A stretch of 38,383 nucleotides of DNA from a virus, in IMG/VR virus record IMGVR_UViG_3300050821_004109, positions 1-38,383 of that record. One strand, written 5' to 3'. Each line of letters opens with the position of its first letter. The first letter of the stretch is position 1. The notes under the pieces were generated by a model, which was not told where the DNA came from, did no database searches, and worked only from the letters and a program-made list of their open reading frames with translations. The translations under genes and the position numbers were made by a program. Shown here piece by piece: positions 1 through 38,383 of the stretch.

Positions 1-1061
1 GCGACCAGGTCAGCGCCCAGGTCAGCGACCAGGTCCGCGCCCAGGTCAGCGACCAGGTCCGCGCCCAGGTCAGCGACCAGGTCCGCGCCCAGGTCAGCGA
101 CCAGGTCCGCGCCCAGGTCCGCGACCAGGTCAGCGACCAGGTCCGCGACCAGGTCAGCGACCAGGTCAGCGACCAGGTCCGCGACCAGGTCAGCGACCAG
201 GTCCGCGCCCAGGTCCGCGACCAGGTCCGCGCCCAGGTCAGCGACCAGGTCAGCGCCCAGGTCCGCGACCAGGTCCGCGCCCAGGTCAGCGACCAGGTCA
301 GCGACCAGGTCAGCGCCCAGGTCAGCGCCCAGGTCAGCGACCAGGTCCGCGCCCAGGTCAGCGACCAGGTCAGCGCCCAGGTCCGCGCCCAGGTCAGCGA
401 CCAGGTCAGCGACCAGGTCAGCGAAATTTTTTCAAATTGGTGGTGGTGGGAGTTCGGCCAATTCGGCACGTGGCTCAATTCCTTCTACGACATCTTCTCC
501 GAACTCGGCGTGGACATTTCCCCGCTGGACGGCGTGAAGGAGTACAACCTGTGCGCCGGCATGTCCTTCCTGTTCTGGGATTGGGCTGTCGTATCGGATC
601 GGCCCGCCGAAATCCACCGCGACGAGCGCGGGCGGCTTCACCGGCTGGATGGTCCGGCCCTCCGCTATCTGGACGGCTTCTCCATCTACGCCGTGCATGG
701 CGTCCGCTGCGCCGCCGACATCATCGAGAACCCCAAGAGCATCACCGTCTCGCGCATCGAGAAGGAAACCAACCAGGAGCTGCGCCGGGTGATGATCGAA
801 CTCTACGGCCAAGCCAAATACCTGCTGGATGCCGGGGCCAAGAAGGTGCACTCGGACGACTATGGCCAGCTCTACCGGAAGGAAATCCCGGGCGACGAGG
901 ATCTGGTGATGGTGAAGGTGGTCAACTCCACCGCGGAGCCGGATGGCTCCTTCCGCGACTACTTCCTGCGCGTGCCGCCGACCGTCAAGACGGCCCGCGA
1001 GGCGGTGGCTTGGACCTTCGGCAAGACCGCCGACGCCTACGCTCCCTTGGTCGAAACCTGA
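1..1061 (+). CDS. DUF6745-like protein with DQV(S/R) tetrapeptide repeats, 5' partial
   Basis: The reading frame is open from the left edge (first full codon at 3) to a TGA at 1059-1061, giving 352 visible residues; the start lies outside. Residues 1-140 are 35 tandem tetrapeptides of the form (D/A)QV(S/R). A Trp-rich junction (NWWWWEFGQFGTW) follows, then a globular part with the pattern RDERGRLHRLDGPALRYLDG and YAVHGV. From memory this matches the DUF6745 family, whose members often carry DQV-type repeats. Function is unknown. An ATG at 510 could serve as an internal start, but the repeat frame is continuous with the domain and has no stops, so one long protein is preferred. It runs in the same direction as the SSB-like gene 26 nt downstream. 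Confidence is high for coding and moderate for the family. Confidence 0.8.
   Translation, partial: DQVSAQVSDQVRAQVSDQVRAQVSDQVRAQVSDQVRAQVRDQVSDQVRDQVSDQVSDQVRDQVSDQVRAQVRDQVRAQVSDQVSAQVRDQVRAQVSDQVSDQVSAQVSAQVSDQVRAQVSDQVSAQVRAQVSDQVSDQVSEIFSNWWWWEFGQFGTWLNSFYDIFSELGVDISPLDGVKEYNLCAGMSFLFWDWAVVSDRPAEIHRDERGRLHRLDGPALRYLDGFSIYAVHGVRCAADIIENPKSITVSRIEKETNQELRRVMIELYGQAKYLLDAGAKKVHSDDYGQLYRKEIPGDEDLVMVKVVNSTAEPDGSFRDYFLRVPPTVKTAREAVAWTFGKTADAYAPLVET
3..422 (+). repeat. 12-bp coding minisatellite, 35 perfect-length units
   Basis: Thirty-five consecutive 12-bp units follow the pattern gMccaggtcMgc. In these units only two positions vary, and both are only A or C. One switch gives Asp (gac) or Ala (gcc), the other gives Ser (agc) or Arg (cgc). 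There are no indels, so the frame is kept. Each unit also contains one CCAGG. The window begins inside the array, so the true copy number may be higher. Confidence 0.97.
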
Positions 1062-1087
1062 ACGAAATCCAGCTACCCATAAATCCA

Positions 1088-1777
1088 ATGTCCTCCAAAG
1101 AACAAATGCTCTCCGTCGCTGAGGTGTGCGAAATGCAGCCAGGCGACGAGCACAACGCCACGTGGATCAACCCCGGGTTCATCGCCCGCGTGGGTGAAAT
1201 CCAGTCCACCAACGTCAAGAAAACGGGCAAGCCGATGCACATTTGCACGCTCCACGACACCGTTGGGAGTGCCAGCATCAGCATGACCGTCTTCACCAAC
1301 AAACCGGGGTTCGACACCGGCGACACGATCGAGGTGTCAGGCAAGGGCCTGCGCCGCTCCGAGTTTCGGGGCTTGGATCAGGTGTCGGTGGGCCGCGAGA
1401 CGGAAATCCACGTGGTCAGCGCCGGGGCCGCTCCAGCGCCACGTGCGGCAGCCTCAGCCGGCGCAGCCCAACCCCGCGACCGCAGTGCGGCCCCGGCTGA
1501 GGCTGCCCGCCCTGGTGACTCCTCGGAGTTCCACCGGACGATGAAGAAGATGAGCCTCATGTACTGCCACGCCATGGACTACGCGGCGGCCATCGACAAG
1601 CGGACGCCCTTCCACACGCCCGAGCAGATGCAGGCGTGCACTAGCACGCTCTTCATTGAAGGTGCCCGCCGCAACCTGATCGACATCGCCCCGGAACGCG
1701 GCGCGGCAGCTGCGAAACCGGCTCCTGCGCCGGCCCCGAAGCCTGCCGAAGGAGCGGACGAAGATGTTCCCTTCTGA
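1088..1777 (+). CDS. SSB-like OB-fold protein with acidic C-terminal tip
   Basis: The protein has 229 residues. Residues about 25-110 look like an OB-fold nucleic-acid-binding domain: an N-terminal strand (GFIARVGEIQSTNVKKTGKP) followed by strands ending in DTIEVSGKG and TEIHVV. An Ala/Pro-rich linker (112-145) leads to a helical segment (146-200), then an Ala/Pro-rich stretch ending in DEDVPF. That ending strongly resembles the acidic tip with which SSB proteins recruit replication partners. A single-stranded-DNA-binding role in phage replication is inferred from the OB pattern, the tip and the exonuclease immediately downstream. The ATG at 1088 was chosen because the frame upstream overlaps the preceding gene and reads as out-of-frame sequence. 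No SD precedes this start. The helical domain between linker and tip is unusual for a canonical SSB. Confidence 0.75.
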   Translation: MSSKEQMLSVAEVCEMQPGDEHNATWINPGFIARVGEIQSTNVKKTGKPMHICTLHDTVGSASISMTVFTNKPGFDTGDTIEVSGKGLRRSEFRGLDQVSVGRETEIHVVSAGAAPAPRAAASAGAAQPRDRSAAPAEAARPGDSSEFHRTMKKMSLMYCHAMDYAAAIDKRTPFHTPEQMQACTSTLFIEGARRNLIDIAPERGAAAAKPAPAPAPKPAEGADEDVPF

Positions 1778-1787
1778 GGCCCATCCC

Positions 1788-2405
1788 ATGAAACCAACCA
1801 AATATGCCGTGATCGACACGGAATCCTCTGGCCTCTTCGACTTCGCCAAGCCGGCGGATGCCGAGGGCCAACCGCGCCTCGCCAGCCTGGGCATCATCAT
1901 GCTCCGCGAGGATCTGTCCGTCATGGCCGAGCACGACTTCCTTGTGAAACCCGAGGGCTGGCAAATGACGCCGGAGGCCACAGCAGTGAACGGGCTCACC
2001 ACCGAGCACCTTCTGGCCAACGGGGAGCCCATCGGAGCTATCCTCCAGAGGTATTCCACGCTGGTGAAGGAGGGCTTTGTCATTGTCACCTTCAACGCCC
2101 AGTTCGACACGAAGGTGATGCGCGGGGAGTTGCGCCGGGCCGGCATGCCCGACCTCTTCGAGCAGACGCCAAACGTCTGTCTCATGCGGGCCTGCACCAA
2201 CGTGGTGAGGGTGCCGAAGAAAACGGGGTCGGGCTACAAGTGGCCCAAGCTGTCGGAGGCATGCGCCTTCTTCAAGATTGAGCAGCCAGCAGCGCATTCC
2301 GCCATTGGCGACACGCGCTCTGCCCATGCCATTCTCCTCGAGCTGCACAAGGCCGGACTCCTGCCCGAGCCTGAGGTGCATTTCGCCAAGAACCGTCCGG
2401 TTTAG
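1788..2405 (+). CDS. DnaQ-like 3'-5' exonuclease (DEDDh)
   Basis: The protein has 205 residues with a full DEDDh exonuclease signature: D10 and E12 (VIDTES), D107 (FNAQFD), H170 and D175 (HSAIGDTRSA). DnaQ-family enzymes remove 3' nucleotides with two metal ions, as proofreading subunits or free nucleases. The protein lacks any polymerase domain, so it is a stand-alone exonuclease that could act with the SSB-like protein in replication or recombination. The ATG at 1788 puts the first catalytic strand near the N-terminus and has a weak GAGG upstream. An in-frame ATG at 1764, overlapping the SSB-like gene and preceded by GGAG, would add eight residues and cannot be excluded. Confidence 0.88.
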   Translation: MKPTKYAVIDTESSGLFDFAKPADAEGQPRLASLGIIMLREDLSVMAEHDFLVKPEGWQMTPEATAVNGLTTEHLLANGEPIGAILQRYSTLVKEGFVIVTFNAQFDTKVMRGELRRAGMPDLFEQTPNVCLMRACTNVVRVPKKTGSGYKWPKLSEACAFFKIEQPAAHSAIGDTRSAHAILLELHKAGLLPEPEVHFAKNRPV

Positions 2406-2420
2406 TGTCCCATCCAACTT

Positions 2421-3227
2421 ATGAACGCATCCCTGGTACTATCAGGGCTGGAATCCACTGCGATTACAGCCACCACCGAAGCCCGCGCCCGGCGCGATGA
2501 GCTTCTTGTCCTTGCCCGCAAAGGGAAGGCCGTCAACTCCCCCGAGAGCGCCACGCGGGCCGCGGCCCTGCTCACCGACTTGAAGGGCTTCACGCGCATG
2601 GTCGAAGCTGGGCGGTCCGACGTCAAAGCCCCAGTCCTGGACCTCGGCAAGCGCATCGACGGGCTGGCCCGCGAGCTCACCGCCGATCTGGAGGCCGAAG
2701 CTGGCCGCATCTCCCGGCTGCTGGGGGCCTACCAAGCGGAGGAAAACCGGAAGGCCGAGGAAGCCCGTCAGCGGGCCTACCAGGAGGAGCAGCGCATCCG
2801 GCGTGAGGCGGACGAAAAGGAGCGGCAGGCCAAGGAGGCCGCGGAGCGCGAGCAACGGGAGTTGGCCGCCAAGGCAGAACGCGCCCGCACGGAGGGCGGA
2901 CGGGCCAGGGCAGAAGCCGAGGCCCGTCTTGCCCAGGAACGAGCCGACCGCGAGGCCCAAGAACGGGCAGACCAAGAGCGGGCCGCCATCGTGGAAACGC
3001 GGGTGGCTGTGGCCGCGGCCACCCCTGCCAAGCCTGCCGGCGTGGCCACGCGCCCGGAGGTGTGCTACGAGGTGACGGATTTGACGGCCCTCTACGAGGC
3101 CGCCCCCTACCTTGTCACCCTCACGCCCAACGTGTCCGCCATCAAGGCGGCGCTCAAGGGCCTCACCGGGGAGCAGAAGTTGCCCGGGGTGAAGCACTGG
3201 ATCGAGCAACGTGCCATTGTCCGCTAA
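2421..3227 (+). CDS. Coiled-coil phage protein
   Basis: The protein has 268 residues. Residues about 15-105 form a helical N-terminal part, 110-200 a long highly charged Glu/Arg/Ala coiled coil, and 225-268 a compact C-terminal segment (VTDLTALYEAAPYLVTLTPN ... GVKHWIEQRAIVR). The combination of coiled coil and this ending is familiar from proteins next to SSB or recombination genes in many phages, whose role is undefined. A scaffold-like or DNA-metabolism accessory role is inference from position only. It starts 15 nt after the exonuclease stop and has no SD sequence (CATCCAACTT precedes the ATG). Confidence 0.78.
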   Translation: MNASLVLSGLESTAITATTEARARRDELLVLARKGKAVNSPESATRAAALLTDLKGFTRMVEAGRSDVKAPVLDLGKRIDGLARELTADLEAEAGRISRLLGAYQAEENRKAEEARQRAYQEEQRIRREADEKERQAKEAAEREQRELAAKAERARTEGGRARAEAEARLAQERADREAQERADQERAAIVETRVAVAAATPAKPAGVATRPEVCYEVTDLTALYEAAPYLVTLTPNVSAIKAALKGLTGEQKLPGVKHWIEQRAIVR

Positions 3228-3268
3228 CCTTTCAGTGCAACAACGCGCTGGGATAACCCAATAACGAC

Positions 3269-3577
3269 ATGACCAAAAAGAAGGACAAAACGCAGGAGAT
3301 GGGGCTGACGGGGCACGGGGTGGAGCCCATCCACATTCCGGCCATCGACAGCGCCATCGCCAAGTACGAGAAGAAGAAGGAAGCCCGCTGCAACGCCTCG
3401 CCAGGCGAGATTGCGGCCAAGGCCGACTTGAAGGAGCAGCTGTCGATCCACCGGGACAAGCTGCCCACCAACGAGGACGGCCAGCGGTTCTACCGCCACG
3501 ACGGGGTGGATTACATCCTGGATGAAGTCCTCAAGCGCCGCAGCGCCGATGACGGCGAAGTGCGGGGCGAGGAATAG
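3269..3577 (+). CDS. Hypothetical small charged protein
   Basis: The protein has 102 residues, is very hydrophilic and Lys/Glu/Asp-rich, and has no signal peptide or membrane segment. The N-terminus is Lys-rich (MTKKKDKTQ), the middle helical (IDSAIAKYEKKKEAR), and the C-terminal half has RFYRHDGVDYILDEVLKRR and an acidic end. I do not recognise a family. It sits between the coiled-coil gene (41 nt gap) and the regulator gene (50 nt gap), in the same direction, so it is probably part of the early operon. No SD precedes the ATG. Confidence 0.6.
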   Translation: MTKKKDKTQEMGLTGHGVEPIHIPAIDSAIAKYEKKKEARCNASPGEIAAKADLKEQLSIHRDKLPTNEDGQRFYRHDGVDYILDEVLKRRSADDGEVRGEE

Positions 3578-3592
3578 CGCAACCCAACCGCG

Positions 3593-3614
3593 TGGCCGGC
3601 GCGTAATCCGGCCA
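3593..3614. promoter_or_regulatory. Perfect dyad, possible operator for the HTH regulator
   Basis: TGGCCGG and CCGGCCA form a perfect 7-bp inverted repeat around an 8-bp centre, ending 13 bp before the start codon of the HTH gene. The spacing of half sites is compatible with a dimeric XRE-type regulator acting on its own leader. It could instead be an RNA hairpin. No clear -35/-10 pair was found nearby. Confidence 0.4.
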
Positions 3615-3627
3615 ACCCTTTCCAGCC

Positions 3628-3852
3628 ATGAAGATGCAAATAGATGTCAACCGCGATTTGGGCCAACTGATGAAGGCTATGCGAATCACAGCAGGTTTAA
3701 CCCAAGAGCAGATGGCCAAGGCTTTGGGAATGACTCGGGCCAATGTCCCCAATTTGGAATCTGGGCGCTATAACATCTACCTTCACCATCTGGTTAGGTG
3801 CGCCGACAAATGCGGGTTCGTTGCTCAACTGGTTGTGAAGAAAAAGCCATGA
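3628..3852 (+). CDS. XRE-type helix-turn-helix regulator
   Basis: The protein has 74 residues with an HTH_3/XRE-type fold over about residues 10-65. LTQEQMAKALGMTRANVPNLE gives the two core helices, with TRANVPNLESGRYN as the recognition segment, and the short C-terminus (FVAQLVVKKKP) may form a dimerising strand. Such proteins bind operator DNA as dimers and set phage transcription programmes or act as antitoxins. No toxin partner is adjacent. Its stop overlaps the next start (ATGA, 3849-3852), so it heads a chain of coupled genes and may control them through the dyad just upstream. The region is somewhat less GC-rich than its neighbours, a weak hint of separate origin. Confidence 0.85.
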   Translation: MKMQIDVNRDLGQLMKAMRITAGLTQEQMAKALGMTRANVPNLESGRYNIYLHHLVRCADKCGFVAQLVVKKKP

Positions 3853-4370
3853 GCGTGGACTTCAAAGAGCCGTTCGGGCGCTTCCTGCGCCTCTCCATCT
3901 CGGAGTGCCGGGCCAACCTGCGGGCTGAAACCAGAAACCCCACGGCGGATCTGAACGCCAAAATGCTGGAGGAGGAGATAGACCGTGCCCACGAGGCTTG
4001 GCACCGGGCCCGCAAGCCCAAGCGGAAGAAGCCCATCGCGGACGACGCGGCATGGATTGCGTCCCTCAAGGCCGATCCCGCGATGGCGGGCGTGGACGTA
4101 GACAAGGAAATTGCCAAGTGCCAGTTCTGGTGCCGCAACCAGGAGCCGCCCATCAAGGCCAGCCGCCGCCGCATCGTGAACTGGCTGAACAAGGCCGACC
4201 GCGTCCTGACAGCTCCGCCTCTCAAGCGGGACATGAACGCCGAGCCAGCCGGCTTCCGCGAGTGGTACATCCGCACCAGGATGGGCGGGGCCGACACGTA
4301 CAAGCCGTGGGCGCAGTTGTCATCCGACACGCAAAAGTATCTCCTCGATCAGATGAGCAAAGAGCCATGA
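3849..4370 (+). CDS. Hypothetical protein, replication-protein-like C-terminus
   Basis: The protein has 173 residues. The N-terminal half is helical and charged, with a basic patch (RARKPKRKKP, about 54-63). The middle (about 95-121, KCQFWCRNQEPPIKASRRRIVNWLNKADR) resembles the short helical segment at the end of many phage replication or DnaT-like proteins. A replication accessory role is inference, and the domain that would normally carry the enzymatic or winged-helix activity is not obvious. It starts on the stop of the regulator (ATGA) and its own stop overlaps the next start in the same way. Confidence 0.65.
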   Translation: MSVDFKEPFGRFLRLSISECRANLRAETRNPTADLNAKMLEEEIDRAHEAWHRARKPKRKKPIADDAAWIASLKADPAMAGVDVDKEIAKCQFWCRNQEPPIKASRRRIVNWLNKADRVLTAPPLKRDMNAEPAGFREWYIRTRMGGADTYKPWAQLSSDTQKYLLDQMSKEP

Positions 4371-4654
4371 GCCCCGCCAGCAAAGAGGTGCAGGTGGCCG
4401 TGGTCCGCCCCATCGCTGGGGAGCCCACCACGTTTGAGGTGGCCAGCAAGTCGGAGCCCGGCACGTGGCACAGGGTGGACATCAAAGCCCACGGCGGGTG
4501 CGGCCAGTGCGCCTGCATCAGGTGGGACACGGTTTCCTGGCCCCGGATCAGGGACACGCGCAATCTCCCGCCTTCGATGCGATGCCGCCACTTGAAAGCG
4601 GCCCGGGAGTATTACACCAATCACAAGATTGCCGCAGAGCGGGCATACGAATGA
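4367..4654 (+). CDS. SWIM-type zinc-finger miniprotein
   Basis: The protein has 95 residues. C48-x-C50 and C73-x-H75 give the spacing CxC-x(22)-CxH, the signature of SWIM zinc fingers, which bind DNA or protein partners. An extra Cys45 lies just before. The N-terminal 40 residues form a small beta-rich lead (VQVAVVRPIAGEPTTFEVAS ... GTWHRVDI), also usual before a SWIM finger. It stands alone, without the helicase or transposase domain SWIM fingers usually accompany. It is coupled by ATGA to the gene before and to the PP-loop enzyme after, so it may guide that enzyme to nucleic acid (inference). Confidence 0.65.
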   Translation: MSPASKEVQVAVVRPIAGEPTTFEVASKSEPGTWHRVDIKAHGGCGQCACIRWDTVSWPRIRDTRNLPPSMRCRHLKAAREYYTNHKIAAERAYE

Positions 4655-5532
4655 GACTGCTGCACCACGTCGGAATCAGTGGAGGGAAAGACAGCACCGC
4701 GTTGCTGCTGTGGGCAATCCATGAAAGCGGCATCCCACGAGAAAGCCTCCGCGTCACGTTCTGCGACACGGGCAACGAAGACCCGCTGACGTATGCTCAC
4801 TTGGATCTGCTCAAGCGCACCGTTATCGAGCCCGCTGGGATTATCAGCGGCTTCGTGACACTTCTGCCCGAGTTGGACTTCTTCGAGTTAGCCCTGAAAA
4901 AGAAGAGATTCCCCAGCCGGGTCGCGCAGTTCTGCACCACAGAACTCAAGATCAAGCCGACGAAGGAGTGGATGGCCCAGCAGTGGGCGCTGGGGCACGA
5001 ATTGGTGATCCTGAACGGGAAGCGCCTCGGGGAATCAGCCGAGCGCAAGCGGGCCATGAAGGACCAGCCAGCGCGTGGCTTTTCGGACTATTGGGGCTGC
5101 GAGGAGTGGATGCCGCTGCGCGATTGGTCCCTGGAGGACGTGTTTGCGATCCACCGGAAGTATGAAGTCCCGCTCAATCCCCTCTACGCAATGGGGGCGC
5201 ATCGAGTGGGCTGCTGGCCCTGCATCAACTGCGGCAAAATCGAGATTCGATTGGTGGCCAAGCACAGGCCGGAAAAGATCGAGGCTATTGCTGCTGTGGA
5301 AAAGCGGTTTGAGGACGAGCAGGGACGCATCTCCACTTTCTTTCATGGCAAGACTGCCACAAAACAGTACCGCACCAAATCCTACACGCGCAAGAAAGAC
5401 GGCACTAAATGGCCTGTCGCTCCGATCCACGAGATTGTGAAGTGGGCCCACACCACCAGAGGAGGCCGGCAAATGATCCTCCCTCTTGAGGAGTCCAAAG
5501 CCTGTTTTCTCAACTACACCGCCTGCGAATGA
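4651..5532 (+). CDS. PP-loop ATPase, PAPS-reductase-like
   Basis: The protein has 293 residues. The PP-loop SGGKDS lies at 10-15 and binds the pyrophosphate of ATP or PAPS. DTGNE (39-43), CTTELKIKP (95-103) and GKRLGESAERK (123-133) follow the order seen in PAPS-reductase-family proteins. A Cys trio at 188, 191 and 194 (CWPCINC) could hold a metal or Fe-S cluster. Phage members of this family are not shown to make sulfite; relatives such as DndC act in sulfur modification of DNA. A role in nucleobase or backbone modification is an inference supported by the DpdA-like gene two genes downstream. QueC is less likely because the CTTELKIKP motif is PAPS-type. The ATG overlaps the preceding stop. 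Confidence 0.85.
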   Translation: MRLLHHVGISGGKDSTALLLWAIHESGIPRESLRVTFCDTGNEDPLTYAHLDLLKRTVIEPAGIISGFVTLLPELDFFELALKKKRFPSRVAQFCTTELKIKPTKEWMAQQWALGHELVILNGKRLGESAERKRAMKDQPARGFSDYWGCEEWMPLRDWSLEDVFAIHRKYEVPLNPLYAMGAHRVGCWPCINCGKIEIRLVAKHRPEKIEAIAAVEKRFEDEQGRISTFFHGKTATKQYRTKSYTRKKDGTKWPVAPIHEIVKWAHTTRGGRQMILPLEESKACFLNYTACE

Positions 5533-5837
5533 AAACCGCCGTCCATCCCCACTCCCTCATCGCTTACTACGATCCCGCCCATGTGGAGGGCTTCAACGAG
5601 CGCGAGCGCCTGATTTTGGCAGCCCTCCACAAGATGGGCCAAGCCACCCACCGCCAACTCCAGCAGTTCCTTGAGATGCCCGAGCTGGGCAGCGTGCAGC
5701 CCCGGTGCTCCGACCTCATCCGCAAAGGTACGATCGAGGAATGCGGCAAGGTGCGCTGTGAGTTCACGGGCAGCACCGTCCGCCTGCTTCGCATCCGGGC
5801 CTGGCAGGATGAGCGGCAGATGGAGATTGCGCTGTGA
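5529..5837 (+). CDS. Small winged-helix-like protein
   Basis: The protein has 102 residues. Residues about 22-85 read as a winged helix: helix (NERERLILAALHKMG), turn (QATHRQLQQFLEMP), recognition-like helix (SVQPRCSDLIRKGTIEE) and a beta wing (VRCEFTGSTVRLLRIR). Phages often place such proteins beside HNH or modification genes, with unknown roles. It could be a regulator or a DNA-binding accessory of the neighbouring enzymes. It is coupled by ATGA upstream and GTGA downstream, which argues for co-translation with the PP-loop and DpdA-like proteins. Confidence 0.68.
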   Translation: MKTAVHPHSLIAYYDPAHVEGFNERERLILAALHKMGQATHRQLQQFLEMPELGSVQPRCSDLIRKGTIEECGKVRCEFTGSTVRLLRIRAWQDERQMEIAL

Positions 5838-6535
5838 TTGTAATGCCAGCCAATGCCTCCGGCTGGTTCTGGCACTGTCTGGCCCGGGAGACTGGTCGGA
5901 TCGGCCACCTTCATTCCCCTGGACACGAGCGAGGACCGTGGCCCTGGCTGCCCTACGCACTGGACAATGGATGCTTCCGGCTCTGGAACTCCGAGGCGAA
6001 CACCTTTGACGAGCAGGGATGGCTATCGACCGGGTTGTCCGACTGGCGCCGGCTGCTCTTTTGGTCCGCCGCCGCCCCTATAAAGCCGATGTGGGGCATC
6101 GTGCCCGACCGGCCAGGATGCTGGGAGGATACCGAGAAGAAATGGAGCATCTACGCTCCAGAACTCGCCGCGGAAGGAATCGCGCTTGCCGTCGCTGTCC
6201 AGGACGGTGCATCCCCGGCTCTTGTCAGGGCGCTATCGCCAGCGCCACATGTCATCGCCGTGGGAGGATCGACAGACTGGAAATGGAACACCGTGGAGAT
6301 GTGGCTTCGTGAGTTCCCTCGCGTGCATGTCCTCCGGTGTAATTCGCCTGCTCAGCTGCCACGACTCGAATCCCTAGGGGCGATGTCCTGCGATGGCACC
6401 GGCTGGAACCGCGGCGACCGTACCCAGACCCGGGGGTTGGAGGAGTGGGCGCATAGCAAATCTACTCCAGCCAATGTTCCTCTTTGGCCTCATGCCTCAA
6501 GGGCGAGGAATAGACGCCAAGCCAGTTTTGCATGA
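5834..6535 (+). CDS. DpdA/TGT-like (queuine transglycosylase-fold) protein
   Basis: The protein has 233 residues. The motifs LDNGCF (43-48), PDRPGCWEDT (91-100), VAVQDG (120-125), VGGSTDWK (143-150), VHVLRCN (164-170) and SCDGT (185-189) appear in the order I associate with phage DpdA-type relatives of tRNA-guanine transglycosylase. TGT and DpdA exchange a guanine base for a 7-deazaguanine; DpdA does so in DNA. No genes making preQ0 (FolE, QueD, QueE, QueC) are visible, so the base would have to come from the host or from outside the window. The start is GTG at 5834 in a GTGA overlap; an ATG at 5843 is the alternative. The family call rests on motif memory without a search. Confidence 0.72.
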   Translation: MIVMPANASGWFWHCLARETGRIGHLHSPGHERGPWPWLPYALDNGCFRLWNSEANTFDEQGWLSTGLSDWRRLLFWSAAAPIKPMWGIVPDRPGCWEDTEKKWSIYAPELAAEGIALAVAVQDGASPALVRALSPAPHVIAVGGSTDWKWNTVEMWLREFPRVHVLRCNSPAQLPRLESLGAMSCDGTGWNRGDRTQTRGLEEWAHSKSTPANVPLWPHASRARNRRQASFA

Positions 6536-7077
6536 AGTCTCCCCGATTCACACTCGCGGACATCAGCCGCAAGTCCCCAGCCATCCAGAAGCAGGTGCAG
6601 ACGGCATTGTATGGTGGCCAGCCCGTGCCGCAGCCTATCCAGCCGCCTCGATCTTCCCCGGCCTGCACCCCAGACACCCCCCAACCCCGTAAAACGAAAG
6701 GGAATGGCCGCCAGAGAGTGTCCAAGCATCGGAACGGGGGCATTTGGAGCGAAGCGAGGTACTGGCAGGCCATCCGCTCCGGCCTGCGCCGCACCTTCCG
6801 CTTCTGGAAGCCCGCCGTGGACGCCCTGCACGCTGCCCGAGTGCCAATGAAGGGGCCGCGGGGCCAGAAATGGGCCTACCTATGCTGCGACTGCCGCAAG
6901 CTGTTCAAGCGCCGGGCGGTGGAGATTGACCATGTCACGCCCTGCGGGGTGCTGACGGCCTTCGAGCACATCCCGGGCTTCATCCAGCGCCTGACGCCCG
7001 AGAGCCCGGAGGCCTTCAAAATTCGGTGCCTCAAGTGCCACCAGGCCAAGACGGCAGCCGAGCGTGAGGCCCGCTAG
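6532..7077 (+). CDS. HNH endonuclease-like protein
   Basis: The protein has 181 residues. After a Pro-rich N-terminal 60 residues, the C-terminal half holds a treble-clef HNH core: C118-x2-C121, EIDHV with His134 (131-135), then C166-x2-C169 followed by His170 (CLKCHQAKT). These nucleases cut double-stranded DNA and, in phages, serve packaging, homing or host-DNA attack. No intron or homing context is visible, so a role linked to the modification genes before it, or to packaging, is possible. The ATG overlaps the DpdA-like stop. Its TAG shares the palindrome CTAG with the stop of the opposing membrane-protein gene. Confidence 0.78.
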   Translation: MKSPRFTLADISRKSPAIQKQVQTALYGGQPVPQPIQPPRSSPACTPDTPQPRKTKGNGRQRVSKHRNGGIWSEARYWQAIRSGLRRTFRFWKPAVDALHAARVPMKGPRGQKWAYLCCDCRKLFKRRAVEIDHVTPCGVLTAFEHIPGFIQRLTPESPEAFKIRCLKCHQAKTAAEREAR

Positions 7078-7313
7078 GAGTGAATCAGGACCAGCGGCTG
7101 CCCGCCGAAGGCCCCTAGGCAGTCCAGCAGGACCAGGATGGCGATGACGCCCACGATCACGCGGGCCACCAAGTTCATCGGTGCGGGGAGTCCCATCTGC
7201 CCGATCACCCAGAACAGGAGCCAGATGACCAGGGCAATGACCAGCAGGGTGACGAGCAGATTGACCAAGTTGCCGCCAAGGACAACCGCAGCGAAGGGAA
7301 GGAGGAGGTGCAT
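7074..7313 (-). CDS. Small two-TM membrane protein (holin candidate)
   Basis: The protein has 79 residues with two strongly hydrophobic helices, about 2-38 (one long or kinked segment with VTLLVIALVIWLLFWVIG) and 47-66 (NLVARVIVGVIAILVLLDCL), joined by a short Gly/Pro-rich turn. The pattern resembles the Thivi_2564 family of small membrane proteins often carried by phages. It closes the envelope-directed block, next to other membrane proteins and a lipase, so a holin-like role is possible but not shown. The ATG at 7313 is used because the longer frame would need a TTG at 7340. No SD is present. Confidence 0.65.
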   Translation of the reverse strand: MHLLLPFAAVVLGGNLVNLLVTLLVIALVIWLLFWVIGQMGLPAPMNLVARVIVGVIAILVLLDCLGAFGGQPLVLIHS

Positions 7314-7350
7314 CCCGTCACGGACAGCCCTGGCCCCCAAGGGTGCCCGG

Positions 7351-7779
7351 CTACTTCACCGCGTCCTGCTTTGCCTCGAGCCTGACGGTGCGGCGGTCGA
7401 TGGAGTTCACTGTGGCCACCAAGCTCACCTGCCCCAACTTCACTTGCTCAAGATCGGCAGCAAAAGCGGCCTGATTCTTGAGCGATACGTCCAGCTTTTC
7501 CAACATGCTGGTGAAATCCCCGTTCTGCTTCGCATTATCGGCCAGGGCCAGCTCGGCGGCCTTGTTGGCGGTGGTCACGGCATCATCGGCTGACTTCTGG
7601 ATAGCCAGCACCACCGGGGCGCTGGAGATGAAGTCGTTGCCTGCCGCTTTGAGGTGGAAAACGGCGAAGGTGCAGATGAACCCCAGGATCGTGATGGCCC
7701 CTCGGAATACCATCGTGCCCAGGTCACTGTTGATATGACGCAGCAGACTGAGAAATCCTCTGGCGGCTCTTGGGCTCAT
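7351..7779 (-). CDS. Single-TM protein with helical stalk
   Basis: The protein has 142 residues. Residues about 20-45 form one membrane helix (GTMVFRGAITILGFICTFAVF), followed by a long helical, probably coiled-coil region to the end (KSADDAVTTANKAAELALAD ... NSIDRRTVRLEAKQD). An N-terminal anchor with a stalk facing the periplasm resembles i-spanin topology, and the next gene but one encodes a lipoprotein, the usual partner type. This is topology-based inference. Its ATG overlaps the stop of the lipase-like gene (ATGA, 7776-7779). Confidence 0.62.
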   Translation of the reverse strand: MSPRAARGFLSLLRHINSDLGTMVFRGAITILGFICTFAVFHLKAAGNDFISSAPVVLAIQKSADDAVTTANKAAELALADNAKQNGDFTSMLEKLDVSLKNQAAFAADLEQVKLGQVSLVATVNSIDRRTVRLEAKQDAVK

Positions 7780-8501
7780 AAGGCGAACTCCGGGCGGATG
7801 GGGTGCGTGGGGTCGATGAGATGCCAGTAGGTGTCAAGCGAGTGCCACGCCTCCCAGCTGCTTTGGACAACCCCCGAGGGGTCCAGTTCATTGGCCGGGC
7901 CGGCGTGCAGGAACTGGAAGAGCGGCCACACCCAGAACGGCACCTTGGGAACGCCGTCCGGGTCCACCACCCAGCGCACCAGGTCGGGGATGGCCTGCAC
8001 GGCGTAGTCGGCAAAGGCGCGGTCGCCCACTTTCGGGCCGGCAAAGGAGATGAGGCTGGCCTTCCAGAAGGCGGCAAGGAGCAGGGCCCACGCGGCCCCC
8101 AGGCTGTGCCCCGTCACCAGCTGCACGGTTGGGAAGGCGGGTCCGTTCAGCAGGCGGAAGGTCTGGAAGGTGGAGGTGAAGCCGCGTTCCGTCTTTGCCC
8201 CAGGGACGAAGGGGCAGGCGTCCAAGATCACCTGCGCGTCCACTTTCCATTCGTTCGGGCCGTTGGCGATGACGCGGGTGCCCCGGATAGCCGCCACCAA
8301 TTCCTCCGTCTCCAAGTCCTCCACCAAGATGCCGATGGGCACGCCCTTGAATCCGAGTTCATCAGCCAGGATGACATCCCGCAGGCGGTAGCCGTAGGGC
8401 GTCGGGTCGATGGCCTGGTAGGCTGGGGCCGTGTCCTCTGCGCCGTAGCACAGCGAGATGAGGCCAGCGCAGCGGGCGGACTTGGTGTGCAGGTCGATCA
8501 C
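7776..8501 (-). CDS. Class 3 lipase-like alpha/beta hydrolase
   Basis: The protein has 241 residues. The nucleophile elbow GHSLG lies at 131-135 (Ser133). AIRGT (71-75) matches the oxyanion-region strand of Lipase_3 proteins, SFAGPKVGD (152-160) matches their conserved GAPRVG stretch, and Asp180 or Asp182 (VVDPDGVPKVP) with His227 complete a plausible triad. The family hydrolyses acyl esters of lipids. There is no signal peptide, so release would need a holin or lysis. In this block of membrane and exported proteins the likely target is the host envelope, for lysis or outer-membrane disruption; this is inference. The start is GTG in a GTGA overlap with the lipoprotein gene. Confidence 0.83.
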   Translation of the reverse strand: MIDLHTKSARCAGLISLCYGAEDTAPAYQAIDPTPYGYRLRDVILADELGFKGVPIGILVEDLETEELVAAIRGTRVIANGPNEWKVDAQVILDACPFVPGAKTERGFTSTFQTFRLLNGPAFPTVQLVTGHSLGAAWALLLAAFWKASLISFAGPKVGDRAFADYAVQAIPDLVRWVVDPDGVPKVPFWVWPLFQFLHAGPANELDPSGVVQSSWEAWHSLDTYWHLIDPTHPIRPEFAL

Positions 8502-8962
8502 GGGGCCAAGGCGTGCTGGCCCTTATAGAATTGGACCGCGTTCCCGATCCCAGTGGCCACGTTGGCGAAGGCGGCGAACACCTGCGCCTGCTGGGCGGTG
8601 ACGATGCCCCCTGAGAGCGAGCCTTGGTTGTTGGCCACCAGGGCAATGAAAGAATCAATCTGGCTGGCCTTGGCCTGGTCGCTGATGAGCGTGGCCTTCA
8701 CGGCGGCCAGCTCGGCCTGGAGGGCCCCGATGTTGTAGGTGGACACCTTCCCGAGCGGGATCTGGGGCAGCTCGGCCTCGAGGTCGGTCATGGCCTTCAC
8801 CACCGCAGCCTGGTCGGCGGGCGTGGCCGCCTTGTTCAGGGCCGCGGTGGCGTACACGTTGCCGGATTCGGCCCCGGCCAGGCCGATGGCCTGCTGGGGG
8901 GTGAGCTGGCAGCCGACGAAGGCCAGAGCCAGGAGGGCGGTGAGAAGGAGGGATTTATTCAT
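8498..8962 (-). CDS. Predicted lipoprotein
   Basis: The protein has 154 residues. The N-terminus is a lipoprotein signal: MNKS, a hydrophobic core (LLLTALLALAFVG) and Cys18. The mature part is Ala/Gln-rich and mainly helical, with no enzymatic motif. Lipoproteins in phage lysis blocks often act as outer-membrane spanin subunits, and the single-TM protein at 7351-7779 could be the inner-membrane partner. At 137 mature residues it is longer than many o-spanins, so a different envelope role is possible. The lipobox (FVGC) is acceptable though not ideal. The gene overlaps its upstream neighbour by 8 nt. Confidence 0.72.
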   Translation of the reverse strand: MNKSLLLTALLALAFVGCQLTPQQAIGLAGAESGNVYATAALNKAATPADQAAVVKAMTDLEAELPQIPLGKVSTYNIGALQAELAAVKATLISDQAKASQIDSFIALVANNQGSLSGGIVTAQQAQVFAAFANVATGIGNAVQFYKGQHALAP

Positions 8963-9200
8963 GGACGGGAGGGACGACTGGCGGTTTCGGTTCGGGAGCT
9001 TTCTGCAAAGAGGCCATGATGGTGTTGCCCACGGAGACGAGGACGCTGGCTGCCATGATGGTCCAGGCCACCCACGTCAGGGCGGACAATTCGGTGAGCT
9101 TCATTTCCTTCATCGGGCCCAGCTCCCCGCCCACGGCGGAGGCGAAGGCGATGGCCGCCTGGAGGTAGAGCATCTTGAAGCGGGAGACGTGGCTGCCCAT
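8955..9200 (-). CDS. Small membrane protein, holin candidate
   Basis: The protein has 81 residues with two moderately hydrophobic stretches (about 8-28, MLYLQAAIAFASAVGGEL region, and 42-65, LTWVAWTIMAASVLVSVG) and a Pro-rich tail (PEPKPPVVPPVHE). Size and topology fit a class II-type holin or another small inner-membrane phage protein. It lies directly after the fibre genes and before the lipoprotein, which is where T7-like phages keep the lysis genes. The ATG at 9200 has no SD. The stop overlaps the lipoprotein start by 8 nt. Confidence 0.6.
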   Translation of the reverse strand: MGSHVSRFKMLYLQAAIAFASAVGGELGPMKEMKLTELSALTWVAWTIMAASVLVSVGNTIMASLQKAPEPKPPVVPPVHE

Positions 9201-9203
9201 GGC

Positions 9204-10517
9204 TCAATAGAATTCCTCAACAATGATGAGCCCCGCCGAACCAGCGGCACCAGCAGCCCCACCGGTCCCGACGCTGCCTGCCGCTCCTGCCGCGCCTACT
9301 GTGTAGGTGTAAGTGGCTGATGGGGATTGGATGTAAAGTTCAACGTACTCGCCACCACCACCGCCAGCTCCAGCATCGAAAGCAACCAAGTTTCCTGTGC
9401 CACCGCTGGCTCCTGCTCCGTAATTGCTGCCGGCAATGCCGGCCAAGGTTGAGGAGCTTGAACCTTCAATCTGTGCGGGAGCCCCAGTTCCCAAAATAGA
9501 AGAACCGCCGGCTCCCCCCACTGATACTGTCGAACTTCCCCCGGTGGCATTCCCACCGGCCTGCCCAGGGATTCGGACATTTGCCGTGCCACTGCCACCC
9601 GTTCCACCTGCGCCACCAGCGCGGCTGCCACCGCCGACTGCGCCACCATTTCCTCCAGCAGCATTGATGGAATTGAAGATGGTGTTTCCACCTGCACTAC
9701 CCGCCGTCTGCCCGCCCGTTCCGGTGCCTCCCGATCCACCACCACCGCCGACAAACCGAACTCGAAGCCATTTCACATTGGCAGGCGTGGTGTACGTGGC
9801 CGAGCTGCCCGACGTGAACACTTGGGAGGTGTGGGTGGTTGAACCTCCTCCGTTGGCCAGCACGAAGGCCGTGGTGGCAATCTGCGTGGTGTTCGTGCCC
9901 ACCGTCGCCGTGGGGGCCGTGGGCGTCCCTGTCAGCGCCGGAGAGGCCAGCGGAGCGTAGGCCGTCGAGGTGAAGGCGTTGCTGCCCAGCGTGCCTCCAG
10001 CGCCCGCGTTCAACGTCACGCCATCAGGAATTGTCAGCGTGGCCCCGGTGGCCGGCTGCGTGATCGTCACCTTGTTGATCGTGGTCGCCGTGGCCACACC
10101 AAGGGTCGGGGTCGTCAATATCGGGCTGGTTAAAGTCTTATTCGTCAGTGTCTGCGTAGCCGTCAACGTCGCCACCGTGTCCGTAATGGCCGGGAATGTT
10201 ATCGTGTAGTTGGTGGCCGAGGCATTGGCACTTGTGAAGGTCGTGAACCCAGTCGAGGAGCCGAGGAGAGCTATGTCGGAATTGGTATAGGTTTGGAACG
10301 CCGTCCACGTATTCGCATGTGACAGATTCAGACTAGCCACCACAGCTCCTGTGGTCGGTGAAATCGTCAGCGTGCCGTCCGAGTTGCTTACCGATGTCGG
10401 GCCCGTGCTGGTGCCGCCTGTAACGGGCCCGGCCTGCACCGTGCTCGTCTGGATCGTCGTGCTCTGCGCCAGGCCCAGCGCCGGCAGCAGGAAAAGGAGT
10501 GCGAGGAGACGTTTCAT
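9204..10517 (-). CDS. Fibre-like glycine-rich protein with Sec signal peptide
   Basis: The protein has 437 residues. Residues 1-17 look like a Sec signal (MKRLLALLFLLPALGLA) cut before QST. Residues 20-190 are Thr/Ser-rich beta repeats of the kind seen in tail fibres (TLTNKTLTSPILTTPTLG; YAPLASPALTGTPTAPTA). From about 237 the glycine-rich domain begins (VKWLRVRFVGGGGGSGG), like receptor-binding tips and distal fibre adhesins of some phages, and runs to EEFY. A host-receptor or surface-binding role follows from this architecture. The signal peptide is odd for a virion protein. The ATG at 10517 was chosen because it lies 4 nt after the previous stop and gives a clean signal peptide. Confidence 0.78.
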   Translation of the reverse strand: MKRLLALLFLLPALGLAQSTTIQTSTVQAGPVTGGTSTGPTSVSNSDGTLTISPTTGAVVASLNLSHANTWTAFQTYTNSDIALLGSSTGFTTFTSANASATNYTITFPAITDTVATLTATQTLTNKTLTSPILTTPTLGVATATTINKVTITQPATGATLTIPDGVTLNAGAGGTLGSNAFTSTAYAPLASPALTGTPTAPTATVGTNTTQIATTAFVLANGGGSTTHTSQVFTSGSSATYTTPANVKWLRVRFVGGGGGSGGTGTGGQTAGSAGGNTIFNSINAAGGNGGAVGGGSRAGGAGGTGGSGTANVRIPGQAGGNATGGSSTVSVGGAGGSSILGTGAPAQIEGSSSSTLAGIAGSNYGAGASGGTGNLVAFDAGAGGGGGEYVELYIQSPSATYTYTVGAAGAAGSVGTGGAAGAAGSAGLIIVEEFY

Positions 10518-10521
10518 GGCG

Positions 10522-10923
10522 TCAGTTGGTCGGGAACTCATTCGCCAGAGTCCCGAAATCGTTGGTCACAATGTCCACCGTCGTGGTGCCCGTCACCATG
10601 ATGGCCCGGATGGGAAGCAGGAACGTCCCAGGGGCCGTCAAAATCACCAGCTGCTGCCCAGCCGCCAGCAGATAGCCCGTGGAGGCCGTGGGGTCGGTGC
10701 CCGGGTTGCCCGTGTTGGGGTCGGTGTAGGTGCTGCCCCCATCCACTGTAATCCGAACGCTGTTGCTCCCATTGTTCTGGATGCAGATCCACGTCGCCCG
10801 CGGCCCGGGGACGATGAGCGTCTTCACGGTGCCGCTCAGGCCTGTCACCTGCTTGATGTTGGCGAAGGCCGGGGTGGCCAGCGCCAGCAGGACCAGCGCG
10901 AAAGAGAGGATGCGGTTTTTCAT
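10522..10923 (-). CDS. Small secreted fibre-associated protein
   Basis: The protein has 133 residues. MKNR plus a hydrophobic core ending AFA gives a Sec signal peptide with likely cleavage before NIKQ at about residue 22. The mature part is a small beta-sandwich-like domain (VKTLIVPGPRATWICIQNNG ... SVRITVDGGSTYTDP ... VTGTTTVDIVTNDFG), reminiscent of small phage head or tail decoration proteins. I do not recognise the family. It lies between two fibre-like genes that carry similar signals, which suggests the three work together. The ATG at 10923 has no SD. Confidence 0.65.
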   Translation of the reverse strand: MKNRILSFALVLLALATPAFANIKQVTGLSGTVKTLIVPGPRATWICIQNNGSNSVRITVDGGSTYTDPNTGNPGTDPTASTGYLLAAGQQLVILTAPGTFLLPIRAIMVTGTTTVDIVTNDFGTLANEFPTN

Positions 10924-10936
10924 GGTTTGGAAAGAA

Positions 10937-12928
10937 TCACTGGCAGAGGACATTCACGTCCGTCCCGTTGACGTTCATTTTGAAGATGTGGCCGGTCGTG
11001 GCCGAGCTGGTGCTGAGGGTAGTGTCGGTGCGGATCACCCCACCCACCCGGAGGACGTGCGTGCCATCGTCCACCACGTTTCCGATTTCCACATTTCCCG
11101 ACACTTGAGCGATCAAAAGCCCCTGGACGCCCCCACCCACCTCGAAGGTGTGGCTCTGCGCCAAGTATTCGATGCCGTTGTTGGCGCTGAATGTCTGGAT
11201 GACGGCAATCCCCCCAGAGAAGTTGATGTAAAGGGCATTGGAGCCCGGCGAGGTGCTGGCACCAAAAATGGCGTAATTGCCGTTTCGGTAAAAGATGTTG
11301 GCATTGGCCTGAATCTCCTGACTGGTAGCCGCTCCCAGGGACAGGTCCACGCCTGTTGCCGAAGTGATGCCGGTTGCAGCCACCGTCAGGGAGTTAACTC
11401 CCACATTCCCCGAGGAATCGCTGGTGAAGGCCGAGTAGCTGGTTCCGGTCGTGGCAGCTGTCGCCACGATTACATGGCCCGCGGTGGCTCCGCTGATGGC
11501 ACCGCCCCCAACCGGGACAATAACGCCGTTGATGTAGGCGTTCAGCGCGTTGGTGCTCGAATTGTACCAGAAATCCCCATTCACGGGAGTGGAGGGGTTG
11601 CCCGCCAGAGCCCCCACGTTTATTCCGGCCAGGGTGCCGCTCGGGCCAAAGGTTTGCTTGGCCGTCCAACTCGCCGCGGTGTTCAGCGTGGCAACGGTCC
11701 CCGAGAGGTTGGGGAATGTGAAAGTTTTCAGCGTCGAAGCCGGGCCCGCCACGGCGAAAAACCCATTGTTCGTGCCACCGTTGGCACCAGGGAGGATTCC
11801 TGTGACGTCCGCAGTCAGGCTGGCTTGAACCTCAGTCGTCACAGCGCCGCCGCCCGAATTGGACCTCAGGAATCCGTTGGAATTAAGTTGCGGGAAATAC
11901 AGGCCGCCGCCGCCATCTGACTCGATCAGATTCTGGCTCGTCGTGGTGTCAGTGAAGAAGAAATTGCTGCCGCTCACCGCAAAACCGTAATTATGCGAGG
12001 CGCTGGCGATCGTTAGGCCATAGGCCCCGTCTGTTCGGCTGATCGTCAATCCTTTGAAAGTGGGCGTCCATGTCGTGAGAGTTTGGCCCAAGATTGATGT
12101 GGAGGTGGCCCACAGCGCCACTTGTCCGGCAGACGGGGTGGGAACCGCCAGCACATTTCCACCACCCGAAGGCGTGGCCCACGTCGTGTCATAATTCGTG
12201 CTGCTGTTTTTAAGGAGGGATTGGCCGGCTGTTCCACCCGTGGGCAGGCCGCCATAGCCCGTGGCAATCGGCGTGGCGTTCCAAGTGCCCGTAGTAATCG
12301 TTCCCAGCGTCACAATCGTGGTTGCCCCGGTGTAGCCCGTCAGGCTGCCCGGAGAGGGCACGAAGATGACATTCCCATTGGAGTCGAATCCCAGGATCAT
12401 CGTCTTCCGGGCCGACAGGGAGAGCGTTGGGTTGAGCGTCTCGAAATTCTCGAATTGCAGGGAACGGCTGGCGATTTCGTTCACCTGCTGGGACAGCGTG
12501 GCCATCTTGTCCAGCGCCTGCTCCACCAGCTGAATCGTCAGGGGCCCGGTCGCGCTGAAAGACGTCAGCTGGTTGATCGGGACATTCCGCATGATGACGA
12601 GGTAGTCGTTCACCTGCACGCTGTGGCTGCCGGTGCCCACCACGACGATGCTTCCCGTCTGCATCTGGTTCGGGGTGTTGTAGCCGCCCCCTGTCACCGT
12701 GTAGTCGCTGCCCAGGGCCAGCACCACCGCGGGATCATGCGGGCTCCCTGTGGGGCCAGTGTCCAAGACCAGGAGGTCGCTGCCTTGCTGGAAAGGGAAG
12801 CCCACCGCCACGGTTTGGGGAAGCCCGGAAATCAGGAAGGGCCCTGTCTTGTCCACCTGGCTCGTGATGTTAGCCAGGCCCAAGGCGGGCAGCAGGAACA
12901 GCAGCGCCACACGGAAGAAATGCTTCAT
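10937..12928 (-). CDS. Tail fibre protein with T7-fibre-like N-terminus behind a signal peptide
   Basis: The protein has 663 residues. Residues 1-19 form a Sec-type signal (MKHFFRVALLFLLPALGLA). Residues about 25-165 follow the T7 gp17 N-terminal plan that docks the fibre to the tail: GSDYTVTGGGYN, GSHSVQVNDYLVIMRNVP, then QLVEQALDKMATLSQQVNEI. The rest is a Ser/Thr/Gly-rich beta fibre with repeats such as LGTITTGTWNATPIATGYGG, and no chaperone domain is recognised at the end. A virion fibre is the best call. A signal in front of a docking domain is contradictory, because docking takes place in the cytoplasm. Either the leader is not used as a signal or the protein is exported. Confidence 0.83.
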   Translation of the reverse strand: MKHFFRVALLFLLPALGLANITSQVDKTGPFLISGLPQTVAVGFPFQQGSDLLVLDTGPTGSPHDPAVVLALGSDYTVTGGGYNTPNQMQTGSIVVVGTGSHSVQVNDYLVIMRNVPINQLTSFSATGPLTIQLVEQALDKMATLSQQVNEIASRSLQFENFETLNPTLSLSARKTMILGFDSNGNVIFVPSPGSLTGYTGATTIVTLGTITTGTWNATPIATGYGGLPTGGTAGQSLLKNSSTNYDTTWATPSGGGNVLAVPTPSAGQVALWATSTSILGQTLTTWTPTFKGLTISRTDGAYGLTIASASHNYGFAVSGSNFFFTDTTTSQNLIESDGGGGLYFPQLNSNGFLRSNSGGGAVTTEVQASLTADVTGILPGANGGTNNGFFAVAGPASTLKTFTFPNLSGTVATLNTAASWTAKQTFGPSGTLAGINVGALAGNPSTPVNGDFWYNSSTNALNAYINGVIVPVGGGAISGATAGHVIVATAATTGTSYSAFTSDSSGNVGVNSLTVAATGITSATGVDLSLGAATSQEIQANANIFYRNGNYAIFGASTSPGSNALYINFSGGIAVIQTFSANNGIEYLAQSHTFEVGGGVQGLLIAQVSGNVEIGNVVDDGTHVLRVGGVIRTDTTLSTSSATTGHIFKMNVNGTDVNVLCQ

Positions 12929-12981
12929 GGGATGAGACGCTGGGGCGGTGGCGACGCCTCCAGCGGATTCAGGAGATAGAG

Positions 12982-14268
12982 CTAGGCGGTGGTTTTGTCT
13001 ATGCTGAAAGGCGACACGCCTAGGGCCTCTATTTTCTCCATCTCCTCTTTCGCGGATTCAATCGGGCCCAACCCGAACTTAATCCCGAATCCCTCGATCG
13101 CCTCCCCCGCCTCCTGCACCATCGCAATGGCCGCCTCCAGTGTGTCCCCCCAGCCAATCACCGCCCCAATTTCGCTCATCTCCTCGTCTAGCGGCACGAC
13201 AAACCGCTTGCCCTCCACCACCACACAATTGAACAGCTTGATGTTGCGGTCGAATTCTGGGGGGTATGACACAGGCTGCCAGTGGCCTGAGGCCCAAGAG
13301 GACTTAAGCACCACCTGTACTCCGAATTTACCCTTGGCCTTGGGCTCGACAAGAACCCCAGCGGCACCGTGCCAGACGATTTCGGAGAAATTCTCATAGA
13401 ATTCAGAGTAGAGCTCGCTCGGAGGACTGCCCGCCCGGGCGCAGAGGTCAATCATGTACGGCACCTTGTCCTTGCCGATGCGGACCTCCGTGGAGAGGAA
13501 GCCGCGGTAGCCGTAGGTGGCCAGGTAGGGTGCCATCCGCTCGTTCCATCGCCGGATCGGCTCCGGCACGGCATCCCACGCCACGAACTCAGAGACATAC
13601 CCCAGATCCTTCACCTCGATCCCTACCAGCAGGTTTTTCGGAAACTCACCGTCGATGCAGTAACCGTCCATCCCGATTTCCACGCGGTCAGGCAAATCAT
13701 CCTCCACGATGAACTCGGCCACGTCCTTGAAGCCGCCCAGGAGGTGTTGAATGTCGTCCAGCTTGGCCTCCACCGTCTCGTAGTTGGGGGAGAAGAAGGT
13801 TTCCGTCAGGCCGCGCCAGCGGTCGATCTTCACGTGCTGGTCCTTGTTCGCTTTCAGGTGCTCCCGCAGGGCGTCAATGCCGGTGATGATTCGCCAGGGA
13901 TTCACCGGCAATCCGGCCTGCTCCATGAGCTTCTTCGCCACCTCACGATAAACCTCCATCTCCTCCCCATTGCGGGCACCCCACACGCGCTTGCCGATGG
14001 ACTCCAGGTAGATTTGCTCTGCGGCGTGGTACAGATCCACGAAGACGAATAGGTCCACGGAGTTGAAGTGGGGACCAAAGATGGAGTCCACCCGCTCCAC
14101 GCCCTCCAAGCCGGTGCCGACCATGCCGGCGTTCATCGTCGGGAAGCTGCCTGAGAAAGGCACCCAGAGGTATACCTTCTTGAAATCGCGGGCCAAGCGT
14201 TCGGCCAGCGCGACGAAGAGCGGGTTGGCCACCACTAGGACGGTCTTTGTTTTCAAGTCGTCATTCAT
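12982..14268 (-). CDS. Phage ATP-grasp-like protein
   Basis: The protein has 428 residues. The N-terminal part (TVLVVANPLFVALAERLARD) is a Rossmann-like pre-ATP-grasp region. VKIDRWRGLTETF, about 147-159, resembles the substrate and ATP strand. YRGFLSTEVRIGKDKVPYMI and DLCARAGSPPSELYSEFYEN carry the metal-binding end of ATP-grasp ligases related to phosphoribosylamine-glycine ligase. Such proteins recur near virion genes of tailed phages; their product is unknown, and protein or peptide ligation is a guess. The start at 14268 begins 4 nt before the end of the acidic peptide gene's coding region, overlapping it by 8 nt in total. A longer frame upstream is rejected because it would cover that gene. 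Confidence 0.8.
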   Translation of the reverse strand: MNDDLKTKTVLVVANPLFVALAERLARDFKKVYLWVPFSGSFPTMNAGMVGTGLEGVERVDSIFGPHFNSVDLFVFVDLYHAAEQIYLESIGKRVWGARNGEEMEVYREVAKKLMEQAGLPVNPWRIITGIDALREHLKANKDQHVKIDRWRGLTETFFSPNYETVEAKLDDIQHLLGGFKDVAEFIVEDDLPDRVEIGMDGYCIDGEFPKNLLVGIEVKDLGYVSEFVAWDAVPEPIRRWNERMAPYLATYGYRGFLSTEVRIGKDKVPYMIDLCARAGSPPSELYSEFYENFSEIVWHGAAGVLVEPKAKGKFGVQVVLKSSWASGHWQPVSYPPEFDRNIKLFNCVVVEGKRFVVPLDEEMSEIGAVIGWGDTLEAAIAMVQEAGEAIEGFGIKFGLGPIESAKEEMEKIEALGVSPFSIDKTTA

Positions 14269-14371
14269 CGTCGGCCTCCCCGCCTTCCGCCTCTTCCCCT
14301 GTCGGCACCAGGCAGCCGTGCCGGGAAACGTCCTCCTCCTGCTCTTCAAATATTTCCTCGGGGCAGTCCAT
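14261..14371 (-). CDS. Acidic 36-residue peptide
   Basis: This is a short frame with strong positional support. Its ATG (14371-14369) overlaps the TGA of the large internal virion gene as ATGA, and its own stop overlaps the ATP-grasp start by 8 nt, matching the coupling used throughout this operon. The peptide is extremely acidic: 14 Glu or Asp residues, runs such as EEIFEEQEED and the end GEADDE, and two Cys. It could be a real small protein, a translational bridge that carries ribosomes to the ATP-grasp start, or a protein substrate for that ligase. All three readings are inference. Confidence 0.5.
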   Translation of the reverse strand: MDCPEEIFEEQEEDVSRHGCLVPTGEEAEGGEADDE

Positions 14372-17300
14372 CAGCGATAGGTTGTTGCCGGCTTCCGCTT
14401 GGGCAAGGTTTCGCGGAGCACCGGAATTCCCTTCTCCAGGTTCTCCTTCAAGCCCGTGGTCTTTCTTGGCGTGGAATACTCGGTGGGGCTGAACGGCGTT
14501 TTCTTGTCCATCTGCGCCGCCAGCCATTGCAGGGCTCCGGGCTCGATCCAGTTGAACTTGTCGGCAAAGAACTCGGGATAGTCGCCCTTCTGCAAATCGG
14601 TGATGTTTTTGGCCGCGTCCAATTCCTCCCGGGCGAACGGCACGTTGTCCAGGAGGCCCATTGAGGCGGCCACCATGCCAGCCGTCAGGCCCTTCTTTTG
14701 GGCATCGGACTTCCTGAAATAGGAGTCGGAGGCCCGGCGCACTGTCGCCCCCCACTGGAGCGCCTGGAACACGGGGCTGTCGAAGGCCTGGCGTGGCACC
14801 TCCACGCCGTTGATCTTCGCGGTGCCCTCCAGCACGTCGCCCGGCTTACGCCTCTCGCCCGGCTGGTAGAAGCCGCCGATGTGTTTCGCCCCAAAGAAGC
14901 CCAGCAGGGCGAAAGCACCCCCGAGGAAGCCTTTCTTCATCAGGCGCATCACGAGGTCGGCTTCCTCGGGCTTTATTTTCTCGATGCCACGGGCATAGAC
15001 AGCAGCCACCCGCGCCGGCCCTTGGACAGCCCCTGTCAAATACTCGAACGATTCCGCCAAGACATTCATCGGCACCTTCACCACCGGCAGCTTCGTCTTG
15101 AGGAACGTGGCCGCAGCCTCCGACAGAATAGAGGGACGCCCTGTGGTCTTGCTCTTCGCCTCGAGCGCGGCCAACTGCTGCTGGTAGCGCTTCACGAAAA
15201 CATTGTCCTGCTGGAAGGTGGCCCGCTTGGCGTATTTCCACGCATCGTTCATCAGGCGCATTTGCACCAAGGGATCGTGCACGTCCGCCCCGTGCCGGGC
15301 CGCGTTCTCGATCCCCAGTTGCAGCCGGCGGGCGAAGTCGTTGATGACGGTGGGGTATTTCATCGCCCCGTGCATCTGGCCGAAGTATTCGAGGACGCCA
15401 TGTGGGAGGTGGGCCTTGTCGAACAGCACCTGCTCGGCGGTGTCCTTGTTCCGCAGCATGTCCCACGCGCCTTTCATGCCCTGCGTGAGCCCTTGAGTGA
15501 TGGCCTTTGACTCGGCCCGGACAGCCCCGGCAATCGTCGGCACCCCTTCCATGGCCGCCTTGTCGGCCAGCTTCGGAAAAGCCTTTGAAATCCCGTAGCC
15601 AATGGCCTGCTCTGCCGGGGTGGAGATCCAGCGCGTGGCAGCCGCGGCGGCCAGCTTGATGAACACCGTGGGGTAGGAGAGGACGCTGGCGCGGGCATAG
15701 CCGGAAATGGCGTCCTGCACCTTCCGGCTCGTGGTGCGGTTCTGCTCCTCAAGCTCCATTTCAGCCCGGTCCGCCTCCCGCTTGATGCGCTCATACTCCA
15801 AATTCAGCCGCTCGGCCTCGGGGTCCAGTTTCAGGGCAGTTCGGCTGGCCTTCTCAGTCCCAGCCATGCGCGACACCTGCGCTTCCGAAATCTGGCCTTC
15901 GCGCCGCGTCTTGTATGCCTGCAACCGCTGGGCCTGGCTGCGGGCCTCGATCGCTTCCCGGAAGATGTCTTGGAGGTGGGGGCGGATGGCCTCTCCCAGT
16001 TCGTTCACCATCGCCACGGACCAGTCCTTGAATTTGGTGACGCCCTTGGCTAGGTAGTCGGCTCCGATGATGGCGTGGTCGGCCAGGTCGGCAGGGTCCA
16101 AGCCGGACATGAGGCGTCCTTCCGCCATGCGGGCCTTCACGCGGGCCCGGGCCTCCTCCGCACGGTCGGAGATGAATTTGAGCACCTTCCCAGGCGGCTT
16201 GCCGCGGCGCGGGGCCTCCTTCAAGGGTTCGGCTGCCTGGAGGCGCTTTGCCTCTCGGTAATTCTCGATCATCCGCTGGGCTCCAGTGAGACGCCGGTTC
16301 AATTCACGGATTTGCTCCACCACCACGGGCGGCAGCTCCCGGCCTTTGTTGGCGACGGTCAGGCGGCGCGTCATGCCGGCCAGGGAATAGTCCCGCGCCA
16401 GCATCACCTTTCGGAAGGCGAGGGATTGGCCGCTCTTCGTGCCCACGGAGTCCGCAATTTCAGCCACGCGCTGAAAAGCGTCCTGCGCCCGAGCCTTTCG
16501 CATGCGAGCGTCAGCCGCCGCCACCCCATTGTTGGCGCTCTCGGCCTCCAGGAGGTCGTCTTCCGCCTTTTCCACGGCCCGGGCCTGCCGGTTGGCCTCG
16601 AATCCCAGCAGGACGTCCTCTTCGGGCGTGGGGGCCCGCGGGTTGGCCCTCAGATCCTCCACCAGGGCCTCTCCAATGGTCGGGTCGGCCTTGAAGCGGG
16701 CCGCGACATCGGCGTGCACCGCCTTGAACGTCATGGCCTCCTCTTTCGTGGGCTCAGGTTTGCCCATCCGGGCCAATTCCGCGTTCATGGCATCGTTTTT
16801 GATGCCGATGGCGTCCGGCGCAGGAGCCGGTTCCTTGGATTTTACAGCGCCAGCCTCTGGAGCTTCCTCAGGAGCGGTCCCGGCTGCTGCCGATGCGCCC
16901 TGCTGGCCTTCGCGTGGCACGTCCGGCACCACCTTTGCCCCGACCTCGCCGGGTTCTCCCGGCACTTGCTGCACAGCTTCATCAATTGTTCCACGTGGTG
17001 TTGCTGAGTCGTCTGGATTTGAGGGTGAACCACTTGCGGATTCCTTAACCGCATCTTTTGCCTTCTGAGAAGCGATGTTGTCAAGCTCACGGGCCGCATC
17101 CATGAGGAAATCGGCGTGTCGCGGAACATCCGTCTCCACAGCCTCCCTCCGAAGCACCTGCGCTGCCTGAGTGGGGGTTTTTCCCTCCATTTCCTTGACC
17201 ACAGCAGCGCCTTTCTCCTTCGGAAATAGCTCCAGCGCCATGCCGAGGGTGCCCAACAGGGCCGCCCCGCTCTGGGCCACAGGGCTGGCCACAGCAGTCA

Positions 17301-18195
17301 CCTTGTCCTCGAACGTGGCATTGGGGTCTTTCAGCACCGCAGGGGCTTTGATGCCCGCTTTCACCGCCCCGTAGCCCATCAGGCCGGTGAATACCGCCTC
17401 CATGCCGACCAGGGCCTTGGCGGCCAGTGGGTAGGTGGCAGACGCTGCCTTGAGCGGGCCCGCGGCGGCCATCGTAGCCACGCCCAGCGGGCTTTCTGCG
17501 CCCTCCAGTAGGGGCCGGAGGGCGTTGTACACCCCTCCGACCAGGGCGGGGTTGCTGAGGCCAAACTGGGGGATGTCGGGCAAATCTTTCGGGGCCTCCG
17601 GCAGCGCCGCCAGCGGCTTGTTGATCGACTCCCAAAATCCGGTGATGGCCTTCTTGGTCTGGAACAGGTCGCTACCCATCTGGTGCTGCCATGTCCACGC
17701 CTTGAGCTGTCCCTGGTCCACACTGGTTTCGCTGTCCTCCTTCTGCTTCTTGGCGGTGAGGCTGAAAAGCTTCGTGTCGGTCATGCCGGGGTCATCCACC
17801 CCGTACATTTCCTTGGCGATTGTTTGCCGGATGGCGGGCCAATTACGTTCCAGCGTGGCGTGGTTCACGCCGTCCAGCTTGGTGGAGTAGTACGCCTGGT
17901 TGATGGCTTGGGCCCGGGCGTCCATCGCATTGTCCGAGACAGCATCCAGCCGCGTGAAGGCGGCCTTCTCCTCCGGCATGAGGCGCGTGTTCAGTGTCTC
18001 GAGGGTGCCGGCGTACAGCGCATCGAACCGCCCGCCGATCTTGGGCGATGAGTCCACCTCCGGGGTCTTGGCCTCCGGCACGTGCGCCTGGCCCTGGCCG
18101 TCCGCGAACGGATCGAATGCCTCCGGGTCGGCGCTCTTCGGCTTCTCCAGCACCTCCACAGCGCCGCCGTCCTTGAATGGATCGAATTCGGCCAT
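14371..18195 (-). CDS. Large internal virion / ejection protein
   Basis: The protein has 1274 residues, the longest in the window, in the position of T7 gp16. The N-terminus carries FDPFKDG and FDPFADG, a repeated short motif. Several hydrophobic segments suit membrane insertion during DNA ejection: about 225-290 (PLGVATMAAAGPL, VFTGLMGYGAVKAG), about 300-330, about 840-860 (VFIKLAAAAA) and about 1110-1125 (GGAFALLGFFGAKHIGG). Between them are Ala/Glu-rich helices and a coiled coil (LEYERIKREADRAEMELEEQ). No lytic transglycosylase motif is seen, unlike T7 gp16. An internal virion or large polyvalent-type protein is inferred from position, size and composition. Coupled by ATGA at 18195. Confidence 0.72.
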   Translation of the reverse strand: MAEFDPFKDGGAVEVLEKPKSADPEAFDPFADGQGQAHVPEAKTPEVDSSPKIGGRFDALYAGTLETLNTRLMPEEKAAFTRLDAVSDNAMDARAQAINQAYYSTKLDGVNHATLERNWPAIRQTIAKEMYGVDDPGMTDTKLFSLTAKKQKEDSETSVDQGQLKAWTWQHQMGSDLFQTKKAITGFWESINKPLAALPEAPKDLPDIPQFGLSNPALVGGVYNALRPLLEGAESPLGVATMAAAGPLKAASATYPLAAKALVGMEAVFTGLMGYGAVKAGIKAPAVLKDPNATFEDKVTAVASPVAQSGAALLGTLGMALELFPKEKGAAVVKEMEGKTPTQAAQVLRREAVETDVPRHADFLMDAARELDNIASQKAKDAVKESASGSPSNPDDSATPRGTIDEAVQQVPGEPGEVGAKVVPDVPREGQQGASAAAGTAPEEAPEAGAVKSKEPAPAPDAIGIKNDAMNAELARMGKPEPTKEEAMTFKAVHADVAARFKADPTIGEALVEDLRANPRAPTPEEDVLLGFEANRQARAVEKAEDDLLEAESANNGVAAADARMRKARAQDAFQRVAEIADSVGTKSGQSLAFRKVMLARDYSLAGMTRRLTVANKGRELPPVVVEQIRELNRRLTGAQRMIENYREAKRLQAAEPLKEAPRRGKPPGKVLKFISDRAEEARARVKARMAEGRLMSGLDPADLADHAIIGADYLAKGVTKFKDWSVAMVNELGEAIRPHLQDIFREAIEARSQAQRLQAYKTRREGQISEAQVSRMAGTEKASRTALKLDPEAERLNLEYERIKREADRAEMELEEQNRTTSRKVQDAISGYARASVLSYPTVFIKLAAAAATRWISTPAEQAIGYGISKAFPKLADKAAMEGVPTIAGAVRAESKAITQGLTQGMKGAWDMLRNKDTAEQVLFDKAHLPHGVLEYFGQMHGAMKYPTVINDFARRLQLGIENAARHGADVHDPLVQMRLMNDAWKYAKRATFQQDNVFVKRYQQQLAALEAKSKTTGRPSILSEAAATFLKTKLPVVKVPMNVLAESFEYLTGAVQGPARVAAVYARGIEKIKPEEADLVMRLMKKGFLGGAFALLGFFGAKHIGGFYQPGERRKPGDVLEGTAKINGVEVPRQAFDSPVFQALQWGATVRRASDSYFRKSDAQKKGLTAGMVAASMGLLDNVPFAREELDAAKNITDLQKGDYPEFFADKFNWIEPGALQWLAAQMDKKTPFSPTEYSTPRKTTGLKENLEKGIPVLRETLPKRKPATTYR

Positions 18196-19781
18196 CAGGG
18201 AACGGTGCCGGTGCGTCCGTTCCAGATGAAGGCAGCGCCGGAAGGCAGCGCCTCAAAATCTTCCTTGGAATGGACCGCCACCGGCATGCTTTTCTTGAGG
18301 ATCTGGGAAATAGCCGCGGACACGAATGGCTTTTCCAGCTTCTGCCGGTACTGCTGCGCCTGCTCCTCTGTGGCCTCGGGGTTGGCCTTGAACCAGTCGC
18401 GCATCTTCGCCTGCTGGTTGGCGTAGTGCTGTTGCTCGTCACGCAGGACGCTCTCCTTGGTGGCCTTCTCCCCGAACTTTTCCTTGATTTCGTCATCGGA
18501 CATCTTCCGGAGCGCGGTCAAGCCGCCATCCACGTGCGCGAAGGAAGTGGGCGTGTCTGATCCAAACCAGTGCGTCTGGCCGGGCGTGGCCACCATCGGA
18601 AGCGTGAGGCCGTTCTTCTCACGGTCCTCATTCATCTGCTGGTAGATGATGCGCTCCACCGGCTTCTCCTCGGACTCCCCTTTTTTCTGGGCGCTCTTCA
18701 CCTGCTCGTCCACGAAGGAATTCAGCCGGCGGCGCAGCGCTTGGTTTTTCCACTCAAGCCCGGCCCCCTTCATTTCCGTGGCCGAGTCCTGGATTTTGTC
18801 ATCATCGGCCCAGTGGTGGTTCTGCGCCTCCATCATGGCGACGTTGAAAGAGCTCGTCTCCGCTTTGTTGCGCTCCCGCTCGTCGGTGTCCTTGTACACC
18901 TTCATGCGGTTTTGAAGGCGCTCGAAGTCGCTGTCCCGGATCTTGCCAGCGTCCTTCCACCCTTGCAGCAGCTTGGGGTCAATCGTGTGGTCTGGGGAAT
19001 CGTCAATTCGGCCTGACAAATCTTGGGCGTTCTCGGCCTGAGCCTTCGCCTGAGCCTCTTTAGCCACGCTGAGGACCACGCGATAGCGCTTCGGGTCCAT
19101 CTTCCCCTGCAACTGGCTCTCGATCACCTTGGGGGCTTCGATGGGACTGGTGGCGATGGCGGTGTTGGCCTTGCTCTCCGCAGCGATGGCGGGCACCTGC
19201 TTGATGCGGGCCGCAGTTTCCTTCGGTCCCATGGCCCCAATCTCGTTGAGTGACTTGTACGCGGCCACAGCGACGTCTTCCTGCCCATCCTGAGCCGCCT
19301 TGGTGGCCGTCGCCATGCCCGCCCGCTTGGTGTCCGACACCTCCCGGTTGAGGGCAGCCACGCGAATGTCCGCGCTGCTCGCCTGGGCCCACCCCGCAGT
19401 CATCTGCGTCAGCTGCCGCTTGGCGACGGGCGATAGATTGGGCTGGTTCAGCACCTGGTCCGACACCTGTTGCACGCGCTGCTGGTAGGCGGGCATCCAC
19501 TTGCCAGGGTCACTCGCCAACTCCGGGTTGGTGGTGAGACTGGCCAGGAAGTCGTCCTTCGTCTTCCGCATCGTCAAGTCGGCATCGAACACCATCTTGG
19601 CGTTCCTCGCCTTGGCGATGTTGTTGGCCACACCATGGAAGAGGTTGCCGGCGTCCTCCCCGATGGCTCCAGCCAGGCGGCCAGGAGCGAGGGCTGCCTG
19701 ACGAAAGGCCGCACCGTCTATCCTGGTGCCCGCTTCTGGCGTGGACACCTCACTGCCTGGGACAATGGGAAGAGCGCACAT
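18195..19781 (-). CDS. Internal virion protein (gp15-like position)
   Basis: The protein has 528 residues, almost entirely helical, Ala/Lys/Glu/Gln-rich, without membrane segments or enzymatic motifs. It follows the gp14-like gene and precedes the 1274-residue protein, which is the place of T7 gp15, a rod-like protein that spans the periplasm during ejection. The C-terminus ends in a compact piece (FIWNGRTGTVP). Sequence similarity to gp15 cannot be judged by eye; the call rests on order and composition. The ATG at 19781 is preceded by ATTAATTT, with no SD. Confidence 0.7.
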   Translation of the reverse strand: MCALPIVPGSEVSTPEAGTRIDGAAFRQAALAPGRLAGAIGEDAGNLFHGVANNIAKARNAKMVFDADLTMRKTKDDFLASLTTNPELASDPGKWMPAYQQRVQQVSDQVLNQPNLSPVAKRQLTQMTAGWAQASSADIRVAALNREVSDTKRAGMATATKAAQDGQEDVAVAAYKSLNEIGAMGPKETAARIKQVPAIAAESKANTAIATSPIEAPKVIESQLQGKMDPKRYRVVLSVAKEAQAKAQAENAQDLSGRIDDSPDHTIDPKLLQGWKDAGKIRDSDFERLQNRMKVYKDTDERERNKAETSSFNVAMMEAQNHHWADDDKIQDSATEMKGAGLEWKNQALRRRLNSFVDEQVKSAQKKGESEEKPVERIIYQQMNEDREKNGLTLPMVATPGQTHWFGSDTPTSFAHVDGGLTALRKMSDDEIKEKFGEKATKESVLRDEQQHYANQQAKMRDWFKANPEATEEQAQQYRQKLEKPFVSAAISQILKKSMPVAVHSKEDFEALPSGAAFIWNGRTGTVP

Positions 19782-19793
19782 AAATTAATGTGG

Positions 19794-20330
19794 TCAGTCG
19801 TCAAAGCCCTCATCTGTGGCGCTTCCACCGCCCTTGAAAACTCCGCTTTCGTAGTCCGATCCCAGCATCCCCGCCACCTTGGCCCCGCCGTCGATCAGGG
19901 CAATGGAGGCGCTGGTGCGGTCGGAGGCGGCCTGGGCAGCCCCGTAGGCCACGCCGACCGCTGCCTGAGAATAAAGGGATTCCTGTTTCTTCTGGCTATT
20001 CACATACTCCTGCTGGATGCGCTGCTCCATGCGCCCGGCGTTGGTGATTTGAGCCGCGAGAGGAGAACCGCTGGTGGCCAGAACGCCCGCAGAGGCGTAG
20101 CTGGCCTCCTGCTTCGACAGGTACACCTTGTCGTTCTGGCGCTCGGTGTCGATGTTGGCCAGCGTGTCCATGTCCAGCTGCGCGGCCATTTCATCGTCAT
20201 ACTTCGCGTTGTAGGCCGCCGTGGCTGTGTCCACCTGAGCAGCGTTCTTGGACGCTTTGCTCTGCTCGATAGCCCCATAGACGGTGGTGCCAACGGCCAC
20301 CACGGCAGCGCCGATGCCCCAGAAGCTCAA
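19794..20330 (-). CDS. Internal virion protein B-like (gp14-like)
   Basis: The protein has 178 residues. A short hydrophobic N-terminal segment (MSFWGIGAAVVAVGTTVYGA) is followed by long helices with Gln/Ala-rich heptads (NAGRMEQRIQQEYVNSQKKQ) and VAYGAAQAASDRTSASIALI. This is the composition of T7 gp14-type proteins, which enter the outer membrane at the start of ejection, and it matches conserved motifs such as SGVLATSGS (here SAGVLATSGSPLAAQ). It is coupled by ATGA to the cupin-like gene and followed 12 nt later by the gp15-like gene. Confidence 0.8.
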   Translation of the reverse strand: MSFWGIGAAVVAVGTTVYGAIEQSKASKNAAQVDTATAAYNAKYDDEMAAQLDMDTLANIDTERQNDKVYLSKQEASYASAGVLATSGSPLAAQITNAGRMEQRIQQEYVNSQKKQESLYSQAAVGVAYGAAQAASDRTSASIALIDGGAKVAGMLGSDYESGVFKGGGSATDEGFDD

Positions 20331-20779
20331 GCGAGGGCCCTCCCCGCCTGCTGCTGGCGAAGCTCTTCCAGCCGGGCGTCCGGCTCGATCAGGTCGGCCT
20401 CAATCTCGGCCAAGTCGGTTTTCGTGGTGGCGTGGAACGTGGTGAAGATGACGTCCTCCAGAATGTGCAGAGCGCGGCGAGTGCCCGGCTTGGTAATTCC
20501 GTGGTACGGAGCTTGCAAGGTTTCCCATCCCTTCTCTTCGGACCAGATGCGGCACTTGCCCTTCGAGATAATAAACTGGTGCTCGGTGCGGTGGATCTTT
20601 GAGGTGCAGAGAATCCCGGCCTTGAGGAGAATTTGTCGGCTGTACAGCCCCGGCGTAAAGCGGTGTGTCTCCGGGTGGTCCACCGGGGGGCACTTCGCCA
20701 AGTCGGCCTCCAGCCGGTTGAGGGCATCGCACTCCTTGGCCAACTGGGCCGGCGTGGGGGATGTCAGGACAGCACTCAT
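20327..20779 (-). CDS. Cupin-like tail-region protein
   Basis: The protein has 150 residues. Residues about 38-120 follow a single-cupin pattern: HRFTPGLYSRQILLKAGILC, SKIHRTEHQFIISKGKCRIW, KPGTRRALHILEDVIFTTFH, with His residues at metal-like positions (H66, H70 and the last TFH). Phages of this type often carry such a protein next to tail tube B; its role is unknown, with head-tail assembly or a structural position suggested by context. The C-terminus is an acidic helix (IEADLIEPDARLEELRQQQ). It is coupled by ATGA to both neighbours (20776-20779 and 20327-20330). Confidence 0.78.
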   Translation of the reverse strand: MSAVLTSPTPAQLAKECDALNRLEADLAKCPPVDHPETHRFTPGLYSRQILLKAGILCTSKIHRTEHQFIISKGKCRIWSEEKGWETLQAPYHGITKPGTRRALHILEDVIFTTFHATTKTDLAEIEADLIEPDARLEELRQQQAGRALA

Positions 20780-23700
20780 GGGACAGCGGTGACGTCGTAC
20801 TTAAGGACCACCGCCAGAACGGTCAATGGCAACGCATCGGACCCTTGGACGACGATCACAGGATCTTCGCTGGGGCTGGGCATGCCCTTCGGCTGGATGC
20901 GTATGTCGGTGGGCTTCGTGATGAGCGTGGGCTGCGCGAAAGGATTGGTGGTGGAACCAGTGTAATTGATGGGCACGGGCGGCTGATAGCTGGGGAGGGC
21001 CGTCTGCTGCCAGTTGGCGGGCAGCTGGGAAGGGTCCGTCGCGCTCGAGGTGGTAACCACGCACTGGTAGGCTTGCTGCGTCAGCGGGCTGATGACGTTG
21101 TTGCCTGGGAGGTAGGACGCTCCCGACACCCACGTGGGATAGGTGGCCGTGCCGTTGCTCACCATGCCGCCCATGGAGTTCCAGAGGCGCAGGTAGATGT
21201 CCGAAATTTGCTTGATGATGCCCTGCGTGTTGCCCACCCGCGGGTCGGCGTCGAACCGCATGGGCTGGCCGGCGTAGGCAATGGGGAGCCCGATCTGCAC
21301 CTTGGCCACCGTCCCTGGGATTGAAGGCGGAAGCGTCACCTGGCCGCCCTCCACCAACAGGGGGCCGAAATTGTAGCCATCAGCCAGGCCAATGACGTAG
21401 CGTCCATTCAGCGCCGAAAGCCCTGTGATGGTCGTAGATCCCGGATTGAGCACTGTGCTGCCGCAGTCCACGTAGAAGGCGTCGGGCAGGCTGGGGGCCG
21501 CAGGATTGGGAGCTCCCGTGAAGGTTTCCTCCCAGTTGTTGGGGTTGATGCGCTCGATGAACCGCGTCTGCACACCGCCGATGAGGCGGTTGGCCACCAG
21601 CCACACCTCATCATCGTTGGTGCCCTGGCCGTCGATGACGGACACCGACTCAAAGCCGTTGTCGTTCGGGATGGCGATGCCGTTGATGTCCACCGCGCCA
21701 TTGCCAGTGAGGTGGCGGTGCCAGCCGTACACCTGCTGGTCCAGGTCGTAGGTGAGGCCGCAAAGGCTGCCTTGCTGCGTCACCACCCAGATGATGCCCT
21801 GGTGCCTCCAGCGCTGCTGGTAGCCCAGCTGGACGATGCCGGAAGGGAAGAGGTGGTCGGCCAGCGTGGTCAGGTCGCTGCTCATGTACTTGGTCGTCTC
21901 GATCGAGAAGAGCATTTGCCGTATGGCGTCGGCCTGGCGCTGCGTGAAAATCACGGCGTTGCCGATGACTGCCGGCTGGACAAACGGGGCGCTCCCGAAC
22001 GTCCCGTGCTCCACGGCGTTGATTTGCGTGGGCGTTATGGATGCCCCTGATGTGCCGCCCGAGGAGCTTGCTGATCCCGAGGAAATCACCCATTCCGCTC
22101 CGCTGAATCCGGCAAAGAGGTCGGTCTGGGAAACCAACCAGACGATGGGGCCGCGGCCCGGGGCGTTCAGATCGAAAGCGAAGGCGTCGGTGGCCAGTGT
22201 CTGGTCCCCTAAGGCAAAGTTCTCGATGTCGTTGGTGACGGTGCCCCAGATGCGCTGGGGCTCGAACCCGGAAGAGGCGTAAATCACGCGCTGCTGGAAG
22301 GACGCAATGGCTTGTGGGAAGCCGCGGTAGTTGCTCCAAGCGGCCTCGGACCAGTATTCGGTGCCACCAGGGGCCGTGGGGGCCCAGTTGGTGGTGTCTT
22401 GGGAAGGAGGCGTGGCGCTGGTGACGTTGTTGAGCGCCGTGTAGTTGACGAACTGGTAGGAGGACTGCTGGCCCGCCGTGTAGGCTTGCCCGCTCACCCA
22501 CTGCGGCTGCTGGGGATTGGAGTCGGTGAGCTGCGTCACCACGTCCGCCGTGGCCACGTAGGGCTGGAACGCTGTGCCCGTGCCAGCGTCGGGCGTCCCA
22601 TTGTACGTGAAGATGGTGCCAACGTGGTAATTCACGCCCGCCCCGATGTTGAACCAGTTGGTGGTTCCCAGGGAGGCAATCTCGTACACCTGCCCATTGA
22701 CGAAGGCCGGAGCCGACACCGTGGGCACCGCCGTGATCTTCACCAACCCATAAAGAAACGCATCAACACATTCAAATACGATGCGGGGATTGGTTGGGCC
22801 CGGGCTGATGGGGGCGGCCACGTTCGACACCACGATGCGGTAGATGCCCAGCTGGCCTGCAGTGCCCTGGATGTCCACGTTGCGGTCGCTGCGGCCTGTG
22901 ACACTGCGGATGGTGTCCCACGTCTGACCGCCATCGAGGCTGCGTTGGATGGCAATGTCGGCGGACCACGTGCCGTAGCTGTGCACCTCCCACTGGCCCA
23001 GCGCCTGGATGCTGTCGGAGGTGCCTGCCGCGAAGCCTCCCGCCGAGGTGCCGTCGTACTCCACGTAGGCCGAAGGCCGCAGCGTGGCCAACTGCCACGT
23101 TGACCCCACGTGCAGCGGATTGAAGACGGCCAGGAATTGCCAGTATCCCGCGTTCAGGTCGGCGGCGAAGCTGGCCGAGGACACGTTGCCCACGATGCAG
23201 CTGTAAATCACCCCGGACACCGTCACCGAGTTGCCGATGTTGTAGTAGTTCTCCGGCACCCAAGCCGGGGCCGACGCCGACAGCGTGATGCCCGTGCCCT
23301 GCAACTCGCTCGGGGTGATGATGGTGTCGGTGGCATTTTGGTCCAGCAGCGCCGGGGCCAAGAAATTCACCTGCTTCATCACCCAATCGGTGTCTCCCAA
23401 GCGCGAGAGGCTGTACGGGGGAAAGTCCGGGTGGACCAGATAGATGATGTCGTTGATCTGGCACGGCACGATCTTGAAAACGTCCGTCGTGAACGGGCTG
23501 CCCGAATTGTAGAGCCCATTGTACGGAGTCGCCACCTCGTAGGGAACTGTGGGCGGCGAGGCCCAGTGCGTGGGGTCCATGTCAGGCGTCACCACGCTGC
23601 CGCTCACGTTTAGGATGCAGATGAATGGGGTTAAGGTGATGCCCACCAGGACCAGCACGGTGTCGCCAGAAAGGTAGGTGCCGCCCGAAATCCAATTGGG

Positions 23701-24033
23701 CTGGTTCGGGCTGAAAGGCACCATCACCTGCTGCCCGTTGGAATAGAACCGGACGTATTTGTGGCCGAATTCCAGATTGAAGGTGGTGTCGGGGGAAAAC
23801 GTGAAGGGCATCACGCGCACGGCGTAATTGTTTCCCGGGGGCGTGTTCTGGATTCGCGCCGGGGCCATGAGCTGCGTCCCTGGCCGGCGCGTCAGGCCTC
23901 CCGACTTGTACGCCATCATGTTCAGGCACTGCCGGAGGGCGGCGGAATACTTCGCCTGGTCCACCCGCGCATCCACCTTCGGGCTCCACTCGCCCGAGCT
24001 GAAACTGGTCGTGTTGTGCAGGCTCTTAACCAT
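20776..24033 (-). CDS. Tail tubular protein B (gp12-like), enlarged
   Basis: The protein has 1085 residues, clearly longer than T7 gp12 (about 790). The N-terminus (TSFSSGEWSPKVDARVDQAKYSAAL and GLTRRPGTQ) and the middle (SFQQRVIYASSGFEPQRIWG; LVSQTDLFAGFSGAEWVIS) are typical of gp12-type tail nozzle proteins. The extra length includes at least four Trp-Gly-Tyr modules like CBM5/12 carbohydrate-binding domains, near 114-157, 258-298, 512-550 and 968-1008 (for example WVSGASYLPGNNV ... AYQCVV ... W). The start at 24033 overlaps the tail tube A stop by 8 nt; longer frames would run into that gene. Confidence 0.88.
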   Translation of the reverse strand: MVKSLHNTTSFSSGEWSPKVDARVDQAKYSAALRQCLNMMAYKSGGLTRRPGTQLMAPARIQNTPPGNNYAVRVMPFTFSPDTTFNLEFGHKYVRFYSNGQQVMVPFSPNQPNWISGGTYLSGDTVLVLVGITLTPFICILNVSGSVVTPDMDPTHWASPPTVPYEVATPYNGLYNSGSPFTTDVFKIVPCQINDIIYLVHPDFPPYSLSRLGDTDWVMKQVNFLAPALLDQNATDTIITPSELQGTGITLSASAPAWVPENYYNIGNSVTVSGVIYSCIVGNVSSASFAADLNAGYWQFLAVFNPLHVGSTWQLATLRPSAYVEYDGTSAGGFAAGTSDSIQALGQWEVHSYGTWSADIAIQRSLDGGQTWDTIRSVTGRSDRNVDIQGTAGQLGIYRIVVSNVAAPISPGPTNPRIVFECVDAFLYGLVKITAVPTVSAPAFVNGQVYEIASLGTTNWFNIGAGVNYHVGTIFTYNGTPDAGTGTAFQPYVATADVVTQLTDSNPQQPQWVSGQAYTAGQQSSYQFVNYTALNNVTSATPPSQDTTNWAPTAPGGTEYWSEAAWSNYRGFPQAIASFQQRVIYASSGFEPQRIWGTVTNDIENFALGDQTLATDAFAFDLNAPGRGPIVWLVSQTDLFAGFSGAEWVISSGSASSSGGTSGASITPTQINAVEHGTFGSAPFVQPAVIGNAVIFTQRQADAIRQMLFSIETTKYMSSDLTTLADHLFPSGIVQLGYQQRWRHQGIIWVVTQQGSLCGLTYDLDQQVYGWHRHLTGNGAVDINGIAIPNDNGFESVSVIDGQGTNDDEVWLVANRLIGGVQTRFIERINPNNWEETFTGAPNPAAPSLPDAFYVDCGSTVLNPGSTTITGLSALNGRYVIGLADGYNFGPLLVEGGQVTLPPSIPGTVAKVQIGLPIAYAGQPMRFDADPRVGNTQGIIKQISDIYLRLWNSMGGMVSNGTATYPTWVSGASYLPGNNVISPLTQQAYQCVVTTSSATDPSQLPANWQQTALPSYQPPVPINYTGSTTNPFAQPTLITKPTDIRIQPKGMPSPSEDPVIVVQGSDALPLTVLAVVLKYDVTAVP

Positions 24034-24865
24034 TGCTTCCGCCGTACCGGGCCCGGTTGAAGAGAGAAGACCGGATGGGGTTGAAGCGGCGGGCCTGCTT
24101 CTCCCCGGCGTTCTTGGTTCGCGCCGACCGCAGCGCCCGTTCGTAGCCGGCCAGGAGCTCCGTTTCCATCTTCCCTCCATCCTGCCGAAGGGGCGTGGAA
24201 ATCATGGACGCCAGCTTGAAGGACAGGGCGCTGACGAAGAGCGAGTCAAACTTGGTCGTGTCGGCCACGTTCTGGACATACTGGATGGCCGCTTGGCACT
24301 CATCGCAAAAGAGCGTGCTCCCCATGATTTCGTAATCGTCGCTCCCAGCGCCATCCAGATCCCAATAGGTGTTGTCATTGAGCGACACCAGCAGCTGGAA
24401 ATCGTCGGGCAGCGCGAAGGCGTTTGCCCATCCCGAGGGGTACTGCTGCCCGGTGCCCGGAAAGAACGGCTGGTTGGCGGGCACATTGGTCTGCGTGAGC
24501 GCCCCCGTGGTGAGGTCGTTCAGGAAATTGTTGGTCGAGGTGTAGGCGAACATCACGATGTAGATGTAGCCGCCATAGGAGAGATAGACGCCGGGAGCGT
24601 AGGCCGTGAGTGGGGCCCAAGGCGTGACAGGGGCAGGTGGCGGGCAGCCCGGCAACGGCACCTGTGGCACCGCCGCCAGCACCGCCGTCGTGAGGATGCA
24701 GTTCCACCGACTCGAGCGCGACACCTCCAAATAGGCCAACTGGAAATTCGTGTTGCAGGCGATGGCAGACGAATTGGTCTGGTCCGTCATCGAGTTGATC
24801 GACTGGGCACCAATCTTGGAGAGGGCGACATTGCAAATGTCTGTTGGTGCGAGAGTGGTTGGCAT
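24026..24865 (-). CDS. Tail tubular protein A (gp11-like)
   Basis: The protein has 279 residues. The N-terminus (DICNVALSKIGAQSINSM) is the hallmark helix of gp11-type adaptor proteins, and the C-terminal third (VSALSFKLASMISTPLRQD, ELLAGYERALRSARTKNAGE) also fits. It forms the ring between portal and nozzle. About 50 residues of insertion (Pro-rich 68-82, then WAPLTAYAPGVYLSYGGYIYIV) give a module like those in the neighbouring nozzle and virion proteins, making it longer than T7 gp11 (196 residues). The start is directly after the poly-T of a terminator, so expression requires readthrough. There is no SD. Confidence 0.88.
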   Translation of the reverse strand: MPTTLAPTDICNVALSKIGAQSINSMTDQTNSSAIACNTNFQLAYLEVSRSSRWNCILTTAVLAAVPQVPLPGCPPPAPVTPWAPLTAYAPGVYLSYGGYIYIVMFAYTSTNNFLNDLTTGALTQTNVPANQPFFPGTGQQYPSGWANAFALPDDFQLLVSLNDNTYWDLDGAGSDDYEIMGSTLFCDECQAAIQYVQNVADTTKFDSLFVSALSFKLASMISTPLRQDGGKMETELLAGYERALRSARTKNAGEKQARRFNPIRSSLFNRARYGGSNG

Positions 24866-24867
24866 GG

Positions 24868-24924
24868 TGAAAAAAAGAAGCCCCCGAGCCTTACGTCATC
24901 GCCACGACGCAAGCACCCGGGGGC
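24868..24924 (-). terminator. Intrinsic terminator before the tail genes
   Basis: On the minus strand the stem GCCCCCG ... CGGGGGC (24924-24918 with 24886-24880) continues after a small internal loop into CTTGCGTC/GACGTAAG with one G-U pair, then an 8-nt loop. A T-rich tract with seven consecutive T follows (24877-24869). The single A.C mismatch on the plus strand is a G-U pair on the minus strand, which fixes the strand. It separates the capsid unit from the tail genes. Confidence 0.85.
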
Positions 24925-24951
24925 ATAGTGAACAAACGCTAACCCAATGGA

Positions 24952-25746
24952 TCAGTTCGAGGCCAGCACCGGGATTCGGAACACCGAGATGGTGCCAACG
25001 GCGATGGTGGCCGCCGTCAGGATGAGGGCCTGGAGCCAGCAGTCGTTCTGGATCTGGTACTGCTGCGCCAGCAGCGTGTTCGCCGTGTAGCCCGTGGGCA
25101 CCGCGCCCGGGGTGATGGCGAACGGCAGGATCGAGGCCGGGCCGCCGTAGGCCTGGGTGCCGCCCGCGAAGGCGACGATGCCCGAGGCGGCATGGATGTC
25201 GATCGAGGCCGAATACCGCTGCGAGTTCGGCATCCACACGGTGGTGGCCGCGCTGTGGGGCGCGGTGGCACCGGACGTGTTGGCCACGCAGGTGAACACC
25301 TGGTTCGCCGGGGTGGAGGCGGCGTCGATGACGACATTGCCGGGCACGTAGGTGGTGCCCGACACCCAGAGCGGCGCCTGGATGCTGGACAGCTGTCCCA
25401 CGGTGGCCTGGGCCCCCGCGGCATTGGGGATCGGCAGGGACGTCAGGAGTCCCAGGTCGTTGTCCCCGATTGCCACGGTGAGCGTGGCGGCGGGAGCCGT
25501 GACGCCGGAGCACACTTGGCCCCCCGTCTTCACGATCCAGCCGGCATTGGCCACGGCGATGTTGATGATGTCGTTGGCCGCCTCATTGCCGGTCCAGATG
25601 TAGGTGGCCAGGACGTCCGGGGGCCCCTCAAGGAGGGGGTTGTTCTGCCACGTGGGCGGCTGAACGATCTGCGCCTGCCCGGGAGCACCCGGGAAGTTGT
25701 TGCCCTGGATTTGGGCGAGAGCGACGTCTGTATTCCAGATAGCCAT
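24952..25746 (-). CDS. Virion protein with carbohydrate-binding-like module
   Basis: The protein has 264 residues with no catalytic motif. Residues 127-171 (WVSGTTYVPGNVVID ... NQVFTCVANTSG ... W) form a CBM5/12-like Trp-Tyr-Gly module that also occurs in the tail tube proteins downstream. The rest is Ala/Gly/Thr-rich beta sequence. It lies between the major capsid gene (36 nt away) and the terminator, the place of a minor head, decoration or head-fibre protein. An AAAAGGA, about 10 nt upstream of the ATG, is one of the few SD-like sites. Function as an external glycan-binding head decoration is inference. Confidence 0.68.
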   Translation of the reverse strand: MAIWNTDVALAQIQGNNFPGAPGQAQIVQPPTWQNNPLLEGPPDVLATYIWTGNEAANDIINIAVANAGWIVKTGGQVCSGVTAPAATLTVAIGDNDLGLLTSLPIPNAAGAQATVGQLSSIQAPLWVSGTTYVPGNVVIDAASTPANQVFTCVANTSGATAPHSAATTVWMPNSQRYSASIDIHAASGIVAFAGGTQAYGGPASILPFAITPGAVPTGYTANTLLAQQYQIQNDCWLQALILTAATIAVGTISVFRIPVLASN

Positions 25747-25782
25747 GTTTGGTTTTCCTTTTAGTTAAGGGTTTGAAATGGC

Positions 25783-26718
25783 TCAGACGGAGTTGTCGCA
25801 GTTCACCTGAACCACGCCCTCGTCTTCCGTGCGGGTGGCGTCCATGAGCATGCAGGTGTACACCTGGATGGCCTGGGACTGCTGCGGGAGGATGTCCATC
25901 TTGGTCATCACATCCTCGCCCTTGCCCATCAGGAGGAAATCCTTCTGCCAGGCGAAGCACGTGCGGATGGTGGTGGAGCCGGACGCGAAGGGCACGAGCT
26001 GCGTCCGCTTGAAGTTGAACCCCATGAAGTCGCGGATGCGACCGTCGCGGAGGGCCCGGACGTCGTTGTAGAGCACCGAGTTCACCTGGTCCACGTTCGT
26101 GATGAGGTTGTTCAGCTCCTTCGCGGAGTACGCGAAGTGCCGGCCTTCCTCGTCCACGTCGTTCTGGTCCATGATGAACGAGGCCTGCGTGAGCTTCGCC
26201 AGCTGGAGGCCGGAATTGGCCCCGCCGCTGCCGAAGGTGACGCCGATCACCTGGCCGTTGCCGGTCGGGCCGCCCGTGGTGGGCAGGGGCTGCGCCGTGG
26301 TGCCCTGGGCACCGACGAAGCGCGTGCCGCCCAGCGCGGCCAGGAGGATGATGTCCTTCTGGCGGGCCGCGGCGATGGCATGCTGCCGCGCCGTGGGGCT
26401 GGAGGGATCGCCCAGCTGGCCGAGAAGCACCTTGTCGAACTGGTCGATCCAGGTGGTCTTGTCGTAGGGCCGGGGGCGGACCCAGTAGAAGGCGCTCGGC
26501 ACATCCGAGGGCTCGGTCTTCTGGGCGCGGGCCGTCACCTGGCGCATCGCATAGTTCTGCGAGCCGATGATGTCGTACCGCTTGGACTCGCCCATGATGT
26601 TGTCCTCAACATACGTGCCGGCGAGACGATGGTTCTTCTGCTGCGCCATCTTCTCGCGGAAGTAGTTGTCGAACGCGATCTGATAGTGCGGAGGTAGGGA
26701 AAAAATGGCTCCAGCCAT
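25783..26718 (-). CDS. Major capsid protein
   Basis: The protein has 311 residues and is a typical phage capsid protein of the P22/N4-type annotation class with HK97-like fold. Supporting segments are the N-terminus MAGAIFSLPPHYQIAFDNYF, then KRYDIIGSQNYAMRQVTARA, YDKTTWIDQFDKVLLGQLGD, and the later DFMGFNFKRTQLVPFASGST. Such proteins build the icosahedral shell. Context fits: scaffold, co-chaperonin and decoration genes upstream, tail genes downstream, and its own unit bracketed by two strong terminators. The ATG at 26718 has TTTTCACCACC before it and no SD. Confidence 0.88.
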   Translation of the reverse strand: MAGAIFSLPPHYQIAFDNYFREKMAQQKNHRLAGTYVEDNIMGESKRYDIIGSQNYAMRQVTARAQKTEPSDVPSAFYWVRPRPYDKTTWIDQFDKVLLGQLGDPSSPTARQHAIAAARQKDIILLAALGGTRFVGAQGTTAQPLPTTGGPTGNGQVIGVTFGSGGANSGLQLAKLTQASFIMDQNDVDEEGRHFAYSAKELNNLITNVDQVNSVLYNDVRALRDGRIRDFMGFNFKRTQLVPFASGSTTIRTCFAWQKDFLLMGKGEDVMTKMDILPQQSQAIQVYTCMLMDATRTEDEGVVQVNCDNSV

Positions 26719-26732
26719 GGTGGTGAAAATTA

Positions 26733-26754
26733 AACGAAGGTTGCTCTCTTCGTT
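26733..26754 (-). promoter_or_regulatory. Hairpin in the capsid gene leader
   Basis: AACGAAG and CTTCGTT (26733-26739, 26748-26754) form a perfect 7-bp stem with an 8-nt loop, 14 nt before the capsid start codon. It could tune translation, stabilise the mRNA 5' end, or serve as an RNase site as in T7. It is AT-richer than the rest of the window, which makes it stand out. Confidence 0.45.
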
Positions 26755-26786
26755 CGCATCTCGGGTGTCCCAAAGGGGCCGATCAT

Positions 26787-26831
26787 CGAACAGTTTGTTC
26801 GGTCGGAGTGAGCAGGCCGCGCTAGGCGCGG
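26787..26831 (-). promoter_or_regulatory. Two further dyads in the capsid gene leader
   Basis: CGAACA-gtt-TGTTCG (26787-26801) and CCGCGC-tag-GCGCGG (26817-26831) are perfect 6-bp dyads, 15 bp apart. As RNA they are short hairpins in the capsid leader. As DNA the first is a symmetrical 15-bp site suitable for a dimeric regulator. No convincing sigma-70 promoter was found between 26890 and 26720, although a promoter is expected because a terminator lies upstream. Confidence 0.35.
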
Positions 26832-26891
26832 GTGTCTATCTGCTTCGGCCTGGGAAGTGGTAAAAACCCCGATGGCGTTTCACGCAAGCAC

Positions 26892-26919
26892 AAAAAAGCC
26901 GCCTGATTTCTCAGACGGC
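26892..26919 (-). terminator. Strong intrinsic terminator before the capsid gene
   Basis: On the minus strand GCCGTCTGA-gaaa-TCAGGCGGC has nine pairs including one G-U and a GAAA tetraloop, followed by TTTTTT. It would end transcripts arriving from the portal, scaffold and decoration genes. On the plus strand the stem also exists but has only four T after it, so activity is mainly leftward. Confidence 0.9.
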
Positions 26920-26937
26920 TTTTCCCCTATGCAAAGA

Positions 26938-27059
26938 ACGGGGAAGAAACATTCGGCCCCGGCGTTATTCCCTCACCCCGTTTTCGCTGGGCAGCCCATA
27001 TTTCAGCGCTGCTTGGTCTAGGACCGGAAACCTTGGGAGTATTGGGCACCGGGGCCGAA
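26938..27059 (-). ncRNA. Structured RNA candidate (pseudoknot) before the terminator
   Basis: Arms 26952-26962 and 27049-27059 are a perfect 11-bp inverted repeat (TTCGGCCCCGG with CCGGGGCCGAA). A second pair, AACGGGG (26938-26944) with CCCCGTT (26976-26982), crosses it, which is pseudoknot topology. Smaller helices occur inside, for example GGTC-cta-GACC on the minus strand. The element lies in 356 bp without a gene, between the decoration candidate's stop and the terminator. It could be a 3' UTR fold or a terminated small RNA. Confidence 0.45.
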
Positions 27060-27075
27060 GCCCTAGGGAGATTTC

Positions 27076-27498
27076 TCAGGTGATGGCGGACACCGACCGG
27101 GCCACCTCGTTCCAGGTGGTGCCGTCCGAGACGAAGTCCACGAGGATGATCTTGGAGGCCGTGCCCACCACCGTGCCAGTGGCCCGGAAGCCCGTGGAGA
27201 AGGTGATGGTTCGGGCCCCGCCGGCATCGTTGGCGATCTGAACCGCCAGCCGGGCACCCGCCGGGGCCACGAAGGCCGCGGTGAGGGAGGCATTGCCCAC
27301 GCCCGCGGTGGTGGTGATGAGGACGAACCGGGACTTCTGGAGGAAGGGGGCCAGTTCGATCGAGGCCGCGTAAACTGGGGCGAAGCCGGAGCCAACCGTG
27401 GCCGCTCCGTTGTAGCCTGGGGTGGGCTGTCCCGTCCCCGTGATTTGGGCCACGATGTCGGAATCGGGCGTGAAGGGTGTGTTTTTGATTCCAGCCAT
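27076..27498 (-). CDS. Head decoration protein candidate
   Basis: The protein has 140 residues, mostly beta: an N-terminal arm (MAGIKNTPFTPDSDIVAQIT), then Gly/Ala-rich sequence and strands such as SRFVLITTTAGV, ARLAVQIANDAGG, RTITFSTGFRATGTVVGT and KIILVDFVSDGTTWNEVARS. This sandwich-like character and the place immediately before the capsid gene suit a head decoration or head-fibre base protein. I do not recognise a family, and another minor head role is possible. Start chosen at the first ATG, preceded by a purine-poor leader without SD. Confidence 0.68.
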   Translation of the reverse strand: MAGIKNTPFTPDSDIVAQITGTGQPTPGYNGAATVGSGFAPVYAASIELAPFLQKSRFVLITTTAGVGNASLTAAFVAPAGARLAVQIANDAGGARTITFSTGFRATGTVVGTASKIILVDFVSDGTTWNEVARSVSAIT

Positions 27499-27522
27499 GT
27501 AAGTGTGGATACCGATGTGAAT

Positions 27523-27807
27523 TTACGAAGCAAGCTCAATCCCGACGATGTCGCGCTCGCGGATGACGATCAGTTTCTCGCCCTCCACCACCGCCTCATC
27601 GCCGGCATAGTGCTTGTCGTACACCTCCACCCGAACCTTGGACCCCACCTTCACGTCCCGAGCCTTGGGCCCAGCCGCCACCACCTCGCAAACCGCCGTC
27701 GTCTTGCATGACAGCTTGCTGATTTCGGGCATGTGGATGAGGCCCACCATGCCCAACGCCTCGGTGGAGGGACGCAGGAAGAGGACGTCCCGGAGTGGCC
27801 GGATCAT
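27523..27807 (-). CDS. GroES-like co-chaperonin
   Basis: The protein has 94 residues, the length of GroES. MIRPLRDVLFLRPS matches the first Cpn10 strand, residues 16-34 (EALGMVGLIHMPEISKLS) match the mobile loop that contacts GroEL with GLIHMP as the hydrophobic tip, then CEVVAAGPKARDVKVGSKVRV and GEKLIVIRERDIVGIE complete the fold. It would cap host GroEL to fold capsid protein, as T4 gp31 does. Its position between scaffold and capsid genes supports this. The ATG at 27807 overlaps the scaffold stop (ATGA); a start at 27840 would extend into the scaffold gene and precede the conserved first strand. Confidence 0.86.
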   Translation of the reverse strand: MIRPLRDVLFLRPSTEALGMVGLIHMPEISKLSCKTTAVCEVVAAGPKARDVKVGSKVRVEVYDKHYAGDEAVVEGEKLIVIRERDIVGIELAS

Positions 27808-28757
27808 CGCTTCGCCGGCTTGGCCGCTGCCTGACGCCACCAGCCCTCAACCTTGGCCGCCGCCATCTTGTGCTGCGGGTGGCTGGAGTCGTGGAGCGGT
27901 TCGTACAGGGGGTTGGCCTTGTTGTGCGTGGCATCCTGGGCGAGCGTCATGGGATCTCCCGCGTCACCCTTCCCAGCCTCGCCCTGCACAAAGGAATCCT
28001 CGCCCGTGGCAATGGCATGGCGCATGGCCATGAGCCGCACGGCGGAATTCTTGAGGAGCGTGGCGTGCTCGGGCTTGGCGACGTCCAGGCCCAGCGAGAT
28101 GGCCCCGCGCTCCACCAGTGCCGTGGCGCGATCGAGCGGAATGTTCTCCGTCCGAAGCTGCGCCTCGAACGCCTTCTGGTGATTCTCGTAGAAGGTGTGC
28201 TCGTATTTCGCCTGCTCGGCCAGCTGGCCCTTCATGGCGTCGATCTGAATGGCAGTGAGCTTCTTGACGGCAGCCGGCGACACGCTGTTTTCCTGCGCCC
28301 ACTTGGCGAAGTTGTCCGCCAGGGGCTGGTTCCACTGCTGCTCCGGCACTTCGGGGGGCCGGGCGATGCCGTAGTCCTTGGCCTCCTTCGGCACCCCGTT
28401 GATGGAGTCCAGGATGGCCTTCCGTTCGGCCCGCACCTCCACAGGAGCATTGTCGGGCAGAGGCATGAGGCCCTTCTTGCCGGCGAGGGTTTGGGCGTAG
28501 GCCATACCGCGCACCAGCTCCTCAGCCGTCTTGTACTTGCCGAGGCCATCCTTCATGTAGCGGATGTCCTCGGGGAGACGTTCGTAGGCCGCGGGGTTGA
28601 GCGTGCCGTCCGCCTTCATCCAGTCGGAGTGGAAGGGCTGAATTGCGCCGCCACCGCCCTTGTCTGCGGCAGGATCGGCACCCTTTCCACCGCCAGCTGC
28701 GGCATCAGCAGCAGGATCGGCCACGGCGGCTTCCATCAGGGGGAAGAAGGTTCTCAC
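27804..28757 (-). CDS. Scaffold protein
   Basis: The protein has 317 residues. The N-terminus is Ala/Gly/Asp-rich and low complexity (about 8-38), followed by helical, charged sequence (YKTAEELVRGMAYAQTLAGK, YEHTFYENHQKAFEAQL) that resembles T7-group scaffold proteins, and a C-terminal basic end (WWRQAAAKPAKR) that could touch the capsid protein. Scaffold proteins shape the procapsid and then leave or are cut. The start is GTG at 28757, 6 nt after a strong AAGGAGG and in GTGA overlap with the previous stop; ATG at 28736 is the alternative. Position before the co-chaperonin and capsid genes fits. Confidence 0.8.
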   Translation of the reverse strand: MRTFFPLMEAAVADPAADAAAGGGKGADPAADKGGGGAIQPFHSDWMKADGTLNPAAYERLPEDIRYMKDGLGKYKTAEELVRGMAYAQTLAGKKGLMPLPDNAPVEVRAERKAILDSINGVPKEAKDYGIARPPEVPEQQWNQPLADNFAKWAQENSVSPAAVKKLTAIQIDAMKGQLAEQAKYEHTFYENHQKAFEAQLRTENIPLDRATALVERGAISLGLDVAKPEHATLLKNSAVRLMAMRHAIATGEDSFVQGEAGKGDAGDPMTLAQDATHNKANPLYEPLHDSSHPQHKMAAAKVEGWWRQAAAKPAKR

Positions 28758-29155
28758 TGGGTACCTCCTTCACTGGAACCTGCCGGCGGCGGCGGGGGCG
28801 TCAGGGCACGGCGCTGTTTGTGGTTCAGCGGCAGCGCCGCCACCTTGTTCTTCTCATGGTCGGCCAGCACCATGACGTTGTGGGCGTCGATGACGTCGGT
28901 GATTTCCTTCTCAAAGGGCTCGAGGACGGACTTCTCCTTCACCACCATGGCCTGCGCGGCCTTCCAGGCGATGTCGGCCAGGTCGGTGAACTGCTTGGGG
29001 TCGGAGAAGTCGAACTTGTCCCGGAAGGCCGGGGCGAGCGCCACGGCGATGGCCGCGGTGCGTTGCAGGTATTTCAACTCCCCCTGCATCTTGTTCACCT
29101 TGTTGGCCGAGGCGATGAGCTCGGGGTTGGCTGGGGCGGCAGCGGGGGTGTTCAC
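28754..29155 (-). CDS. Hypothetical helical protein
   Basis: The protein has 133 residues. It is largely helical (NPELIASANKVNKMQGELKYLQ; AFRDKFDFSDPKQFTDLADIAWKAAQAM) and ends in a Pro-rich flexible tail (TPPPPPAGSSEGGTQ). No enzymatic motif or membrane segment is visible. It starts with GTG in a GTGA overlap and a good GGAGG upstream, and ends on the scaffold start in the same manner, so its product is made together with the scaffold. An assembly accessory role is inference. I do not recognise the family. Confidence 0.68.
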   Translation of the reverse strand: MNTPAAAPANPELIASANKVNKMQGELKYLQRTAAIAVALAPAFRDKFDFSDPKQFTDLADIAWKAAQAMVVKEKSVLEPFEKEITDVIDAHNVMVLADHEKNKVAALPLNHKQRRALTPPPPPAGSSEGGTQ

Positions 29156-29844
29156 TCGTCACCTCCCTCTTCCCGCTCGGACCCGCCGCCCGATTCGTCC
29201 TCTTCATCCCCAGTGTCGAAGCCTCCGACCACCTCCTGCGGGGCGAAGGTCATGTGCGTGGCCCGGCGGGCGATGATCTGGTTGTCCAAGACATCCTGCG
29301 TCACCACTTGGCCAATGGGGCCATTCTCCCACTTCTTCGGTCCCACCTGGGCCCCCTTGCCATCGTTCTGGTTCTCCAGGCCGTGCTCGCCGGAGCGGTC
29401 GTCCACCAGCTCGGTGATCTTGCGCTTCACGCGCTTGCGGACGGGCTCCCCGCTGGCATCGAGGAAGACGCCGTAGCGGATGTAGGCCTCCTGGGGGTAA
29501 TACTTGAAATACCACTCCACCAACTCGGGGGTCTGGTCCCCGAATTGGGCGTTGCGCCGCGGCTTCGGAGGCACATTGCCCTTCGGGTTGTCTCGGGGCT
29601 GGCCCTTGACGCCCATGGTCTTGATGACGAGGCCGGAGGACTGCGTCCCCTTGTTCACTGTGCCGATGGCGGCGGTGATTTGGCGGATGAGCTTCCGGGA
29701 TGCCTCAATGGAGGTGAACTCCAAGTGGCCGGTTTTCTGGTCGTAGTGGGCGACGATGGCCTTGGCCCCGTCAACGTCCTGCACCAGATCCCCGTTCTTT
29801 TTGAAGATGACGGGGGCGATAGTAACTTCCTGTGTCTCTGACAT
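29152..29844 (-). CDS. Hypothetical protein with acidic tail
   Basis: The protein has 230 residues. The N-terminal half is mixed (TIAPVIFKKNGDLVQDVDGA, HYDQKTGHLEFTSIEASRKL), the middle is basic (NPKGNVPPKPRRNAQ; VRKRVKRKITELVDD), and the last 22 residues are strongly acidic (DTGDEEDESGGGSEREEGGD). Opposite charges within one chain suggest assembly or nucleic-acid contacts, but I recognise no family. It lies in the portal-to-scaffold interval, usually filled with minor head or assembly genes. The start has AAGGAATCGCCACC upstream, a weak SD. Confidence 0.65.
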   Translation of the reverse strand: MSETQEVTIAPVIFKKNGDLVQDVDGAKAIVAHYDQKTGHLEFTSIEASRKLIRQITAAIGTVNKGTQSSGLVIKTMGVKGQPRDNPKGNVPPKPRRNAQFGDQTPELVEWYFKYYPQEAYIRYGVFLDASGEPVRKRVKRKITELVDDRSGEHGLENQNDGKGAQVGPKKWENGPIGQVVTQDVLDNQIIARRATHMTFAPQEVVGGFDTGDEEDESGGGSEREEGGDE

Positions 29845-29863
29845 GGTGGCGATTCCTTGTTGG

Positions 29864-30127
29864 TTAGCGTTTCTGATCGGAGAGCTTGGCGTGGTCCTCC
29901 TCGTGCAAGTACCACTGCTGGTGGCGATGGAAGACCGATTTCTCGTGGAGAGAAGTGATGACGATGCGCTGGCCGGTGTTCTGGTTCACCACGACGTCGC
30001 CCATCTTGGCCACGCGGCCATTGGCGTATTTGAACTCCACGGGCGTCTTGGCTGGCGCAGCGGAGGCATTTGCTGGGGCAGGCTTCCCCGCGAACAAACG
30101 CCGCACGGCTTTGATCGGATTCTGCAT
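29864..30127 (-). CDS. Hypothetical small basic protein
   Basis: The protein has 87 residues. A basic N-terminus (MQNPIKAVRRLFAGKPAP) and Ala-rich linker lead to a small beta domain (VEFKYANGRVAKMGDVVVNQ, NTGQRIVITSLHEKSVFHRH) with a His-rich stretch (FHRHQQWYLHEEDH) that could bind a metal. The beta part resembles SH3-like folds in phage accessory proteins by eye only. A GGAG lies 9 nt before the ATG at 30127. A much longer frame exists upstream but would cover the neighbouring gene. Confidence 0.68.
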   Translation of the reverse strand: MQNPIKAVRRLFAGKPAPANASAAPAKTPVEFKYANGRVAKMGDVVVNQNTGQRIVITSLHEKSVFHRHQQWYLHEEDHAKLSDQKR

Positions 30128-30132
30128 GGCGA

Positions 30133-30459
30133 TTATCTCCTCACTTTGGGTTTCTCCGCTTTCGCGGGCTTCACGTTCGAGGCAATGAGTAGTTGGCGCT
30201 CGATTACACGCAAGATGCTTTTGGCCCCATCCCGGTGGAGGCCGGCGGCAATCAGCGCCACTCCGTCCCGTGCCTGGTTGAACTGGTAGGCGTTGCAGTC
30301 GTCCCCGGCGCACGTCGCAAGGTGGTCAAGAACTCTCTGCTGTTCGGCGGTCCTTTTCCTTGGCTGTCCAAATACCGCCTGGAAAGCGTTGGCAAGCTGC
30401 TGGGCCCGGGCTCGGGCCTGCTGCTGTCCTTCGGTGGGTTCGGGCTTGAGCTCACTCAC
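30133..30459 (-). CDS. Bbp19-like small phage protein
   Basis: The protein has 108 residues. NAFQAVFGQ, QRVLDHLATCAGDDCNAYQF and GVALIAAGLHRDGAKSILR follow the pattern (phage VFG...VLxxL...G) of the small Bbp19-like proteins found next to portal genes, whose function is unknown. It starts with GTG on the portal stop (GTGA, 30456-30459), giving translation coupled to the portal. The ATG at 30513 is rejected because it would extend 55 nt into the portal gene. A Cys pair (CAGDDC) is present. Confidence 0.7.
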   Translation of the reverse strand: MSELKPEPTEGQQQARARAQQLANAFQAVFGQPRKRTAEQQRVLDHLATCAGDDCNAYQFNQARDGVALIAAGLHRDGAKSILRVIERQLLIASNVKPAKAEKPKVRR

Positions 30460-32210
30460 GCTGCGCGTCTCCGGCCACCGGCAAGCCGTTCCTGCACTTG
30501 GTCCTGCATCCACTGGGGCGAGCCGCCCAGGGCCTTGCCGGCCTTGCCCAGCGTCTCAGCCTGCTGCGCGGCCATCTGCTGCTTCTGCATGGCGGCCCGC
30601 GCCGCCCGGATGGCCTGCACGCTGTTCGGGCCCGTCTCCTTCCTGATGAGGTCGGGGGCCATGCCGGCGTTGCGGGCGTATTCGCGCACGGTCTGATCGA
30701 GGTCGAAGATGTCGTAAAGCTCCGGCTTCTGCTCGGCCATAGGGGCCAGGAACTTGAAGGTTTCCTCGGTGCCCCGGTTCTTGAGGGCGCGGAGGGCGTC
30801 GTTGAATCGGCTCGTCACCACCACCTCAGGCATCACGAGGCCCTTCTTCCCGTGGGACACCTCCTGCATGAGGATGTCGGGCGGCTGGCCCAGCTCCCCG
30901 CGGCGGAACATGATGCCGAAGCCCCGACGCATCAGGGGCAGGATGAACTCAGGCAGGCCGCGGGCGAAGGCGGGGGCCACGCCTTGGAGTTGTTCGGCCT
31001 GCCGCTGGGAAATCTCATAGGCCGTCATCTCCTTGTCGATGAGGGGCTGGGAATTGAGGAGCTTGAAGGCGTCGGTGAAGAAGGCGTCCCGGATGGCCTT
31101 GCGCCTGCCCTCCTGCATCTCGAGGCCCAGCTTGTAGTCGCCCACCGTCGCCCACTCCTCGGGCTTCCCCTCCGCGTTAGAGGTGTCCCAGGTCGTGGTG
31201 CCGCCGGCCCGCAGATCCACGTCACCCTCCAGGTTGTCGGGGATGAGCACGCGGGGGTAGGCGTGCAACTCGGCCAGGGCGTCGAGGTATTGCTGGACGT
31301 AGTTCACCTGCCGGGCGTCGGGCAGAGCCAGGTAGGAGGGGCCATAGCCCCACACGGCGTCCGTGCCCCACTTGGCGAAGCGCCGGCACAGGATGGGGCT
31401 TTCCTCGTAGCCGGCGATGCGGATGCACTCGTTGGCCTCCACGGAAATGTAGATGCTGGCGATGGGCTTGTTGGCCCCGTCCTTCCGGTTGGGGATGCGC
31501 TTCGAGTCCTCCCGGGGGAAGATGCAGTGGAGCACCTTGAACTTCTTCCCGTCCGCGCCCGCCCCTTTGCACTGGTCGGTGATCTTCTTCGGGATGTTGT
31601 CCCCCGGCTTGTTGAACACCTGCTTCATCTGCCGGTAGGTCATCTCCATCTCCCGGCGAACCGTGTCCACCACGCCGCGGTAGTCCTCCTCGATCGTGTA
31701 GGTGCCAATCTTGCAGTGGACGAAGTTGAAGAGCTCGTTCCCGCTGGTGGACTCGTCAAAGATGATGAGGTCGGTGGCGAAGACGGAGAGGCCTAGGTCG
31801 CCCATGCCCTTCACGGGGTAGAAGTTGGACCGGCCAAGCTGGCGCATCATCTTGTCGGAGGCCTTGCCGAAGTAGGAGACGGCGTCCTCGCTGCCCTCCT
31901 GGTCGTCGTCCTTGAGCTTTTCCGGCACGTCGTACTCGGCCCAGGGTTGGTTCGGCGGGGTCCACCAGTTGAACTGACCATTGGCCAGCGTCTGGGCGGC
32001 CTGGATCATCGTGGTGTCGAAGATTTGGTCCGTCCACCCCGACACGCTCTCGGTTTTGGTGACGTTGATGTCGGAGTCGTTGGGGAGGGCGTACTGGGCG
32101 ATGGTCTGGTGGTCGTCCGCGAACACCGAGCGGTACTTGCTCATCAGGTCGGCATGCCGCCGCACCTGCTCAATCGCCAGCTTGTCGTCCCCTCCCGTTT
32201 CTTTGGCCAT
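30456..32210 (-). CDS. Portal (head-to-tail connector) protein
   Basis: The protein has 584 residues. The N-terminal part (DDHQTIAQYALPNDSDINVT ... IFDTTMIQAAQTLANGQF) and WGYGPSYLALPDARQVNYVQ are typical of the phage head-to-tail connecting family (T7 gp8 type). The 12-mer ring sits at one capsid vertex, where TerL docks and DNA enters and leaves. The C-terminus is Gln/Ala/Arg-rich and helical (AIRAARAAMQKQQMAAQQAE), as in other connectors. The ATG at 32210 is preceded by GGATAAACCACC, with no SD; the stop overlaps the Bbp19-like start. Confidence 0.92.
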   Translation of the reverse strand: MAKETGGDDKLAIEQVRRHADLMSKYRSVFADDHQTIAQYALPNDSDINVTKTESVSGWTDQIFDTTMIQAAQTLANGQFNWWTPPNQPWAEYDVPEKLKDDDQEGSEDAVSYFGKASDKMMRQLGRSNFYPVKGMGDLGLSVFATDLIIFDESTSGNELFNFVHCKIGTYTIEEDYRGVVDTVRREMEMTYRQMKQVFNKPGDNIPKKITDQCKGAGADGKKFKVLHCIFPREDSKRIPNRKDGANKPIASIYISVEANECIRIAGYEESPILCRRFAKWGTDAVWGYGPSYLALPDARQVNYVQQYLDALAELHAYPRVLIPDNLEGDVDLRAGGTTTWDTSNAEGKPEEWATVGDYKLGLEMQEGRRKAIRDAFFTDAFKLLNSQPLIDKEMTAYEISQRQAEQLQGVAPAFARGLPEFILPLMRRGFGIMFRRGELGQPPDILMQEVSHGKKGLVMPEVVVTSRFNDALRALKNRGTEETFKFLAPMAEQKPELYDIFDLDQTVREYARNAGMAPDLIRKETGPNSVQAIRAARAAMQKQQMAAQQAETLGKAGKALGGSPQWMQDQVQERLAGGRRRAA

Positions 32211-32216
32211 GGTGGT

Positions 32217-32498
32217 TTATCCGAGCTTGGATTTGTAGCCCGCCACGGAGGCCGGAGGAGCCCCCGCGCCTGGCTGGTAGCCGCCCGTGTCGCCCGCCAG
32301 TATGGTCCGCTTCACCGACTTCTTGATGAGGTTGGACGTGGCCAAGTCCTGCTGGGCTTGTATCACCTCGGCGTTGTTGGTCGTCACGGGCGGTGAGGGC
32401 GTGGGGATGGGCGCAGACTCGATCTGCTGCGCCTGCGAGGGCTGGCCCCCTCCAAAGTACAGCCGGCTATGCTTCGGCCAGTACGGATTGAGATTCAT
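32217..32498 (-). CDS. Small hypothetical phage protein
   Basis: The protein has 93 residues. Middle Pro/Gln-rich linker sequence (IESAPIPTPSPPVTTNNAEV) is followed by LIKKSVKRTILAGDTGGY, a basic helix plus short Gly motif that recurs in small proteins beside portals of T7-like phages (KTILTG-like). Role unknown. The ATG at 32498 is preferred over a TTG at 32522; both overlap the previous gene, by 32 and 56 nt, and neither has an SD. It ends 6 nt before the portal start. Confidence 0.62.
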   Translation of the reverse strand: MNLNPYWPKHSRLYFGGGQPSQAQQIESAPIPTPSPPVTTNNAEVIQAQQDLATSNLIKKSVKRTILAGDTGGYQPGAGAPPASVAGYKSKLG

Positions 32499-32844
32499 TG
32501 GCGAGACGACGTAAACGGTCAAAGGGCATGAGTTGCAATTCCAATTTCCCGCCCCGCAGGCGGTGGAAGGCGATCCAAGGGAGGTGAAACGGCATGATGC
32601 TCCACACCTTGGCGACGTCGCCCGCCATGCCGTGGATATACCAGCAGTCGGGGTTTTCGGGGATAGTCCAGTCCTGGAAGTGGTGGCCCAGCTGCTGGCC
32701 CTTGAGGATCGGTCGGCCCATGATGAAGAACTCCCGCGTGGAGAAGAGGAAGGCGTGCTTCATGTACCAGTCCACGTAGCGCTCGAAGGACCAGGGCTGT
32801 GGGTGCTCCGAGTAGAGCTTGGCCATCTGCTCGTAGGGCGTCAT
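32467..32844 (-). CDS. Conserved hypothetical phage protein
   Basis: The protein has 125 residues, aromatic-rich (Trp, Phe, His): PQPWSFERYVDWYMKHAFLF, STREFFIMGRPI, then DCWYIHGMAGDVAKVWSIMP and FHLPWIAFHRLRGGKLELQ. The pattern is familiar from T7-like phages, often next to fibre or tailspike genes, with no known role. There is no membrane segment of full length. The ATG at 32844 overlaps the tailspike stop (ATGA), so it is co-translated with the tailspike and may be a folding or attachment partner (inference). Confidence 0.72.
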   Translation of the reverse strand: MTPYEQMAKLYSEHPQPWSFERYVDWYMKHAFLFSTREFFIMGRPILKGQQLGHHFQDWTIPENPDCWYIHGMAGDVAKVWSIMPFHLPWIAFHRLRGGKLELQLMPFDRLRRLANESQSVLAEA

Positions 32845-34943
32845 GGGACGGAGGTGCCGATGCGGTTGTTGCTGCCGCCATAATCCACGTAGGTGGCAAG
32901 TGCATTCGCTGGCCCTAAATCGGTGTTGTGGTGCATCGTGCACGAGCTGGTATTCGCGTGCCCGTTGGGATTGAAATTCACGTCTGCCGTGGTCCAGCCA
33001 GAAAAGGTGTTGTCGTGGACGTCGCTATACGGAGCAGCCTCAAGGGCGATTCCGTTCGGGCCGCTACCGCTGAAAAGGTGGCAGTCGTGAATGATGTGGT
33101 GGTTGCCGTTGCCAAAGACGAACCCCTGCGGCGTGGTTCCATTGACGATGCAGTAGACGTCATGGATGGTAATCTCGTTGACGTAGGTGGCCTCAACCGC
33201 AATGCCGCCGACGATGTCGGGGAAGTTGCCCAAGTCGATCACGCCATCGCTGATCTGGATGGCTCCAGACATCGTGGTGAGCCCTGGCACCGAGAGTAGC
33301 CGAATTCCCTTCTTGGCCGCGTTCACGATGAAGCGGGAGATGTTGATGCCTTGGAAGGTGCTCAGGCCTGTGCCGTTCACCGCCTGGATGGTGAGGCCGG
33401 TCTGGAATCCAAATGATGACCAATCCCCAATCGAAGCGTTGATGGGATTTTCTATGTAGATCAGCGATCCAGTGCTCTTGTTATTCAATCCCGAGCCAGG
33501 GGGGCTCGGACTGTCATCATAGAATCCGCCATATCCGAAAATGTTGTTGATCGTGCCGCTGAAAATACCGCCGCCTGGGCACGGGATATAGACCCCGTTC
33601 GTCCATCCATCTCCACCGGCAAATCGAAGGTTTTGGGCGATACACTGGTTTTGGTTGGCCGTGGGGCCTGGTATCAGCCAGCAGGCATTTCCGCCCGCGA
33701 CACCGCCATCGAGTTGGAACCCCAGATCCCGGACCACGAAGCCGGTGTCCGCCCCGGACGAGTCGAGCTTCAACCCGTCCGTACCTGGGGCAACGCCCGT
33801 CCACCCCAGCGTGGAGGTGTTCATCGTGTTTCCAATGACTCCCAGGTGGAGCGTCGTAGCGAAGGAAAGCGTGGCGTTCATCCACCAATAGCCGTCAGGA
33901 ACGTAGATCGTGCCCCCGCCTGCCGCTATGGCGTCGGCTACGGCATTCCCAAAAGCTGTCACATTCGCTGCCGCCAGCGCCTGATTATTGGGCCCTCCTC
34001 CGGCCAGCGAGGCATAGTCCGCGAGGTTGAAGAAGGGTTGGCTGTACCAGGCTGTGTCGTAGTTCGTGGCGCTCTTCTTCGCCAACCGCTGAAACTTCGT
34101 GCCGCCGACCGGGACAGCTCCTGATCCACCGCCGACCGCACTCAGCACGCCAGCCCCTGAAATCGTCACCGTGGTATTGTCGGGCTTGACGATGCCCAGC
34201 GTGCTGGACGTGGCGGTGGGGATCGGCTGCCCCACCCATACGCCGCCTACGTCCGTGAGCACCTGGCCTGGGGAAGGTGGCGTCGGGTCCACCGGCACGC
34301 CCTGCAACGCTATCACCTTCGGATTGGGCAACGCCCCGGACAGGTCGCCAGCGACGGATGAGAACGAATAGAGAGCCTTCACCCCGCTGGCGAACGTGCT
34401 GCCGACCATGCACCAGACGCGCATCTGCATCCCCGTCAGGATCTGGAGCGGGGGGCCGCTGGTGCCCCAATTCCAGCCCGCCGGCCACGCCAGGACGAAA
34501 TTGCCCGCGCTGGTGAGGTCGATGATGACAAGCTCCCCAGCCCCGTAGTTGGCCGCTCCCATCACTGTGTTGGCGGTAATCTGGCCTGAGAAGTAGGTGT
34601 GGCTCCCGAAGTCCATCACGGGCGCTGGGCTCACGATGGCGGTGGGCTTGAGCTTCGTGGGCCCGTTGTTCACCAGGCCCAGGCCGGTGAGCGTCATCGA
34701 ATCGAAGGTGACGTCAGCCGTGGGGTCGATGTCCTGGGGCGTGGAAAGGTTCACCGCGCCAGTGCTGGCCGAGGCGATGATTTGCTTGGGCGTGCCCGTG
34801 ATAGACGTCACCCCACCCCCTCCACCGCCTCCTCCTCCTGTCGGGCCACCGCCCGTTGCCGGCGTGTTGTCCGGCTGCTGGCCCGAGGCCGCCCGGTCGG
34901 ACACCGTCACTTTGTCCGTGTTGCTGGTGGGCAGTTCGCTCAT
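32841..34943 (-). CDS. Tailspike with pectate-lyase-like beta-helix
   Basis: The protein has 700 residues. A Gly/Pro/Thr-rich flexible lead (about 28-45, with a nine-Gly run) is followed by fibre-type beta repeats to about 320. A parallel beta-helix follows: NVTAFGNAVADAIAAGGGTI, YVPDGYWWMNATLSFATT, then repeating rungs with HDVYCIVNGTT, IIHDCHLFSGSG and DVHDNTFSGW. This is the Pectate_lyase_3 / tailspike plan, used to cut or bind capsular or O-antigen polysaccharide. No phage docking domain is recognised. It lacks a signal peptide, unlike the fibre gene. The ATG at 34943 overlaps the TerL stop. Confidence 0.85.
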   Translation of the reverse strand: MSELPTSNTDKVTVSDRAASGQQPDNTPATGGGPTGGGGGGGGGVTSITGTPKQIIASASTGAVNLSTPQDIDPTADVTFDSMTLTGLGLVNNGPTKLKPTAIVSPAPVMDFGSHTYFSGQITANTVMGAANYGAGELVIIDLTSAGNFVLAWPAGWNWGTSGPPLQILTGMQMRVWCMVGSTFASGVKALYSFSSVAGDLSGALPNPKVIALQGVPVDPTPPSPGQVLTDVGGVWVGQPIPTATSSTLGIVKPDNTTVTISGAGVLSAVGGGSGAVPVGGTKFQRLAKKSATNYDTAWYSQPFFNLADYASLAGGGPNNQALAAANVTAFGNAVADAIAAGGGTIYVPDGYWWMNATLSFATTLHLGVIGNTMNTSTLGWTGVAPGTDGLKLDSSGADTGFVVRDLGFQLDGGVAGGNACWLIPGPTANQNQCIAQNLRFAGGDGWTNGVYIPCPGGGIFSGTINNIFGYGGFYDDSPSPPGSGLNNKSTGSLIYIENPINASIGDWSSFGFQTGLTIQAVNGTGLSTFQGINISRFIVNAAKKGIRLLSVPGLTTMSGAIQISDGVIDLGNFPDIVGGIAVEATYVNEITIHDVYCIVNGTTPQGFVFGNGNHHIIHDCHLFSGSGPNGIALEAAPYSDVHDNTFSGWTTADVNFNPNGHANTSSCTMHHNTDLGPANALATYVDYGGSNNRIGTSVP

Positions 34944-36343
34944 CGCAGCACCTTTCCATTCCACTGGCTCCTCGAGCGCACCGGGTAGCTGCTGGGGCTG
35001 GGCCCGCGCAGCACCTTCACGGGCTTCAATCGCGTCTCCCGGGCCGTGAAGCTCGTGCCCTCCACCATGCCTAGGCGGTGGGCCTCAGCGAACGTGCGGA
35101 GGGCGTCGGCACCGTGGCTGAACTGGTTGTGCACCGGCACGTCCTGGATGAGGCCAGTCTGGGCCTCCTCCTTCTTCGTGTAGAAGTCGAGGCAGTCGAT
35201 GCCGCTGGGCATCTCAATTTCCCCCAGCATCCAGGGCTCCGAGCAATTGCCCTGGTTGATGAACATGCGCGGCATCAGGGCGCGGCAGTGGTTGATCGAG
35301 TCCCACAGGTTGGGCGTGCGCGGCACCACCTTGATGCGCTTGATGCCGGCGGCCTCCAGGTCGTCCTTGGCGGTGCGCCCCTGCCTGTCCTGGCGGGCTC
35401 CATCGTGGGGCAAATACACCGTGCCCAGCGGGCAGCCGAGCGTGTCCTGCATGTCCAGAAGGACACGGGCGTAGTGGGCCGGCATCTCGCCAGTCCGGGC
35501 GTAGTAGCCTTGCAGGAGCACGTCGCGGCCCGACATTTGGATGAACCAGCAGGTCCAGTCGTCCCCGTTCAGGCTGTGGCCGATGTCGAAGAAGGCGTCA
35601 AAGGACACATCCGGGGAGGCCGCCAGGCGCGTGATGCGGTTCTCCTTCCGCATGTCGTCCATCTGCTTTCCGTAAATCGCGTTGGCGATGGCCGCGTTGG
35701 CATTGCACTCCAGCTGCATCTCGTAGGCCGCCTCGCCCATCCGTTCGCGCAGCAGGCGAAGCTCCTCCTTGTCGATGATGCCCGACTCCGAGGCCCGCAG
35801 CAGCATCGTGAAGCGCTCTGGATTGCCCACGGCGTCCTGGTAGTAGCGCCAGAGGTTGTAGCGGCCCTTGAGCATGCCGGCGTGCACCGACCAGCCCTTG
35901 TAGTCCGACAGGGCCGGGGTGACATCCACGATGGTTTGGCGGGGAATCTCGTCCCGCTCATCGTAGGCCGCCCCGTCCAGGTACAAGCCGACCCCGCGGC
36001 TATTGTCCGCCCCGTACAGCGTGACGCGCCCGCCGTTGGGATACTCGATCGCCAGCTCGCTCTCGATCACCCTCCGGCCCGGGATCGGGTCCGAGAAGTA
36101 TTTGAGGTAGGGCCACGCGATGTCCTTTGCCCGGACGCGAGTAGGATAGAACCAGGCGTAGCGGGGGGGGGGATTGCGTCGGGTGTTTTGGAGGCATCGC
36201 TTTTGGAGGTCGTTGCAGAGGGCCACAGTCTTGCCGGCCCGGCGATGGCAGACGAGGACGGCTTCACGGGCTGTCCGAGCGTGGAAGGGGAGAAAAGCGG
36301 CCCTGGGGCGGTACGGGACGACAACCTCTTGGATCTGTCCCAC
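34940..36343 (-). CDS. terL: Terminase large subunit
   Basis: The protein has 467 residues. The Walker A-type motif lies at 32-39 (CHRRAGKT), the Walker B region at 119-133 (GLYLDGAAYDERDEI), and the RNase H-like nuclease core begins at FFDIGHSLNGDDW (251-263, Asp253). Later acidic residues (GTVYLPHDGA and NQFSHGADALR) complete the fold. It pumps DNA into the procapsid through the portal and cuts concatemers. The ATG lies 1 nt after the small-terminase candidate's stop, and the tailspike start overlaps its own stop (ATGA). Confidence 0.93.
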   Translation of the reverse strand: MGQIQEVVVPYRPRAAFLPFHARTAREAVLVCHRRAGKTVALCNDLQKRCLQNTRRNPPPRYAWFYPTRVRAKDIAWPYLKYFSDPIPGRRVIESELAIEYPNGGRVTLYGADNSRGVGLYLDGAAYDERDEIPRQTIVDVTPALSDYKGWSVHAGMLKGRYNLWRYYQDAVGNPERFTMLLRASESGIIDKEELRLLRERMGEAAYEMQLECNANAAIANAIYGKQMDDMRKENRITRLAASPDVSFDAFFDIGHSLNGDDWTCWFIQMSGRDVLLQGYYARTGEMPAHYARVLLDMQDTLGCPLGTVYLPHDGARQDRQGRTAKDDLEAAGIKRIKVVPRTPNLWDSINHCRALMPRMFINQGNCSEPWMLGEIEMPSGIDCLDFYTKKEEAQTGLIQDVPVHNQFSHGADALRTFAEAHRLGMVEGTSFTARETRLKPVKVLRGPSPSSYPVRSRSQWNGKVLR

Positions 36344-36344
36344 A

Positions 36345-36614
36345 TCAGGCCTTGGGTTCCTCTTCCCAGCGAATCAGCAGCTCGGCGGGCCCGACGCCTC
36401 CCGTGCCGGCCAGCACCATCGGGCTCTTGCCCCAGCCGCGGTCCAGGAGCTCGCGGCATGCGCCAAGGCGGGTGGCTTCTCCCTCGGCATGGCGCATCAG
36501 GTGCACGAGGGTTTTCATCACCTCGGGGGTGTGCTTCTTGGCGAGCGCGGCGATGGTGAAATCGCTCTTCGCCCGACCACGCGGATTGCCGGACTGGCCT
36601 TTGACGAACGGCAT
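36345..36614 (-). CDS. Small terminase candidate (DUF5681-like)
   Basis: The protein has 89 residues. MPFVKGQSGNPRGRAKSDF is the DUF5681-type N-terminus found on proteins adjacent to terminases. After it come two helices (TIAALAKKHTPEVMKTLVHL, HAEGEATRLGACRELLDRGW) and a short tail (GPAELLIRWEEEPKA). Such proteins probably recognise DNA for TerL. The gene ends 1 nt before the TerL start. The ATG at 36614 is used; the alternative TTG at 36635 is weak. Confidence 0.78.
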   Translation of the reverse strand: MPFVKGQSGNPRGRAKSDFTIAALAKKHTPEVMKTLVHLMRHAEGEATRLGACRELLDRGWGKSPMVLAGTGGVGPAELLIRWEEEPKA

Positions 36615-36641
36615 TGCTCGGCCCCCTGCTACCAATCCCCC

Positions 36642-36944
36642 CTACTTCGAGGGCGACGGCATCGGTTTTCCGGGATTCAGCACGGTGTCCAGCACGGGGT
36701 CGCCTGTCTTCACGTCGGAGTTGTTCATGCCGTGGGTGTGGGCCTTCCGCCCGCGGTGGTCAAGCCCGTTGCGGGTGCGCTTCCTGTGCCAGGCGTGGTT
36801 GGCGGCAATCTGCTTTGCTGCCTTGGATCTGCGTCCGTGCATGGCCTCCGAGGCGCGGGTGGTGGCTTTCATGCCCGACTGGCGAACAGGCAGGCCTCCT
36901 GCCGGGCGTGTGGAGACGGATGTTTTGTCTGGAGCAGCTGCCAT
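36642..36944 (-). CDS. Small basic His-rich hypothetical protein
   Basis: The protein has about 100 residues and is very basic. KAAKQIAANHAWHRKRTRNG, then GRKAHTHGMNNSDVKTGDPV and VLDTVLNPGKPMP make up the conserved-looking C-terminal half; the N-terminal 40 residues are less convincing. The start is uncertain: ATG at 36944, or ATG at 36872. Position just before the small terminase candidate in the same direction supports a real gene. Function unknown; DNA binding is suggested only by charge. Confidence 0.52.
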   Translation of the reverse strand: MAAAPDKTSVSTRPAGGLPVRQSGMKATTRASEAMHGRRSKAAKQIAANHAWHRKRTRNGLDHRGRKAHTHGMNNSDVKTGDPVLDTVLNPGKPMPSPSK

Positions 36945-37654
36945 TGGGAAAGAGGAGCAACCCCACCGACAGTGCGCTTCTCCTGGGATTGCCAACGAGG
37001 CACTGGCGGCAGGGAGCCTGCGGAGGCTTTTGTCGCTTGTGGTGGAGGAAGGATAATTCCTGTCGGACTGTCAAGGGAGCGATGGTGTTCCCCAGGAAAG
37101 ATGGGGGCGCAGCTCACCCCTTGAAGGGGATGAGCGCATGGAAGCATAGGTGCTCCTCCGAGGGATCGGGGTATGCGTGGCCGTAGCAGCCCTCCCGGCA
37201 TTGTCCCAATTCGGAGGGTGAGCACTGCCTACTCTCAAGCGTCGATATGGATGAAGACTACCGCATCGCTGCCGCTCTACCATCGGGTGCTCAAAGCTAC
37301 GGTCCTCACTGCCCGGTGAAGGGCAAGACAGGAATTAAGCGCGGCGGGTGGGCAAGAGCAGAGAGGAACGAGCCTGATTCACTTCCGCCTGCGCCCTAGG
37401 CATCGGGAACAGCTGCGTGCTTCATTGCCCGGTTCCACCCAGGCCGGTCGCTCGAATGTGGGGATTGCACCCTGCCCTTGCGGGCTCGCTCCTCTCTGCG
37501 CTCGCCTTGCAGTGAAGCAGGCCGCGCACCGTAAAATTCTCGTCGGGCTTCGCTCCTGTTCGGAGGGCTTCGAGGGTCGCTTTTGTTATCCCGGTCAAGC
37601 GAGCCGGGCCGCAATGGCGATTGGAGAAATGGCGTTGGCCCGAAATCCGTCAAC
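36945..37654 (-). other. Non-coding stretch before the packaging operon
   Basis: No convincing gene was found in these 710 bp. It holds hairpins without T-tracts: GCTCACCCC/GGGGaTGAGC (37112-37135, one bulged A), a TGAGCAC/GTGCTCA pair (37219-37225 with 37287-37293) and the larger structure at 37352-37510 listed separately. It presumably contains the promoter of the packaging and head genes, because a terminator lies just upstream, but I cannot point to a reliable promoter. Confidence 0.5.
37352..37510 (-). ncRNA. Structured RNA candidate closed by a 17-bp stem
   Basis: Arms 37358-37374 and 37483-37499 pair over 17 positions with one mismatch on the plus strand that becomes G-U on the minus strand. 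The stem continues after an internal loop into GCAAG/CTTGC (37352-37356 with 37506-37510). The enclosed 108 nt contain short helices such as GCCC-gcaa-GGGC (GNRA loop). A long closing stem with a large interior recalls 6S-like or leader RNAs, but no family was recognised. Confidence 0.45.
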
Positions 37655-37694
37655 AAAAAACCCCGCCCGGGCCATTGCGGTAGTCCGGGCGGGG
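37655..37694 (-). terminator. Strong intrinsic terminator
   Basis: On the minus strand CCCCGCCCGG and CCGGGCGGGG form a perfect 10-bp GC stem (arms 37685-37694 and 37661-37670) around a 14-nt loop, followed by TTTTTT (37660-37655). It would end the transcript of the small genes at the right edge and separates them from the packaging and structural operon. Confidence 0.92.
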
Positions 37695-37776
37695 ATAAGA
37701 TGATCTTTCGACCAGCGTACCTCTGACGGTCCCAAACTGGTCCAAATTATGGCCCTCGTCAACCCCGGAAAAGCAG

Positions 37777-37841
37777 CGGGCCCCAGGTTTCCCCAGGGCC
37801 CGTGTCCAGCTTCAACTTATGAATCCCCCGACTCCTCGGGG
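37777..37841 (-). other. Two GC-rich hairpins between the right-edge genes and the terminator
   Basis: CGGGCCC/GGGCCCG (37777-37783 with 37796-37802, 12-nt loop) and CCCCGA-ctcc-TCGGGG (37826-37841) are perfect dyads in the 164 bp between the terminator and the stop at 37859. They probably form a structured 3' end upstream of the terminator. The first is followed on the minus strand by a short T-run (TTTT) and may help termination. Confidence 0.45.
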
Positions 37842-37858
37842 AACGTGTTCAGAAAGGG

Positions 37859-38077
37859 CTATGGTCGGGCGGCTGGCAAGGGATAAAACGGCTTAGGACT
37901 GTCCTTCAAGCGCCTGTGGCGCTTCCAGCGATAGCGCGGCACCGGCTTGCTCGGGGCGACGAGATGCGTGCGGACGAAGCGCATTCCACAGTAGTGCCAC
38001 ACTTGGCCAGCACGCAGGGCTTGAACCATCACCCGCTTTCGCTCGGCTCGCGCAAGCAGTCGGCGCTTCCTGGTCAC
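37859..38077 (-). CDS. Small basic hypothetical protein
   Basis: The protein has 72 residues, rich in Arg/Lys/Pro (TRKRRLLARAERKRVMVQAL; VPRYRWKRHRRLKDSPKPFY). No domain recognised. A GTG at 38077 overlaps the previous stop (GTGA), which is the same coupling used elsewhere, and is preferred over the ATG at 38029 that would leave 56 residues. Nucleic-acid binding is plausible from charge alone. Confidence 0.55.
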   Translation of the reverse strand: MTRKRRLLARAERKRVMVQALRAGQVWHYCGMRFVRTHLVAPSKPVPRYRWKRHRRLKDSPKPFYPLPAARP

Positions 38078-38271
38078 GGGATCGGGTGGGGAACACCGCG
38101 CTCGTCCACCCACACGGCGGACTGCGGAAGCCGGAAGGATTTCACCTCTACCTCCCGCGTGGCTTGGAGCGCCGCAATCTTTCTGTCCAGTCGGCGCAGC
38201 CGCAGGAAGTAGCGGACGCGGGCGAAGTAGCAGGCGCGGAGGTAGTCGCTCTGGTTAAAGCGCTCGATCAT
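38074..38271 (-). CDS. Small basic helical hypothetical protein
   Basis: The protein has 65 residues. A helical, Arg/Tyr-rich N-terminal part (MIERFNQSDYLRACYFARVR, YFLRLRRLDRKIAALQATRE) is followed by a short beta-like end (VKSFRLPQSAVWVDERGVPH). I do not recognise a family. It is coupled by ATGA to the membrane gene upstream and by GTGA to the next gene, which supports translation of all three together. Confidence 0.58.
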   Translation of the reverse strand: MIERFNQSDYLRACYFARVRYFLRLRRLDRKIAALQATREVEVKSFRLPQSAVWVDERGVPHPIP

Positions 38272-38383
38272 TGGCCCGGCATCCCGTGCCACCCGGCGGC
38301 GATGTGGTTGGCCCACTCGGAGTGGCAGATGGCCGCCCCGGCCCAGTAGCAGAGGCAGAGGACCGCGATGGAAATCAGGATGT
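38268..38383 (-). CDS. Membrane protein, 5' partial at window edge
   Basis: Only the last 37 residues are visible. They begin in the frame with a hydrophobic helix (ILISIAVLCLCYWAGAAICH), then a short soluble end (SEWANHIAAGWHGMPGQ). Its TGA overlaps the ATG of the next gene (ATGA, 38268-38271), which supports the frame although the start lies beyond the right edge. The full length and identity are unknown. Confidence 0.5.
   Translation of the reverse strand, partial: ILISIAVLCLCYWAGAAICHSEWANHIAAGWHGMPGQ

Follow-up and report, generated by a model that had tools for sequence, protein, structure and literature searches.

The minimal TGT/DpdA superfamily protein and its locus

Gene D in the viral sequence IMGVR_UViG_3300050821_004109 encodes a minimal member of the tRNA-guanine transglycosylase (TGT)/DpdA superfamily, which probably acts as a compact 7-deazaguanine transglycosylase for anti-restriction DNA modification with a host-made base, while a neighbouring PP-loop enzyme (gene B) may add a sulfur step. 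The window analysed here is the whole 38,383-nucleotide stretch of that record. As stated in a first-pass annotation made from the sequence alone, five genes (A–E; Table 1) are joined start-to-stop, and all five open reading frames are present with a 4-nt overlap at each junction (ATGA, ATGA, GTGA, and ATGA). The chain of such overlaps begins two genes before A, at position 3628, and spans seven genes. An exact 4-nt overlap is also found at 6 of the 22 junctions between called minus-strand genes, and this arrangement is ordinary for the genome of the window. The outer coordinates of A and E are thus not the bounds of a natural module.

Table 1. Genes of the 4-nt overlap chain in the window.
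Feature	Coordinates	Strand	Product or class	Characteristics
First gene of chain, before gene A	3628..3852	+	Xre/Cro-type HTH protein	HTH_31 (4.6e-11); 4-nt overlap with next gene
Second gene of chain	3849..4370	+	173-aa protein	No Pfam match, PHROG match only 0.28; 4-nt overlaps on both sides
Gene A	4367..4654	+	95-aa protein	SWIM-like CxC...CxH pattern
Gene B	4651..5532	+	PP-loop ATP pyrophosphatase, PAPS-reductase/DndC/SspD superfamily	PF01507; phrog_424; intact SGGKDS; C95/C188/C191
Gene C	5529..5837	+	102 aa, candidate winged-helix DNA-binding protein	phrog_1123
Gene D	5834..6535	+	Minimal TGT/DpdA-like base-exchange enzyme, 233 aa	phrog_15826; TGT fold
Gene E	6532..7077	+	HNH endonuclease	phrog_1985

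Fold and conserved residues of gene D

Gene D matches phrog_15826 (8e-13), and has no match in Pfam, NCBIfam, or PADLOC searches; its profile retrieves only chance matches among PDB sequences. Its template-free structure model has a mean pLDDT of 93, and the top matches in a fold comparison are TGT enzymes (Z 13.3, 203 residues aligned), covering residues 1–211 of the protein. D44, N45, G46, P91, D92, Q123, G144, G145, and D187 are invariant in 67/67 D sequences, and the aspartates D44, D92, and D187 are likely equivalent to the catalytic residues of TGT. The protein consists of the TIM barrel only, and the CxCxxC...H zinc site of canonical TGT is absent. The earlier reading of D as a DpdA-like base-exchange enzyme is therefore backed by its fold and motifs, as well as by the gene neighbourhood of its family. 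Three distant D relatives also show a weak match to DUF6610 (2e-4).

Relationship of gene D to known enzymes

The TGT-superfamily motifs of D are co-linear with those of phage DpdA (phrog_887; Hutinet 2019). When the D profile is aligned to the protein annotated as DpdA in Seuratvirus phiG7 (hhalign E 6e-4, probability 28%, single-sequence template), yALDNGaF pairs with fLDSGAF, PDxxGD with LDgiGD, VGG with IGG, and SCDgtgW with SCDsssW, so that the three invariant aspartates of D lie on motifs of this DpdA. However, this similarity is weak and exists only at the profile level, phiG7 DpdA is longer (306 aa versus 233 aa), and D matches only phrog_15826 whereas phiG7 DpdA matches phrog_887. Members of the D family can coexist with a true DpdA, as in phiG7 and Sonali. 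Against DpdA2 of Vibrio phage nt-1, hhalign aligned 12 columns only, which is not significant (E 0.32). Bacterial TGT (queuine tRNA-ribosyltransferase) has the TIM-barrel fold in common with D (Z 13), but D lacks the zinc domain, is about 130–150 residues shorter, and gives no significant sequence alignment (E 0.42).

The proteins named ‘DpdA-like tRNA-guanine transglycosylase’ by SEA-PHAGES in Aoka (gp40), Sonali (gp81), and Mangethe (gp54) belong to the D family (D profile 3e-30 to 1e-32), and Aoka gp40 is itself a phrog_15826 protein. Near these actinophage members lies a PF02592 gene, another PP-loop gene, or both QueC and a separate DpdA, and none of them shows the A–E order of the window. 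The D family is a small DpdA-like family that is hardly described, and no experimental work on a phrog_15826 protein is known to us. Phage DpdA inserts preQ0 and protects DNA; among phages with a lone DpdA, Orion carries no modification and 7-11 only traces (PMC6884629).

Gene neighbourhood of the D family

The D family is genetically linked to genes for preQ0 synthesis or uptake. In 33/88 loci a QueD gene lies no more than 5 kb from the D relative, compared with 0/178 control loci. Operons of the queC-queD-queE-folE2 type include a D relative at three loci (L043, L045, and L047), the D relative of a Verrucomicrobiales contig (L215) overlaps QueC by 4 nt, and QueC is also found beside or near D relatives at L051. 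Genes of the PF02592 family adjoin or lie near D relatives in ReqiPine5, Mangethe, Aoka, and L044. This family corresponds to COG1738, which E. coli needs to transport preQ0 (PMC5372724). D relatives are further accompanied by recombination genes and DNA methyltransferases; C5 methyltransferases in particular occur near D in 20/88 loci and near B in 19/80, and in none of 98 control loci. TGT is carried by four of the five bacterial genomes that hold D relatives. Profile searches of the window for QueC (PF06508), QueD, and PF02592 returned no match, so D would need a base made by the host. In halovirus HVTV-1, which contains dPreQ1 and lacks DpdA, no D homologue was found in bases 1–100,000.

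Gene B, a PP-loop enzyme of the PAPS-reductase type

Gene B matches PF01507 (8.7e-15) and phrog_424 (1.2e-43), and its best matches in the PADLOC defence library are SspD (3.7e-20), BrxP (2.4e-15), and DndC (2.2e-10). Its structure model (pLDDT 91.6) matches PAPS/APS reductases at Z about 15. The PP-loop SGGKDS is intact, with S10, G12, K13, D14, and S15 invariant, and the cysteines C95, C188, and C191 are invariant in 49/49 sequences. The family match, the intact PP-loop, and the kinship with DNA-sulfur enzymes agree with the proposal that B is an ATP-using PP-loop enzyme, with a putative sulfur role. Among PF01507 proteins of five bacterial genomes, no CC...CxxC homologue was found by which to place the third cysteine.

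B thus resembles the DNA phosphorothioation enzymes SspD, DndC, and BrxP in its PP-loop, its conserved cysteines, and its best matches. None of their partners SspA/B/C or DndA/D/E was found among the 15 window proteins scanned with PADLOC, in a record that may be incomplete, and for this reason a reading of the locus as phosphorothioation alone was dropped. QueC is likewise a PP-loop enzyme, found near D in some relatives, but B is of the PAPS-reductase type, and its identity as QueC is ruled out by the lack of a PF06508 match in the whole record. Nor is B a true PAPS reductase (CysH, assimilatory sulfate reduction): its intact PP-loop reads SGGKDS where CysH has SSSFG and, unlike the CysH of L316, lacks an ECGIH-type tail.

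Genes A, C, and E

Gene A, earlier proposed to encode a SWIM finger, has a SWIM-like CxC...CxH pattern. Its SWIM-like residues (C48, C50, C73, and H75) are all kept in the relative at locus L135, but no family match to A was found in the libraries searched (Pfam, PHROG, NCBIfam, and PADLOC). Gene C matches phrog_1123 (5.8e-8), whose function is listed as unknown, and its sequence is compatible with a possible winged-helix DNA-binding protein. Gene E is an HNH nuclease as annotated, with a match to phrog_1985 (1.1e-17) and a CxxC/DH/CxxCH motif (C118, C121, D133, H134, C166, C169, and H170) that is invariant among relatives. The further suggestion that E spares modified DNA found no support in the analysis.

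Conservation of the gene set and of the D and PP-loop pairing

Conservation of the five-gene set, which the first-pass annotation had treated as a candidate module, was not borne out. The A–E order was sought through relatives of B, D, E, A, and the portal protein, and the exact set was found nowhere else. Locus L135 holds A, B, and E together without D, and D is absent from all 80 B loci and all 80 E loci examined. A D relative and a PAPS-reductase-like PP-loop gene within about three genes of each other nevertheless recur in six phage lineages, with carriers that include ReqiPine5, R6L, Aoka, L018, and L075. Strong phrog_424 matches are present in 4/50 D records and in 0/50 control records. 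In the L075 lineage, the PP-loop gene next to D is a clean and recent single-gene insertion that is absent from closely related phages, which indicates that D does not require it.

Discussion

In related phages, relatives of D lie beside genes that make or import a look-alike base, and D therefore probably disguises phage DNA. Most likely, D would swap guanine out of phage DNA through a covalent intermediate at Asp187, and would insert preQ0 or a related 7-deazaguanine drawn from the host queuosine pathway. We infer host supply because no gene recognisable as queC, queD, or a transporter is present in the record. DNA modified in this manner would be expected to resist host restriction enzymes. 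B could adenylate its substrate in an ATP-dependent step and, through a three-cysteine iron-sulfur site fed by a host cysteine desulfurase, add sulfur to the DNA or the base. For A and C, a role as accessories that contact DNA is probable. The nuclease E is of a type common in phages and may lie outside the pathway.

A real possibility, to which we give somewhat less than even weight, is that D and B are independent neighbours, with D exchanging the base alone using host preQ0 and B serving A and E or DNA methyltransferases, for example in DNA sulfuration or processing. The absence of D from the 80 B loci examined, the A, B, and E set of L135, the clean insertion beside D in L075, and the similar frequency of C5 methyltransferases near B and near D relative to controls all favour such independence, whereas the recurrence of the pairing in six lineages and the presence of strong phrog_424 matches in D records but not in control records speak against it. 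At the other extreme, D and B may form a two-step pair, in which D inserts 7-deazaguanine and the SspD-like B, through an open-site iron-sulfur cluster at C95, C188, and C191, sulfurates the base or the phosphate. The product would be an unreported sulfur-bearing 7-deazaguanine mark; the first-pass annotation had suggested, more generally, an unreported modified 7-deazaguanine. The same pairing would recur in the five carriers named above. We consider this reading improbable.

The substrate of D could also be something other than DNA. Modification of host or phage tRNA, altering translation during infection, would suit a fold that is that of tRNA-guanine transglycosylases, but it is unlikely given that D lacks the zinc-binding C-terminal part of TGT, that most bacterial genomes with D relatives already encode TGT, and that phage DpdA homologues modify DNA (PMC6884629). 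A protein target for D and B, in a phage form of type IV CBASS deazaguanylation, is less probable still. Cap9 and Cap10 of that system are likewise a PP-loop and TGT-like pair built around 7-deazaguanine (PMC11996544), acting on a conjugate of base and protein; protein deazaguanylation is documented (PMC11996544, PMC13329287), Cap10 (9ntn) is among the fold matches of D at rank 34, and Cap9 (9nto) is among the weak sequence matches of B. Cap9, however, is QueC-like and its target is a CD-NTase protein, while B is not QueC-like and the window has no PF06508 match; PADLOC found neither such a partner nor other CBASS components among the 15 window proteins scanned. In addition, TGT proper outranks Cap10 in the fold matches of D, and D relatives are neighboured by DNA methyltransferases and recombination genes. 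It is about equally doubtful that D is TGT-like but has no catalytic activity, or that it serves as a decoy. The family can decay, as the phiG7 homologue is split into two overlapping frames beside an intact, separate DpdA, but the three aspartates and the glycine motifs of D are invariant across 67 divergent sequences.

The reading of D as a compact transglycosylase acting on phage DNA gives a likely function, that of a very small TGT-type enzyme, to phrog_15826, which is listed in PHROGs as unknown. The neighbours of this family alternate between genes for preQ0 synthesis, preQ0 uptake, and PAPS-type PP-loop enzymes. Its recurring pairing with SspD/DndC-like enzymes raises the question of whether 7-deazaguanine and sulfur are combined in some phages; the pair is already present in existing isolates (ReqiPine5, R6L, and Aoka). 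If active on DNA, D would be a compact single-domain base-exchange enzyme that could serve as a tool and could flag hidden DNA modification in uncultured phages.

Gene organisation of the candidate module

Five open reading frames (genes A–E) lie in the 38,383-base virus contig exactly where the first-pass annotation had placed a candidate DNA-modification module, and a 4-nt overlap is present at each junction. The chain of overlaps begins upstream of A, at 3628, with an Xre-type regulator followed by a 173-aa unknown protein, and exact 4-nt overlaps also occur at 6 of the 22 junctions between minus-strand genes of the window. The overlaps therefore reflect the co-transcription typical of this genome and not a bounded module. 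The record opens with a tandem array in which a 12-bp unit (GCGACCAGGTCA) is repeated ~35 times with 89% matches. A 1274-aa protein with a weak DarB-like antirestriction match (phrog_10089, 1e-10) may represent a second anti-restriction gene of this phage.

Coordinates of features in the window and in related records
Feature	Record	Position	Strand
Tandem array	window	1-424	
Gene A, small protein	window	4367-4654	+
Gene B, PP-loop enzyme	window	4651-5532	+
Gene C, small protein	window	5529-5837	+
Gene D, 233-aa DpdA-like candidate	window	5834-6535	+
Gene E, HNH nuclease	window	6532-7077	+
1274-aa protein	window	14371-18195	-
Split D homologue	phiG7 (L015)	4663-5309	
D homologue labelled DarB-like	ZS04 (L336)	2890-3531	
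D-queC overlap	L215 (G049)	7363-8696	
D, queD, queE, folE	L050	3325-5354	
PP-loop and methylase genes	L153	5939-8512	
PP-loop insertion after D	L075	2076-2941	

Gene D has a TGT-type fold and DpdA-like motifs

Gene D has no match in Pfam or NCBIfam, and its sole PHROG match (phrog_15826) is labelled “unknown function”. Its template-free AlphaFold model (mean pLDDT 93) has tRNA-guanine transglycosylases (TGTs) as its best PDB matches (Foldseek E 1e-4), aligning with TGT over 203 residues (model residues 1-211; Z 13.3). The TGT zinc site is absent. Profile alignment with the annotated 7-deazaguanosine inserting enzyme (DpdA) of Seuratvirus phiG7 gave E 6e-4 and a probability of 28%, with four motifs in register (D/phiG7: yALDNGaF/fLDSGAF, PDxxGD/LDgiGD, VGG/IGG and SCDgtgW/SCDsssW). 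Relatives of D were gathered from viral contigs and aligned; in 67 family sequences, distant isolates included, D44, N45, G46, P91, D92, Q123, G144, G145, K150, N170 and D187 are invariant. Established TGT chemistry would make D187 the nucleophile and give D44 and D92 the roles of acid/base and base recognition, a mapping that stays putative because direct alignment with bacterial TGT, in which D187 pairs with the FDCVLPTR aspartate, is not significant (E 0.42).

Phage phiG7, which also has its intact DpdA, carries a D homologue broken into two overlapping frames between a gene annotated as DNA polymerase beta subunit and a DNA polymerase gene; Vibrio phage R29Z has an intact 194-aa version at this position. 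The “DarB-like antirestriction protein” label on the D homologue of Erythrobacter phage ZS04 is apparently a misnomer, because the gene matches the D family across 447 bp.

Some relatives of gene D lie near 7-deazaguanine supply genes

The strongest evidence on D is the gene context of its relatives. In contigs L043, L045 and L047, a D gene ~48% identical to that of the window is directly followed by queC, queD, queE and folE2, the operon ending with a relative of gene E. In the Verrucomicrobiales contig L215, queC overlaps by 4 nt a D gene that shares 60% identity with window D and neighbours it in the D tree. QueD was found ≤5 kb from D, mostly as the next or next-but-one gene, in 33 of 88 D loci versus 0 of 178 controls (loci of B, E or portal relatives). 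The D loci are not independent, but at the level of D clusters QueD is present in 15/44 at 90% identity and 6/23 at 70% identity. PF02592 genes adjoin or lie close to D in actinophages (ReqiPine5 gp04, Mangethe gp53, Aoka gp38) and in contig L044; this family corresponds to COG1738, which E. coli was shown to require for transporting preQ0 (PMC5372724). Synthesis and PF02592 genes beside its relatives therefore tie the D family to 7-deazaguanine supply, through synthesis or uptake.

The whole window record gave no match for QueC, QueD or PF02592, which places this phage among the “DpdA only” phages described by Hutinet et al. (PMC6884629), whose base supply would depend on the host. QueC is present in all five bacterial genomes holding D relatives, and TGT in four. 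The Verrucomicrobiales MAG that contains L215 (G049) has TGT, and the sole QueC found in it is the phage-like gene that overlaps D. Contig L050 holds linked D, queD, queE and folE genes, and because QueC was not found in this 8.6-kb record, the base inserted there might be 7-carboxy-7-deazaguanine rather than preQ0.

Gene B and its association with gene D

Gene B matches PF01507 and phrog_424, and the nearest structural neighbours of its model (pLDDT 91.6) are PAPS/APS reductases (Z about 15). Unlike the degenerate PP-loop of CysH, whose tail is absent from B, its SGGKDS loop is intact and invariant. C95, C188 and C191 are invariant in 49/49 relatives, and C188xxC191 lines up with an APS reductase CxxC motif. 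In the light of TtuA, NcsA and LarE, these three cysteines might hold a [4Fe-4S] cluster that keeps a position open, an arrangement that would suit sulfur transfer. The best defence-library matches, SspD (3.7e-20), BrxP (2.4e-15) and DndC (2e-10), are PP-loop enzymes in DNA phosphorothioation, and SspD, an ATP pyrophosphatase, binds a cysteine desulfurase (PMC7188994). In contig L153, the gene after a B-family PP-loop gene encodes a helicase-like protein of 858 aa whose C-terminal part is an N6/N4 DNA methylase (PF01555); members of this protein's cluster adjoin B in 11/66 B loci.

D and a PAPS-type PP-loop gene lie within about three genes of each other in the window, L018, L075, Aoka, ReqiPine5 (where they are adjacent) and R6L. 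Strong phrog_424 matches in 4 of 50 D records, the window among them, versus 0 of 50 control records are suggestive only. The PP-loop gene of L075 is a clean single-gene insertion right after D, not found in closely related phages; its slot is empty in L079 and occupied by QueD in related L084. When whole B, E and portal records were checked for D, no more than two weak, partial matches came up. C5 methyltransferases occur near B (19/80) and near D (20/88), and are absent near E and portal controls. Given D–B pairings in some lineages, none in B loci and methyltransferases near both, B is plausibly a DNA-modification gene placed next to D sometimes, not always.

A conserved five-gene system does not hold up: contig L135 has A, B and E together without D, and none of 80 B loci or 80 E loci contains D. 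The SWIM-like CxC...CxH pattern of A is conserved in L135, and A adjoins E in L221. E is an HNH nuclease of a type widespread in phages. C, first annotated as a winged helix, matches phrog_1123 and may be one. The core of the proposal stands, namely a DpdA-like D beside a sulfur-type PP-loop enzyme, and for D it is strengthened by fold, motifs and que-gene context. The kind is already known, because GenBank labels some D-family members “DpdA-like”; its status as a variant rests on minimal size, swapping of partners and the SspD-like pairing. Isolates with D-family genes exist, so that the chemistry can be measured.
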